In this document: piece by piece, positions 1-64,000 of the stretch | Layout of the letters: each line of letters begins with the position of its first letter | How positions within the stretch are numbered: position 1 is the stretch's first letter | NCBI GenBank assembly: GCA_017416535.1 | Contig: JAFQCG010000001.1 | Location: 265,013-329,012 of the forward strand | Length of the DNA stretch: 64,000 bases | Direction of reading: 5' to 3' | DNA from: Bacilli bacterium | GTDB lineage: Bacteria; Bacillota_I; Bacilli_A; RF39; UBA660 | The notes under the pieces: model-generated | What the model saw: only the letters and a program-made list of their open reading frames with translations | Database searches by the model: none | Told to the model about the DNA's origin: nothing | Translations under genes and position numbers: made by a program

Positions 1-90
1 ATTGATTATTATATTGTGAGTGATGTAATGGGAAAAGACGAATTGATTGAGATAGCTCAAAGCATTAGTTCTGTTCCAACTCTTAAATAA
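1..90 (+). CDS. C-terminal fragment of an unrecognised protein
   Basis: An open frame enters from the left edge and stops with TAA at 88-90, giving 29 residues that end in SISSVPTLK. The tail contains a KDELIEIAQSI helix. Ends of this kind occur in extracytoplasmic domains such as DUF4367, but that is a weak resemblance. The start and main domain lie outside the window, so function cannot be assigned. Confidence 0.5.
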   Translation: MDYYIVSDVMGKDELIEIAQSISSVPTLK

Positions 91-93
91 GAC

Positions 94-122
94 TTTACGT
101 TGATTTTTACTTATGCTATAAT
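94..122 (+). promoter_or_regulatory. Sigma-A-type promoter of the thioredoxin-like gene
   Basis: TTTACG (94-99), a 17-base spacer and TATAAT (117-122), with a TG one base before the -10 box (extended -10). It lies 19 bases before the ATG at 141. Confidence 0.6.
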
Positions 123-140
123 TGATTCGTGGTGATTAAA

Positions 141-680
141 ATGGCAAAAAGTAAAAAAACAATTAATAAAAAGGGAACTACAAAAAAGAATATTAATAAA
201 AAAATTGATGAAATGGAAACTAGTACATCTTATGAAATACTAAAGGTTGTTACTGTTTTACTAGGAGTGCTTGCAGTACTAAGTTGTTTCTATTTAATAA
301 CAGTGTTTGTTACTGGTAATAATAGTAAACAAGAGGAAGAAAAAGTTGAAGCTGAAATTCAATATGATGAAATTTTAGCCGGTTCAAGTTTCAATATGAG
401 AAATGAGAAATATTTAGTTGTATATTATGACTTTACTGATGCTGAACTAGCTGAATTAACTTCTACTTTAAATAATTATTCATATAATGGAAAATATAGA
501 TTTTATAAAGTTGATATGAGTAATGGATTTAATAAGCAATATGTTAGTGAAAAGTCTAATAAGAAACCTAAGAGTGCTGATGAATTATTAATTAAAGGAC
601 CAACACTTATTAAGTTTGAAGATGGTAAAGTAACTAGATATATTGAAGGTGTAGATTCAATTATTGATTATTTAAATTAA
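141..680 (+). CDS. Membrane-anchored thioredoxin-fold protein
   Basis: This protein of 179 residues has a lysine-rich cytoplasmic N-terminus, one membrane segment at roughly residues 32-53, and an outward domain. That domain has a thioredoxin-like beta-alpha pattern: a YLVVYYDF strand, a central YKVDM strand and a C-terminal GPTLIKFEDGKV strand pair. No CxxC redox motif is present, so it is unlikely to be a disulfide oxidoreductase; a binding role is my inference. I chose ATG 141 because GGTGAT at 131-136 is a good ribosome site for it, whereas the in-frame GTGs at 129 and 132 overlap that site. It is a single-gene unit between its own promoter and a terminator. Confidence 0.7.
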   Translation: MAKSKKTINKKGTTKKNINKKIDEMETSTSYEILKVVTVLLGVLAVLSCFYLITVFVTGNNSKQEEEKVEAEIQYDEILAGSSFNMRNEKYLVVYYDFTDAELAELTSTLNNYSYNGKYRFYKVDMSNGFNKQYVSEKSNKKPKSADELLIKGPTLIKFEDGKVTRYIEGVDSIIDYLN

Positions 681-706
681 GACAAGTAATTGTCTTTTTT
701 TATTTT
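681..706 (+). terminator. Rho-independent terminator
   Basis: GACAA / TTGTC hairpin with a GTAA loop, followed by a T run, just after the stop at 680. Confidence 0.75.
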
Positions 707-781
707 ATTTAGATTTTTTTGTTCTAAATAAAAGTATACTGTGATATTATAATTTATAGGTAAGAAAGGATAGTGCTTATT

Positions 782-2068
782 ATGAAGAAAAAAGATAATA
801 AAAGAAATAAATCTGATAAAAAGCCTTTCTTTGGTAAAAAAAATAAGAAGAAAGTTATTGAGATAGATGAAGAACTTGATAATGTAAGAGAAGTTGTTAT
901 TGAAAGAGATAGTGGGTTTAATACAATAGAAGTTATGGTCATTATTCTTATATCTGTCTTATTTGGTGTTGTAATTGGCTGTATTTTAAATTCTACTAAA
1001 TCAATTGGTAAAGAAGTATCAAATGAGGCTAGTGAAATTATTACAACATATAATGCAATTTTAGAAAATTATTATGATGAAGTTGATCCTGGTGAACTTG
1101 CAGATGCTGCTGTGTCTGGTATGATTGGAGTTTTGGATGATCCTTATTCGGTGTACATGAATAGTAATGATACTGATTCTTTTTTAGAAAGTGTTAATGG
1201 TTCTTTTGTTGGAATTGGTGTTACTGTTGAATGGTCTGATAATAAATTTAAGATTGTTGAGATTTTTAATAATTCACCTGCTCAAGAGGCTAAATTAGAA
1301 GTTAATGATTATATTGTTAAAGTTGATGGTAAAAGTGTTGAAGATTTAAGTTTGGATGAGTTATCTAAATTATTAAAGGGTAAGTCAGGTTCCAAGGTTA
1401 ATGTTACTGTAAAAAGAGGAGAAGAAGAATTAACGCTTAAAGTTAAACGTGGTGTTGTGGAAATTCCTTCTGTAACTAGTTCGATTTTAGAAAATAATAT
1501 TGGGTATATGACAATTTCATCTTTCTCAGCAACAACAAGTGAACAATTTATTAATAAGCTTGAAGGTCTTGAAAAAGATAAAATTAAGTCATTGATTATT
1601 GACGTTAGAGATAATCCAGGTGGTAAACTGGGTCAAGTTAATAAAATATTAGATGAATTCTTTAGTAAGAAGACTATTTTATATAAAATTGTTACTAAAG
1701 AAAAAACAACTAATGTATATGCAGAAAATTCAACTAAGAGAAATTTACCGGTTGTTATTTTAGTAAATCATAATAGTGCTTCTGCATCTGAAATACTTGC
1801 AGCTAGTTTTAAAGATAATTATAAAAATGTAAATATTGTGGGTAGTGTTACTTATGGTAAAGGAACTATTCAAAAAGCGATAGAACTTTCTAGTGGTGCA
1901 AGTATAAAATACACTACTCAAAAATGGTTAACTCCTAAAGGTGAGTGGATAAATGAAAAAGGTATTATTCCTGATGTAGTTGTTGATCAAAGTGAAAAGT
2001 ATTCTACTGATGCTAGTTATGATAATGATTTACAATTACAAAAAGCAGTAGAAATATTAAAAAAATAA
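782..2068 (+). CDS. S41 (CtpA-like) C-terminal processing peptidase
   Basis: This is a membrane-anchored serine protease of the S41/CtpA family, which trims exported proteins at their C-termini. The order is a lysine-rich cytoplasmic head (about 45 residues), one membrane segment (about 52-75), a helical linker, a PDZ domain (about 135-225, with NSPAQEAKLEVNDYIVKVDG) and the S41 catalytic domain. The catalytic serine lies in the NSASASE motif (about residues 331-337), with the lysine in YGKGTIQ about 25 residues further on. This is the S/K dyad seen in CtpA and CtpB. The length is slightly short for the family. I prefer ATG 782 because AAAGGA at 765-770 is spaced correctly for it and too close to the upstream GTG at 773. 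Confidence 0.92.
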   Translation: MKKKDNKRNKSDKKPFFGKKNKKKVIEIDEELDNVREVVIERDSGFNTIEVMVIILISVLFGVVIGCILNSTKSIGKEVSNEASEIITTYNAILENYYDEVDPGELADAAVSGMIGVLDDPYSVYMNSNDTDSFLESVNGSFVGIGVTVEWSDNKFKIVEIFNNSPAQEAKLEVNDYIVKVDGKSVEDLSLDELSKLLKGKSGSKVNVTVKRGEEELTLKVKRGVVEIPSVTSSILENNIGYMTISSFSATTSEQFINKLEGLEKDKIKSLIIDVRDNPGGKLGQVNKILDEFFSKKTILYKIVTKEKTTNVYAENSTKRNLPVVILVNHNSASASEILAASFKDNYKNVNIVGSVTYGKGTIQKAIELSSGASIKYTTQKWLTPKGEWINEKGIIPDVVVDQSEKYSTDASYDNDLQLQKAVEILKK

Positions 2069-2088
2069 AGAGTCTATGACTCTTTTTT
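2066..2088. terminator. Bidirectional terminator
   Basis: AAAGAGTC / GACTCTTTT hairpin with A and T runs on the two sides. It serves the S41 gene and the leftward sortase gene that ends at 2074. Confidence 0.75.
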
Positions 2089-2631
2089 GGTTAATACTGA
2101 ATTAATTATAAGTTGATTCTCTTTATCTTTCATACTACATGTTGTTAAGATTAGTTGATTTATATTTTCTTTAGGAACTGATATTGTTCCGATTTTTTTT
2201 GTTTCCCATATATTTTTAATTATATAGGTATACCTTATATTTTTATATTCTAATATAATTGAATCATTTTTTTTAACTTTATGTAGTTCTTTAAAATATG
2301 CCTTTTTTCCTGTTCCTGAATGGGCAGCAATAAACATAATGGAATTTTCATTTGAAGGTTCAATAGAACCAGGTAAAATAGTTATATTTTTTTCTATATT
2401 ATTTTCTTTTGAGTTTATAGGATATAATTTTTTATTTAATGATATTTTATCTATTGTTAGTTTACCAATACTATTTTCTTTTGGAATAATTTTAGTTACT
2501 TTTTTAGGATTTGGTATATTTATACTTGTGGATATTTTATTTTTTTCAATTGTAAAATTATTATAAATAATGTTACAAATAATAATATATGATATTAATA
2601 CTAATACAATTACAATTATTTTTTTCCACAT
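2074..2631 (-). CDS. Sortase-family transpeptidase (arginine not conserved)
   Basis: A 185-residue protein with an N-terminal membrane anchor (residues 4-24) and a sortase beta-barrel. The catalytic histidine is H104 in IAAHSG and the cysteine is C165 in LTTCS. Sortases also need an arginine a few residues after the cysteine. Here the matching strand reads NQLIINS, with glutamine at 173 and no arginine nearby, so activity may be altered. The gene starts inside the end of the upstream thioester adhesin gene (16-base overlap), so the two are translationally coupled and the adhesin is the obvious substrate. The class (small class D/E type) is not certain. Confidence 0.82.
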   Translation of the reverse strand: MWKKIIVIVLVLISYIIICNIIYNNFTIEKNKISTSINIPNPKKVTKIIPKENSIGKLTIDKISLNKKLYPINSKENNIEKNITILPGSIEPSNENSIMFIAAHSGTGKKAYFKELHKVKKNDSIILEYKNIRYTYIIKNIWETKKIGTISVPKENINQLILTTCSMKDKENQLIINSVLTKKES

Positions 2632-4055
2632 ATTATATCCTTTATTACTTTAATTATTTTTTCAAATATACTTGTGGAAAAAGTATTTGGAACTTTAATT
2701 TTATAATTTTGTAAATTATAATATAGTTCTTCTTGGTCTTTAGTTATTTCGAATTCTATTGGTTCTACTTTTTGATATCCTTCTGTTGTTGTTAACTGAG
2801 TTAATTTATATTTCCCATAGGGTAGTGTTATTTCTACTTCTCCATTATTATTTGTAGTAATAGTCTTTATTAATTCATCTTTAGAATTATATATATTAAA
2901 ACTAACATTTGCTTCTGGTTTGAAATTATTTTCTGTTCCATATTCTTTTTTTATTTTAAGTGTTCCTTTTATTATTTCATTTGTTACATCAATATTTATT
3001 ATTGGATTTTCAGGAGTTAAAGTAAATGTATATTTTTTTTCGTTTAATTTATATCCCGTTCCTGGAGTTTTTTCTTTTATATAATATGTATTGAAATTTA
3101 GATCCTTTATTTGAAATGTTCCATTTTCATTTAGATTTATATCTTTAATTTTAAAATTATACCTATCATATAATGTGAAAACAGAATCGTTTAATATACC
3201 ATCTCCTTGTGGTTTTGTACTTAATGTTTCACTATCTATTTTCTTAATATTTACTTCAGTATTTATTACTTTTATATTAAATTTATTTGTTTTAGGTGCA
3301 GGATCTCCTATAGTTATTACATCTTGATTTGTTGATGATTGATAGAATAATGTTGGCTGGTTATAATATGTACTATTTCTTTCTAATATTACATAATAGT
3401 CTCCTGTTGTTAATGGATTATTTGTTTGTATCGCTATGTCATGAATTACTGTTTTTCCAGCATTAGTTTCTTTTATTTTATAGTTTCTTAATGCTTGATT
3501 AAAGTCTGTTTTTGTAAATACTTGATTATTTACTGAGTAGTATGTTTGATTATTAAATTGTGTATCTTTTTTATAGTTTTCAATTAATTGTTTTAATTCG
3601 TTAGTTTCATTTTCGAACATTTCAACTTTTTCACCATTTTTAACTGAACTATAGTAATATTTGGCACTTGGCTTTGCAATCTTCCATATATACATTTGAG
3701 TTAATGCATACCATTTATCTTCGGTATGATTTTTATATCCATAACCAAAGTGTGCTGCGAGTGTCATATTTTCAATTTGTTCTTTTGTATAATTTGTTGG
3801 TGATGATGTTTTTGAATATGTTCCATCACTGTTTAAATAAACAAATGGTTCTATACAGTATGCAATTTTATTTGTACCATTTTCTCTTATAAAACGTGCT
3901 TGATTATAATATATTAGCCCATCATCTGGATTCTTTTTATTCATCCAGACATTAGGTATATAATTATCTTCATAAAATGATACTGCATATGTATCTTTTG
4001 GAATAAAGATAAGACTAATAAATAATAGTATTAAGAAATATATATTTTTTTTCAT
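2616..4055 (-). CDS. Thioester-domain surface adhesin with Cna-B-like repeats
   Basis: This exported protein of 479 residues begins with a signal peptide (residues 1-24). A thioester domain follows: cysteine C67 (AYCIEPF) and glutamine Q120 in the TQMYIW motif, the pair that forms the internal Cys-Gln thioester in Gram-positive adhesins and bonds covalently to host targets. Two or three prealbumin-like (Cna-B/SpaA) domains occupy about 265-450. The C-terminus has a sortase-like VPNTF motif (455-459), but the segment after it is charged and poorly hydrophobic before the final KK, which is unusual. It is the first gene of a two-gene operon with the sortase. Confidence 0.85.
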   Translation of the reverse strand: MKKNIYFLILLFISLIFIPKDTYAVSFYEDNYIPNVWMNKKNPDDGLIYYNQARFIRENGTNKIAYCIEPFVYLNSDGTYSKTSSPTNYTKEQIENMTLAAHFGYGYKNHTEDKWYALTQMYIWKIAKPSAKYYYSSVKNGEKVEMFENETNELKQLIENYKKDTQFNNQTYYSVNNQVFTKTDFNQALRNYKIKETNAGKTVIHDIAIQTNNPLTTGDYYVILERNSTYYNQPTLFYQSSTNQDVITIGDPAPKTNKFNIKVINTEVNIKKIDSETLSTKPQGDGILNDSVFTLYDRYNFKIKDINLNENGTFQIKDLNFNTYYIKEKTPGTGYKLNEKKYTFTLTPENPIINIDVTNEIIKGTLKIKKEYGTENNFKPEANVSFNIYNSKDELIKTITTNNNGEVEITLPYGKYKLTQLTTTEGYQKVEPIEFEITKDQEELYYNLQNYKIKVPNTFSTSIFEKIIKVIKDIICGKK

Positions 4056-4085
4056 AAAATTCCTCCTTTTTTCTTAATGGTTTTG

Positions 4086-4114
4086 ATAATAACATTTGTT
4101 ATTTAGTAGTGCAA
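4086..4114 (-). promoter_or_regulatory. Promoter of the adhesin-sortase operon
   Basis: On the minus strand: TTGCAC (4114-4109), a 17-base spacer and TATTAT (4091-4086) with an extended TGT. The -35 region lies in one of two similar words, GTAGTGCAA at 4106-4114 and GTGGTGCAA further upstream. Confidence 0.6.
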
Positions 4115-4201
4115 ACGGAGGATTTTTAATTTTGTGGTGCAATTATATTTGAATTTTATAAATCTCTTATATGAAAATAAAAATTTATATATAATATTCT
4201 T

Positions 4202-4231
4202 TTGAAAAAACAAGTTTATATGTTTTATGAT
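4202..4231 (+). promoter_or_regulatory. Promoter of fhs
   Basis: TTGAAA (4202-4207), an 18-base spacer and TATGAT (4226-4231). A second possible -10, TATAAT, lies at 4231-4236. Confidence 0.55.
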
Positions 4232-4254
4232 ATAATATTTTGTGAGGTGATTTG

Positions 4255-5871
4255 ATGAAAGATATTGAAATCGCAAGAAGTATTAAAAAGAAAGATATTA
4301 AAGAAGTAGCAAAAAAAATAGGTATTAGTGAAGATGATTTAATTTTATATGGTAATGATAAGGCGAAGATTAAGTCAGTTAGAGAAAATAAAGATGGTAA
4401 ACTTGTGTTGGTTACTGCGATAAGTCCTACTCCTTATGGTGAAGGTAAAACTACTGTTTCTATTGGTTTAACGGATGCCTTAAATATTCTTAATAAGAAT
4501 GTAGTTGGTGTTTTAAGAGAACCTTCTATGGGACCAGTTTTTGGTATGAAGGGTGGAGCAACGGGTGGAGGATATAGTCAAGTTGTTCCTATGGAAGATA
4601 TTAACTTACATTTTACTGGAGATTTTCATGCAATTACTGCAGCGAATAATTTATTATGTGCCGCTATTGATAATCATATTTATTTTGGTAATAAACTTGA
4701 TATTAATAGAGTTACATTTGGTAGATGTTTAGATGTTAATGATAGAAGTTTAAGAAGCGTTGTTGCTGGTGGAAGAACTGATGTTTTTGCAATAACTGCT
4801 GCTAGCGAAATAATGGCGTTATTTTGTTTAGCAAAGGATTTGAATGATTTAAAAGAAAAATTAGGTAATATCGTTATTGGATATAACAGTAATGATGATG
4901 AAATATATGCAAAAGATTTAAAGGTAGAAGGTTCGATGACAGCTTTATTAAAAGATGCCTTTTTACCAAATTTAGTTCAAACATTAGAAGGAAATCCTGT
5001 TATTATTCATGGTGGTCCTTTTGCAAATATTGCTCATGGATGTAATAGTATTGTAGCAACTAAATATGGATTAAAGTTAGCTGATTATGTTATAACAGAA
5101 GCAGGCTTTGGGGCAGATTTAGGTGCTGAAAAGTTCTTTGATATAAAATGTAGAAAAGCTGATTTGAAACCAGCTGCAGTTGTTTTAGTTGCAACTATTA
5201 AGGCATTAAAATATCATGGTGGTGTTAAGAAAGATGATATTTATTTAGAAAATAATGATGCATTAGAAAAAGGGTTATCAAATCTAGTTAGACATATAGA
5301 AAATATGAAAAAATATATGAATAATGTTATTGTCTGTTTAAATAGATATGATACAGATTTAGATTCAGAAATTGCTCTTGTTAAGGAATGTTGTTGTTTA
5401 AATAATGTTGAGTTTGCTGAAAGTAAAGCTTATTCTTTAGGTGGAGAAGGAGCTGTTGAACTTGCAGAAAAAGTGGTTTCTATTTGTGAAAAAGAAAATA
5501 GTTTTAAATTACTATATCAAGATGATGTAGACCTTGTGGAAAAAGTAAAAATTGTTTCAAAAGAGATTTATAGAGCAAGCGATGTTATATTTTCAGATTT
5601 AGCGTTAGAAAAATTAGAATTATTGAAAAGTAAGGGTTTATCTAATCTTCCAATTTGTGTTGCGAAAACACAGTATTCATTCTCTGATGATTCGAAAGCT
5701 GTAGGAGCACCTGATAATTTTGTTATTAATGTACGCGATGTTAATCTTTATAATGGTGCTGGATTTGTTACTGTTTTATTAGGAGATATAATGACAATGC
5801 CTGGTTTATCAAGAAATCCAAATTATGAAGTGATTGATGTTGTTGATGGAGAAATAATCGGAGTAAATTAA
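4255..5871 (+). CDS. fhs: Formate-tetrahydrofolate ligase
   Basis: It condenses formate and tetrahydrofolate with ATP to give 10-formyl-THF, feeding cytoplasmic one-carbon metabolism. The 538-residue sequence is close to the family length. It carries the P-loop TPYGEGKTT (about residues 60-68) and the diagnostic blocks LREPSMGPVFGMKGGATGGG, FTGDFHAITAANNLL, EAGFGADLGAEKFFDIKCR and MTMPGLSRNPN. ATG 4255 is preferred over TTG 4252 because GAGGTG at 4243-4248 gives better spacing. It forms a single-gene unit with its own promoter and terminator. Confidence 0.97.
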   Translation: MKDIEIARSIKKKDIKEVAKKIGISEDDLILYGNDKAKIKSVRENKDGKLVLVTAISPTPYGEGKTTVSIGLTDALNILNKNVVGVLREPSMGPVFGMKGGATGGGYSQVVPMEDINLHFTGDFHAITAANNLLCAAIDNHIYFGNKLDINRVTFGRCLDVNDRSLRSVVAGGRTDVFAITAASEIMALFCLAKDLNDLKEKLGNIVIGYNSNDDEIYAKDLKVEGSMTALLKDAFLPNLVQTLEGNPVIIHGGPFANIAHGCNSIVATKYGLKLADYVITEAGFGADLGAEKFFDIKCRKADLKPAAVVLVATIKALKYHGGVKKDDIYLENNDALEKGLSNLVRHIENMKKYMNNVIVCLNRYDTDLDSEIALVKECCCLNNVEFAESKAYSLGGEGAVELAEKVVSICEKENSFKLLYQDDVDLVEKVKIVSKEIYRASDVIFSDLALEKLELLKSKGLSNLPICVAKTQYSFSDDSKAVGAPDNFVINVRDVNLYNGAGFVTVLLGDIMTMPGLSRNPNYEVIDVVDGEIIGVN

Positions 5872-5893
5872 AGGAGTAAAATCCTTTTTTTTT
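5870..5893 (+). terminator. Terminator after fhs
   Basis: AAAGGA / TCCTTT hairpin followed by a run of Ts. Confidence 0.75.
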
Positions 5894-5938
5894 ATGCATT
5901 AATATGTTATACTCATATAAGAATAGAGGGTGATAGTT

Positions 5939-8245
5939 TTGTATTGCGGTAAATGTGGATTTAAAAACCGTGATGATGCTTCTTTTTGTGGTTCTTGTGG
6001 TAATAAACTAGCAGTTGTTGAAGTTATAGAGGAACAAGTTGAATCATTAGAAGATGATGATGAGGCTCTTGAAGTAGATAATAATGTAGAAGATAATAAG
6101 AATAATGTAGAAGTACCTCAAATGGTTGATCCAAACATAGAGGATAATATTCCTGGTGATGAAGTTTTAGATGTTGATGATAAACAAGATAGTAGTGTTG
6201 CTCAAGAGAGTAATGATGTTATTAATAATCAAGCAACTGAGCAAAATAATATGATAAATGCTCAACCAATGATTAATAATAATGCTAATCAAGAACAAAG
6301 TTATACTACTATTCAAACGTTTAATAATAATCATACAGCAAGTTCTAATAAACTTTTATATATAATTTTAATTATAATGGGATTAATACTTATTGGTTTG
6401 TTAGTTGGAGTTGTTTTTGTTATTAATAAACCTAGTAATTCTTTAGATACGAGAACTATTATGATTTATATGGCTGGTTGTAATCTAGAAAGTGAGGGTG
6501 GACTTGCTTCGAATGATTTGAAGGCAATATTACCTGAAGAAATAGATTTAGAAAAAACTAATATATTAGTTTATACTGGTGGTACTAAGAAATGGTATAA
6601 CGATTTTAAAGAAGATGAAAATGCAATATACTTGTTAAAATCGACAGGATTTGAAAAAGTAAAAAGTTATAATTTAACTAATTTAGGTGATTCTAATACA
6701 TTTAAGACTTTCTTAGATTTTGCTTATAATAATTATAGTGCAGATGTTTATGATTTAATATTTTGGGATCATGGACTTGGTGCTTTAGGTAGTATAAGTG
6801 ATGAGTATTCGGATGATTATTTATCAATTGCAGAAATGGCTACTGCATTAAAGAGTAGTGGATTTGGGAAGAAGAAAGTAATTGAAACAGTAACATTTAG
6901 AACATGTTTAAATGGAACAATTGAAGTTGCTGATACATTTGCACCTTATGCAAAATATATGATTGCTTCTGAAGAAATTACTATTGGTTCTGCTAGTTCT
7001 AATGTTCTTAGTTTCTTAAATGGAATAGAAAATGATGATGATGGTATTGAGTATGGTACTAAGTTCATTAATTCATATAAGAAACAAGTGGAAGAAATTG
7101 ATTTCTTTGGTACTACTGATTCAACATATTCAATTATGGAGTTGGATAAAGTTGATGAATTAATTACTGCACTTGGTAACTTTGTTAGTAAGATTGATGT
7201 AAAAACTAATTATGCACAACTTGCTAGAGTAAGAAGTAATTTACATCAATATGCTGAGGGTAGTGGATGTACAGATTATGATACCGTTGATTTACATCAA
7301 ATGGTTACTAATCTTAAAGACTTAGCTCCTAATGAGGCTGAAAAAGTGTTAACAGCATTAAAAGATGTAGTTGAATATAATTGGGCTACTAATAAGTTTT
7401 CGAATGGTATATCAATTTATTTCCCATTCAAGGGAAGTGCTGGTGCTCAACAAGTTCATATGGGATTATATGATCAAATTGATTTCAGTAAAGAATATCA
7501 TAAATTTATTACATCATTTTATAATGCGAAAAATAGTAGTACAGTAAGTGCATTTAGTTTACAAAATAGAGAAGTATCTACTGTTGATAAAAATGAATTT
7601 AGTATTCAACTTACTGAAGAAGAAATGAAAAATTTTGCTTCAGCACAATATATAATTTTCCAAAAACAAGAAGATGGTACATTTATGCCGATTGTAAATA
7701 GTAAGGATTATAAGTTATCTGATTCTGGTTTATTAACTACTAATGTTAAAAATAATTTGTTAAAATTAAAGGATAAAGATTCTGGTGAAGAATTTTATAT
7801 GCAAGCTACAGAAGTAACTTCTAATGATTCTAATCGTCAATACGTTGCCATGGGAATTTTATATTCCTTTGAAGGTGAAGTTAGTGATTGGGAAGTTGAA
7901 GGTGCTAACTTTGATATTAGAGTAGATAAAAATAAGAAACCTCATATTACTAAGGTTACTAAGGTGGAAAAAGATGGTTTAGCAACTCGTGTATTACAAT
8001 TAGATAATTTTAGTACAGTTCAATTTACTAATTATAGATATGGTATTTTAGATGCTAAAGGTAATTATAATGAAAATTGGCAATCACAAAATACTAAATA
8101 TTTAATTGAATTAGATGTAGAGGATATTACTAAGGAATTAATTGTTGGTTCTTTAGATGATGCAGATAATTATTATTGTATTTTCAAAATAGCTGATATT
8201 ACAAATAATTATCATTATTCAAAGTTGATTAAGATAGGAGGATAA
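5939..8245 (+). CDS. Membrane-anchored zinc-ribbon clostripain-like (C11) cysteine peptidase
   Basis: The protein has 768 residues. It starts with a zinc ribbon in the cytoplasm (YCGKCGF and FCGSCG), followed by an acidic, asparagine-rich linker, one membrane segment (about 139-164) and a large outer part. The first outer block matches peptidase family C11: TIMIYMAGCNLE, then FWDHGLG with the presumed catalytic H278, then FRTCLNGTIE with the presumed nucleophile C323. An extra beta-rich domain of about 220 residues follows. TTG 5939 is chosen because GAGGGTGA at 5926-5933 is well placed and MYCGKCG is the usual beginning of such ribbons. The next gene follows after one base, so they form an operon. 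Substrate unknown. Confidence 0.85.
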   Translation: MYCGKCGFKNRDDASFCGSCGNKLAVVEVIEEQVESLEDDDEALEVDNNVEDNKNNVEVPQMVDPNIEDNIPGDEVLDVDDKQDSSVAQESNDVINNQATEQNNMINAQPMINNNANQEQSYTTIQTFNNNHTASSNKLLYIILIIMGLILIGLLVGVVFVINKPSNSLDTRTIMIYMAGCNLESEGGLASNDLKAILPEEIDLEKTNILVYTGGTKKWYNDFKEDENAIYLLKSTGFEKVKSYNLTNLGDSNTFKTFLDFAYNNYSADVYDLIFWDHGLGALGSISDEYSDDYLSIAEMATALKSSGFGKKKVIETVTFRTCLNGTIEVADTFAPYAKYMIASEEITIGSASSNVLSFLNGIENDDDGIEYGTKFINSYKKQVEEIDFFGTTDSTYSIMELDKVDELITALGNFVSKIDVKTNYAQLARVRSNLHQYAEGSGCTDYDTVDLHQMVTNLKDLAPNEAEKVLTALKDVVEYNWATNKFSNGISIYFPFKGSAGAQQVHMGLYDQIDFSKEYHKFITSFYNAKNSSTVSAFSLQNREVSTVDKNEFSIQLTEEEMKNFASAQYIIFQKQEDGTFMPIVNSKDYKLSDSGLLTTNVKNNLLKLKDKDSGEEFYMQATEVTSNDSNRQYVAMGILYSFEGEVSDWEVEGANFDIRVDKNKKPHITKVTKVEKDGLATRVLQLDNFSTVQFTNYRYGILDAKGNYNENWQSQNTKYLIELDVEDITKELIVGSLDDADNYYCIFKIADITNNYHYSKLIKIGG

Positions 8246-8246
8246 T

Positions 8247-9251
8247 ATGGATAATAATCAAATGAATGGAATGCAAAATAATATGAACCCAAATGGTGTT
8301 CAAAATCAAGTTCCTGTTGATAATGGGATGAATCAAACTATGGCACAACCTGCTGCTATGCCAGTAAATAATGGAATGCCTCAAGCTGCGCCACAACAAA
8401 TGCCAGTTGATGCTGGAATGACACAAGCTATACCACAACAAATGCCAATGGATGGTGCTGCACAACCTGCTGTTATGCCGGTAAATAATGGAGTTCCTCA
8501 AGCTGCACCACAACAAATGCCAATGAATGGTATGCCACAACAACAAATGCCTGGAGCACCTGCACCAAAGAAAAGTAATACTGGATTAATTATTTTAATC
8601 ATTGTAATTGGAGTAGTTATTTTAGGATTAGCTGGATTTATTGGTATTTCTTTATTAGGAGGAAATTCTTCTAATGGTGGAGATAATCCAGAAGTAGAAG
8701 AAGTTGAACCTGGTCAAGAAGAAGTTGTAGAAGATGAAGGAAATGTGGGACAAGTAGATAATTCTAATACTCAAACAATTACTCATAATGGATACAATTA
8801 TAATGTTGATAAAGGAATAGTTTATCAAGTTCAAAATGGTATGTTAGTAGTTAGAAATGCTGCAGTTACAGTTTCTGCTCAAATGTCTTCAGCTTATGGA
8901 AGTTATTCTCAATATTTAGCTTCTTCTGAAAGTTTAAAACAACAATTAGTTTCTTCTGGATATGGAACAATTACTTATGAAACAAAGAAATATAATAATA
9001 GAGATTATATGGTATTTAGTGGTACATATCAAAATATTCCATTCCAATTCTTTATCGTTGGTTTAGATAGTACTCATGTTATTCAAGGATTAATGATTAC
9101 TAAAACTGGAACTGAATGGAATGATGGATATAATATGGTTGAAGATTTTGTAAGTGACGTTAACGGTACTGGTTCTGGTGAAACATCATCATCATTCTCA
9201 GTAAGCATTCCTGGTTCAAATAATGGAACATTCTTCCAACAAATTAAATAA
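8247..9251 (+). CDS. Membrane protein with M/P/Q-rich repeats and an exported domain
   Basis: I do not recognise this 334-residue protein. The first 110 residues are low-complexity and rich in methionine, proline, glutamine and asparagine. They contain degenerate repeats of PVNNGMPQAAPQQMP type of about 20-40 residues. A membrane segment (about 112-134) and a short acidic stretch lead to an exported domain of about 160 residues with alternating strands. The gene begins one base after the clostripain-like gene and shares its transcript. The layout (cytoplasmic tail, single membrane pass, outer sensor-like domain) resembles its neighbour, which suggests a joint envelope role. Confidence 0.7.
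   Translation: MDNNQMNGMQNNMNPNGVQNQVPVDNGMNQTMAQPAAMPVNNGMPQAAPQQMPVDAGMTQAIPQQMPMDGAAQPAVMPVNNGVPQAAPQQMPMNGMPQQQMPGAPAPKKSNTGLIILIIVIGVVILGLAGFIGISLLGGNSSNGGDNPEVEEVEPGQEEVVEDEGNVGQVDNSNTQTITHNGYNYNVDKGIVYQVQNGMLVVRNAAVTVSAQMSSAYGSYSQYLASSESLKQQLVSSGYGTITYETKKYNNRDYMVFSGTYQNIPFQFFIVGLDSTHVIQGLMITKTGTEWNDGYNMVEDFVSDVNGTGSGETSSSFSVSIPGSNNGTFFQQIK
8320..8560 (+). repeat. Degenerate coding repeat (P/Q/M-rich)
   Basis: Near-identical words for MPVNNG, QAAPQQMP and AAQPAVMP recur in this stretch of the preceding gene, making it a candidate for length variation by slippage or recombination. Confidence 0.55.
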
Positions 9252-9262
9252 TATATAAAATA

Positions 9263-9291
9263 AAAAATCCACAGATTTGTGGATTTTTTTA
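9263..9291. terminator. Bidirectional terminator
   Basis: AAATCCACA / TGTGGATTT hairpin flanked by A and T runs, shared by the convergent genes ending at 9251 and 9289. Confidence 0.8.
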
Positions 9292-10410
9292 TTTGTTCTT
9301 TTTTATATTTGTTGCAATATCAATTAATTCTTTTTCAGAACGTATATCTGATTGATATGGATAGTTTTTTCCGCGTTCAATAAATTTTTTCTTTAGTTGA
9401 TTTGCTTTATCCATATCTTCTTCATATAGTAGTGCATATGTATATTCTGTTCTTATAACTGATGGAAAATCTTTCATTGATTTAATAAAATTTTGTAATT
9501 CTGGTGTCATTAATTTTTTAGCAGTGTTTTTATTATCATTTATTAATTCGCAAAAAATTCTATCACACACTAATAAATTTCTATGGATACCAATAATTGC
9601 TGTTTTTGCTCGAAGTATTTGTTTCATTCTTAGATTAGCATCTTCAAAATTATGTTGATCCATCATTCTATTACATGTAAATACTGCAATTGATGCAATT
9701 AAATTATTTTTCATTTCAATTGGTTTAGGAATATAGAACCATTCATCCGGCATGTTTTTTAATCTTGTTCCTTTAGATTGCATTTCATTTATTTTTAGTT
9801 GAATCCAAAATGCTTTTTGTGCATCAGGGTTTATTTTTAAGGATAAAGCATTATATCCATCATTATCAATAGTTCCTGTTTTCATTGGAATTGCATTTAG
9901 TGCTGCAAAATAAATTCCATAGGCAATTGATAATTCAAATATTACTGATATAAAGTCGTTGTCTTTTATAAATAAGTATATTATAAAGAATATAATACAT
10001 GAGATTATGTTTAATAATGCTCCACCTAGATTATATATAATAACGGGCATCTTGTTATCTTTTAAATCCGGAGGTGACATTAAACATTGTCCTGCAGTTC
10101 CAGCTATTGTTAGTTTTTTAATTTTTAATTTTCCACCTGTTTTTAATAACATAATATTTCCTATACGGAAAGATGAAAATTTATAACCAGTCATTAATCC
10201 AAATATTAAATGTCCTAGTTCATGAATAATTAATTGAACATACATTGTTATATATATACTTAGGAAAAATATAAGCATTAGGATTATTTCTTGTTCATCT
10301 GGTATTGAATTGAGGTGACTATTTAAACTGAATATTAAAATAACAGTGAATAATATTGATAATACAATATTTATTATTAAACCAAATATTTCAATTTTTT
10401 TCTTTTTCAT
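9289..10410 (-). CDS. M50-like integral membrane zinc metalloprotease
   Basis: This 373-residue protein has about five hydrophobic segments in its first 200 residues. The zinc motif HELGH lies in LIIHELGHLIFG, and a second M50-like signature, NDGYNA, follows about 120 residues later inside a membrane helix. Family M50 cleaves substrates within or near the membrane. The last 170 residues are cytoplasmic, helical and probably TPR-like. ATG 10410 is preferred because AGGTAGT lies just upstream; a longer frame reaches 10455 but lacks a ribosome site. It resembles the peptidases encoded near bacteriocin or peptide systems, but no such partner is visible here. Confidence 0.75.
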   Translation of the reverse strand: MKKKKIEIFGLIINIVLSILFTVILIFSLNSHLNSIPDEQEIILMLIFFLSIYITMYVQLIIHELGHLIFGLMTGYKFSSFRIGNIMLLKTGGKLKIKKLTIAGTAGQCLMSPPDLKDNKMPVIIYNLGGALLNIISCIIFFIIYLFIKDNDFISVIFELSIAYGIYFAALNAIPMKTGTIDNDGYNALSLKINPDAQKAFWIQLKINEMQSKGTRLKNMPDEWFYIPKPIEMKNNLIASIAVFTCNRMMDQHNFEDANLRMKQILRAKTAIIGIHRNLLVCDRIFCELINDNKNTAKKLMTPELQNFIKSMKDFPSVIRTEYTYALLYEEDMDKANQLKKKFIERGKNYPYQSDIRSEKELIDIATNIKKNK

Positions 10411-10443
10411 AATACTACCTCGTTTCTTAGTTAAATTATAACA

Positions 10444-10470
10444 TAAAAAAAACACTAGTTAAACTAGTGC
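10444..10470 (-). terminator. Terminator of the leftward DapB-fold gene
   Basis: CACTAGTT / AACTAGTG perfect hairpin followed, on the minus strand, by a long T run. The region also holds the promoter of the next leftward gene (TATAAT at 10440-10435). Confidence 0.75.
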
Positions 10471-10477
10471 TTTAATT

Positions 10478-11551
10478 TTATTTTAAGTATGAGTCTAATG
10501 CTTTTGGACGATACATTAATTCATCCATATCACATGTAGGAACAAATCCTGGTTTAGCATTGATTACATCTGGTAATCTATTAACAATAGTTGCACAAGT
10601 TAATTCTACTGTAGCAGGTCTATTTACTGTGATAGTTGTTTCTGGTTCACCCATAACTGTCCATTCATTTTTATCAAACTCATCTGGACCATATACTTTA
10701 CCAATACATTCAGATTCAATAATAATTCCTTCAGCTGTTTCAGTTGTTACAATGGCGCTCATTCCTGTAGCATCTCCTTGTTTAACTGTCATATTTAATG
10801 TTGAAGAAGCAATATCTTCTTTATATGTAGTTGGAACACATTTTTGTGTTTGATTAGTTACAGTTAATCCTAATTTTCTTGCTAACCAACCATTAACATT
10901 CCACATGTATGATGGAGAATAAGTTCCACTTTGAATTAAGTTATCAAGTTCTTCTTTACTCATTCTATCTACGCTAGCAATTTTTTCATCAAATTCAGGT
11001 AATGTTAATCCTGCACCATGTGCTTCTGCTAAAGCTATTCCATAGTCTTCTACGTTATATGAAGAACTTCCTTTGATTTTTGTAATTTTGTGTGTTGATG
11101 CAGCTATTGCGCTGATTAATTCTCCCCAATAAATATCTTGGTATCCTGAACCTGTAATTGTACAGTTATTTTGAATTGCAAGTTCATTAATTTTATTAGA
11201 TAATGTTGGATTTGAATTATAAGAGAAGAATGCTTCTTCACATGTTGTGATTGCATTGATTCCTAATTTTGCACATAACATTAATGGATTTTCAAGGTCA
11301 CTTAATAATGACATTGTTGTTACGATACATACATCAGGTTTTACTTCTTTTAGTAATTCTTCTGCGTTTTCAGCAGCTGTAACTTTAACTCCTTTTGGCT
11401 CACATCCAATGATTTCACCAATATCTTTACCGATAACTGCAGGATTTACGTCTATTGCTCCTACAATTTCAGCTCCTTTTTCGTATACATAACGCATTGT
11501 GTATACAGACATTTTTCCAGTACCATATTGTACTACTCTGATTTTTCCCAT
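10478..11551 (-). CDS. DapB-fold NAD(P)-dependent dehydrogenase, 2,4-diaminopentanoate dehydrogenase-like
   Basis: The 357-residue product begins with a Rossmann motif (VVQYGTGKMS) and a GAIDVNPAVIGKDIGEIIG block, as in dihydrodipicolinate reductase. The longer C-terminal region and the TGSGYQDIYWGEL block match the amine dehydrogenase subgroup containing 2,4-diaminopentanoate dehydrogenase of ornithine fermentation. The other ornithine-degradation genes are absent from this window, so the substrate remains open. ATG 11551 has an AAGGAGGA ribosome site. It has its own promoter (TTGATA 11602-11597, 18-base spacer, TATTCT 11578-11573). Confidence 0.8.
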   Translation of the reverse strand: MGKIRVVQYGTGKMSVYTMRYVYEKGAEIVGAIDVNPAVIGKDIGEIIGCEPKGVKVTAAENAEELLKEVKPDVCIVTTMSLLSDLENPLMLCAKLGINAITTCEEAFFSYNSNPTLSNKINELAIQNNCTITGSGYQDIYWGELISAIAASTHKITKIKGSSSYNVEDYGIALAEAHGAGLTLPEFDEKIASVDRMSKEELDNLIQSGTYSPSYMWNVNGWLARKLGLTVTNQTQKCVPTTYKEDIASSTLNMTVKQGDATGMSAIVTTETAEGIIIESECIGKVYGPDEFDKNEWTVMGEPETTITVNRPATVELTCATIVNRLPDVINAKPGFVPTCDMDELMYRPKALDSYLK

Positions 11552-11616
11552 TTGTTTTTCCTCCTTAATTTTAGAATACGCTAATTTGCATATTTTTATC
11601 AACAAAAATGCATAAG

Positions 11617-11640
11617 AAAAAAAGAGAGTTTACTCTTTTT
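11617..11640 (-). terminator. Terminator of the leftward Ig-like gene
   Basis: AAAAAGAG / CTCTTTTT hairpin with a T run on the minus strand, next to the stop at 11640. Confidence 0.65.
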
Positions 11641-12365
11641 TACGATGCATTTTCGGGCTGAGTTGGTTGTTCTGGAGTTGGTTCTGTTGTTCCTACATTA
11701 TTATTTTCATCTTCATTAGGTGTATTAGGTGTAATAATAGTAGGTTGTTTTTCATAAATCCAGATCTTTGCTGTATATAATCTATTATCATATTTAACAG
11801 TGTATTGATATTCACCAGGTTTTGCTGTATTAACATCTTTTAAGTTAATAATTATATTATTACGCACTTCATCTGTTAATTGTTCAACAATATATGTAGA
11901 TACATTTGTTGATAGGGCAGAACCTTTTTCTAAACTTAAATTTTTAAGTGTTAAGTCTACTTTTGGTAATGCTTTTGGTTTAATAACAAATGCTGCGCTG
12001 TATTTTTTCTTTTTATAACTAATTGTATATGTGTATGATCCTGCTTGATTAATATTTACTAATGAAGTGTCTAATTTTAATGATTTAATGATACTTTCAT
12101 CAATTTGATCAATATTTTCAATATAATCTTTAATATTTAAACTAATTGGATTATTTATTTCTAATTCAATGTCTTTTAGTTTAATTTCATTTGTTTTGGC
12201 TTCTGCAACTTTTTGTTCAGATACGGATACTGTGTAGTTATGTTTAATAATTGTTTGATTTGCAGTTGTATTCATAATTAGACCGCTACTAATTAAAAGT
12301 ATTCCACAAGTTGCGATTGTTAATGATAAAAATCGACTTTCTTTTTTAGTAATTCCTTGCTTCAT
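11640..12365 (-). CDS. Exported membrane-anchored protein with Ig-like domains
   Basis: A protein of 241 residues with an N-terminal membrane segment (about 14-32) and two beta-sandwich units of bacterial Ig-like type. Each ends in a G-x-Y-x-Y-T-I/V-x-Y strand (GSYTYTISY and GEYQYTVKY). The tail is rich in Asn, Glu, Thr and Pro. No enzyme motif is seen, and the role is probably structural or adhesive. ATG 12365 follows AAGGAG at a 9-base distance and is favoured over an upstream in-frame GTG. Confidence 0.7.
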   Translation of the reverse strand: MKQGITKKESRFLSLTIATCGILLISSGLIMNTTANQTIIKHNYTVSVSEQKVAEAKTNEIKLKDIELEINNPISLNIKDYIENIDQIDESIIKSLKLDTSLVNINQAGSYTYTISYKKKKYSAAFVIKPKALPKVDLTLKNLSLEKGSALSTNVSTYIVEQLTDEVRNNIIINLKDVNTAKPGEYQYTVKYDNRLYTAKIWIYEKQPTIITPNTPNEDENNNVGTTEPTPEQPTQPENAS

Positions 12366-12391
12366 CACACACACTCCTTATCTTAATATTG

Positions 12392-12420
12392 ATTATATTA
12401 TATTTTTCAATGATTCTCAA
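12392..12420 (-). promoter_or_regulatory. Promoter of the Ig-like gene
   Basis: On the minus strand: TTGAGA (12420-12415), a 17-base spacer and TATAAT (12397-12392). Confidence 0.65.
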
Positions 12421-12439
12421 GAATTTTTAAAATATTTTG

Positions 12440-12468
12440 TTGAAAAATGTATAGTTGTAACATATAAT
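12440..12468 (+). promoter_or_regulatory. Promoter of the nfeD-SPFH operon
   Basis: TTGAAA (12440-12445), a 17-base spacer and TATAAT (12463-12468), 20 bases before the ATG at 12488. Confidence 0.7.
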
Positions 12469-12487
12469 TTAAATAGAGGTGAGTTAG

Positions 12488-12910
12488 ATGTCATTGATTT
12501 GGGTAATTGCTTTTTTAGGACTTTTACTAGTTGAATTTATTACTGTAGGACTTGTTTCTATATGGTTTGCAGTTGGAGCGCTTGGGGCTTTAATTACATC
12601 TTTTATTACTGAGTCAGTTCTTATTCAGACTATAGTATTTGTAATTGTTTCAGTTGTGACTCTTTTTGTTACAAAACCATTAATGAAAAAGTTGAAAATT
12701 ACTAATTATGAGCCTACTAATTCTGATAGAGTTATTGGTAAAGTAGTTGAAGTTACTAAGGAAATTAAATCTAATGAATATGGTGAAGTGGTTGTTTTTG
12801 GAACTGTTTGGTTAGCTGCAAGTGATAAAAATCATAAAGTTGGTTCTAAAGTTGTAGTTCAAAAAATTGAAGGCAATAAACTTATCGTAAAAGAAGAAGG
12901 AGAAGAATAA
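12488..12910 (+). CDS. NfeD-like membrane protein (short form)
   Basis: A 140-residue protein with three hydrophobic segments in the first 75 residues and a C-terminal OB-like barrel (about 80-138, including VIGKVVEVTKEI and VGSKVVVQKIEG). This is the NfeD short type that lacks the ClpP-like protease domain. NfeD proteins work with SPFH proteins in membrane microdomains, and an SPFH gene follows two bases downstream, which supports the call. Confidence 0.88.
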   Translation: MSLIWVIAFLGLLLVEFITVGLVSIWFAVGALGALITSFITESVLIQTIVFVIVSVVTLFVTKPLMKKLKITNYEPTNSDRVIGKVVEVTKEIKSNEYGEVVVFGTVWLAASDKNHKVGSKVVVQKIEGNKLIVKEEGEE

Positions 12911-12912
12911 TT

Positions 12913-13878
12913 ATGGAGTTAATTTTATTTATTATTATTGCACTTGCTGTACTTTTTGTATCAGGAGTTAAGATTGTATCTCAATCAAAAGCACAAGTTA
13001 TTGAAAGATTAGGAGCTTATCATAGAATTAATCATACAGGTTTAAAATATGTTATTCCTTTCTTTGAAAGAGTTTCTAATACTGTTAGTTTAAAGGAAAT
13101 TGTTAAAGATTTTGCACCGCAACCAGTTATTACTAAAGATAATGTTACAATGCAAATTGATACTGTTGTATATTTTCATATAACAGATCCTAAGTTATAT
13201 ACTTATGGAGTTGAAAATCCTGTTAGTGCTATTGAAAATTTAACAGCAACAACATTACGTAATATTATTGGTGAACTTGAATTAGATGAAACATTAACAT
13301 CTCGTGATGTAATTAATGTTAAGATGCGTTCAATTTTAGATGTTGCTACTGATCCATGGGGAATTAAAGTAACTCGTGTAGAAGTTAAAAATATTATTCC
13401 ACCAAGAGATATTCAAGAAGCAATGGAAAAACAAATGCGTGCTGAACGTGAAAGACGTGAAGCTATTCTTAAAGCTGAAGGAGAAAAGAAAGCTGCCATC
13501 TTACTTGCTGAAGGTGAAAAAGAAAGTGCTATCTTAAGAGCTGATGCTAAACGTGAAACAGCTATCCGTGAAGCAGAAGGTGAAGCTGAAGCTATTGTTA
13601 AAATTCAAGAAGCTACTGCTCAAGGTTTAAGACTTTTAAAAGATGTTAATATGGATGAAGCTTTATTAAAATATAGAAGTTTTGAAGCAATGGCACAAGT
13701 TGCTAATGGAAATGCTACTAAGATTATTGTTCCAAGTGAATTACAAAACTTTGCAACAGCTGGAATGGTATTTAATGAAATGATGGATAGAAAACCATTA
13801 CCTCCAAAATCTGTAGAATTACCAAAACCAAAAGCAAGAGTAGTTCCTGAGTTGTCAGAAGAACCAGTTACTAAGTAA
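12913..13878 (+). CDS. SPFH/stomatin-like membrane protein
   Basis: The protein has 321 residues, with an N-terminal membrane hairpin (about 2-20), an SPFH/band-7 domain (KIVSQSKAQVIERLGAYHRI through VEVKNIIPPRDIQEAMEKQM) and a long heptad helix rich in Ala, Glu and Lys (ILKAEGEKKAAILLAEGEKE). It is a typical slipin/QmcA-type scaffold that oligomerises on membranes. Paired with NfeD in one operon. No unusual features. Confidence 0.93.
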   Translation: MELILFIIIALAVLFVSGVKIVSQSKAQVIERLGAYHRINHTGLKYVIPFFERVSNTVSLKEIVKDFAPQPVITKDNVTMQIDTVVYFHITDPKLYTYGVENPVSAIENLTATTLRNIIGELELDETLTSRDVINVKMRSILDVATDPWGIKVTRVEVKNIIPPRDIQEAMEKQMRAERERREAILKAEGEKKAAILLAEGEKESAILRADAKRETAIREAEGEAEAIVKIQEATAQGLRLLKDVNMDEALLKYRSFEAMAQVANGNATKIIVPSELQNFATAGMVFNEMMDRKPLPPKSVELPKPKARVVPELSEEPVTK

Positions 13879-13884
13879 TTAAAG

Positions 13885-13907
13885 CACCACTAATGTGGTG
13901 TTTTTTT
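13885..13907 (+). terminator. Terminator of the nfeD-SPFH operon
   Basis: CACCAC / GTGGTG hairpin followed by seven Ts. Confidence 0.8.
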
Positions 13908-13960
13908 GTGGACAGTTTTTATCTTCATATGTACAATTATATTAAAGGTTGTTGATTATT

Positions 13961-15283
13961 ATGAAACGTAAGTTAAAAAAGAAAGTTAAAATTTTTATTT
14001 CGATATGTTTAATTGTTATTTTATCTTTAATTAGTGTTTATATTTATGATTTTAAAAAGATTGAAAATAGGAAAGATGAAGTAGTTAAAATTAATTATGT
14101 ATCAGAAATATTAAAATTAGAAAATAATTCTTTTGATGAAGATTTTTTAGAGTGGGTTAATTATAATTATGATACTGTTTTGGAGAAGTTATATGATAGT
14201 TTAAGTAATAATTTATATACTGATTCTTTTTGGCATAATGAAACAGGCAATTCTTTTATTGTATTAAATGATTTGTACTTAAATAAATATGAGAATAGAA
14301 ATGATTTAAAGTATGTATATGGTAATAAAGAAAGTGTTAATATTGGATTTGCTGGTGATGTTTCTCTTGCGGATAATTGGACTATTATGCCTAAATATAA
14401 GAGTCGTAATAAAGGTGTATATGGTATTTTATCTAAAGGTATGATCAAATATATGTCGGAGTTAGATTGGATGAGTGTTAATAGTGAATTTGCTTTTAGT
14501 AATAGGGGTTCTGCTATGGCGGGTAAACAGTATACTTTTAGAGCTAATCCTAAACATGTTAGTATTTATAATGATATGGGTGTTGATATGGTGACGCTTG
14601 CTAATAATCATATTTATGATTATGGACAAAATGCTTTTTATGATACATTAAGTACATTAAAAAATAATAAAATTCCATATATTGGTGCAGGTTCTAATAA
14701 AAAAGAGGCAGAAAGTGCCTATTATTTAGTTATTAATGGTTATAAGATTTCTTTTTTAAATGCTACAAGAGCAGAAAAATATATTATGACTCCCGATGCT
14801 AAAACAAATAGTCCTGGTGTTTTTAGATGTTATGATACTACTAGATTAAAACAAAGAATTAAGGAAGAAAAAGAAATAAGTGACTATGTTGTTGTTATTG
14901 TTCATTGGGGAAAAGAAACTTATCATACATTAGAACAGGTTCAACTTAGTAGTGGAAAAGAATACATTGATAGTGGTGCTGATATGGTGGTTGGACATCA
15001 TGCTCATGTTTTACAGGGAGTAGAATTTTATAAAGGAAAGTTAATTGCTTATAATCTTGGTAATTTTATTTTTAATGGTCATACTGTTGATACTGGTATA
15101 TTAAAATGGGAACTTAATAATAATGGGGAAAGTAATTATTATTTTTATCCAGGAATTCAAAGTGACTGTTACACAAGAGAAGCTAGTAGTAATGAGGCAA
15201 AGAGAATATATAATAATATGAGTAATTGGTCAATAAATGCTAAATTTTTGGAAGATGGACAAATAGTTGAGAAGACAAATTAA
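13961..15283 (+). CDS. CapA-family (PgsA-like) metallophosphatase-fold protein
   Basis: A 440-residue protein anchored by one membrane segment (about 8-30). The CapA signature residues are in place: GDVSLADNW, NSEFAF, LANNHIYDYG, IVHWGKE, GHHAHVLQG and YNLGNFIF. The family is tied to poly-gamma-glutamate or related envelope polymer handling, but no PgsB/PgsC partners lie nearby, so its polymer is unknown. ATG 13961 is used because AAAGGTTG ends about 10 bases upstream; TTG codons at 13949 and 13952 overlap that site. Confidence 0.85.
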   Translation: MKRKLKKKVKIFISICLIVILSLISVYIYDFKKIENRKDEVVKINYVSEILKLENNSFDEDFLEWVNYNYDTVLEKLYDSLSNNLYTDSFWHNETGNSFIVLNDLYLNKYENRNDLKYVYGNKESVNIGFAGDVSLADNWTIMPKYKSRNKGVYGILSKGMIKYMSELDWMSVNSEFAFSNRGSAMAGKQYTFRANPKHVSIYNDMGVDMVTLANNHIYDYGQNAFYDTLSTLKNNKIPYIGAGSNKKEAESAYYLVINGYKISFLNATRAEKYIMTPDAKTNSPGVFRCYDTTRLKQRIKEEKEISDYVVVIVHWGKETYHTLEQVQLSSGKEYIDSGADMVVGHHAHVLQGVEFYKGKLIAYNLGNFIFNGHTVDTGILKWELNNNGESNYYFYPGIQSDCYTREASSNEAKRIYNNMSNWSINAKFLEDGQIVEKTN

Positions 15284-15304
15284 AAAGACAATTTCTTGTC
15301 TTTT
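15282..15304. terminator. Bidirectional terminator
   Basis: AAAAGACAA / TTGTCTTTT hairpin shared by the CapA-like gene and the leftward DUF1294 gene. Confidence 0.75.
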
Positions 15305-15557
15305 ATAAGTTTAAATATATAAGTATATGTAATATTAATGATAGGGGAACTAATATCAAAAATTTTAGTTTCCTTATTTTATGTCTTACTAATATCATTC
15401 CAAGTAGTGTACCTATACTTCCACCAAAAAGAGATAGTATTAATAAATGGAATTCACTAATTCTTTGTTTTTTCTTTATAGCTAATATCTTATCAGTAAC
15501 CATTAAAATTAGAGAAACAATATTTATAATTATTAAATATATATTAATTATTTTCAT
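15303..15557 (-). CDS. DUF1294 membrane protein
   Basis: This 84-residue protein has three hydrophobic segments and the DUF1294 pattern: D-K near the first loop (MVTDKILAIKKKQRISE), then LLILSLFGGSIGTLLGM, then RHKIRKLKF. The biochemical role of the family is unknown. It overlaps the end of the radical SAM gene by 14 bases, so it is translationally coupled to it. Confidence 0.88.
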   Translation of the reverse strand: MKIINIYLIIINIVSLILMVTDKILAIKKKQRISEFHLLILSLFGGSIGTLLGMILVRHKIRKLKFLILVPLSLILHILIYLNL

Positions 15558-16491
15558 TTAGTTTTTTACCTTGATAAGAGTCTCTTCTTACCATTTCTTT
15601 GTCAATATCATTTAATACACAGAATTTTTTTGTTAACCATTTAGGTTCAACTAAGTCATCTATTTTAGGATCTCCTGTAATTCTGTGAATTACTATTTCT
15701 GGTCTTAATAATTCTAATTGGTCTATTACGATATCAACGTATTCTTCTTTTGTTAAAACATGGAATTTATCTTTTTGATATAGATATTCTAATGGTGTAT
15801 CTTTTAAGATACTTAGCATATGTATTTTTATTCCTTGAATATCTAAATTATTTAAATATTTTACTGTATTTAACATGTCTTCTTTTGTTTCATATGGAAG
15901 ACCATTAATTATATGAACTATTACATCAATGTTTCTTTCTCGTAGTTTATTAGTCATTTCTTCAAAACATTCTAGTGAATGACATCTATTAATTAATTTT
16001 GTAGTTTTAGGATTTGTTGTTTGTAGTCCTAATTCTATTGTTAAATATGTTTTTTTATTTAATTCTTCTAAGTAGTCTAAACATTCATCTGTAATTGAAT
16101 CTGGTCTTGTAGAAATATTTATTCCAATTACATTATCTTGTTTTAAGACAACATCATGAAGTTTTCTTAAAGTTTCCACAGGGGCATAGGTATTAGTTCT
16201 TGCTTGAAAGTAGCCTATGTATTTGGCTTTGGGCCATTTTTTAAGCATTACTTCTTTAACTTCTTGAAATTGTTTTTCAATTGACTCTTCTTTATTACCG
16301 GCAAATTCTCCGCTTCCGGTTTTTGAGCAATAGATACATCCACCATATCCAATTGTTCCATCTATATTTGGACATGAAAAATTAGCGTTTAAACTAACTT
16401 TAAAAATTTTTTCGTTAAATCTATTTTTATAATAATAATCTAAGGTATGATATCTTTTATTTGTATTTGAATATTTAAAATTATTAATCAT
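15544..16491 (-). CDS. TIGR01212-family radical SAM protein (YtqA-like)
   Basis: The 315-residue protein binds a 4Fe-4S cluster through the cysteines in FSCPN and GGCIYCS (C-x11-C-x2-C spacing, typical of TIGR01212 rather than CxxxCxxC). It continues with radical SAM barrel blocks such as YFQARTNTYAP, GINISTRPD, ELGLQTTNPKT and VIVHIINGLP. The substrate is not established from sequence; the family is related to Elp3-type enzymes. It starts one base from the patatin gene stop and is followed by DUF1294, giving a three-gene leftward operon. Confidence 0.9.
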   Translation of the reverse strand: MINNFKYSNTNKRYHTLDYYYKNRFNEKIFKVSLNANFSCPNIDGTIGYGGCIYCSKTGSGEFAGNKEESIEKQFQEVKEVMLKKWPKAKYIGYFQARTNTYAPVETLRKLHDVVLKQDNVIGINISTRPDSITDECLDYLEELNKKTYLTIELGLQTTNPKTTKLINRCHSLECFEEMTNKLRERNIDVIVHIINGLPYETKEDMLNTVKYLNNLDIQGIKIHMLSILKDTPLEYLYQKDKFHVLTKEEYVDIVIDQLELLRPEIVIHRITGDPKIDDLVEPKWLTKKFCVLNDIDKEMVRRDSYQGKKLNENN

Positions 16492-16492
16492 T

Positions 16493-17692
16493 TTATGCCT
16501 CGCATATTGTATATAAATAGATTGCTTTTAATGTATCAATTGGGTTTAGGAGAGCTTGTTTTCTTAATTCGTTATAATCTTGTAGTTGAAGTAATTTGTA
16601 TAGTTCAACTTCTTTTTTATCACATGTTTTATTTGTTTCAATTTCATCCTTTAAATATTTCTTTAATTTAATTTGAAGATATTTGTTAAAACTATGATGT
16701 GTATATACTCGTGTATCGTCTAGTTTAAATGATTTAGCAAGAGATTCCATTACGCGAAGTAATAATTTTCCTATTATTTCATTTTTAGTTTCATCTTCAA
16801 TTGAGATGTTTGTATTTATTAATTCTTCAAATGCTTTAATAGCTTTTTTGTATTTTAAGACTTTATTAAATACATGTAGATATGTATCTTGATATAATTC
16901 TCTATTTTTTTCTAGTTGTGTTTTTCTAAAAGTATACTTATTTCCTTCAAATTTACCAAATACTTTCATTGTATCGTTATAACCATACTTCATATTTTTT
17001 TCTGTACCTTTTTCATAGAAGTTTAAGAAGTTTGTTAATTTGTTTTTTGGTTTAATATATGTAATTTTTGTTTTTTTCTTTGGAGATTTTTTTAAACCAG
17101 GTGCACTTAAATCAACTGCTATTATTTCATCAGCACCCATATCTATTGCGAGATTGATTGGTAGGTTATCATGATATCCTCCATCGATATGCTTTTCTCC
17201 TTCAATATCTTTCTTTTTAAAGGCAGGGAAACATGAAGCAGATGCCATTAGGTAGTCATCTAATTGATTTTTATCAATATCACATTTCTTTAATTCCATA
17301 GCTTGTTTTGTAGTTAGATTGTATGTTGTTAAACCATAGTTTATTTTTGATTTATAAAATTTACGTAGGTTTAGAGAACGTTTAATTAGTTTTTCTAAAT
17401 CTCTTACATCCATACCGCCATATTTTATAAAGTGTTTACTATATAATTTATATATTTCAAAGTTATTTGTACTTTCGATTGCATCTTCTCCAAATAGTAC
17501 TTTTAAATTAATTTTTTTCCAAATATTGATTGCTTTTCTGTAGTCATTTTGAACAATCATAGCACCATTTAATGCACCTACTGATGTACCTGTTACAATA
17601 TCAAATTTAATATTTAATTCCTTTAATGCTTTCCATACTCCAATTTGGTATGATCCTTTGGAACCTCCTCCGGATAAAACTAATGCTTTCAT
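16493..17692 (-). CDS. Patatin-like phospholipase (RssA-like)
   Basis: A soluble 399-residue protein with the patatin oxyanion motif GGGSKG (about residues 8-13), the nucleophile serine in GTSVGALNG (about 39-47) and the dyad aspartate in DGGYHDNLP. The last 170 residues are helical and not part of the core domain. A signal peptide is absent, so it should act in the cytoplasm or on the inner membrane face. First gene of the leftward operon; an extended -10 TATAAT lies at 17715-17710 on the minus strand. Confidence 0.9.
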   Translation of the reverse strand: MKALVLSGGGSKGSYQIGVWKALKELNIKFDIVTGTSVGALNGAMIVQNDYRKAINIWKKINLKVLFGEDAIESTNNFEIYKLYSKHFIKYGGMDVRDLEKLIKRSLNLRKFYKSKINYGLTTYNLTTKQAMELKKCDIDKNQLDDYLMASASCFPAFKKKDIEGEKHIDGGYHDNLPINLAIDMGADEIIAVDLSAPGLKKSPKKKTKITYIKPKNKLTNFLNFYEKGTEKNMKYGYNDTMKVFGKFEGNKYTFRKTQLEKNRELYQDTYLHVFNKVLKYKKAIKAFEELINTNISIEDETKNEIIGKLLLRVMESLAKSFKLDDTRVYTHHSFNKYLQIKLKKYLKDEIETNKTCDKKEVELYKLLQLQDYNELRKQALLNPIDTLKAIYLYTICEA

Positions 17693-17808
17693 TCTCTCAC
17701 CTTTCTTATATTATAGCATTATTTATCTTTATAGGAATAGTAATTTTCTTTCCGACAAAAGTGCTTAAATTATATCATAATTATTAAGAAAAATCAATTA
17801 TAGTGTGA

Positions 17809-17814
17809 TATAAT
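17809..17814 (+). promoter_or_regulatory. Extended -10 box of the VanY-like gene
   Basis: TGATATAAT (TATAAT at 17809-17814) with no clear -35 box, 20 bases before the TTG start. Confidence 0.5.
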
Positions 17815-17833
17815 ATATATAGTAGGTGGTAGA

Positions 17834-18967
17834 TTGAAAACAAAGAAAGTTAAGTTAAAATTAAAACAAGGTGTTATTAAAAAACTAAAAATAATTGGGG
17901 TTATTCTAGGTGTTTTATTAGTTGCATATATGTTTTATTGTAAACAACTTAGTCAATTTACTGAATTAGGATATAGTAGAGAAGCAAGTAAAAAGATTTT
18001 ATTTAGTGAACATAAAGAGTATATTTTAACTGTTAAAGAAAATAAAACCTTAAATGCTGCTTTTGAAAGTGAAGATTTTAAAGATAAATATTTGAAGAAC
18101 TATGCAAAGATATCTTTTGTTGATCATAAGAGTTTAATAAAAAATATTAATAAGTTATTAGAGAAGGGTTATTCTAATAGTGATGTTTCAATAATACTTA
18201 CTCATGGTAGTGAAGAAGATGTGATTGAATTTACTAAGAGAGAAAGAGTAAGATATTTAGAAGAATTTTTGGATTTTCCATATGCTAAGATAAAATATTA
18301 TGATAGATATATTGCTTATACTGATGAAACAGGTGAGGATGAGAAAACTACTGTTATTCATGTTAATTTAAATATGGATAAAAAGGAATATGAAGATGCT
18401 GTTACTGAAGATGTGTTTAGTTATGATATGTTAGTTAATAAGTTTCATTATTTAGAAGAAGAATTTATTCCTAATGATTTGATAGAAATTTCTGAAGAAT
18501 ATAGAGGCGGGACAGAAGTAGTATTAGCTAATAGAACAGCTGTAAATGCGGTTATTCAGATGATTGAGAGTGCGAGTATTGATGGATTAGAGTTAGTAGT
18601 TAATTCATCATATAGAAGCCATGCAGATCAAATAGAGATTGCAGAGTTTTATCGTAAGTGGTATGGAGATAATTATGTAGAAAATTATATTGCTAAACCT
18701 GGATATTCTGAACATCAGACAGGACTTGCGTTTGATATGGGTAGTAAGAAAAGTAAGACATTTGCTGATTCTAAGGAATATGAGTGGATTATTAAAAATG
18801 CTCATAAGTATGGTTTTATAGCTAGGTTTACAAAGAGAGGACAATCTATTACTGGTTATAGAAGTGAACCGGCTCATTTTAGATATGTAGGTAAAGAAAT
18901 AGCTGAGTATATTTATAAACATAATATTACTTTTGAAGAGTATTATGTAATGTTTTTAGATAAATAA
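17834..18967 (+). CDS. VanY-type (M15B) D,D-carboxypeptidase, membrane anchored
   Basis: It has 377 residues, one N-terminal membrane segment (about 20-37), a helical region of about 200 residues and a C-terminal M15B domain. Zinc and catalytic residues are visible in NSSYRSHADQ, YSEHQTGLAFDMG and EPAHFRYVG. The family removes the terminal D-Ala of peptidoglycan stems. The third motif reads EPAH instead of the usual EPWH, keeping E and H. TTG 17834 is the start because AGGTGG at 17823-17828 lies just upstream and no ATG is available. It converges on a second VanY-type gene. Confidence 0.9.
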   Translation: MKTKKVKLKLKQGVIKKLKIIGVILGVLLVAYMFYCKQLSQFTELGYSREASKKILFSEHKEYILTVKENKTLNAAFESEDFKDKYLKNYAKISFVDHKSLIKNINKLLEKGYSNSDVSIILTHGSEEDVIEFTKRERVRYLEEFLDFPYAKIKYYDRYIAYTDETGEDEKTTVIHVNLNMDKKEYEDAVTEDVFSYDMLVNKFHYLEEEFIPNDLIEISEEYRGGTEVVLANRTAVNAVIQMIESASIDGLELVVNSSYRSHADQIEIAEFYRKWYGDNYVENYIAKPGYSEHQTGLAFDMGSKKSKTFADSKEYEWIIKNAHKYGFIARFTKRGQSITGYRSEPAHFRYVGKEIAEYIYKHNITFEEYYVMFLDK

Positions 18968-18992
18968 AAAGAGACTTATGTCTCTTTTTTTA
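18967..18992. terminator. Bidirectional terminator between two VanY-type genes
   Basis: AAAGAGAC / GTCTCTTTTTTT hairpin with an A run on the left; both convergent genes end at it. Confidence 0.8.
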
Positions 18993-20042
18993 TGCTACAT
19001 TTAAGTATTCTTCTAGAGTAATATTTTTATTGTAAATTGTAGTTGCGTGATTTACTCCAATATATCGTATATGCCATGGTTCGTATTTGTATCCAGTTAT
19101 ATTTGTTTTTCCTTTTGGATATCTAATTATGAATCCATATTTATGAGCGTTATTTGCTAACCATTTTCCTGCAGCAGTATTTCCATAATTATCATCAATT
19201 GCTCCAACATCAAATGCTAGTCCTGTCTGATGTTCTGAATGACCTGGACGAGCAGAATAGGTATCTGCTTTAGCAACACCGTCCATTGCAACATAATTAT
19301 TATATATTGTTTTTTGTCTTGAATAAGATCTAAATCCTGATACTAGTGGCATTTTATGGCCTGCTTTATTTGCAGCGCTTTGTAATTTGTTTAAAGCACT
19401 TTGTGCAGTCTGATTAACACCTGGATTATATGTGCTAGGTAGAGAATACTTTTTATTAACTAATAGTATTCCATTAATATATGTTATTCCAGAAGTAGTA
19501 GTTTTTACTTCTTTTTTCTTTACTGTTATCTTTCTTTCAGCAGTTGCTTGATTATTACTTGAATCAGTTGCAGTATAAGTTAGTTTATATTCTCCAACTT
19601 TTTTAGTATCAACTTTACCGGTAACTTCAACTTTAGTGTTTTCATCATAATTATCTGTTACTTCATAACCAGGATCTTTAAATGTTTCATTTTGATAAAT
19701 ACTAATATTACCTTTAGTTAACTTTATTTCTGGTTTTGTTGTATCGACAATAATAATTTCTCGTTTAATTTCTTTTTCTGTTTTTAATAATTTAATTTTG
19801 TATGTAAGTATATAACTTCCTATTTTTTTGGTATTTACTTTTCCTATTACTTTATATTTGTTATTTGTACCAGAAACAGATGCTCCTTCTTCTTTGTATT
19901 CACTATTTACTTCTAACGTTATTTTCTTTTTACCTTTAAGTTTTATATCTAAAAATGGATTATAAAAAATAAAGTAAATTGAAGTTGTTATTAATGCAAT
20001 TAGTAAGATAATTGACGATATAATAATTATTTTCTTTTTCAT
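18990..20042 (-). CDS. VanY-type (M15B) D,D-carboxypeptidase with Ig-like (DUF5011) domains
   Basis: This protein of 350 residues has an N-terminal membrane segment (5-27), two Ig-like domains (about 32-105 and 106-175; the second begins DTTKPEIKL and ends with an ATDSSNNQATAERKITV strand, typical of DUF5011) and an M15B domain with SGFRSYSRQ, HSEHQTGLAFDVG and YEPWHIRYIG. It is predicted to act in the cell wall, with the Ig-like units as spacers. The catalytic part resembles the neighbouring convergent gene, but the N-terminal parts are unrelated. Confidence 0.92.
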   Translation of the reverse strand: MKKKIIIISSIILLIALITTSIYFIFYNPFLDIKLKGKKKITLEVNSEYKEEGASVSGTNNKYKVIGKVNTKKIGSYILTYKIKLLKTEKEIKREIIIVDTTKPEIKLTKGNISIYQNETFKDPGYEVTDNYDENTKVEVTGKVDTKKVGEYKLTYTATDSSNNQATAERKITVKKKEVKTTTSGITYINGILLVNKKYSLPSTYNPGVNQTAQSALNKLQSAANKAGHKMPLVSGFRSYSRQKTIYNNYVAMDGVAKADTYSARPGHSEHQTGLAFDVGAIDDNYGNTAAGKWLANNAHKYGFIIRYPKGKTNITGYKYEPWHIRYIGVNHATTIYNKNITLEEYLNVA

Positions 20043-20130
20043 AGTCCCTCCTTAAATATTTTCGCTTTTAGTATATCATATTTAGTCATATTTTGTTTTG
20101 TAAATTTCAGTTTTTTATGGTGTTTTTAAC

Positions 20131-20159
20131 TTGGAATATTTATTTAGGTGTGATATTAT
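20131..20159 (+). promoter_or_regulatory. Promoter of the GH31 gene
   Basis: TTGGAA (20131-20136), a 17-base spacer and TATTAT (20154-20159) with TGA before the -10 box. Confidence 0.55.
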
Positions 20160-20188
20160 GATATTAGAGTAATAAGAAGGTGGTTAAT

Positions 20189-22609
20189 ATGTATCCGCTT
20201 GGAAGACAATTTAGTGTTGATTCCACTAAAGCAAAGAGCGATGCTAAGGCAATCATTCAAGGTACTAAATATCGTATTTCTGTTATATCAGAAAGAGTTA
20301 TTAGACTTGAGTATTCTGCTAGCGGACAATTTATAGATAGACCTACACAGTTAGTTAAAAGAAGAAATTTAGGACTACCTGATTTTTCGTTGCGTCAAGA
20401 TACGCATATTTTGGAAGTAAGTACAAAATATTTTACTCTAACTTATTTGAAGGAACAACCTTTTATAGGACCTAAAATGGATCCAATGAAGTTCTTGAAA
20501 ATTACTTTAATGAGTAGGGAAAAAGATAGAAATAAAGATTGGTATGTTGGTCATGCTGAAGCTAGAAATTTACTTGGTAATATGATTAGTGTAGATATGG
20601 GAATACCTAAACCTTTGGATAAGGGTCTTTATTCTTTAGATGGATTTGTTTCTTTTGATGATAGTGTTACAAAAGTAATTATGGATGATGGTACATTAGC
20701 AGATGCACCGGCAGATCATATGGACATATATGTTTTTATGTATGATAAAGATTTCAAACAAGCTTTACTTGATTACTTTAAAATGACAGGTGCTCCAGCA
20801 CTTATTCCTCGTTATGCTCTTGGAAATTGGTGGAGTAGAAATATTACATATGATGATAAATCTATTAAAGAATTAATTAGAAATTTTGAAAAGAATAAAA
20901 TACCGCTATCTGTTATGCTGTTTGATCATGATTGGCATTATAGAGATGTTGGTGCTTATAAAGGACTTAAATCTGGTTATACTTTTAATAAAAGTTTATT
21001 CCCTGAACCAGAAAAAATGATTGAGGAGTTTCATAAGAGGGGAATTAGAGTAGGTCTTTGTGTTAATCCTACTAATGGTATTTATCCTCATGAAGAATAT
21101 TATAAAAATATAGCAGAAGCATTAGGATTACAAGAATCAAAAATTATTTTATTTGATCCATTAAATCCTAAATTATTAGATGTTATGTTTAAAATGTTAC
21201 TACATCCATTGGAAGCTAAGGGAGTTGATTTTTTCTGGAATGATTCTATGGGTGAAAATAATATTACTAAATTGTGGGCTTTAAACCATTATATGTTTTT
21301 AGATAGTGGTAGAGCTAATAATAAGAGACCAATGTTACTTGGAAGAGGAAGTGTTTATGCTCCTCATAGATATCCAATTACCTACGGTGGTTCTAGTGAG
21401 ATTAGTTGGGAAGCATTAAAAAGATTACCGTTTATGTATTTAAATGCCGCGAATGCGGGAGTAAGTTGGTGGAGTCATGATGTTGGTGGAAATCATGGTG
21501 GTATTGAAGAAGGAGAACTTTATGTTAGATATCTTCAATTAAGTACTTTCTCACCAATTTTAAGATTCCATGGAGCAAGAGGGGTTTATTATAAAAAGGA
21601 ACCTTGGTTATGGGATGTTGAAACTGAAGAAATTGCGACTGATTATTTAAGACTTCGTCATAGATTAATTCCATATTTATATACAGAGGCTTATAACTAT
21701 ACAAAATCAGGTACACCACTAATTCAACCATTCTATTACAATTATATGTGGTGTTATGATGATGCTACTTATAGAAATCAATATTATTTTGGTTCACAAT
21801 TATTAGTATGTCCAATATTAGATAAAATGGATAAAACTATGGAACGTACAATTCATAGATTCTTTATACCAGAAGGTATTTGGTATGACTTTATTACTGG
21901 AAAGAAGTTCCCAGGTAATAAGAAATATGTTTCATTCTTTAAAGAAGAAGATTATCCAGTTTTTGCGCATGCTGGTTCAATAATACCTTTATCTAATAGA
22001 AGTGATTATAATAATACAGGGATACCTGTTGACTTAGAAATTCAAATATTCCCAGGTGTAAGTAATACATATACAATGTATGAAGATGATGGAGTTACTG
22101 CTTTATATAGAGAGGGTTATTTCTTAAGAACATCAATTGATTATAATTATTTAAGAGATAATTATACTGTTGTTATTAGAAGTGTTGATGGTAAGAGTGG
22201 TATTGTACCAGATAGAAGAAATTATAAAATGGTATTTAGAAATACTAAGAAACCTGAAGAAGTAATTACATATTTTAACGCAGAAAAACTTGAATGTGTT
22301 TCTTACGAAGATGGTAATGATTTTATAGTTGAATTAAAGGATATTCCAACTATTGGTCAAGTTACTATAAATTGTAAGGGAAAAGATATTGAAATAGATG
22401 CTGCTCGTTTAATTAACGATGAAGTAAATAGCATCTTAATTGATTTGAAGATTAATACATATTTAAAAGAAGAAATAGCAGAGATTATGTTTGGTGAAGA
22501 AACAATTAGTAAGAAAAGAATTGCTATTCGTAAATTGAAGAAAAGGGGACTTTCTAAAGAATATATTGGATTATTCTTGAAATTATTAGAATACTTAGGA
22601 GAAGTTTAG
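20189..22609 (+). CDS. Glycoside hydrolase family 31 (alpha-glucosidase-like)
   Basis: The 806-residue cytoplasmic protein has a GH31 N-terminal beta-sandwich, a TIM barrel and C-terminal sandwich domains. ALGNWWSRN and the nucleophile motif FFWNDSMGE (Asp 352) are clear, as are SWWSHDVGG and FSPILRFHG. At the acid/base site, where GH31 enzymes have Asp after Gly-Gly, this protein reads GGSSEISW, with Ser at 402. The last 70 residues form a helical extension outside the usual fold. ATG 20189 is preferred over the GTG at 20180, which overlaps the AAGGTGG ribosome site. The downstream gene follows after 12 bases. Confidence 0.88.
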   Translation: MYPLGRQFSVDSTKAKSDAKAIIQGTKYRISVISERVIRLEYSASGQFIDRPTQLVKRRNLGLPDFSLRQDTHILEVSTKYFTLTYLKEQPFIGPKMDPMKFLKITLMSREKDRNKDWYVGHAEARNLLGNMISVDMGIPKPLDKGLYSLDGFVSFDDSVTKVIMDDGTLADAPADHMDIYVFMYDKDFKQALLDYFKMTGAPALIPRYALGNWWSRNITYDDKSIKELIRNFEKNKIPLSVMLFDHDWHYRDVGAYKGLKSGYTFNKSLFPEPEKMIEEFHKRGIRVGLCVNPTNGIYPHEEYYKNIAEALGLQESKIILFDPLNPKLLDVMFKMLLHPLEAKGVDFFWNDSMGENNITKLWALNHYMFLDSGRANNKRPMLLGRGSVYAPHRYPITYGGSSEISWEALKRLPFMYLNAANAGVSWWSHDVGGNHGGIEEGELYVRYLQLSTFSPILRFHGARGVYYKKEPWLWDVETEEIATDYLRLRHRLIPYLYTEAYNYTKSGTPLIQPFYYNYMWCYDDATYRNQYYFGSQLLVCPILDKMDKTMERTIHRFFIPEGIWYDFITGKKFPGNKKYVSFFKEEDYPVFAHAGSIIPLSNRSDYNNTGIPVDLEIQIFPGVSNTYTMYEDDGVTALYREGYFLRTSIDYNYLRDNYTVVIRSVDGKSGIVPDRRNYKMVFRNTKKPEEVITYFNAEKLECVSYEDGNDFIVELKDIPTIGQVTINCKGKDIEIDAARLINDEVNSILIDLKINTYLKEEIAEIMFGEETISKKRIAIRKLKKRGLSKEYIGLFLKLLEYLGEV

Positions 22610-22621
22610 GAGGACTCATTT

Positions 22622-23557
22622 ATGAAGACTAAACAAGATATTATAGATGAAGGAATTAAGAGGTTAGAAAAGTTAAAACAAGAAACTATTCTTAGATATA
22701 CTGATGAAATTGAGTTTGATCAAGATTTATCTTTATATGATGTAATGATTAATCATTTTGTTAATGGTGACTTGGATGATGTTTTTGATGCATCTGTTAC
22801 TAAGGGAATGAGTGATAAAGAGAAAAATGATCATTTTGATTTAACTAGAGAGTTTGTTGGATTATGTTTTTCTAATGGAGATGTTGATTATTGGTTAGAT
22901 TCATTAGAGAATACTCCAATATTTGATTATAGTTTAATTGCTTATTCTATATTTAATAGTTATGATTTTTTACTTCATCTTGCTAAAGAAGGAGGAAGGG
23001 ATGCTTTAGAGTTACTTGTTTCTCTTCGTGCGAGTGAAGACTTAAGAGATACAGCTTTAGTAAATTATTTAAAGAATACTTTTGTAGATGACAAAGTATT
23101 AAGTAGTGTATTACTTGATATGTCTAAAAAAGATAGTTTTTATAATATATTCACTGATGAACAAAAAGGTATTTTATTAAATTATCCAGAGGGTACTTTA
23201 TATGCTTATGGAGAAGATGATATTAGAATTACTTATCCACTAGTACTTGGGGTAGAAATATATAATAATGTTAATAGTGATGATCCTATTACAGAGATTA
23301 ATGAGAGTGATTTAGAACCTTTACTTTTAACTTTAAGTGAATTCTTTAGAGAAGGTGAGTTTGAGTTCTATGATGAAGTATTAACATTAGTTGATAAATA
23401 TAGAGATTATGTTAGAAAGAATGATATTACTTTAAGTACTGAAGTATCTAGTGTTAAATTTGATACTGAGAGTGAACTTATTCAAGAAGCTTGGTCTTCT
23501 GGAGATGAAATGTTAGGTAGTACGTTTGATACTCCATATACAGGTGGAAGTAAATAA
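22622..23557 (+). CDS. Unrecognised acidic cytoplasmic protein
   Basis: This 311-residue protein is acidic and mostly helical, without a signal peptide or membrane segment. I recognise no domain. It has a strong AGGAGG ribosome site and lies directly after the GH31 gene, so it is co-transcribed with it. The C-terminal 45 residues are Ser/Thr/Glu-rich and probably disordered. A link to carbohydrate use is suggested only by position. Confidence 0.6.
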   Translation: MKTKQDIIDEGIKRLEKLKQETILRYTDEIEFDQDLSLYDVMINHFVNGDLDDVFDASVTKGMSDKEKNDHFDLTREFVGLCFSNGDVDYWLDSLENTPIFDYSLIAYSIFNSYDFLLHLAKEGGRDALELLVSLRASEDLRDTALVNYLKNTFVDDKVLSSVLLDMSKKDSFYNIFTDEQKGILLNYPEGTLYAYGEDDIRITYPLVLGVEIYNNVNSDDPITEINESDLEPLLLTLSEFFREGEFEFYDEVLTLVDKYRDYVRKNDITLSTEVSSVKFDTESELIQEAWSSGDEMLGSTFDTPYTGGSK

Positions 23558-23579
23558 GAAGCTTTGGCTTCTTTTTTTG
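23556..23579 (+). terminator. Terminator of the GH31 operon
   Basis: AAGAAGC / GCTTCTT hairpin with a TTTG loop and a T run. Confidence 0.8.
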
Positions 23580-23615
23580 TGAAAAAATATTGTTGAAAAA
23601 GTGAACCTGTGGATA

Positions 23616-23645
23616 TTGACAAAATGATGTGGGGGGGGGTACAAT
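23616..23645 (+). promoter_or_regulatory. Promoter with nine-G spacer tract, probably phase-variable
   Basis: TTGACA (23616-23621) and TACAAT (23640-23645) are separated by 18 bases, nine of which are an unbroken G run at 23631-23639. A run like this is exceptional in such AT-rich DNA. Gaining or losing one G by slippage would change the spacer to 19 or 17 bases and so promoter strength. It drives a cell-surface protein gene. Confidence 0.8.
23631..23639 (+). repeat. Homopolymeric G9 tract
   Basis: Nine consecutive Gs, the longest G or C run I noticed in the window, placed exactly in a promoter spacer. Confidence 0.95.
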
Positions 23646-23677
23646 TTTATTAGAATAGGAAGATAGGAGATAAATTT

Positions 23678-24895
23678 ATGAAGAGAAGTGTGTTTAAAAT
23701 AATATTAATGTTAGTTCTATTTTTGGGAATTAGTTGTAATGTTAATGCTGCAGAGAAAAATTGGACTGTTTCTTCTGGCATTACTGAATCAGAAGAAGTT
23801 AAAGGAGCTACTTATGTTGTTTTTTCTGGAAAAGGAGAAGTTAACATTACTAAGAGCGCTGCAACTTACATAAAAATTGCTAAAGATGCTGAAATTATAT
23901 TAAATTTAAATGGTTATACAATATCAACAAGTGATTGGACAGATGTACTTGTAATTGAAAATATGGGTAAATTAACTATTAATGGTTCTGGTACTGTAGT
24001 TAATAAAGCAAATAATGGTGACTGGTCAGCTGCTGTAATAGGTAATCACCCTGGTGCAACATTGATTTTAAATGGTGGAACATATACTAGAAGTAAAAAT
24101 GGTAAAACTACTGGTAATAGTGGATATATTATTAAAAATTTAGGTTCTGTTGTTGTTAATGAAGGTGTTAATCTAAATAATGGTGATACTACAAAAGGGT
24201 CTTCTTTAATTGCATCTGGCTGGGATATATCAAATAGTGCTAATAATTTGGGATATTCATATGATGAAAGTGTTAAAACTAACCTAGTTATTAATGGTGG
24301 AACATTTGTTGGTGGAAAAAGATCTGTTACTAGTGATACTGGAGATAATACTGTAATTAATGGTGGGACTTTTTCTGAAGGAGCAACTGGTATATTGAAA
24401 GCTGCAGGTAATGTTCAAATTAATGGAGGAACATTTAAAGCGGTTACAGGAAAGAATGTTTTAGAAGTCGAAAATGATGGTAAAATTAATGTTACAAATG
24501 GTGATTTTAATCAAGATGTATCAAATTATATGAGTAATGATTCAGAAAGTATTAAAAATGAGGATGGTACTTATACAGTTAATTTTGTTTATGCTGATTA
24601 TAGTAAAATAGACAAAATTATTGAGAAAGTAATTGATGAAGGAGTAGATACTTATACTAAAGAAAGTATTACTGCTTTAGAAAAAGAACTTGAAAAAGTT
24701 GATTGGGAACTTGGAAAGAGTAAACAAGCTGAAGTTGATAAAATGGTTGAAGCTGTAACCAAAGCATTTAATCAATTAAAGAAAATTGAAAATCCAAAAA
24801 CTGGTAATAGTGCAGTAACTTATATTCTAAGTGCAATTATTATGGTATTAGGTATTGGTGGATGTATTATTTATAGAAAAAAATTATTTAATTAA
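23678..24895 (+). CDS. Surface protein with beta-helix repeats, FIVAR domain and NPKTG anchor
   Basis: The 405-residue protein begins with a signal peptide (cleavage near VNAAEK). A right-handed beta-helix follows, marked by repeated INGGTF/LNGGTY turns (about residues 125-280). A FIVAR-like helical domain (about 306-370, with YTKESITALEKELEKV) comes next. The C-terminus is a wall-sorting signal: NPKTG at 372-376, a hydrophobic helix and RKKLFN. The motif differs from LPXTG and resembles NPxTx-type signals. It probably acts in attachment or matrix binding. Expression is likely switched by the G tract in its promoter. Confidence 0.85.
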   Translation: MKRSVFKIILMLVLFLGISCNVNAAEKNWTVSSGITESEEVKGATYVVFSGKGEVNITKSAATYIKIAKDAEIILNLNGYTISTSDWTDVLVIENMGKLTINGSGTVVNKANNGDWSAAVIGNHPGATLILNGGTYTRSKNGKTTGNSGYIIKNLGSVVVNEGVNLNNGDTTKGSSLIASGWDISNSANNLGYSYDESVKTNLVINGGTFVGGKRSVTSDTGDNTVINGGTFSEGATGILKAAGNVQINGGTFKAVTGKNVLEVENDGKINVTNGDFNQDVSNYMSNDSESIKNEDGTYTVNFVYADYSKIDKIIEKVIDEGVDTYTKESITALEKELEKVDWELGKSKQAEVDKMVEAVTKAFNQLKKIENPKTGNSAVTYILSAIIMVLGIGGCIIYRKKLFN

Positions 24896-24909
24896 TTAGT
24901 AGTTTGTAC

Positions 24910-24938
24910 TTGAAAAAATTGAGAAATAATACTATACT
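24910..24938 (+). promoter_or_regulatory. Promoter of the leucine T-box operon
   Basis: TTGAAA (24910-24915), a 17-base spacer and TATACT (24933-24938). Confidence 0.65.
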
Positions 24939-24944
24939 ATTGAT

Positions 24945-25156
24945 ATATTTTTGAGATGTTGCTGGTAGTAGTAGTAATTATTCTTAATTTTAGAGAGCTT
25001 ATGTCTGGTGAAAATAAGTATTAAGAGGTTATGAACTTGACTAGTTTATTAATATGTAGGGTAAGACCTTTATATCTATTAAAGTTGCATAGTTTAACTA
25101 TGAATTAAGGTGGTACCGCGAACTATTCGTCCTTATGTGGATGAATAGTTTTTTTA
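24945..25156 (+). promoter_or_regulatory. T-box leader, leucine-responsive
   Basis: The T-box sequence AAGGTGGTACCGCGA sits at 25107-25121. Stem I features are visible: the AGAGAGC...GGTG distal motif near 24993-25020, then GAACTTGA, giving CTT (Leu) at 25036-25038 as specifier. The terminator AACTATTCGTCC / GGATGAATAGTT plus T run lies at 25121-25156. Uncharged tRNA-Leu should favour the antiterminator and allow transcription of the membrane protein gene and leuS. Confidence 0.92.
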
Positions 25157-25173
25157 TTAATAAAGGAGGATTT

Positions 25174-25530
25174 ATGCAAGAATTAATTTTATTTATTATG
25201 AGTTATGTTGTTATATTTATTGCTTATGAATTATTAATTGTTAATAGGGCGAAGAAACATGAGAAGAAGAAAAAAGATAATAAAGAGCCTGTTGAAATTA
25301 AATTTTTAGTAACAAAGTATAAGTTTAATTTAAAAAAGTTAGATTATCATAAGTTATTGCATGTATGTGCATTTGTATCTTCGTTTGATATGGCACTTAT
25401 TGTTACACTGGCAATGTTATTTGAAAATGGATTATTACAAATGCTAGTGGTTCTACTGCTCGTAGTTCCAGTAATATTAATTAGTTATTATATAGTTTAT
25501 TTAGTTTATAAGAAGAAAGGATTGATTTAG
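25174..25530 (+). CDS. Small membrane protein co-regulated with leuS
   Basis: The 118-residue product has three predicted membrane segments (about 4-22, 70-90, 92-113) and a basic cytoplasmic loop rich in lysine (AKKHEKKKKDNK). I do not recognise the family. ATG 25174 follows AAAGGAGGA; the frame is open further upstream into the T-box terminator, but translation cannot start there. Its stop abuts the leuS start, and it lies behind the leucine T-box, so it is made when charged tRNA-Leu is scarce. Confidence 0.75.
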   Translation: MQELILFIMSYVVIFIAYELLIVNRAKKHEKKKKDNKEPVEIKFLVTKYKFNLKKLDYHKLLHVCAFVSSFDMALIVTLAMLFENGLLQMLVVLLLVVPVILISYYIVYLVYKKKGLI

Positions 25531-27924
25531 ATGTATAATTTTAAAGATATAGAAAAAAAATGGAGAAAATATTGGGAAGAAAATGATACTTTCCACACTG
25601 ATGTATGGGATTTTAGTAAACCTAAGTTCTATGCTCTTGATATGTTTCCTTATCCATCTGGTGTAGGACTACATGCAGGACATCCTGAGGGATATACTGC
25701 TACTGATATTGTATCTCGTATGAAGAGAATGCAAGGATATAATGTACTTCATCCAATGGGGTATGATTCATTTGGACTTCCTGCTGAACAATATGCAGTA
25801 AGTACTGGAAATCACCCTAATGGATTTACACAAAAGAATATTGAAACTTTTGGTGAACAATTAAGATCTATTGGATTTGATTATGATTGGACTAAGACAG
25901 TACAAACTAGTGATCCTGCTTACTATAAGTGGACTCAATGGATATTTAAAAAGTTATATGAAGATGGTTATGCTAAATACGTTGATATGCCAGTTAATTG
26001 GTGTGAAGAACTAGGTACAGTTTTATCAAATGATGAAATTATCGATGGTAAAAGTGAACGTGGTGGATATCCTGTTGTTAGAAAAAATATGAAACAATGG
26101 GTTATTGACCAAGCTGCTTTTGCAGAAAGATTACTTGAAGGAATGGATGAAATTGATTGGCCAGAATCTACTAAAGAAATGCAAAGAAACTGGATTGGTA
26201 AATCAATTGGTGCACATGTAATCTTTAAAATAAAAGATACTGATAAAGAATTCAAAGTATTTACAACTCGTTGTGATACATTATTTGGAGCTACTTATTG
26301 TGTTATGTCTCCTGAACATGAACTTGTTGATTTAATTACAAGTGCTGATAAGAAGGATGAAGTAGAAGCTTATAAAAAAGTATGTGCTTCTAAGAGTGAT
26401 CTTGAAAGAACAGAATTAAATAAAGATAAAACAGGTGTATTTATTGGTGCATATGCAATAAACCCTGTTAATGATAAAGAAATTCCAATTTATATTTCTG
26501 ATTATGTACTTGCTACTTATGGTACTGGAGCTATTATGGCAGTTCCTGCACATGATGATAGAGATTATGAATTTGCTAAAAAATTTAATATTGAAATTAT
26601 TCAAGTACTTGAAGGTGGAGATATTTCTAAAGAAGCTTATACAGGTGATGGTGTTCATATTAATTCTGGATTTATGGATGGTATGAATAAAGAAGATGCA
26701 ATTGATGCAATGATTAATTGGTTAGAAGAAAGAAAGATTGGTTCTAAACAAATTAATTATAAGATGAGAGAATGGATATTTGCTCGTCAAAGATATTGGG
26801 GAGAACCAATGCCAGTTGTTTATGAAGAAGATGGTAAGATTCATATGCTAGATGATAGTGAATTACCACTAGTATTACCAGAACTTGAAGATTATAAAGG
26901 ACATAATGGTAAAGCTCCTCTTGAAAATGCTACAGAGTGGAAACAATATAATAAGAATGGTATCAAAGGTGTTAGAGAAACTTCTACAATGCCTGGTTCT
27001 GCTGGTTCTTCTTGGTATTTCTTAAGATATATTGATCCAGAAAACGATAAAGAGTTTGCAAATCAAGAATTATTAAAACATTGGTTACCAGTAGACTTAT
27101 ATATTGGTGGTCCAGAACATGCAGTTGGACACTTAATGTATTCTAGAATTTGGACAAATTACTTATATGATAAAGGATTATGTCCAGTTAAAGAACCATT
27201 TAAGAAATTAGTACACCAAGGTATGATTTTAGGTGCTAATGGAATTAAAATGGGTAAGAGATTCCCAGAATTCTGTATTGACCCAATGGATATTGTTAAT
27301 AATTATGGTGCAGATACATTACGTTTATATGAAATGTTTATGGGACCACTTGAAGCTTCTAAACCTTGGAGTCAACAAGGTGTTGAAGGTGCTCAAAAGT
27401 TCTTAGACAGAATTTATCGTTTATTTGAATCTGGTAAGATTAAGGATGAAGAAAATAAGAATCTTGAAAAGATTTATCATCAAACAGTTAAGAAAGTTTC
27501 TACTGATTTTGAATCATTAGGATTTAATACTGCTATTAGTCAAATGATGATCTTTATTAATGCCGTTTATAAAGAAGATGTATTCCCTAAAGAATATGCT
27601 GAAGGATTTGTTAAATTGTTAAATCCAGTTGCTCCTCATATTGGTGAAGAGTTATGGGAAATGTTAGGACATGATAATACAATTGCATATGAAGCATGGC
27701 CTACATGGGATGAATCATTACTTGGAGAAGCAGAAAAAGAAATAGCAGTTCAAGTTAATGGTAAAGTAAGAGCAACAGTAAAAATTGCTGTAGATGAAGA
27801 TGAAGAATCTATTAAAACAAAAGCTTTAGCTGAAGAGAATGTTTGTCGTCATATTGAAGGTAAAGAAGTTGTTAAAGTTATTGTTATTAAGGGAAAAATT
27901 GTTAATATAGTAGTGAAAGGTTAG
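25531..27924 (+). CDS. leuS: Leucyl-tRNA synthetase
   Basis: A class I synthetase of 797 residues, the usual bacterial length. The HIGH-type motif is in [15 protein letters not shown]. The CP1 editing domain shows [12 protein letters not shown] and [18 protein letters not shown]. The catalytic loop that is usually KMSKS reads KMGKR at 573-577, keeping the two key lysines. The anticodon-binding domain and the C-terminal [18 protein letters not shown] domain are present. Expression is controlled by the leucine T-box two genes upstream. Confidence 0.97.
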
Positions 27925-27948
27925 TGTTAGAGCTAATCTTTTTTTTAT
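27919..27948 (+). terminator. Possible weak terminator after leuS
   Basis: A GGTTAG / CTAATC stem overlapping the stop codon is followed by eight Ts. Confidence 0.5.
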
Positions 27949-27949
27949 A

Positions 27950-27982
27950 AAAAAACAGTTAGTTTATTTTACTAACTGTTTT
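27950..27982 (-). terminator. Terminator of the HipA-like gene
   Basis: AAACAGTTAGT / ACTAACTGTTT long hairpin; on the minus strand a T run follows. It overlaps the last codons of the gene. Confidence 0.75.
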
Positions 27983-28842
27983 GCATGATTTTGTTTATAG
28001 ATATTGTTCATGTCTTCTAGCCTTGATGTTATTGTTTTTGAAACCCAGAATTGTACTTCCCATGGTATGCTGACTTGGTTAATTTTTTCAACTTTTTCAA
28101 AAGCTTCATCAACATTAATATTATTTAATTTTGTTATACAATATTTTGCTTGACTTGGATATTTTTGACAAAAATTTGCAAAATCAATAAAAAAGTCTTC
28201 AGTGTCATCTTTATTAATTTTTAGATTTGATTTAAATCCATCAGTAATTCCGTAAAAGTTTTGTCCTTGCATTAATGAGCTAATGAAATTTTGAATGTTA
28301 TTGTCTAACGCTGCCATTGATGAGTTGTCATAATCTGGAGTTAATCTTAATGGTTTTAGACCTTTTATAAAACCAATATTTGTTTCGTTTTTGTCACTTT
28401 CCATAATTAATCCGTAAAAGCACCAACGTTGCATTAGCTCTAACATTAATTGTTTTGGATCTACTCGATCATCGTACATTGAAGCGGCAAGAACTAAATT
28501 TGAAATAGTATTTTCTTTTAAGTTTATATTTATATTATTTTCATCATATATATTTTGAATATTGGCTTTAAGATTATCACTTGAAATAATTAATTCTGTT
28601 GAGTCTAGAAAATAATCAGTTAGAACTCCAATTGTTCCTTTATATTCTGCTACTTCATAGTGTGCCATTTCTATATCTGCTTGTTTTCCTAATTGTTCAG
28701 CTATTAATTCTGCCCATATTTCATTATTTAGAGAACCATACTTATATATGTATGTTTTCCCATCTTTTTTTAGTTTAAATTTTGGTTTTCTTCCTCTTAA
28801 TTTATCTGGAAGAATTGTATATGAATTATCAATTGTTATCAT
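27964..28842 (-). CDS. HipA-like kinase-fold protein (orphan)
   Basis: This soluble 292-residue protein resembles the C-terminal kinase lobe of HipA: YIYKYGSLNNEIWAELIAEQLG, then HYEVAEYKGTIGVLTDYF, then ESDKNETNIGF at the catalytic-loop position and LTPDYDNSS at the metal-binding position. The catalytic aspartate and asparagine appear to be kept. HipA toxins phosphorylate a tRNA synthetase and pair with HipB. No HipB-like gene lies next to it, so a toxin role is uncertain. ATG 28842 is chosen because a GGGGGGAAG ribosome site precedes it. Confidence 0.7.
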   Translation of the reverse strand: MITIDNSYTILPDKLRGRKPKFKLKKDGKTYIYKYGSLNNEIWAELIAEQLGKQADIEMAHYEVAEYKGTIGVLTDYFLDSTELIISSDNLKANIQNIYDENNININLKENTISNLVLAASMYDDRVDPKQLMLELMQRWCFYGLIMESDKNETNIGFIKGLKPLRLTPDYDNSSMAALDNNIQNFISSLMQGQNFYGITDGFKSNLKINKDDTEDFFIDFANFCQKYPSQAKYCITKLNNINVDEAFEKVEKINQVSIPWEVQFWVSKTITSRLEDMNNIYKQNHAKQLVK

Positions 28843-28873
28843 ATAAATCTTCCCCCCTCTTTTTTTTCTGTAG

Positions 28874-28902
28874 ATTATAACATAAAAGTTGTTTTTTTGC
28901 AA
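28874..28902 (-). promoter_or_regulatory. Promoter of the HipA-like gene
   Basis: On the minus strand: TTGCAA (28902-28897), a 17-base spacer and TATAAT (28879-28874), with an extended TGT. Confidence 0.7.
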
Positions 28903-28964
28903 TTTTTTTTAATTTTTCTACATTGTTTGCGAAAATAAATATTTATAATACTTTTGGTGATTGT

Positions 28965-29135
28965 ATGAAAGTTAAGATATTTGATTTAGAAGATGAAAAA
29001 GATTTAGAAGATGAAGTAAATAATTTTTTATCTGATAATAATATTAATGTAATTGATATTAAATATCAGGTTAGTGTAGGAGTATTTAGTGATGAACAGG
29101 TCTTTTGTTTTTCAGCGATGATTATTTATAGTTAA
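28965..29135 (+). CDS. Cse60-like small protein
   Basis: The 56-residue product reads MKVKIFDLEDEKDLEDEVN, then NVIDIKYQVSVGV and DEQVFCFSAMIIY. This matches the small Cse60 family, known from sporulating Bacilli, and is near full length for it. GGTGATT at 28956-28962 supports ATG 28965. No other sporulation gene is seen next to it, so a sporulation role is not implied by context. Confidence 0.7.
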   Translation: MKVKIFDLEDEKDLEDEVNNFLSDNNINVIDIKYQVSVGVFSDEQVFCFSAMIIYS

Positions 29136-29167
29136 ACATTAAGATAGAAGTCTTAGTGTTTTTTTTA
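29135..29167 (+). terminator. Terminator
   Basis: AACATTAAGA / TCTTAGTGTT hairpin and a T run after the Cse60-like gene. Confidence 0.75.
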
Positions 29168-29205
29168 TGTATTTGTGGTATGATAATAATATTAGGAGGG
29201 ATAAG

Positions 29206-30840
29206 ATGAAGGACAAGACGATGAAGAAAAATTCATTTGTTACTGGTGCTTTTATTACTACTTTAGGTATTGTTATTTCTAAAATACTTGGTATTGTGTA
29301 TGTTATTCCTTTTCATGCGGTTATTGGAGAACAGGGTGGAGCATTATATGGTTATGCTTATACTATATATGCTTTATTTATGTCTTTAGCAACTGCAGGT
29401 ATTCCTCTTGCAATGAGTAAGATTGTTAGTGAGTATCAAACATTAGGTTATTATAGTGCGAAGAAAAGAGCGTTTAAAATAGGTAAAAAAGTTGCTTTAT
29501 TATTAGGGTTTATATGTTTTTTAGTTTTGCTTTTATTCGCTCCACTTTTAGCTAAAGCAATACTTGGGGATTTAGTAGGTGGAAATACTATAGAAGATGT
29601 AACTTTTGTTATTAGAGTTATTTCTACTGCAATATTAATAGTTCCTGTACTAAGTATATATAGGGGATATTTTGAGGGACATAGATTTATGAGTCCTCCA
29701 TCTATATCACAAGTTATTGAACAAATAGTTAGAGTTTTAATTATTGTTTTAGGAAGTTTTTTAACATTAAAGGTATTTAAATTATCACTTACAAGTGCAG
29801 TAGGTGTTGCGTTAGTAGGTGCAACAATAGGGGCATTTGTATCATATTTTTATCTTGTTGATAAAAGATATAGAAATAAAAAGAAATTTGATGAAAAAGT
29901 TAGAAATGTAAATGAGCCTATTATTACTGATAAAATGATTTTTAGAAAATTGGTAGTATATGCTGTTCCATTTATATTAATTGATATATTTAAGTCTTTG
30001 TATAACTATATTGATATGGTTACTGTTGTTAAAGGGCTAGTAGAGTATGCTAAGTTTAGTGTAAGTGATGCAGAAACAGTAATGAGTATGATTTCTACAT
30101 GGAGTTCTAAATTTAATATGATTATCTTATCAGTATCAACAGGTGTAATTGTTAGTTTAATTCCTAATCTTACACAGAGCGTGGTAAAGAAAGATCATAA
30201 GGATATTAATAAGAAAATTAATCAGGCATTAGGAATATTGTTATTTTTAATGTTGCCAATGACTATTGGATTGAGTTTTTTAGCTGAACCTGTATGGATG
30301 TTATTTTACGGAACTAGTAAATACGGTCCAAGTGTTTTAGCTTACTTTATATTTGTAGGTCTTATTATGGGATTATTTACTGCAGCAATTTCTATTGTTC
30401 AAGTAATGAAAGATTATAAGACAGTATTTATTAGTTTAGTTACGGGAGTAATTATTAAATTTTTATTAAATACTGGTATGATTAATACATTCCATCAATA
30501 TGGAATGCCTGGGTATTATGGGGTTATTACTGCAAGTATAATTGCATATTTGGTATCATTTATAATTTGTTTAGTATCATTACATATAAAATATAAAGTT
30601 GAGTATGAGGAAACTGTTAAAAACTTTATGGATATCTTATGTGGATGTATGTTAATGGTTGTAATACTTTTCTTAATGAAATTTATTATTCCAATAGTGA
30701 GTTCTACAAGAATTATTAATTTATTTATAATTCTTGGATATTCTGTAGTAGGTTTAATTGTTTATTTATTATTTACTTTAAAACTTGGTACTATAAAGAA
30801 TGTGTTTGGAGATAAATTAAATAAGATTTTTAAGAAGTAG
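29206..30840 (+). CDS. MurJ/SpoVB-type lipid-linked oligosaccharide flippase
   Basis: This integral membrane protein has 544 residues and about 14 predicted helices of the MOP exporter superfamily. The beginning, FVTGAFITTLGIVISKILGI, and the block GGALYGYAYTIYALFMSLATAGIPLAMSKIVSEY (given here by position, about residues 35-68) are typical of SpoVB/MurJ-like proteins. It is predicted to flip lipid II or another undecaprenyl-linked precursor. ATG 29206 has AGGAGGG upstream. A 39-residue membrane protein follows in the same transcript. Confidence 0.9.
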   Translation: MKDKTMKKNSFVTGAFITTLGIVISKILGIVYVIPFHAVIGEQGGALYGYAYTIYALFMSLATAGIPLAMSKIVSEYQTLGYYSAKKRAFKIGKKVALLLGFICFLVLLLFAPLLAKAILGDLVGGNTIEDVTFVIRVISTAILIVPVLSIYRGYFEGHRFMSPPSISQVIEQIVRVLIIVLGSFLTLKVFKLSLTSAVGVALVGATIGAFVSYFYLVDKRYRNKKKFDEKVRNVNEPIITDKMIFRKLVVYAVPFILIDIFKSLYNYIDMVTVVKGLVEYAKFSVSDAETVMSMISTWSSKFNMIILSVSTGVIVSLIPNLTQSVVKKDHKDINKKINQALGILLFLMLPMTIGLSFLAEPVWMLFYGTSKYGPSVLAYFIFVGLIMGLFTAAISIVQVMKDYKTVFISLVTGVIIKFLLNTGMINTFHQYGMPGYYGVITASIIAYLVSFIICLVSLHIKYKVEYEETVKNFMDILCGCMLMVVILFLMKFIIPIVSSTRIINLFIILGYSVVGLIVYLLFTLKLGTIKNVFGDKLNKIFKK

Positions 30841-30848
30841 GGATATAT

Positions 30849-30968
30849 ATGAAAAAGAAAAAACAATTAGGTGCTTTTGATAAGTTTTATAGATGGTTTA
30901 TGACTATTACTATATTATTATTAGTGGCTTGTATTTTATGGTATATCTTTGTTGAAAGTAAAATGTAA
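30849..30968 (+). CDS. Small single-pass membrane protein (39 residues)
   Basis: A short frame from ATG 30849 to TAA 30968 encodes a basic, lysine-rich head (MKKKKQLGAFDKFYRWF), one hydrophobic helix (about 18-35) and a short VESKM tail. It starts eight bases after the flippase stop. The ribosome site is weak (TAGGGAT), so translational coupling is likely. Function unknown; a small partner of the flippase is a guess from position. Confidence 0.55.
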   Translation: MKKKKQLGAFDKFYRWFMTITILLLVACILWYIFVESKM

Positions 30969-31000
30969 AAGAAATGTTTAATCTTTTCTTTTTTTGACAT

Positions 31001-31032
31001 ATTCTAACAGTTATTCCTGTTAGAATTTTTTT
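31001..31032 (+). terminator. Strong hairpin terminator
   Basis: ATTCTAACAG / CTGTTAGAAT ten-base perfect stem followed by Ts. It ends only 19 bases before the next start codon. Confidence 0.8.
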
Positions 31033-31050
31033 GTTGAAAGGAATGATTAT

Positions 31051-31713
31051 ATGGAAAAAGATAGAAGAAGTAAAAGTTTATTTATTTTAGGATTATCAAT
31101 ATTGTTGCTTGGTACGACATTGGGTTTTGCGGCATTTTCTGCTAATTTAAGGGTTTCTTCTAGTGCAACTGTTACACCAAATGAGGTGGATTTTAAAGTA
31201 GTTGCGTCGGGTAGTGAAACTGATTCTAGTGTTGATATTGTTAGTCCTAGTACTGTTGGTGGTGCGTCTGCTGATGATGTTGTTATTGTTAATGAGAAAG
31301 GAAGTTCTTCTGCAAATATTAATGTTAATTTTACAGAACCTGGTCAAAGTGTTACATATCAGTTTTTTATTCATAATGAAGGTGAATATGATGCTCATTT
31401 AAAGAGTTTAGATTTTAAAAATGTTATTGATTCTAATAGTAAAAAAATTTGTAATGTTGTAGATGGAAGTGATGCGACAGTTGAACTAGTAAATCAAGCT
31501 TGTGAAGATATAGAAATATCAGTTGAACTTAAAAATGGTTCGGATTTTTTGGAATTTAAAGATAGTAATACATTTGAAAATGTTACTTTATTAAAAGGAA
31601 GAGTATCATCAGGAAAATTTAATATTACGTATCCTGATGGTTCTGCAAGAGCGGATGGTGCATTTAATATTCAGTTTGGGGATATCGAATTTACGTATAG
31701 TACAGCAAAATAA
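31051..31713 (+). CDS. Exported TasA/CalY-like beta-sandwich protein
   Basis: A protein of 220 residues. Its N-terminus is a signal-anchor followed by GFAAFSANLRVSSSATVTP, a pattern seen in SipW-dependent exported proteins of the TasA/camelysin group. The rest is strand-rich: PGQSVTYQFFIHNEGEYDAHL resembles the conserved strand pair of that fold. Two cysteines occur about 20 residues apart. I infer a surface or matrix protein; no SipW-like peptidase is seen in the window. Confidence 0.6.
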   Translation: MEKDRRSKSLFILGLSILLLGTTLGFAAFSANLRVSSSATVTPNEVDFKVVASGSETDSSVDIVSPSTVGGASADDVVIVNEKGSSSANINVNFTEPGQSVTYQFFIHNEGEYDAHLKSLDFKNVIDSNSKKICNVVDGSDATVELVNQACEDIEISVELKNGSDFLEFKDSNTFENVTLLKGRVSSGKFNITYPDGSARADGAFNIQFGDIEFTYSTAK

Positions 31714-31736
31714 AAAAAGAGCTTAAGCTCTTTTAT
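31712..31736. terminator. Bidirectional terminator
   Basis: AAAAGAGCTT / AAGCTCTTTT palindrome between convergent genes. Confidence 0.8.
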
Positions 31737-33034
31737 TTTGTTATTTTTTTCTTTAGATTTTTTAGTCCGTGGTATAGACTAAATGCTATGTTATATGTGT
31801 TATACCAGAATGGTGAAATAATTAAATCAAATTCTCCAATTAGTTCTGATACATGTCCACCAAAACTTTTTTTGAATAGGAATAATCCATATAATGGATT
31901 TTCTTTTCTAAAGTCACCTGTAATTCCATAGAAATTATATTTTTTATAGTTGTTTTCAACAGCCATTTTTACACCCGCGAAGTGAACTGTATACGCTGAT
32001 TGGAATTGCATTAGTTTAGCAGTTGAACCTCCATATAAAGATAATACTTCATTACCATATACTAGGAAAAGAATTCCTCCAAGTAATGTTTTTTCTCCAT
32101 GTTCTTTTTTAAGTTCTTCAATTTTTTCTAGTTGTTTTTCTAAACGTTCAATTGCTTCTTTATTTTGTTTATTACTTTGTTCATATTTTTTATCATTCAT
32201 CTTTAGAAGATTATTTTCTTTTTTATTAATTCTATCTTCTAATTCATCTTTATTTTGTTTTAATTCTTCTTCTGTGTTCTTTCTATATTCATTAAAGTCT
32301 ATTTCTGCAAGAAGTACTTTTAAAATTCCTGAATCATGTAGAGCATCCCACATACTTTCGTAATAAGAAAGTGGTCTATCTACAAATTCGCGTCTATCAC
32401 TTGTATGTTGCATGATGTCTTTAAATAATGGAAGTTCGTCTCTTGTAATTTCTCTTGTTGAAATTCCACATTTTTCATTTTTACGAAGAATTTGTCTTGT
32501 CTTAGATTCCATATCTTTCATAACATCATCTAGTGTTCTGTTTTCTGTTTCAATAACGTGCATCCATCTTGGTTGAAGAGTATCTTGCATTAGGTTAAAC
32601 CCATAATGCTTATATCCTAATTTTTTAAGATTTTCTACAGCTTCTTTATTATTAAAACCATCTTCTACAATATCACCATTGTTGTCGTGTTCAACATATT
32701 CAACATATGGATCAATTTTTATAAATATTGCTCCATGTTCTTTTGCATATTTTTTTATTTCTTCTGTAAATGTTTTTAATAGTTCGTAATTTTTATAGTC
32801 TATTAAGAATCCACGAGGGGAATAAAACATTTTCTTTTTAACAAAAGGAACTGTTTTGGCAAGTAATAACGCAGCTCCTACGACTTTTTTTTCATCTTTT
32901 AAACCAACATAATGTGCTTCCCATCCATTATTTGCTTTTAAATCAGCCCATTCCTTAGTTTGATGGAAAGTAATTTGTTCATGTTTATCTGCATATTTTT
33001 TAAATTCTTTTTCAGTTAGAGTTACTAGTTTCAT
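31733..33034 (-). CDS. FemAB-family peptidoglycan interpeptide ligase (second of a pair)
   Basis: The 433-residue cytoplasmic protein has two GNAT-like halves typical of FemABX: FHQTKEWADLKANNGWEA at the start, SPRGFLIDY in the middle and YNFYGITGDF near the end. A charged coiled coil (about 245-315) is inserted between them, the tRNA-synthetase-like arm of the family. These enzymes add amino acids from aminoacyl-tRNA to the cell-wall stem peptide. Its start lies inside the end of the upstream paralogue (23-base overlap). Confidence 0.92.
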   Translation of the reverse strand: MKLVTLTEKEFKKYADKHEQITFHQTKEWADLKANNGWEAHYVGLKDEKKVVGAALLLAKTVPFVKKKMFYSPRGFLIDYKNYELLKTFTEEIKKYAKEHGAIFIKIDPYVEYVEHDNNGDIVEDGFNNKEAVENLKKLGYKHYGFNLMQDTLQPRWMHVIETENRTLDDVMKDMESKTRQILRKNEKCGISTREITRDELPLFKDIMQHTSDRREFVDRPLSYYESMWDALHDSGILKVLLAEIDFNEYRKNTEEELKQNKDELEDRINKKENNLLKMNDKKYEQSNKQNKEAIERLEKQLEKIEELKKEHGEKTLLGGILFLVYGNEVLSLYGGSTAKLMQFQSAYTVHFAGVKMAVENNYKKYNFYGITGDFRKENPLYGLFLFKKSFGGHVSELIGEFDLIISPFWYNTYNIAFSLYHGLKNLKKKITK

Positions 33035-34205
33035 CTATATCCTCCTTCTTAAATTTATTAAATAATGGGATTAATTTATTTTGAATAAAGTTGGTTATAT
33101 GATTTGTTACTAAAACATAGTCACCGGCATATTCGATAAATTCTCCACCAAATTCCTTTTTAAATTCATTGAAACTTGGACTACATTCTAATGGACTAAG
33201 TTGATTGAAAAGGTTAAATGAATTATTTTTATAATATTTAATATATTCATTATAGATTCTATAGTTTAATTTTGTATCTAATAATACTTGGTTATTTGCT
33301 TCACTTAGAATCCATACTTTATCTTTTTGTTCCATTGTTAGAGTAGCACTTATTGTAAGTGAATTTCCATATTCTAATTTATATTCTTTAAATCTTTTTA
33401 AATCATCGTTAATTTTATTTTTTTGATTTCTTAGAGTAGTTAATCTTTCCTTAGATGATGCATCTAAGTTGTCTATTGGAATTATTGCGATTTGATTATT
33501 AACTCTTACTAATTCTTTTTCTAATATTTTAATAGTTTTTGTTATATGTAATTTTCCTAAGAATAGTTTAACTTTAGTATGTTCATTATTACTGAAAATA
33601 TCATATATTGTTTCATAATAATCATTATTTTGATTGTTTTGTAATTGGAAGAATTCTTCTAAATCTTTTTGAGAACCTACTATTAGTTCTGCATCATATT
33701 TTTCAGTATCTTTTAAATTACTTTTAACATTTTCTGAATATGATTTTTCAATTTCTTTTTGTTCTTTTGTTAAATCGATTTTATAAGTATATTCTAACAA
33801 CTTAATATTTGAATTTCTTTTATAACCTAAGTCTTTTAAATTATTTAGTTCTTCATCTTCTGTTGATATAGAAGGATTAATTCTAATTGAAGTTGCTTTT
33901 CTTGATTTAGCAAAGTCTTTAAGTTTGTTTGTGAATATTCTTAATGTTCTTTTATTTTTATAATCTATTACAAAACCACGTGGTGCATATAAATTTGAGC
34001 AGTTTAGTGGTAAATGTTCTTCTAATAATAGTGTTGCGGCAATTATATCATTATCTTCATCAACTAGGCCTAAATAGTGTGGGGTTACATAATTTGTTAC
34101 TTTTTCAAATTCTCCCCATGCTGTTGATTGCATAAAGTGAGTGTCGTTTTGTTTTTTTATATGATTGTCAAATTCTATTTTACTGATACTTCTAAGTTTT
34201 AACAT
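33012..34205 (-). CDS. FemAB-family peptidoglycan interpeptide ligase (first of a pair)
   Basis: A 397-residue paralogue of the following gene: FMQSTAWGEFEKVTNY, then APRGFVIDYKN, then a coiled-coil arm (about 235-290), then FNLFNQLSP in place of the usual YNFYGI block. The pair would allow two successive additions to the cross-bridge, as FemA and FemB do. I use ATG 34205 (MLKLRS), since GAAAGG lies about 9 bases upstream; ATG 34214 is a close alternative. Confidence 0.9.
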   Translation of the reverse strand: MLKLRSISKIEFDNHIKKQNDTHFMQSTAWGEFEKVTNYVTPHYLGLVDEDNDIIAATLLLEEHLPLNCSNLYAPRGFVIDYKNKRTLRIFTNKLKDFAKSRKATSIRINPSISTEDEELNNLKDLGYKRNSNIKLLEYTYKIDLTKEQKEIEKSYSENVKSNLKDTEKYDAELIVGSQKDLEEFFQLQNNQNNDYYETIYDIFSNNEHTKVKLFLGKLHITKTIKILEKELVRVNNQIAIIPIDNLDASSKERLTTLRNQKNKINDDLKRFKEYKLEYGNSLTISATLTMEQKDKVWILSEANNQVLLDTKLNYRIYNEYIKYYKNNSFNLFNQLSPLECSPSFNEFKKEFGGEFIEYAGDYVLVTNHITNFIQNKLIPLFNKFKKEDIDETSNSN

Positions 34206-34253
34206 CTTTGTCATCCTTTCAATACTAGTATAACATAAAAGAACACTATGCAA

Positions 34254-34277
34254 CAAAAAAAGAACGTAGAAACGTTC
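34254..34277 (-). terminator. Terminator of a small leftward gene
   Basis: GAACGT / ACGTTC hairpin with a T run on the minus strand. Confidence 0.7.
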
Positions 34278-34452
34278 ACATCATATATAGACTATCATCT
34301 TTTTTCAGATAATCAGATTTTTTTTGATTTTCTAGTAAAGATATTCTTTCTTTTAATTTATATATTTCTTGTTTTAGTTTTATTATTTCTTCCTCAATAT
34401 TATTTTGAGGATATGGGATTGGATTTGGGATAAATGGGTAATGCATATTCAT
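34276..34452 (-). CDS. Small coiled-coil protein
   Basis: The product has 58 residues: a proline- and aromatic-rich head (MNMHYPFIPNPIPYPQNN), then a charged heptad helix (about 20-45), then a hydrophilic tail. GAGGTTGAT precedes the ATG at 34452 and a terminator follows the stop, so the small gene is probably real although it is opposite another open frame. The head resembles short spore-coat-like proteins, but this is too short for assignment. Confidence 0.6.
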   Translation of the reverse strand: MNMHYPFIPNPIPYPQNNIEEEIIKLKQEIYKLKERISLLENQKKSDYLKKDDSLYMM

Positions 34453-34527
34453 TTTAATCAACCTCTATTTCGTTTTATTATATGCAATTAAGAAGTATTT
34501 TGTGATAAAATAGTTGTAGGTGATATT

Positions 34528-35169
34528 ATGAGACTTAGAAATGTAAAAAATAAAGAAGAAATATTAGGTGCATCGCCTTATTTAGTGAAAAATCCAGAGG
34601 AAAATATCGGTAAATGGAAAGAAGCATTTGGTAATGATAAACCTATTTATATTGAAATTGGAATGGGAAAAGGTAAATTTATCATTGAGAATGCTTTGAG
34701 ATATCCGGATATTAATTTTATTGGTATTGAGAAATTTGATAGTGTTTTAGCAAGAAGTTTACCTAAAATACCTGAAGGATTAGATAATCTATTAATTATT
34801 AGAATGGATGCGTTAAATATTGAAAATGTTTTTTCAAAAGAAATAGATAGAATATATTTGAATTTTTCAGATCCATGGCCTAAGGTAAGACATCATTTAA
34901 GAAGATTGTCTAGTAGAGTTTTTCTTGAGAAATATGAAAAGATATTTAGCGGTGATTGTATAATTCATCAAAAGACTGATAATCAAGGATTATATATTTA
35001 TTCGTTAATGAGTTATAGTGAAAATGGTTATGTTCTTAGTGATATAACATTTGATTTACATAAAGATAAGGAAGATATAATTACAACGGAGTATGAAGAT
35101 AAATTTTCTAGTAAAGGAATGCCTATTTATTCTGTTGTTGCGACTAAGTCTGTCCAAAAAAGTAAATAG
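34528..35169 (+). CDS. trmB: tRNA (guanine-N7)-methyltransferase
   Basis: A 213-residue SAM-dependent enzyme that methylates G46 of tRNA. The SAM site IEIGMGKGKFI, the second block FIGIEKFDSV, the catalytic NFSDPWPKVRHHLRRL and the C-terminal TDNQGLY block match TrmB; length is standard. RBS AGGTGAT is upstream. Confidence 0.96.
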   Translation: MRLRNVKNKEEILGASPYLVKNPEENIGKWKEAFGNDKPIYIEIGMGKGKFIIENALRYPDINFIGIEKFDSVLARSLPKIPEGLDNLLIIRMDALNIENVFSKEIDRIYLNFSDPWPKVRHHLRRLSSRVFLEKYEKIFSGDCIIHQKTDNQGLYIYSLMSYSENGYVLSDITFDLHKDKEDIITTEYEDKFSSKGMPIYSVVATKSVQKSK

Positions 35170-35180
35170 ATATAAAATAT

Positions 35181-35208
35181 TTTACATTTGAAAAAAATTT
35201 GATATAAT
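35181..35208 (+). promoter_or_regulatory. Promoter of the lipoprotein-YtxH operon
   Basis: TTTACA (35181-35186), a 16-base spacer and TATAAT (35203-35208) with TGA before it. Confidence 0.6.
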
Positions 35209-35228
35209 GTAATAAGAGTAGGTGAAAT

Positions 35229-35897
35229 ATGAAAAAGATAATTGTTTTACTCTCTATTGTTGTATTATTTGTATCTGGATGTAGTGTTTATAGGTTAGAC
35301 AGTACTGATTTAGGAACAAATATTAAAGTTTTATTATCAGAAGATGTTAAGATATACAATGTATATTTCGATGGATATAAGTATTATGTACCAAAAGGAG
35401 TTAAGTTAACTAATAAGGAAGAGTATAATGCTACTTTTTTAGATAATAATGGTAATAATTATTACTTATATGTTGATGCGATAAGCTATTATAATAAAAC
35501 AGAAAATACTTACATGATTAATGATAAAATTCATTATTCTAATAAGTTAGATTATAATGGAAAAACTGGATATATTAACATTGAGGAAATTGATGGTAAG
35601 TATTTTGTTCATTTTATGTTTAACTATGCTAAAATGGAAGCGTATGTTTCAGAAGAAGATTTAACAACAGTAGTTAATAATATGTGCTTTATTTTAAGAA
35701 CAGTAAAATTTAATGATGATGTTTTAGAAAGTTTAATTGGGGATAATGTTTTAAGTTATCAAGAAGAGAACTTTACGTTATTTGATACAGAAAGTTCAAA
35801 TGAAGATTTCTTAGAAGTGGTAGAAGATGGTGAATCTACTAGCGAAGAGAGTTATTTTAAGTCTGATGAGGAATTCGAATTAGATGAAAACTATTAA
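35229..35897 (+). CDS. Lipoprotein of unknown function
   Basis: The 222-residue protein has a lipoprotein signal with lipobox VSGC (cysteine at about residue 18). The mature part is tyrosine- and asparagine-rich with beta character up to about 165, followed by an acidic, disordered tail. No family is recognised. It is the first gene of a four-gene unit with spacings of about 12 bases or overlaps, all apparently envelope-related. Confidence 0.75.
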   Translation: MKKIIVLLSIVVLFVSGCSVYRLDSTDLGTNIKVLLSEDVKIYNVYFDGYKYYVPKGVKLTNKEEYNATFLDNNGNNYYLYVDAISYYNKTENTYMINDKIHYSNKLDYNGKTGYINIEEIDGKYFVHFMFNYAKMEAYVSEEDLTTVVNNMCFILRTVKFNDDVLESLIGDNVLSYQEENFTLFDTESSNEDFLEVVEDGESTSEESYFKSDEEFELDENY

Positions 35898-35909
35898 AGA
35901 GGTGAATAT

Positions 35910-36980
35910 ATGGGCTTATTTGAAAAAATAAAGAATGCTTTATTTGAAGAAGAATATGTTGAAATTGAAGAAAAACCTAAAAAACCAAAGAAAGAGGTTT
36001 TTAAAAAAGAAGTTGAACGTCCAATAGCTAAGAAGGTTCTTTTACCAAAGAAAGAAGAACAAAAAATTGAAGAATTAGACGAAGCAGAATATTTAGATGA
36101 AGATTTCGAAATTCAACCTAAAAAGGAAGAAAAAAAAGAAACAAGAGTAGAAGAGATTCTTGATGATGTTAATGATTTTAAAGTTATGGATGATGAAGAC
36201 TTTAAAGTTGAGGAAGAAAACTATAGACCAGTAGAACCAAAGATTGTGAAAGTTTTTGAGAAGGATGAAAGACCTGTTAGAGAGGAAGTACATTACTATC
36301 AAAATAAAAAAGAAAAACAACCTTATGGAATCGATGAATCAAGTCGTGTAAGTGTTCCTGAATATGGTAGAAGTAGTGAGGTTTCTTATAGTGGTATTTA
36401 TGAGAGAAAAGAAGATAAGACTCATTTTAAACCATCACCTATTATTTCACCAATTTATGGTATTTTAGATAAAAATTATAAAAAAGAAGATGTTGTTACT
36501 AAGAAGGAAGTTCGTTTAACTAGTAGTTACGCTAAAGAAAACTTAAGCGTTGATGATGTTCGTAAAAAAGCATATGGAAGTTTAAGTGATGAAATAGCTA
36601 GAGAGTTACGTGAAGAAAAGAAAGAGGAAACAACATTTGAAGTAGATAATAATAATGATGACGATAATAATCTACTAGTTGATTTAAGTAGTGATGTAAG
36701 CAAACCAGCAGTAAAAGAAGTTACAATGGGAGATGCTTTAGAATATTTTGAAGATCTTGGATTAGAATATAATGTAGATTATGTTGATGCTAGTAAAGAT
36801 AAGGCAACAGGTCGTAGAAGCAAAGATAATTATGATGATGTTCCACAAATTACTCAAGAACTTCCAGTAGTTGAAGAAGAAAAAGTAGATGAAAAGAAAG
36901 AAGAGAGTAAAGATTTAAGTGTTTATTCAGATGATAATCTATTTGATTTAATTGATTCAATGTACAAAGAGAATGATTAG
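35910..36980 (+). CDS. Highly charged, mostly disordered cytoplasmic protein
   Basis: The 356 residues are mainly Lys/Glu/Asp-rich and likely unstructured. Two more ordered motifs stand out: a central FKPSPIISPIYGILDKNYKK block (about 175-194) and a DALEYFEDLGLEYNVDYVD helix (about 275-293). There is no membrane segment. I do not know a function; the architecture resembles scaffold proteins at the division site or membrane. It lies between a lipoprotein gene and DUF948/YtxH genes. Confidence 0.65.
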   Translation: MGLFEKIKNALFEEEYVEIEEKPKKPKKEVFKKEVERPIAKKVLLPKKEEQKIEELDEAEYLDEDFEIQPKKEEKKETRVEEILDDVNDFKVMDDEDFKVEEENYRPVEPKIVKVFEKDERPVREEVHYYQNKKEKQPYGIDESSRVSVPEYGRSSEVSYSGIYERKEDKTHFKPSPIISPIYGILDKNYKKEDVVTKKEVRLTSSYAKENLSVDDVRKKAYGSLSDEIARELREEKKEETTFEVDNNNDDDNNLLVDLSSDVSKPAVKEVTMGDALEYFEDLGLEYNVDYVDASKDKATGRRSKDNYDDVPQITQELPVVEEEKVDEKKEESKDLSVYSDDNLFDLIDSMYKEND

Positions 36981-36991
36981 GAGAAAAGAAT

Positions 36992-37282
36992 ATGGAAATG
37001 TTAAATGCAATTTTACCTGTATTATTATACGTAGCTGGTATCATATTATTAATAGTGTTAATAATATTAGGAATTAGATTAATTCAAATTCTTAATAAAG
37101 TAGATCGTGTTGTTGATAACGTTGAAGAAAAGGTTAATTCACTTAATTCTGCATTCGATGTTGTTAGTAAAGCGACTGATACATTGGCTGTAATTGGTGA
37201 CACAGTTGTAAATGGAATTACAGGTGTAGTTACAAGATTTATTAATAAGAGATTTAATAAAGAGGAGGATAATTATGAGTAA
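36992..37282 (+). CDS. DUF948-like single-pass membrane protein
   Basis: This 96-residue protein has an N-terminal membrane segment (about 7-30), then a helix of heptad type (ILNKVDRVVDNVEEKVNSLN) and a short amphipathic tail. This is the DUF948 pattern, found next to YtxH genes in many Firmicutes. The stop overlaps the next start by eight bases. Confidence 0.82.
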   Translation: MEMLNAILPVLLYVAGIILLIVLIILGIRLIQILNKVDRVVDNVEEKVNSLNSAFDVVSKATDTLAVIGDTVVNGITGVVTRFINKRFNKEEDNYE

Positions 37283-37691
37283 AGAAAAAAAATCTGGATT
37301 AGGTAAGTTTTTAGCAGGAGCTGCAATTGGTGCAGGATTAGGAATTTTATTTGCACCAAAAAAAGGTAGTGAAACAAGAGCTGAATTGAAAGCTAAAATT
37401 GATGAATTAGTAAAACAAATTAAAAAAATTGATTTAGAAGAAGTTAAGGAAGAATTTGAAGTTAAATTAGAAAACTTAAAAGCTGAACTTGCTGACTTAG
37501 ATAAAGAAAAAGTATTAGAAATTGCTAAGAAAAAAGCAGTTGAATTAAAAGAAAAAGCACAAGATTTAGTTCAATTAGCAGTAGAAAAAGGAACTCCAAT
37601 CTTAAAAGATATGGCAGAAGAAGTTAGATTAAAAACTATTGATGTAACTAAGGATGTTCTTAAAAAATTAGAAAACGCAGAAAAGAAATAA
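37275..37691 (+). CDS. YtxH-family protein
   Basis: A protein of 138 residues with the YtxH glycine-rich membrane segment (LGKFLAGAAIGAGLGILFAP, about 8-27) followed by KKGSETR and a long charged helix. In Bacillus such proteins are stress-associated, and their biochemical role is unclear. Coupled to the DUF948 gene. Confidence 0.88.
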   Translation: MSKEKKSGLGKFLAGAAIGAGLGILFAPKKGSETRAELKAKIDELVKQIKKIDLEEVKEEFEVKLENLKAELADLDKEKVLEIAKKKAVELKEKAQDLVQLAVEKGTPILKDMAEEVRLKTIDVTKDVLKKLENAEKK

Positions 37692-37716
37692 GAGTGACTT
37701 AGGTCATTCTTTTTTT
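37691..37716 (+). terminator. Terminator of the lipoprotein-YtxH operon
   Basis: GAGTGAC / GTCATTC hairpin followed by a T run. Confidence 0.7.
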
Positions 37717-37729
37717 AACGGAGGTATAT

Positions 37730-38608
37730 ATGTTTTTTAAAAAGACTTTATTTGACAAGTGTTTTAAATTAGATGATAATTTATTATTGTTTAAAAATAC
37801 GATTTGTTTTAATTATAAAAATATATATGATGATAATTATGTAGTACAAGGGTTTACTATTAGTAGGGATTATTCTTTAGTTTCTGCTTATAATAAATTT
37901 CATGCAAAGTCAAGAGTTTATTTGTATGAGAAAAATGGAAAATTTAATAAATATATAGAATTAGATAATTCTAATCATGTTGGTGGAATTAGTTATGATT
38001 ATATAAATGATTTAGTTTATATAACTGGTTCAAGAGGGAATGTTGATGTATATAGTTATCCTGAATTAATATGTGGGAATATTGTTAAGATTAAGAGTGA
38101 TATTAATATTTCTGAGATTGTTGGAGAAGTATTAAGTGCGGCTACTTTGTATTTTTATGACAATAAACTTTATGTATGTACTTTTGAAGGAATAGGTAAA
38201 ATGGTTATATTTGATTTAGAATTTTCTAAAAATAAGGTAAGTGTTATTTCTAGTAAAATAATTAATGATTTACCTCCAGCTGTACAAGGAATTTGTGTTT
38301 TTAAAAACAGTGATAAATTATATTATTTGTTTAGTCAGTCTTATAGCAAACTTAATTCTATAATTAAGTTGTTTGATGGAAAGTTTAATTTTTTAGGGCA
38401 ATATAAATTAAAAGATATTGGACTAGAGGGAATTGATATAGATTATACTGGTAATGTGTGTGGTGTATTTGAAAATGGTGTTAATATACTAAAAAAGGTA
38501 CATATTATGGATGTTATTTGTAGAAAAAAGAAAAGATTAGAAAAACATTTCTTTGATAAAGGTAATAAGTTTTCTGAAAAACTAAAAGAAAATATTGAAA
38601 AATATTAG
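37730..38608 (+). CDS. Unrecognised cytoplasmic protein, beta-propeller-like
   Basis: The 292-residue protein has alternating strands with YNDLVYITGSRGNVDVYSY and DNKLYVCTFEGIGKMVIFDL type blades, suggesting a small beta-propeller, and an ending rich in lysine. It lacks a signal peptide. It has a good GGAGG ribosome site and is followed by the tyrosine T-box. Function unknown. Confidence 0.6.
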   Translation: MFFKKTLFDKCFKLDDNLLLFKNTICFNYKNIYDDNYVVQGFTISRDYSLVSAYNKFHAKSRVYLYEKNGKFNKYIELDNSNHVGGISYDYINDLVYITGSRGNVDVYSYPELICGNIVKIKSDINISEIVGEVLSAATLYFYDNKLYVCTFEGIGKMVIFDLEFSKNKVSVISSKIINDLPPAVQGICVFKNSDKLYYLFSQSYSKLNSIIKLFDGKFNFLGQYKLKDIGLEGIDIDYTGNVCGVFENGVNILKKVHIMDVICRKKKRLEKHFFDKGNKFSEKLKENIEKY

Positions 38609-38622
38609 TTTTATGTTATTAT
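38595..38622 (+). promoter_or_regulatory. Promoter of the tyrosine T-box operon
   Basis: TTGAAA (38595-38600), a 16-base spacer and TATTAT (38617-38622); it overlaps the end of the preceding gene. Confidence 0.5.
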
Positions 38623-38627
38623 ATTAA

Positions 38628-38842
38628 TAGGTTTTCGATGAAAAACAATTAGTAGTTTAATTATATTTTTATAGAGATTTAGTGGTTGGTGAAAACTAAA
38701 AGTTATAATTAAATGAATTACATGTTGGGAGAAAAAACGTTTATCGCGTTAAGATATAAAGTGCATAGACTTAGGTTTATGAATTAAGGTGGTACCGCGA
38801 ACTATTCGTCCTTATATTGGATGAATAGTTTTTTATTTTTTA
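38628..38842 (+). promoter_or_regulatory. T-box leader, tyrosine-responsive
   Basis: The T-box AAGGTGGTACCGCGA is at 38786-38800. In stem I, AGAGATT...GGTTGGTG is followed by GAATTACATG, giving TAC (Tyr) at 38719-38721 as specifier. The terminator ACTATTCGTCC / GGATGAATAGT plus T run ends near 38842. The specifier agrees with tyrS downstream. The antiterminator region is almost the same as in the leucine T-box. Confidence 0.92.
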
Positions 38843-38853
38843 GGAGGTGTATT

Positions 38854-39399
38854 ATGCATACAGAATATGAGGTTAGAGTATTAGAAATTGATAGAGAAGA
38901 GATTGTTAAAAGGTTAGAACAATTAGGAGCAGAATTTCAATGGGATTATGTACAAAGAAGATATGTTTATGATTTTATTCCTAAAGTAGATAGTAAATGG
39001 ATAAGACTTAGAACAAATGGAAAGAAGACAACTCTTACTATTAAGAATTTAGTTTCTTCGGAGATTGATGGAACACAAGAATTAGAAATTGAAGTTGATA
39101 ATTTTGAAAGATGCCATTTAATATTAAAAGAATTAGGGTATGAAGCTAAAGGATATCAAGAAAATAGAAGATGCCAATATGTTTTAGATGGTGTTGAAAT
39201 TGATATAGATAGTTGGCCTTTAATTCCTACTTATTTGGAAATTGAGGGGCCAAGCGAAGATGCTGTATATGAAACTTTGAAAAAACTTGGGTTTGAAAAA
39301 AGTGCTGCTACTACAAGAGATGTAGAGGGAATATATTTAGATTATGGTCATAATTTAAATGAAATTTATGATTTAAAATTAGAGGAGGATAGAAAATAA
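38854..39399 (+). CDS. CYTH-domain protein (class IV adenylate cyclase/thiamine-triphosphatase fold)
   Basis: A 181-residue protein with the CYTH signature: EYEVRVLEID at the start, an arginine strand WIRLRTNG, GTQELEIEVDNF and a YLEIEGPSED strand. CYTH enzymes act on triphosphorylated substrates with divalent metals. The first motif is EYEVR rather than the more common ExExK, so the exact activity is open. It lies behind the tyrosine T-box and overlaps the tyrS start codon by one base, an unusual pairing. ATG 38854 follows AGGAGGTG. Confidence 0.88.
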   Translation: MHTEYEVRVLEIDREEIVKRLEQLGAEFQWDYVQRRYVYDFIPKVDSKWIRLRTNGKKTTLTIKNLVSSEIDGTQELEIEVDNFERCHLILKELGYEAKGYQENRRCQYVLDGVEIDIDSWPLIPTYLEIEGPSEDAVYETLKKLGFEKSAATTRDVEGIYLDYGHNLNEIYDLKLEEDRK

Positions 39400-40625
39400 T
39401 GACATTATTTGAAGAATTACAATGGAGAGGGTTAGTTCAAGATATTTCTAGCCCAGAATTAATAGATAAATTAAATGCAGGAGGATTAACTTTTTATATT
39501 GGAACTGATCCAACAGCTGATTCTATGCATATTGGACACTATTCATCTTTTTTAATATCTAAGAGATTAGCAAAAGCAGGACATCATCCATTATTATTAG
39601 TTGGTGGTGCAACTGGTATGATTGGAGATCCTAAACCAGATGCTGAAAGACCGATGATTACTAAAGAAGAAGTTGATCATAATATTAAAGGTCTTACAGA
39701 ACAAGCTGAAAAAATCTTTGGATTTGAAGTTGTTAATAACTGGGATTGGACTAAAGATATTAATGTAGTAGACTTCTTAAGAGATTATGGTAAATACTTT
39801 AATGTTAATTATATGCTTGCTAAAGATAAAGTAAAATCACGTATGGAAACTGGAATTACTTATGCAGAATTTTCGTATATGATTCTACAAGCATTAGACT
39901 TTATGTATTTATACGAAACAAGAGATTGTGTGCTACAAGTTGCTGGTTCAGATCAATGGGGTAATATTACTTCTGGTATTGAACTTATTAGAAAGAAACT
40001 TGATAAAGAAGCTTATGGTATGGTTATGCCACTTGTTACTGATTCTACAGGTAAGAAGTTTGGTAAAACAGAAGGTAATGCTTTATGGTTAGATAAGAAT
40101 AAAACTTCAAGTTATGAATTATATCAATATTTAATTAACTTAGAAGATTGTATGATTATTGATTACTTGAAGAAACTTACTTTCTTAAGTAAAGAAGAAA
40201 TTGAGGAAATCGAAAAGAGTCATAATGAAAATCCACATTTAAGAGAAGCTCATAAAGCTCTTGCTCGTGAAGTTATTACAGATTTACATGGTGAAGGTGC
40301 ATATGATGAAGCTGTAAAAATTAGTGAATCATTATTCAGTGGAGATATAAAGAATTTTACTGAAAATGAAATTAATGATGCTTTTAAAGGATTAGAACCA
40401 TTTAAATTGAATGAAGATACATTACTTATTGATGTATTGGTAAATGGTGGTGTTTGCTCTAGTAAGAGAGAAGCTCGTGAATTTATTACTAATGGATCAA
40501 TTAGTGTTAATGGAGAAAAGGTTACAGATTTAGAAATGATGATTACTAAGAGTAGTTGTTTATTTGAAAAATATGTAATTATTAGACGTGGTAAAAAGAA
40601 ATATCATATTGGAATTTATGAATAG
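39399..40625 (+). CDS. tyrS: Tyrosyl-tRNA synthetase
   Basis: The 408-residue class I enzyme has TFYIGTDPTADSMHIGHY (HIGH motif), GSDQWGNITSG, KFGKTEGNALW (KMSKS-loop equivalent) and a C-terminal S4 RNA-binding domain (about 340-405). Length and order are standard for bacterial TyrS. Controlled by the tyrosine T-box upstream, co-transcribed with the CYTH gene. Confidence 0.97.
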   Translation: MTLFEELQWRGLVQDISSPELIDKLNAGGLTFYIGTDPTADSMHIGHYSSFLISKRLAKAGHHPLLLVGGATGMIGDPKPDAERPMITKEEVDHNIKGLTEQAEKIFGFEVVNNWDWTKDINVVDFLRDYGKYFNVNYMLAKDKVKSRMETGITYAEFSYMILQALDFMYLYETRDCVLQVAGSDQWGNITSGIELIRKKLDKEAYGMVMPLVTDSTGKKFGKTEGNALWLDKNKTSSYELYQYLINLEDCMIIDYLKKLTFLSKEEIEEIEKSHNENPHLREAHKALAREVITDLHGEGAYDEAVKISESLFSGDIKNFTENEINDAFKGLEPFKLNEDTLLIDVLVNGGVCSSKREAREFITNGSISVNGEKVTDLEMMITKSSCLFEKYVIIRRGKKKYHIGIYE

Positions 40626-40637
40626 TAAAGTTTAAGA

Positions 40638-40664
40638 GGAAATATGTTAAGTATTTCCTTTTTT
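40638..40664 (+). terminator. Terminator after tyrS
   Basis: GGAAATA / TATTTCC hairpin followed by Ts. Confidence 0.75.
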
Positions 40665-40716
40665 GTGGAAAAGATATATTATTTTTGTTATCATAAGTAT
40701 GAGAAGGTGATAATGC

Positions 40717-41925
40717 ATGCAAAAGAAATTATTTAAATTGTTGAAATTAGTCGCAATATTTTGTGTTGTGATTTTGGTTATAGAACTTATATATATTATT
40801 TACTTACTACAAGGTAAATCAATTTATTTTGATGGGATTAATTCTGTTATAAATGTTGATAAAGGATATGTTGCAGTTGGTAGTAACAATAACAATGATA
40901 AGTATTATGAAAAAGCAAAGATTACAAAATATAATAATAAGAAGGAAAAGATTTTTGAGAAACTTTATAATAAAGGATACAATGGAGTTTTCTTTGATGT
41001 TATTTTAGATCAAGAGGAAAATTTAATTGCCGTAGGTAGTTTTGAATCTAGTGAAGAATACCATTTAGAAGGTAGAAGAATAGGTTTGATTGTTAAGTAT
41101 GATAAAGATGGTAATTTGTTATATGAAAATACATTTAAGGTTTTAGATAATACTAAATTTACTAGTGTTGAAGTGATGGAAGATAGTTATATTGTTACTG
41201 GACAAAGTGTTTATTCTGACATGAAGGTTGGTTTTTCTTCGGATGGCGGAGCTTTTGTTATGAAGTATGATAAAGAGTTAAAACTTGTATGGAAGAATAA
41301 TTATGGTGATAGTAAAACATCTTCTTATAATGATGTTGCGATATATAAAGACGATATTTATGTAGTTGGTGTTACTTCTAATAATATTGGTATTATTTCT
41401 AAGTATAATGATAAGGGGAAATTGCTTGATACTAGTAAATATAAATATACAGATGATTTAGGTTTTACTGGTATTGTTTGTTATGATAAGCATTTTTATG
41501 TTACTGGTGGGAAGAAGAATGTAAATACTTCTGATGTAGATGCAGTAATTGTTAAGTATGAGAGAGACTTAGATGTTGATGAAGAAATTGTTTATGAAGA
41601 TAAGGGATTTGAAAGATTTAATCAGGTAATTGTTGATAAAAATAATAATTTAGTTGTAGTAGGGACTACCGCTGAAGTTAATAAAGTTGATTCTAGTGAA
41701 TCAGTAAATGTATTTACACATGATGGATTAATTGGTAAATATGATAAAGATTTAGAGAAAGTTTCTGTTGTACGTTATGGTGATGATAGAGATGATTATT
41801 TTACAGATGTTATTGTTAGTGATGGTAATTATTTGGTATCTGGTTATTCATCTTATGAAGATGGAAGTTATTTAAATAAGTTTATTACTTATAGTGATGC
41901 ACTTAAAACATTAGGGGTGGAATAA
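40717..41925 (+). CDS. Membrane-anchored beta-propeller-like protein
   Basis: The protein has 402 residues with an N-terminal membrane segment (about 7-29) and repeated outer blades of about 45-50 residues, each with a GYVAVGSNNN / ENLIAVGSFES / DSYIVTGQSVY / NLVVVGTTAE strand and a later KYDKDGNLLYEN-type strand. This resembles SBBP/delta-60-like propellers. Function unknown. GAAGGTGAT supports ATG 40717. The stop overlaps the start of the phosphatase gene (TAATG). Confidence 0.7.
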   Translation: MQKKLFKLLKLVAIFCVVILVIELIYIIYLLQGKSIYFDGINSVINVDKGYVAVGSNNNNDKYYEKAKITKYNNKKEKIFEKLYNKGYNGVFFDVILDQEENLIAVGSFESSEEYHLEGRRIGLIVKYDKDGNLLYENTFKVLDNTKFTSVEVMEDSYIVTGQSVYSDMKVGFSSDGGAFVMKYDKELKLVWKNNYGDSKTSSYNDVAIYKDDIYVVGVTSNNIGIISKYNDKGKLLDTSKYKYTDDLGFTGIVCYDKHFYVTGGKKNVNTSDVDAVIVKYERDLDVDEEIVYEDKGFERFNQVIVDKNNNLVVVGTTAEVNKVDSSESVNVFTHDGLIGKYDKDLEKVSVVRYGDDRDDYFTDVIVSDGNYLVSGYSSYEDGSYLNKFITYSDALKTLGVE

Positions 41926-42458
41926 TGAAAATAGCATTAGTTAGACATGGTCAAACAGAAAGTAATTATAATGAGATATGTCAGGGTTCAACTAATATAT
42001 TACTTAATGATACAGGACGTAGACAATGTCAAAAATTAAGAGATAAAATAAAAGATAAAAAGTTTGATGTTTGTTATATGTCACCTTTAGTTAGGGCTGT
42101 TGAAACTGCTATGATACTTATTGGAGATAGAGTAGAGATGATTCCTGATAAGAGATTGGTAGATAGACATTTAGGTGAATTAGAAGGAAAGAGTAGAAGT
42201 TTATATGATTCTAATAAGTATTGGGATTATAATTTAAATTCTAATGATTTAGGTGTTGAACCTGTACAAGATATATTTAAAAGATGTAGAGATTTTTTAG
42301 ATTATGTTTTAGAAAAACATAGAGATGAATATGTTTTGGTTGTTGCTCATGCTGCTAGTATTAGGGCAATTAGACATATTTTATTGAAGAGTGATTTAAG
42401 TAAGAATTTATTACTTAAAGATATAGATAATTGTTATTATGAGGAAATAGAGGTGTAG
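41925..42458 (+). CDS. Histidine phosphatase family protein
   Basis: A 177-residue protein with the catalytic VRHGQTESN motif (phosphohistidine at about residue 8), the conserved LGELEG block and the second histidine in VVAHAASIRAI. Its short form matches phosphoglycerate-mutase-like phosphatases. Substrate undetermined. Coupled to genes on both sides. Confidence 0.92.
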   Translation: MKIALVRHGQTESNYNEICQGSTNILLNDTGRRQCQKLRDKIKDKKFDVCYMSPLVRAVETAMILIGDRVEMIPDKRLVDRHLGELEGKSRSLYDSNKYWDYNLNSNDLGVEPVQDIFKRCRDFLDYVLEKHRDEYVLVVAHAASIRAIRHILLKSDLSKNLLLKDIDNCYYEEIEV

Positions 42459-42461
42459 GTT

Positions 42462-42809
42462 ATGTCAGATAATATGGATTTATTTGAAGATGAAATTGCA
42501 GAAATAAGAGAGTTTTCGGAACTTGATTTGGATGTCTTTCATGATGTTTTAGAATGTACTAGAGGTGTTGTTGAGGGACTTGGTAATAAAATATCTCCAA
42601 TATCTGTTGTAGATATTATTGAAGGAGCAGTTGAAAACTTAGTTTATGAAACAGCAGCTAAAGAAGAAGGCATTACTGTTGATGATGCGGTTAATCGTGC
42701 TGTTGAAAATTTAGGATTAATTGATGATACAGCGGAAATAGAAGCAATGCTTGAAGATAATAAATATACTCCAAGCGATGAACTTGATACTGGTAAGGTA
42801 AGACAATAA
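42462..42809 (+). CDS. Unrecognised acidic protein
   Basis: The 115-residue product is acidic and helical with no signal or membrane segment. It contains no motif I recognise. It starts three bases after the phosphatase stop, so it is the last gene of that operon, before a bidirectional terminator. Confidence 0.65.
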   Translation: MSDNMDLFEDEIAEIREFSELDLDVFHDVLECTRGVVEGLGNKISPISVVDIIEGAVENLVYETAAKEEGITVDDAVNRAVENLGLIDDTAEIEAMLEDNKYTPSDELDTGKVRQ

Positions 42810-42836
42810 AAAAAGCTTAAGTATTCTTAAGCTTTT
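42808..42836. terminator. Bidirectional terminator
   Basis: AAGCTTAAG / CTTAAGCTT perfect stem flanked by A and T runs, between the convergent unknown gene and rpsD. Confidence 0.8.
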
Positions 42837-42847
42837 TCTTTTTATAA

Positions 42848-43450
42848 TTACTTGTTATAGAATTCAACGATTAATGCTTCATTGATATCAGCATTAAGTT
42901 CATTTCTTTCAGGAAGTCTAACATAAGTAGCTTCTTTTTTATTTTCATCATAAGTAATGAATTCAACTCTTTTTGTAACTTTTTCTAATGATTCGTTAAC
43001 AACTTTTAAGTTTTTATCATCTTCTTTTAATGAAATAACATCTCCAACTTTAACTCTGTATGAAGGAATATCAACTTTTTTACCATTAACAGTAACGTGT
43101 CCGTGGTTAACAAGTTGTCTAGCTCCACGACGAGTAGAAGCGAAACCGATACGGTAAACTAAGTTATCTAAACGAGATTCTAATAATCTTAAGAAATTAG
43201 TACCGTGAATTCCAGTCATTTTTTCAGCTTCAACGAAAGTTTTATGGAATTGTTTTTCATTAACACCATACATAAAACGAACTTTTTGTTTTTCTTTTAA
43301 TTGGTTTCCGTAGTCAGATGGTTTACCTTTACGAGCATTACCATGTTGACCAGGACCATATGGACGACGAGCTAATTCTTTACCAGTTTCACTGATTGAG
43401 AATCCAACACGTCTAGCTTGTTTATAAGCTGGACCAGTATATCTTGCCAT
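42848..43450 (-). CDS. rpsD: Ribosomal protein S4
   Basis: The 200-residue protein starts [20 protein letters not shown], carries the small-subunit S4 block and the S4 RNA-binding domain (about 90-150, [20 protein letters not shown]). It nucleates 30S assembly and, in Bacillus, represses its own mRNA. GAAAGGAGA precedes ATG 43450. No zinc cysteines are seen, so it is the C-minus form. Confidence 0.98.
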
Positions 43451-43607
43451 AATTTATTTCTCCTTTCTTATATTTACAAATCAATGAAATGAGTTAGTCG
43501 TATCTTAGGGAGTTTTTCTTATGTTTTCGCATAAACAGCAACTGTTACTAGCTTGAATTGAAAAACACTTTAAAATACTCTAATTCCGCTGTTTCAAGGA
43601 ATTTGCA
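43451..43607 (-). promoter_or_regulatory. rpsD leader, probable S4 autoregulatory RNA
   Basis: About 155 transcribed bases separate the promoter and the rpsD start, far longer than other leaders here without a T-box. They hold several short inverted repeats (for example GCTGTTTATGCG / TGCGAAAACATA surroundings). S4 binding sites of this position and size are known in Firmicute rpsD leaders; I cannot prove the fold by eye. Confidence 0.6.
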
Positions 43608-43613
43608 TTATTA

Positions 43614-43642
43614 ATTATATGTTAAAAGTGTTGATTTGTCAA
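43614..43642 (-). promoter_or_regulatory. rpsD promoter
   Basis: On the minus strand: TTGACA (43642-43637), a 17-base spacer and TATAAT (43619-43614), a full consensus match as expected for a ribosomal protein gene. Confidence 0.85.
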
Positions 43643-43752
43643 CGTTTTTATTAGATTAGAAGTAGGTATATAGATAATTTTATCTAAAATAGTAGAAAAT
43701 TGGAGTATGATTGTGATAAAATGATGATAGAATTAAAAATAGAGGTGAGGAT

Positions 43753-45465
43753 ATGCAAGGACAATATTTAATTGTTGGATCAGTTGTTATAGTTGCGCTT
43801 ATTATTGTTATGGTTATGCTTCACTTTATTAAAAAAGCAGAATTAAAGTATTATAAAGATAAAGTTAAAAATCTTGAAGTTCAAAGAAATATGGTGGCAT
43901 CAACTCCAGTTCTTTTAGAACTTTCTAAAGTTGAACCTATTATTAAGAATGACAAGATGGAAGAAAAATATAATAAATGGCAAGATAGATTTACTTATAT
44001 TAGAGAACATAGATTAACTCAAATTGATGATATGTTAATTGATTTGGATTTGTTTATGGAAAAAAGAGACTATAAGACATGTAGTCATAATATTGCGAAA
44101 ATTGAAATTGAAATTTATAAAGCAAGAGAATCTGCAGAAGCATTACTTGAAGAAATTAAAGATATTACTTTAAGTGAGGAAAAATATAGATCTATTGTGA
44201 TTAAATTAAAAACGAAATATAGAACTCTTAGTAAGGATTATCATGAGCATAAGCAAATGTATGATTCTGTTCAAGAAGCAATAGAATTACAATTAGAAAA
44301 TATTGAAAGACGTTTCTTAGACTTTGAAAAAGTTATGGAAAAGAATGAGTATAGTGAAGTAGTTCATATTGTTAAAGCACTTGATACAATGATTGAACAT
44401 ATGGATATTATTGTAAGAGAAGTTCCTGATGTTTTATTAATGGCTAATCAGGTTATTCCTAATCGTATGAGGGAAGTTGATTTAACATACAAAGATATGT
44501 TAGAACAAGGCTATCCACTTGAGTATTTAAACATTGAATACAATTTGGATGAGACTAAGAAAAATATTGAAGCTTGCTTGGATAAGGTCAAAGTATTAAA
44601 TCTTGAGGGATGTATGTTTGATCTTAAAACAATGCTTGAATATTTTGATGCATTATTTATTGACTTTGAAAAAGAAAGACTTTCTAAAAAGGTATTTGAA
44701 GAGGTTAATAAAGATTTTAAGAAGAAAATTGAAAAAACTAATAAATTAGTTAGTGATGTTTATGAACAATTGGATGATATTAAGCATATGTATGATTTAG
44801 AAGAGGCTGATGTTGAAATTATCCATGAAGTTAATAAGATTTTAGTTGTGATTAATGATGACTATAAGAAACTTACCGCTAAAGTTGAGAGTGGAGCAAC
44901 TCCTTATTCAATGCTACAACAAGAGATTGAAGAGTTAACTCTTAGACTTGATTCAATGGAAGATGAATTTGATAAAGCTTTAAAATCACTTGGAAATATG
45001 TATGATGATGAAGTAAGAGCAAGGGAACAATTAGAGGAAATTCAGGAATTTTTAAAACAATGTAAAAGTAAAATGCGCGCTTATAAGTTGCCAGTTATTA
45101 CTGATAATTATTTTGTGCAATTAGCAGAGGCTAATGAGGCGATTGTGGAAGTTATTAAAGAACTTGAACAAAAACCTATTGTAATTAAGACTTTAAATAC
45201 TAGAGTAGATACTGCAAGAGATTTAGTTTTAAAATTGTATAATACAACAAATGAAATGATAAAAACTGCACAACTTGCGGAAATGTCTATTGTTTATGGT
45301 AATAGATATAGAGCACATTATGCTGAGGTTGATAAAGGGTTATTTGATGCAGAAATTGAATTTTTTAAAGGAAATTATAAGGAAGCACTCGATATTTCAA
45401 TTAAGGCAACATCTATTGTAGATGAAGATATTTATAAAAAGTTATTACATGTATATGAAAAGTAG
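43753..45465 (+). CDS. ezrA: Septation ring regulator EzrA
   Basis: The 570-residue protein has a short outer N-terminus, one membrane segment (about 6-26) and a long cytoplasmic spectrin-like coiled-coil region. NKWQDRFTYIREHRLTQIDDMLIDLD and the C-terminal AEMSIVYGNRYRAHYAEVD block (both cited by their key words only) are EzrA-specific. EzrA limits FtsZ ring formation to mid-cell in Bacilli. Length is close to that of Bacillus EzrA (about 560). Its gene faces away from rpsD. Confidence 0.93.
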   Translation: MQGQYLIVGSVVIVALIIVMVMLHFIKKAELKYYKDKVKNLEVQRNMVASTPVLLELSKVEPIIKNDKMEEKYNKWQDRFTYIREHRLTQIDDMLIDLDLFMEKRDYKTCSHNIAKIEIEIYKARESAEALLEEIKDITLSEEKYRSIVIKLKTKYRTLSKDYHEHKQMYDSVQEAIELQLENIERRFLDFEKVMEKNEYSEVVHIVKALDTMIEHMDIIVREVPDVLLMANQVIPNRMREVDLTYKDMLEQGYPLEYLNIEYNLDETKKNIEACLDKVKVLNLEGCMFDLKTMLEYFDALFIDFEKERLSKKVFEEVNKDFKKKIEKTNKLVSDVYEQLDDIKHMYDLEEADVEIIHEVNKILVVINDDYKKLTAKVESGATPYSMLQQEIEELTLRLDSMEDEFDKALKSLGNMYDDEVRAREQLEEIQEFLKQCKSKMRAYKLPVITDNYFVQLAEANEAIVEVIKELEQKPIVIKTLNTRVDTARDLVLKLYNTTNEMIKTAQLAEMSIVYGNRYRAHYAEVDKGLFDAEIEFFKGNYKEALDISIKATSIVDEDIYKKLLHVYEK

Positions 45466-45487
45466 AATAAAATCTACTTTTTTTGTT
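45459..45487 (+). terminator. Terminator after ezrA
   Basis: AAAGTAGA / TCTACTTT hairpin followed by Ts; it marks the left boundary of the F1-like operon. Confidence 0.75.
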
Positions 45488-45519
45488 TATTTCTACTAGT
45501 AAAATTTATGATTTTGAGG

Positions 45520-45525
45520 TATAAT
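45520..45525 (+). promoter_or_regulatory. Probable -10 box of the F1-like ATPase/surface-protein operon
   Basis: TATAAT at 45520-45525 with only a poor -35 box, 31 bases before the first start codon. It is the only promoter-like sequence I see for the operon. Confidence 0.45.
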
Positions 45526-45543
45526 TTTAATATGTGAAAATAG

Positions 45544-50862
<5,319 letters not shown>

Positions 50863-50865
50863 TGA

Positions 50866-53272
<2,407 letters not shown>

Positions 53273-53286
53273 GAGGTGAATTTTTT

Positions 53287-54975
53287 ATGGAACGAGATTA
53301 CGTTGATAAACAAGTCGATGCGAAGATTTTGTCTATTAATAATAATGAAAACATCTATGATGTTGGAACTGTTATTAATGTTAAAGACTTTATTGTTGAA
53401 GTAGCCGGTATGGTTGATGTAATGTTCTATGAAAAGATTAATATTGCTAATAAAGCATTTGGTTATGTTATAGCTATTAATGAAAGTACTATTAATGTAG
53501 CAATATTAAAGATTGATTCTCCTATTAATGTAGGCGATATGGCGTATTCAACAAATACGTTATACCAAGGTTCTTTCTCTAAGTCTTCTATGGGAAGAAT
53601 TATTGATATATTTGGTGAAGACAAGATTAGTTCAAAGAAGTTTAGTGATTTAATAGATATTCCGATTGAAAGAAAAACTATTCCTATTATGGATAGAACA
53701 GCAGTTAATAGACCATTACTTACTGGTATTGGTGGTATTGATTTAATGTATCCAATTGGTAAAGGACAAAGACAATTAATTATTGGTGATAAGAGAACTG
53801 GTAAGACACAAATAGGATTAGATGCTATTGTAAATCAAAAAGATAAGAACGTTTTATGTTTTTATGTAGCTATTGGTAAGACTAAGAAGGAAGTTAAAAA
53901 TATTTATTCTGAATTAGCTAAGAGAGGTGCTTTAGCTTATACAACTATTATTACAGCATTTAATGATGAGTTACCTCCAGTAATATCACTTATTCCATAT
54001 TTTGCTTTAAGTGTTGCGGAAGATTATATGATGGAAGGTTATGATATATTAGTTGTTATTGATGATTTAAAAAGACATGCAGAAGCATATCGTGAAATTA
54101 GTTTGATTTCTGGTAAAACTCCAGGTAGAGATGCTTATCCTGCAGATATTTTCTATACTCATTCAAGATTACTTGAAAAAGGATGTCAACATAAGAATGG
54201 TGGATCTATTACAATTTTACCTATTGTTGAAACTAAGGGTGGAGATATTACAGATTATATTTCTACAAATATTATTTCGATTACAGATGGACAAATAGTT
54301 TTATCTGCGAAGAGCTTCCAAAAGGGTGATAAACCTGCTATTGATTATGGTCTTTCAGTTTCACGTTTAGGTGGTGCTGTTCAAGAAAAAGATATGAAAG
54401 CAGTAGGTTCAGTTATTCGCCGTAAGTTATTAAGTTATTTGGAAACAAGACATGTATATGAACTTGTTAATACTGATGAAATGAGTATTGAACTTAAAAA
54501 TCAATTTATGGAAGGTAAATTTATATTGGATAATTTAAATCAATATAAATTTTCTGCTAAGACTCCAAATGAAATAATTGCTTCATTTAGTGAGTTATTA
54601 AATGATGAAAGTTCTCAAGTAAAAAATGTTATTCAAAATACAAATGTGACAGTTCAAGAAGCACCACAAGCACAAAATATTGTTGTGGAAAATTATAATC
54701 AAAGTGTACAACAAACAAGTATTCCGCAAGTTTCTGTGGAAAATAACATTCCAGCAGCAACAAATATTGTGGAAAACAATGTACCAGTTATAAATCAAGC
54801 TCCACAAGTTGTGGAAAGTACTCCAATTGTAGTTAATACTCCACAAATGTCTGTGGAAAGTGCCCCTGTTATAACAGAAAATGATCCAGTTATGGTACAG
54901 GCAGTTCCTGAAATAGTGGAAACTTTAGAAAATACACAGATTCTTGAGTTACCTGTAGAAGAAGAGGTTTTATAA
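53287..54975 (+). CDS. F1-type ATPase alpha subunit-like protein with long C-terminal tail
   Basis: The 562-residue protein has the alpha layout. The nucleotide-binding domain has GDKRTGKT (167-174) where E. coli has GDRQTGKT. The arginine finger is kept (R360 in LSVSRLGG). Up to about residue 447 it is a full alpha subunit. The last 115 residues are a low-complexity tail rich in Val, Pro, Gln, Asn and Glu with repeated VEN/VES words (about 10-20 residues apart), absent from ordinary alpha subunits. It begins 14 bases after the b-delta gene with AGGAGGTG. Confidence 0.9.
   Translation: MERDYVDKQVDAKILSINNNENIYDVGTVINVKDFIVEVAGMVDVMFYEKINIANKAFGYVIAINESTINVAILKIDSPINVGDMAYSTNTLYQGSFSKSSMGRIIDIFGEDKISSKKFSDLIDIPIERKTIPIMDRTAVNRPLLTGIGGIDLMYPIGKGQRQLIIGDKRTGKTQIGLDAIVNQKDKNVLCFYVAIGKTKKEVKNIYSELAKRGALAYTTIITAFNDELPPVISLIPYFALSVAEDYMMEGYDILVVIDDLKRHAEAYREISLISGKTPGRDAYPADIFYTHSRLLEKGCQHKNGGSITILPIVETKGGDITDYISTNIISITDGQIVLSAKSFQKGDKPAIDYGLSVSRLGGAVQEKDMKAVGSVIRRKLLSYLETRHVYELVNTDEMSIELKNQFMEGKFILDNLNQYKFSAKTPNEIIASFSELLNDESSQVKNVIQNTNVTVQEAPQAQNIVVENYNQSVQQTSIPQVSVENNIPAATNIVENNVPVINQAPQVVESTPIVVNTPQMSVESAPVITENDPVMVQAVPEIVETLENTQILELPVEEEVL
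54650..54960 (+). repeat. Degenerate repeats encoding the alpha-like tail
   Basis: The word TGTGGAAA (encoding VEN/VES) recurs about five times, each followed by a P/V/I/N-rich stretch. Confidence 0.6.
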
Positions 54976-54976
54976 T

Positions 54977-58599
<3,623 letters not shown>

Positions 58600-58618
58600 A
58601 ATATTAGGAGGTGTGTTT

Positions 58619-61600
58619 ATGAAAAAACGATATTATATAGCAATAGCAATTCTATTAGTTATATGTAGTTTGTTGTTCCTTTTAACACACTTTTCTAATG
58701 CAACAATATTATCTACAGAAGGATATTTTGTTACTGGAGATAAGATTGAGGAAGTTTTACTTTCTGATAAAAAGGTATTAAAAAGTAAAAATGTAAAACT
58801 TGAAAAAGTTACTTATGAAGATAAATTTTATAATAATTTAGGAAATTTATATGTAGGTGAAGAAGAAAAAACTGAAGTTAATAGTAATTATCCAATTTAT
58901 TCTAATGAGGGAGTTGCGATTGTTAATATTAATGAGAAGTCTAAATTAATTAATGATAGGTTTGAATATTTTGAAAGTTATGAGAATTTTACTTTAACTG
59001 GTGGGAAGTTATATAACTATGGTGATTTAGAGCAAGCTGATTATGAAAATTATATTTTACTTCAATTACCTAATGGTATTTATGTTAACTTGGATAAGTT
59101 AGTTATTAAGACTAATACTAGAGAAATTGAAGTGGCAGTTAATAGTATTATTTATTTTGATGGTAATTTCTTAAGATATTTTGCTTATAGTAATGATGGT
59201 AAACTTGTTTATCATATTGAAGAAGGAATAGATTTATATAATGAAGTAACTATTGGAGATGCTACGTTTATATATAAAGATTTACTTCAAACTATTGGAA
59301 AAATAGATAAAGATGAAGAAAAAGAAGAAGAAATTACTCCTGGTGATGATAAGGAAGATGATAAAGATAATAATGGTTCAAATATTGGTAGTGGAGATAA
59401 TAAACCAGTTAAATACGTAAAACCAAAGGTTAGTGCAGATAAATTTGATGCGAATGTTTATTCTGCAAGTTCAAAATTAAATATTTCGGATCCAGCTGGA
59501 GTTATTATTGGAGGCGTTAATTTTGAATTTAAAATTGGAGAAAAGATTTTCTTAAGAAAGACTTATGTATCTTCTGGGGATTTTAAAATTATTGGTTTAG
59601 TGCCTAATACAGAATTTACTATAATAGGTAGTTATAAGTATTTTAATGAGAAAAATAAGAAGATGGAATATACTTTCTTTGAACAAAAAATTAAGACTGG
59701 TGATACAAAGAATTTACCAGAGATTAAATTAGGGTTCGAGAATGGACCAGTATATTCTAATAAGTTACATGTTAATAATATTAGAATATTATCTAATTTA
59801 GATAATGATGCGATTAATGGTGTTAGTAAAGCTGTTATTTATATTAATGGTGATATGTATAGTATTCCAAGAGCAATGCTTGGAGAAGTTTTAGCTGGAA
59901 ATAATGGGGAATATACAAGTCCACCTAAGATTCCAAGTAACACTGTATTAAATTATGAAATTAAATTTTTAGATGCATTTGATAATGAAATAAAAGTTAC
60001 TAATAATAAAGGTAAAAGTAGAACATCAAAAAAAGAACCAAGTGTTTCTTTAGAACAAACTACTAATACAGTTACATCAACATACTTTGATATTGAACTT
60101 AAGAATGTTGATGAAGTTAATATTAATAATTATAGATATGTTATTTATGATAGTACTAATGCAGTTATAGTAAGTCATAAATTAAATGATAATGAAGTAA
60201 AACAAAATATTGAATTAAATAATTTAGATCCTAACACAACTTATGTTATTAAGATATTAGGTGATTATGATATTGAAGATGGAAATGGTATAAATAAAAA
60301 TGCTGTTTTAGGGGAAACTAAGTTTACTACTAAACCACTATCATCTTTAGGATATGTGAGAGTAAAATCAGGAACGGTTGATGTTACGAGTGATTCTGCT
60401 AAGTTAGAATCATATATAGATATAAGTGCTGTTTCTGATCAATTAATGGACTTACTTAATACTTTTAAAATGACAATTACTGATGATGAAGGTAATTTAA
60501 TATATGAAAGAGAATTTAATTCAAATAATATTCAAGAGATTAAAGGGGGAGAAAAATTTACTGATGAAATAGTAGATTTAGTATCTGGAACTGAATATTA
60601 TGTTACTTTTACAGCGACAGCTAAACAAGGAAAGGTTGTTGAAGAGATACCGGTTACTTGTGGTTTTAAGAGTTTTACTATTAATAAGACTCCAGCGCAA
60701 GTTAATATTACAAATAAATTTGTTACTGGTAGTATGATTGACTTTGATGTTAGAATTGATGATTTAGAAGGTACTATCTTAAGTAATAGAGTAATTCTAG
60801 AAATTAGAGATAATACTGATAAGTTGGTTTCTACTGAATACTTAGATATAAATTCCGATTATAAGAGATTAACTTATACTAAATTATTAGAAAATGTTGA
60901 TTATAAATTTACTTATAAAGTAGAAGAATATAATGAAGGTTATGATAATAGAACTTTCCAAAGTGATTATACAATCTTTGAAGAAATAATTAATACTACA
61001 CCTGGTATTAGAGGTAATATTGAATTAAATAGTTTACTTAGACAAATTGAGAGTGCTAATTTGTTTAATATTGAAGATTTGACAAGAATGAGACTTCAAG
61101 GTAATACTGGATATAAAGATTATGATATGAAAAATAATGTCATGACTATTGGAGCTAAAGGTGGATATGTAAATTATTCATACTATGTACCGGAAGTGGC
61201 TAGTTCATCAGTTGAAGTTAGTTTTTATGCTAAATACGCTAAGGATACTCCTAATAAAGCTCCTGTATATCTTTCTAAGGGAAGAGGAGATACTAGAAGT
61301 TTCTTGTTAGATTTAACAGATGAATATAAAAAATATACTTATGTTTTTAAGACAACAAGTGATTATATAGGTTTTGTAATTGTTGAGAAGTCTGGTACAA
61401 ACACAAGAACAAATGTTGATATTAAGGATTTAACGATTATTAATACGGCATCTGATGTTACAGAAACTGATATTACAAAATCTTATCATAAGTCAGGATT
61501 TAAATTTACTGATACTGTTATGGCAGCAGGGGATGAGAGTATGCCTACACATGATGGTTCATCAACAATGGTAGGTAATACAGGTAATGGTTATGCGAAG

Positions 61601-64000
61601 ATTACAAATTTAGTTACAAAGGCAGAAAAAACATTTGAATATACTGGTAATTATCAATCTTATAGTGTTACACCAGGAAGATATAAAATTGAGTTATGGG
61701 GTGCTCAAGGTGGTAGTAATTTTTATAATGGTGGAACAGAATATTTTGCTGGTGGTAAAGGAGCTTATACTTCTGGTAACATCACATTTACAAGTAATGC
61801 TGAACTTTACTTTTATGTAGGTGGTAAAGGTGAGACAAGTAATAAATCATTAAAAAAGACTGCTGGTGGTTATAATGGTGGAGGTTCTGGAGACCATGAT
61901 AATCAAGATAATGAAGTTGATGGAGGTGGAGGAGGAGCCACTGACGTTAGATTGGAATCTGGTGCTTGGAATAATTTAAAATCTTTACAATCAAGAATTA
62001 TGGTAGCTGCTGGAGGCGGTGGTGGTTCTGATCATACACTTGGAGGACCTGCTGGAGGTATAACTAGTAAAACTGTTCAGCACAGTACTGGAGCATCTCA
62101 ATATACTGGTTATGCATTTGGTTATGGACAAGATGGAGTTAGAGTTAGAAGTAATTCTCCTGTTGCCGGAGGTGGAGGAGGATACTTTGGTGGATATGCA
62201 ATAGATAATGGTTCAAATTATTATAATCCTGGTGCAGGAGGGTCTTCTTATATTTCTGGACATAAAGGATGCGTTGCTTATCATCTTTCTTCGCAAGCTT
62301 CAGGGGATTATATTACATATAAAGAAAAAGATATGTATATGGGTGAACTAAGTATAGATTTAGTTGATGCTAGAGAAGAAATAACTACTAATGATTTCTA
62401 CTTACGTATTTATAGTGGTGGTCAATTAGTTGAGAATAAGCAATTTGAATTTGATTCTGATGAATTAGTAGATTATGTTACAAATTATGAATTTGTAAAA
62501 AATAAAACTTATGCAATTTACTTATCTGTTAAAATTAGAGATCGTTTTTATGATATTTCTTCAGTAACATTTGATACATCTGCAGAAATTCGTTCTATAA
62601 GAAATGTTACACAATTTGTAAATATGCATACTAATGCTAAATATATTGTTTTAAATGATTTAGACTTTACTAAAAGTAGTTCTAATTTTGGTAGTACATT
62701 CTATGGTGAAATTGATTTCCAAGGTCATAAAGTTAAATCAAATGTTGTAAGTAGAGGAAATTATATATTATATAGTTTAGGTAGTGGTGGTCTTATTGAA
62801 AATCTTGTGTTAGATTATACAATTGATAATACATCACCTAGATCTTCTTTTTATGGTTTTGCACAATATAATTATGGTACTTTTGATAATCTTATGATTA
62901 ATGTTAATGAGGGTGCTACTCAAAATGGAAACTATGTATTTACAATGGGATTCTATGTTAACTATGGTAAGATTAGAAACTTTGTTATTAATAGTGCAGG
63001 AGCAATAAGTGCTCGTTCGGCAACTGGTATTCTTATGTGGAGTAATGAGGGTGTTGTTGAAAATGGTTATGTTTATGGACAAAATATGAATGGTAACTTT
63101 GAAAGTTATGATAGAGATAATAAAGATATGGCTCCTATTGCAGGACAACTTACTACAAATGGTGTTATTAGAAATGTGTTCTCATTAATTTCTGTTAATA
63201 AAGATACTAATCCTGATTTAACAACTGAAAAAGCTGTTGGTAATATTGTTGGATATGCAGCAACAGGTAGAGTTGAAAATTCTTATTCGGTTGAAGATCC
63301 TAATGTTGAAAATTCAAAATTTACTAGTCAAGATCCTAACTTTGGTAGAGGACATGCTAATGCTACAGTTAAGAATTTGTACTATGTGTCTGAAACAACT
63401 TATTTAGGTAATAAGAGTTCTATGATGTCTAAGTTAGCATTATGGGATGAAACATTACAAAAGAAAATATTAAATACAAGTAATGGTTGGGATGTTACTA
63501 ATCTTGTTTCGTTAGGATATTATCCACAAGTAAAAATGAATGATTGTATGCCTAGACAAGAATTAATTTCTTTACCAAAAATTACTGATGGTGATTTAGT
63601 TGATGTTACTTCTGCTGAACAAATAGAAGTAGGTGGGGATTATGCAAAAGTAGAAATACATTTTAATAATCCTGCTGGTGAAACTATTACTGATATTGGT
63701 ATTAGAGATATTGGTACTGTGGAAATTCTTTCACAAGAAAATATGTATGGAAAATCTGTTGTGGTTGCAAAACTAAGTTCGCCAATTTCTTATAAATCAA
63801 AGTATTATATTAGAAATATTAAGATTACTGGTGTAATGGGATATACATATGAAAAGAATTATACAGACTTAGAAAGACCAATTGATGTAGATTTATATTA
63901 TCCAATTAAGACTTTAAATGATTGGAAGGAATTAGTAAGTAAACCAACTCAAAATTATATGTTAATGAACGATTTGGATTTTAAAAATGAAACTATTTCT
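58619..64000 (+). CDS. Giant surface protein, cut by the window end (glycine-rich ALK/LTK-type and GLUG-like domains)
   Basis: The frame is open over 1794 codons with no stop. Order: membrane helix (about 5-25), outer domain shared with siblings (to about 230), acidic linker (EEKEEEITPGDDKEDDK), FN3-like units (about 280-790), a carbohydrate-binding-like sandwich (about 830-950), a glycine-rich domain of ALK/LTK receptor type (about 1005-1225, with FEYTGNYQSYSV, IELWGAQGG and VAAGGGGGS) and a GLUG-like beta-helix (about 1320 onward, with YIVLNDLDFTKSS, IDFQGHKVKS and GLIENLVLDYTI). GLUG-like regions of this type precede the catalytic domain in M26 IgA1 proteases, but the end is outside the window. 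AGGAGGTG at 58606-58613 supports the start. Confidence 0.85.
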   Translation, partial: MKKRYYIAIAILLVICSLLFLLTHFSNATILSTEGYFVTGDKIEEVLLSDKKVLKSKNVKLEKVTYEDKFYNNLGNLYVGEEEKTEVNSNYPIYSNEGVAIVNINEKSKLINDRFEYFESYENFTLTGGKLYNYGDLEQADYENYILLQLPNGIYVNLDKLVIKTNTREIEVAVNSIIYFDGNFLRYFAYSNDGKLVYHIEEGIDLYNEVTIGDATFIYKDLLQTIGKIDKDEEKEEEITPGDDKEDDKDNNGSNIGSGDNKPVKYVKPKVSADKFDANVYSASSKLNISDPAGVIIGGVNFEFKIGEKIFLRKTYVSSGDFKIIGLVPNTEFTIIGSYKYFNEKNKKMEYTFFEQKIKTGDTKNLPEIKLGFENGPVYSNKLHVNNIRILSNLDNDAINGVSKAVIYINGDMYSIPRAMLGEVLAGNNGEYTSPPKIPSNTVLNYEIKFLDAFDNEIKVTNNKGKSRTSKKEPSVSLEQTTNTVTSTYFDIELKNVDEVNINNYRYVIYDSTNAVIVSHKLNDNEVKQNIELNNLDPNTTYVIKILGDYDIEDGNGINKNAVLGETKFTTKPLSSLGYVRVKSGTVDVTSDSAKLESYIDISAVSDQLMDLLNTFKMTITDDEGNLIYEREFNSNNIQEIKGGEKFTDEIVDLVSGTEYYVTFTATAKQGKVVEEIPVTCGFKSFTINKTPAQVNITNKFVTGSMIDFDVRIDDLEGTILSNRVILEIRDNTDKLVSTEYLDINSDYKRLTYTKLLENVDYKFTYKVEEYNEGYDNRTFQSDYTIFEEIINTTPGIRGNIELNSLLRQIESANLFNIEDLTRMRLQGNTGYKDYDMKNNVMTIGAKGGYVNYSYYVPEVASSSVEVSFYAKYAKDTPNKAPVYLSKGRGDTRSFLLDLTDEYKKYTYVFKTTSDYIGFVIVEKSGTNTRTNVDIKDLTIINTASDVTETDITKSYHKSGFKFTDTVMAAGDESMPTHDGSSTMVGNTGNGYAKITNLVTKAEKTFEYTGNYQSYSVTPGRYKIELWGAQGGSNFYNGGTEYFAGGKGAYTSGNITFTSNAELYFYVGGKGETSNKSLKKTAGGYNGGGSGDHDNQDNEVDGGGGGATDVRLESGAWNNLKSLQSRIMVAAGGGGGSDHTLGGPAGGITSKTVQHSTGASQYTGYAFGYGQDGVRVRSNSPVAGGGGGYFGGYAIDNGSNYYNPGAGGSSYISGHKGCVAYHLSSQASGDYITYKEKDMYMGELSIDLVDAREEITTNDFYLRIYSGGQLVENKQFEFDSDELVDYVTNYEFVKNKTYAIYLSVKIRDRFYDISSVTFDTSAEIRSIRNVTQFVNMHTNAKYIVLNDLDFTKSSSNFGSTFYGEIDFQGHKVKSNVVSRGNYILYSLGSGGLIENLVLDYTIDNTSPRSSFYGFAQYNYGTFDNLMINVNEGATQNGNYVFTMGFYVNYGKIRNFVINSAGAISARSATGILMWSNEGVVENGYVYGQNMNGNFESYDRDNKDMAPIAGQLTTNGVIRNVFSLISVNKDTNPDLTTEKAVGNIVGYAATGRVENSYSVEDPNVENSKFTSQDPNFGRGHANATVKNLYYVSETTYLGNKSSMMSKLALWDETLQKKILNTSNGWDVTNLVSLGYYPQVKMNDCMPRQELISLPKITDGDLVDVTSAEQIEVGGDYAKVEIHFNNPAGETITDIGIRDIGTVEILSQENMYGKSVVVAKLSSPISYKSKYYIRNIKITGVMGYTYEKNYTDLERPIDVDLYYPIKTLNDWKELVSKPTQNYMLMNDLDFKNETIS

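Follow-up and report, generated by a model that had tools for sequence, protein, structure and literature searches.

A 64,000-nucleotide stretch of DNA, here the window (positions 265013-329012 of the 894-kb contig C4 of genome G000), ends inside the reading frame of a giant surface protein that we call giant2, and raises the question of what this protein carries at its far end and what it does there. The earlier note had read the last part of the frame as an ALK/LTK-type glycine-rich domain followed by a GLUG-like beta-helix, of the kind that precedes the protease domain of M26 IgA1 proteases, and had speculated, by analogy with mycoplasmas, that a protease might close the gene. The frame is open from 58613 to the window end at 64000 (+ strand), and the gene runs on past it. 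Since the window lies within a much longer contig, giant2 could be completed by extension to the right: the gene spans window positions 58613-68386, encodes 3257 aa and starts at either GTG 58613 or ATG 58619. Its features are as follows.

58613..64000, continuing to 68386, + strand: giant2 surface protein, 3257 aa (open frame, completed on contig C4)
58619..59320, + strand: N-terminal TM helix and membrane-proximal all-beta domain, about aa 3-236 (AlphaFold mean pLDDT 88.7; hhalign)
61055..61444, + strand: jelly-roll, carbohydrate-binding-module-like domain, aa 815-944 (profile match, Foldseek and VIA)
61658..62347, + strand: ALK/LTK-type glycine-rich domain, aa 1016-1245 (PF12810 ALK_LTK_GRD, E 3.1e-45)
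62327..62582, + strand: predicted beta-sandwich (Ig/Fn3-like), about aa 1239-1324 (strands at model residues 427-510)
62585..63553, + strand: predicted right-handed beta-helix I, aa 1325-1647, of the IgA1-protease N-terminal-domain type (VIA-align Z 24.1 to 6xja)
63920..64000, + strand: start of beta-helix II with probable GLUG motifs, about aa 1770-2060, mostly past the window (PF07581 at aa 1879-1902)

The glycine-rich domain is where the earlier note had placed it. The region with FEYTGNYQSYSV, IELWGAQGG and the polyglycine strings matches PF12810 at 155.5 bits, above the gathering cut-off of 24.5, and is thus a member of that family; a PDB profile search with this domain alone, from the single sequence, gave no match. 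With the ALK/LTK glycine-rich proteins giant2 has the domain itself in common, but here it forms part of a bacterial surface protein with neither kinase nor receptor. The domain is found in a few related loci and is cleanly missing from most, and on sequence comparison it is an optional, swappable insert in a conserved giant. Upstream of it, the jelly-roll domain matched a laminarinase 16A chain by profile (E 0.0024) and carbohydrate-binding modules by structure (Foldseek E 5e-4; VIA Z 11 to CBM29). This domain falls outside 61630-64000, the coordinates of the earlier note.

The placement of beta-helix I directly after the glycine-rich domain is supported by the predicted structure, which aligned with four pneumococcal IgA1-protease entries at VIA-align Z scores of 24.1, 23.6, 23.4 and 21.5, against 14.2 for the next unrelated fold; the match spans about 270 residues at 13% identity. 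The GLUG assignment is probable, mainly through the homologues of giant2: in this copy PF07581 scored 16.9 bits (E 0.0085), below its gathering cut-off of 20.5, at a site just past the window, and it was matched in 10 of the 14 full-length homologues (E below 0.05; best 2.2e-7). GG[hydrophobic]xG motifs, mostly 27-33 aa apart, occur at 1919-2007 and again at 2399-2608. In addition, the giant2-family profile matched 3n6z, an entry titled 'putative immunoglobulin A1 protease', at 2.7e-11, with an approximate placement on beta-helix II.

The protease itself was ruled out on the completed gene. Pfam and NCBIfam scans of the whole protein returned no protease family, HExxH was absent from giant2 and its 19 homologues (20 sequences), and neither giant2 nor any of these 19 has a wall anchor, giant2 also having no LPxTG. 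The protein instead has TM helices at both ends (aa 9-27 and aa 3230-3248), the second followed by a basic tail, and a C-terminal TM helix is present in 20/20 giant2 homologues with a readable C-terminus. A nearby HExxH gene (L003:10616-11404; HELEH, 262 aa) was considered as the missing protease and rejected: it lies beyond thiI, and the same-genus genome G098 has no ORF of similar size between thiI and ackA, which places the gene outside the operon described below. The M26 IgA1 metalloprotease of Streptococcus pneumoniae (6xja, 6xjb; PMC7695701) therefore has its type of beta-helix in common with giant2 (Z 24), whereas giant2 lacks the catalytic domain, the HExxH and the LPxTG and carries a C-terminal TM helix. 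The likeness is limited to the beta-helix, which shows that a protein can come to be labelled 'IgA1 protease' through this fold alone.

The earlier note had also pointed to an F1-like ATPase nearby, and this proved relevant: giant2 is the last gene of a compact 12-gene operon, with intergenic gaps of -32 to 18 nt, that contains an F1-like ATPase and four surface proteins. Upstream of giant2 the genes are:

45550..50862, + strand: giant1, 1770 aa, with one N-terminal TM, an N-terminal domain, a linker and Fn3/Ig-like repeats
50881..52260, + strand: p459, a 459-aa single-TM surface protein with an N-terminus related to giant1
52272..52517, + strand: c-like subunit, 81 aa, two TMs, TM2 without a carboxylate (PF00137 2.1e-8; alignment)
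52520..53272, + strand: b-delta-like fusion, 250 aa (sequence; TM aa 4-22; position kept in relatives)
53287..54975, + strand: alpha-like ATPase subunit with Walker A and Arg finger intact (PF00006 3.1e-71)
54977..55753, + strand: gamma-like subunit (PF00231 4.8e-24)
55758..57125, + strand: beta-like catalytic subunit, 455 aa (PF00006 1.5e-66; motifs)
57094..57357, + strand: epsilon-like subunit, 87 aa (position and sequence; no Pfam match)
57354..57902, + strand: mem182, a 182-aa membrane protein with four predicted TMs
57871..58599, + strand: p242, a 242-aa single-TM protein with little beyond the shared N-terminal domain

The C-terminal end of the b-delta-like fusion, whose TM is N-terminal, is delta-like by eye, without a profile match. 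The four surface proteins (giant1, p459, p242 and giant2), each with an N-terminal TM, probably have a common N-terminal domain, with hhalign matches above those of all unrelated pairs; its fold found no convincing match (best Foldseek E 0.045; best VIA-align Z 2.7). In giant2 this domain is followed by an acidic / Gly-Ser linker, and a stalk too lies between its two TM helices.

The F1 motor is catalytically intact by its motifs and lacks the parts that normally carry ions. Walker A and GERxRE are present in 81/81 beta subunits, and Walker A and the Arg finger in 70/70 alpha subunits. At the ion-site column of the c-like subunit, where canonical c has E, all 60 rows (55 distinct) have V, I or L. 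Subunit a (PF00119) was not found anywhere in the genomes G000, G098, G095 and G061, in a search that did recover it in Kineothrix, Lachnospiraceae G11 and G067. G000 has no alpha/beta pair besides the F1-like one, while Kineothrix and G11 retain a normal F1Fo in addition to the F1-like set. Compared with the canonical F1Fo ATP synthase, the operon thus has alpha, beta, gamma, epsilon-like, c-like and b-delta-like subunits and the catalytic residues in common, but it lacks subunit a and the carboxylate of c, its alpha subunit sits on a long separate branch, and surface proteins are encoded with it.

F1-like ATPases serving surface proteins rather than ion gradients have been reported from mycoplasmas, with 'no apparent equivalent' in other bacteria (PMC3369863). 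The Type 3 F1-like X0 ATPase with MIB-MIP (PMC3369863, PMC12994834) resembles the present system in lacking subunit a, in its tie to surface proteins and in using ATP outside energy conservation, and in Mycoplasma mycoides the F1-like ATPase is required for antibody evasion, a surface system (PMC12994834). The Type 2 G1-ATPase of the Mycoplasma mobile gliding motor (PMC8406192, PMC11864180) is likewise F1-like and is believed to drive the movement of large surface proteins. The parallel with mycoplasmas drawn in the earlier note is at most one of function. The alpha and beta subunits scored 298.2 and 399.8 bits against Type 3 MSC_0619 and MSC_0618 (cut-offs 520 and 570), and 384.2 and 365.7 bits against Type 2 MMOB1660 and MMOB1670 (cut-offs 600 and 850), so that by the curated cut-offs the ATPase is, judged from its sequence, neither Type 2 nor Type 3. 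The beta subunit covers only positions 241-682 of the 705 in the MMOB1670 profile, lacking the N-terminal extension of Type 2. Unlike Type 3, the operon encodes both a c-like subunit and a b-delta-like stator and no 12-TM membrane protein, the maximum in any of its products being four TMs, and its hosts are non-mycoplasma Firmicutes and one Bifidobacterium. In the alpha tree 22 F1-like rows form one clade (100) and 12 Type 3 rows another (100); this was a quick, unrooted tree with long branches, and it has no bearing on a joint departure of the two clades from the canonical line.

The gene set is widespread among gut bacteria. A scan found it in about 80 loci, in uncultured Bacilli, Lachnospiraceae including the cultured Kineothrix, other Clostridia and one Bifidobacterium; gut or rumen samples are named in many of the record titles. 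The order giant1-p459-c-bdelta-alpha-gamma-beta-epsilon-mem182-p242-giant2 is kept in most of the Bacilli, Lachnospiraceae and other Clostridia loci and largely in Bifidobacterium. Homologues of giant2 occur in about 45 loci, and a search for its C-terminal part succeeded in 19/19 genomes queried. In L067, L069 and L074, which are close relatives, the ATPase, p459 and p242 are retained but thiI follows directly, with no giant2 in between; giant2 is also missing from the differently arranged L049-L053 types. No description of this gene set was found in the literature, in a search mostly outside subscription papers.

What, then, could giant2 do? The anatomy and the linkage of the operon are observed; motion and function are inferred, the coupling being suggested by operon structure and by analogy. 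The explanation we favour, which we hold at even odds, is that the operon encodes an ATP-powered machine of the cell envelope with giant adhesive arms, and that giant2, the largest of its surface arms, serves in adhesion or ligand handling and not as an enzyme. ATP hydrolysis would turn gamma-epsilon and the c-ring without moving ions, while the b-delta-like stator would hold the F1 head. The torque would be used mechanically: the ring and the four-TM protein would cyclically shift the membrane-proximal domains, the contact between the shared N-terminal domain and the ring being a guess. The acidic / Gly-Ser linkers would carry giant1 and giant2 through the wall, and both proteins would be moved relative to the cell while their outer domains bind glycans or other cells. 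Such a machine would probably serve for powered adhesion, for surface movement or to release bound ligands, as proposed for the mycoplasma F1-like ATPases. This explanation draws on the conserved gene order, the intact catalytic motifs, the lost ion site of c, the absent subunit a, the shared N-terminal domain, the carbohydrate-binding-like fold and the M. mycoides precedent. It is weakened by the fact that giant2 is not universal.

That same loss, in close relatives that keep the ATPase, would suit an ordinary surface adhesin that shares the operon without any mechanical coupling, as would the glycine-rich domains, which are shuffled surface modules among giant2 relatives. We consider this unlikely, since the gene order is kept over very wide distances, from Bacilli to Lachnospiraceae, and the N-terminal domain of giant2 probably recurs in the operon's other surface proteins. 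Related ATPases (FliI/SctN in type III secretion) drive export elsewhere, and the F1-like ATPase could similarly energise the translocation or assembly of the giants, which as would-be substrates are very large and encoded in the operon, with the four-TM protein as part of a gate. The N-terminal TM helices, however, resemble ordinary Sec signals or anchors, and a complete F1, including gamma, epsilon-like, b-delta-like and c-like subunits, goes beyond the equipment of an export ATPase, so a dedicated export machine seems distinctly unlikely. An ion pump, in which mem182 would replace subunit a, the ion site would be non-classical and the giants would form a wall-spanning scaffold, could account for the c-like subunit, the stator and the polytopic membrane protein. 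It is improbable given that 0/60 rows have Asp/Glu at the ion site of c, that across 30 sequences of mem182 no charged residue reaches 80% conservation and that subunit a is missing from four whole genomes.

Antibody handling without a protease of its own, in which the beta-helix would bind gut IgA, or some other protein of the host, while the ATPase would reset the complex as proposed for MIB-MIP, is a very doubtful alternative. In the pneumococcal IgA1 protease the N-terminal domain holding this beta-helix binds IgA1 Fab (PMC7695701), and the gut and rumen record titles and the M. mycoides antibody evasion agree with such a role; beta-helices, however, are put to many uses, the sequence shares little identity with the IgA1-protease helix, no cleavage partner is known and nothing links the domain to immunoglobulin here. 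Finally, the reading that places giant2 among the M26 IgA1 proteases, as a member or a variant, or in a MIB-MIP-like antibody-cleaving pair, with a terminal protease, has next to no probability and is refuted for the giant2 protein itself: the Z score of beta-helix I, the 3n6z match and the adjoining F1-like ATPase speak for it, but the resemblance ends at the beta-helix, the C-terminus is a TM anchor, HExxH and protease families are absent, and MIP (PF01732) was silent in five genomes, in a search that was silent in all controls too and so had no positive control.

The envelope machine, if real, would be a rotary motor that relies on neither flagella nor pili nor ion gradients. The operon is a separate version of the F1-like surface ATPase, with a recognisable, ion-dead c subunit and a stator. 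We tentatively propose, at somewhat less than even odds, that it represents a further lineage of F-type ATPases, present in Firmicutes of the gut and in one Bifidobacterium. With subunit a gone and the ion site of the rotor ring lost, rotation in this lineage would do purely mechanical work and move giant wall-spanning surface proteins. Because the cultured Kineothrix alysoides carries the gene set, the role of a rotary-type ATPase without ions is directly testable.

Because the window is part of a longer contig (894 kb, from the G000 draft genome of 1.5 Mb), the gene for the right-hand giant surface protein, giant2, whose reading frame stays open through the window end, could be completed by extending it rightward:

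Window 58613-68386, + strand: giant2, complete, 3257 aa.

The earlier note had speculated that this protein would end in a protease, and had proposed looking for an HExxH zinc-protease domain or a wall anchor. Pfam and NCBIfam gave no protease family on the completed protein, HExxH was absent from all 20 giant2 homologues (the G000 copy counted) and from the truncated L181, and wherever the C-terminus of a homologue could be read it was a TM helix, usually with a basic tail. Those with a readable start also have an N-terminal TM helix. One homologue carries an LPxTG string internally (aa 2718 of 3717), which is not an anchor position. The protease idea is refuted for the giant2 protein itself, and an HExxH gene 3' of thiI (L003:10616-11404), considered as its protease, was rejected as separate from the operon. 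The 262-aa product of this gene carries HELEH and matches weakly (E 0.084) DUF6782, a putative metallopeptidase family; G098 has no ORF of that size at the corresponding place. At L118 (12903-21334; a MAG), giant2 occurs as three ORFs in a row (1621, 557 and 619 aa), broken up by decay or assembly error.

The GLUG-like repeats reported previously were found in 10 of the 14 full-length homologues (best E 2.2e-7), while the G000 copy lies below the Pfam cut-off (16.9 vs 20.5 bits). A structure predicted from 27 sequences for aa 815-1796 (mean pLDDT 75.7, with poor modelling of the glycine-rich domain) contained the following putative domains:

giant2 aa 815-944: jelly-roll, carbohydrate-binding-module-like.
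giant2, between the glycine-rich domain and beta-helix I: beta-sandwich.
giant2 aa 1325-1647: beta-helix I.

The beta-helix I model matched four pneumococcal IgA1-protease entries with Z 21.5-24.1, fucoidan lyase being the next fold at 14.2; the likeness to M26 IgA1 proteases was therefore right for that single domain, in a protein without the protease domain. A profile from 14 homologues matched 3n6z, 'putative immunoglobulin A1 protease' (E 2.7e-11), a title that may be one more instance of the protease name travelling with the beta-helix. In the pneumococcal IgA1 protease, the beta-helix-bearing N-terminal domain binds IgA1 Fab and participates in active-site gating (PMC7695701).

The ALK/LTK-type glycine-rich domain recognized in the earlier note is secure, matching PF12810 over aa 1016-1245 (155.5 bits, E 3.1e-45). 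Homologues without it align on both its flanks, the absence being clean, and on these alignments the domain is an insert in giant2. Among giant2s, a model from the G000 domain matched only G000, L066 (taken to come from genome G098, and of the same genus as G000), L068, L071, L072, L075, L076 and L077. Mapped on the beta-subunit tree, its presence and absence need four changes, so the domain was gained, lost or exchanged more than once. Inside it, G000 is 57-59% identical to L068/L071 vs 49% to same-genus L066, whereas its flanks are closer to L066 (52-59%, vs 41-51% to L068/L071); the domain was thus probably exchanged. Its GC is 37% vs 28% for the window, a difference that its glycine codons may account for. 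The domain was matched in 40 of 98 genera of G000's family, few of which have the F1-like alpha. The genome encodes a second protein with this domain (G000:C10, L009:1276-2970), which has a prepilin-like N-terminus (NNKGF...) and more C-terminal domains.

The operon comprises 12 genes with intergenic gaps of -32 to 18 nt, in the order giant1, p459, c-like, b-delta-like, alpha, gamma, beta, epsilon-like, a 182-aa four-TM protein, p242, giant2 and p194; c, alpha, gamma and beta were assigned with Pfam, b-delta and epsilon from sequence and position. Its c-like gene and flanks are:

Window 43753-45465: flanking gene, which we take from its sequence to be EzrA-like.
Window 52272-52517: c-like subunit, no TM2 carboxylate.
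Window 69040-70245: thiI, the other flank.

Gene content and order, motif conservation and loss, anchors and domains are direct observations. The catalytic motifs are intact in 81/81 beta and 70/70 alpha subunits. The TM2 ion-site column of the c-like subunit is V, I or L in 60/60 rows (55 distinct) and Glu in the canonical c of G067; the sole acidic residue in any c-like TM2 is one Asp in L069, away from the ion site. A genome-wide search was negative for subunit a in G000 and three relatives, and positive in G067, Kineothrix and Lachnospiraceae G11; as G000 is a draft, 95.6% complete, the absence there is strong, not final. The operon's alpha/beta is the single pair of G000. Kineothrix and G11 have additional pairs plus subunit a, and so a normal F1Fo alongside the F1-like ATPase. 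At L054:4888-9138 (G007), the reading frame of the alpha-like subunit stays open through a very long extension, giving an ORF of 1416 aa.

Mycoplasma clusters without a, b or c homologues have been described, with no apparent equivalent elsewhere (PMC3369863), and function of the antibody-binding and -cleaving MIB-MIP pair requires the Type 3 ATPase, force transmission across the membrane being proposed (PMC12994834). The operon differs from the mycoplasma Type 2 and Type 3 ATPases in that every NCBIfam model for these two types scores its subunits below cut-off. An unrooted tree of alpha subunits places F1-like and mycoplasma Type 3 rows in separate clades (100 each); canonical rows group together with one unassigned row.

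Profile comparison of the N-termini linked p459 with giant1 (94.7%) and giant2 (51%, E 1.5e-4), and p242 with giant1 (54%, E 1.3e-4), at corresponding positions; pairs with unrelated subunits reached at most 7.1%, and the alignments of the remaining pairs covered chiefly the TM segment or some short region. A common N-terminal domain in giant1, p459, p242 and giant2 is probable, not proven. That of giant2 was predicted well (mean pLDDT 88.7), and its model gave no convincing match to known folds.

A pattern-based scan with beta (one genome per species, 84,980 species) found 190 loci encoding a relative, of which 80 were kept; by name these belong to Bacilli, Lachnospiraceae, other Clostridia and Bifidobacterium colobi, and gene order is conserved in most. 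L067, L069 and L074 lack giant2, p242 adjoining thiI. The B. colobi locus (L090, NZ_JAFEJU010000010.1) has giant2 and 60% GC, which argues against contamination from a low-GC Firmicute; its presence in an actinobacterium is probably a transfer across phyla. F1-like alpha of the operon type occurred in only seven other genera sampled from G000's family, and with the F1-like alpha as query at E 1e-20 most of the sampled genera yielded no F-type alpha. The G067 match is a canonical subunit, that genome keeping a canonical F1Fo, and G099, of G000's genus, lacks the operon and has no PF00006 match.

For the ATPase/giant2 system we infer complex formation, rotation, transmission and ligands: the ATPase would be a motor whose ring has ceased carrying ions, its work would go to the surface proteins, and giant2 would be an adhesive arm.
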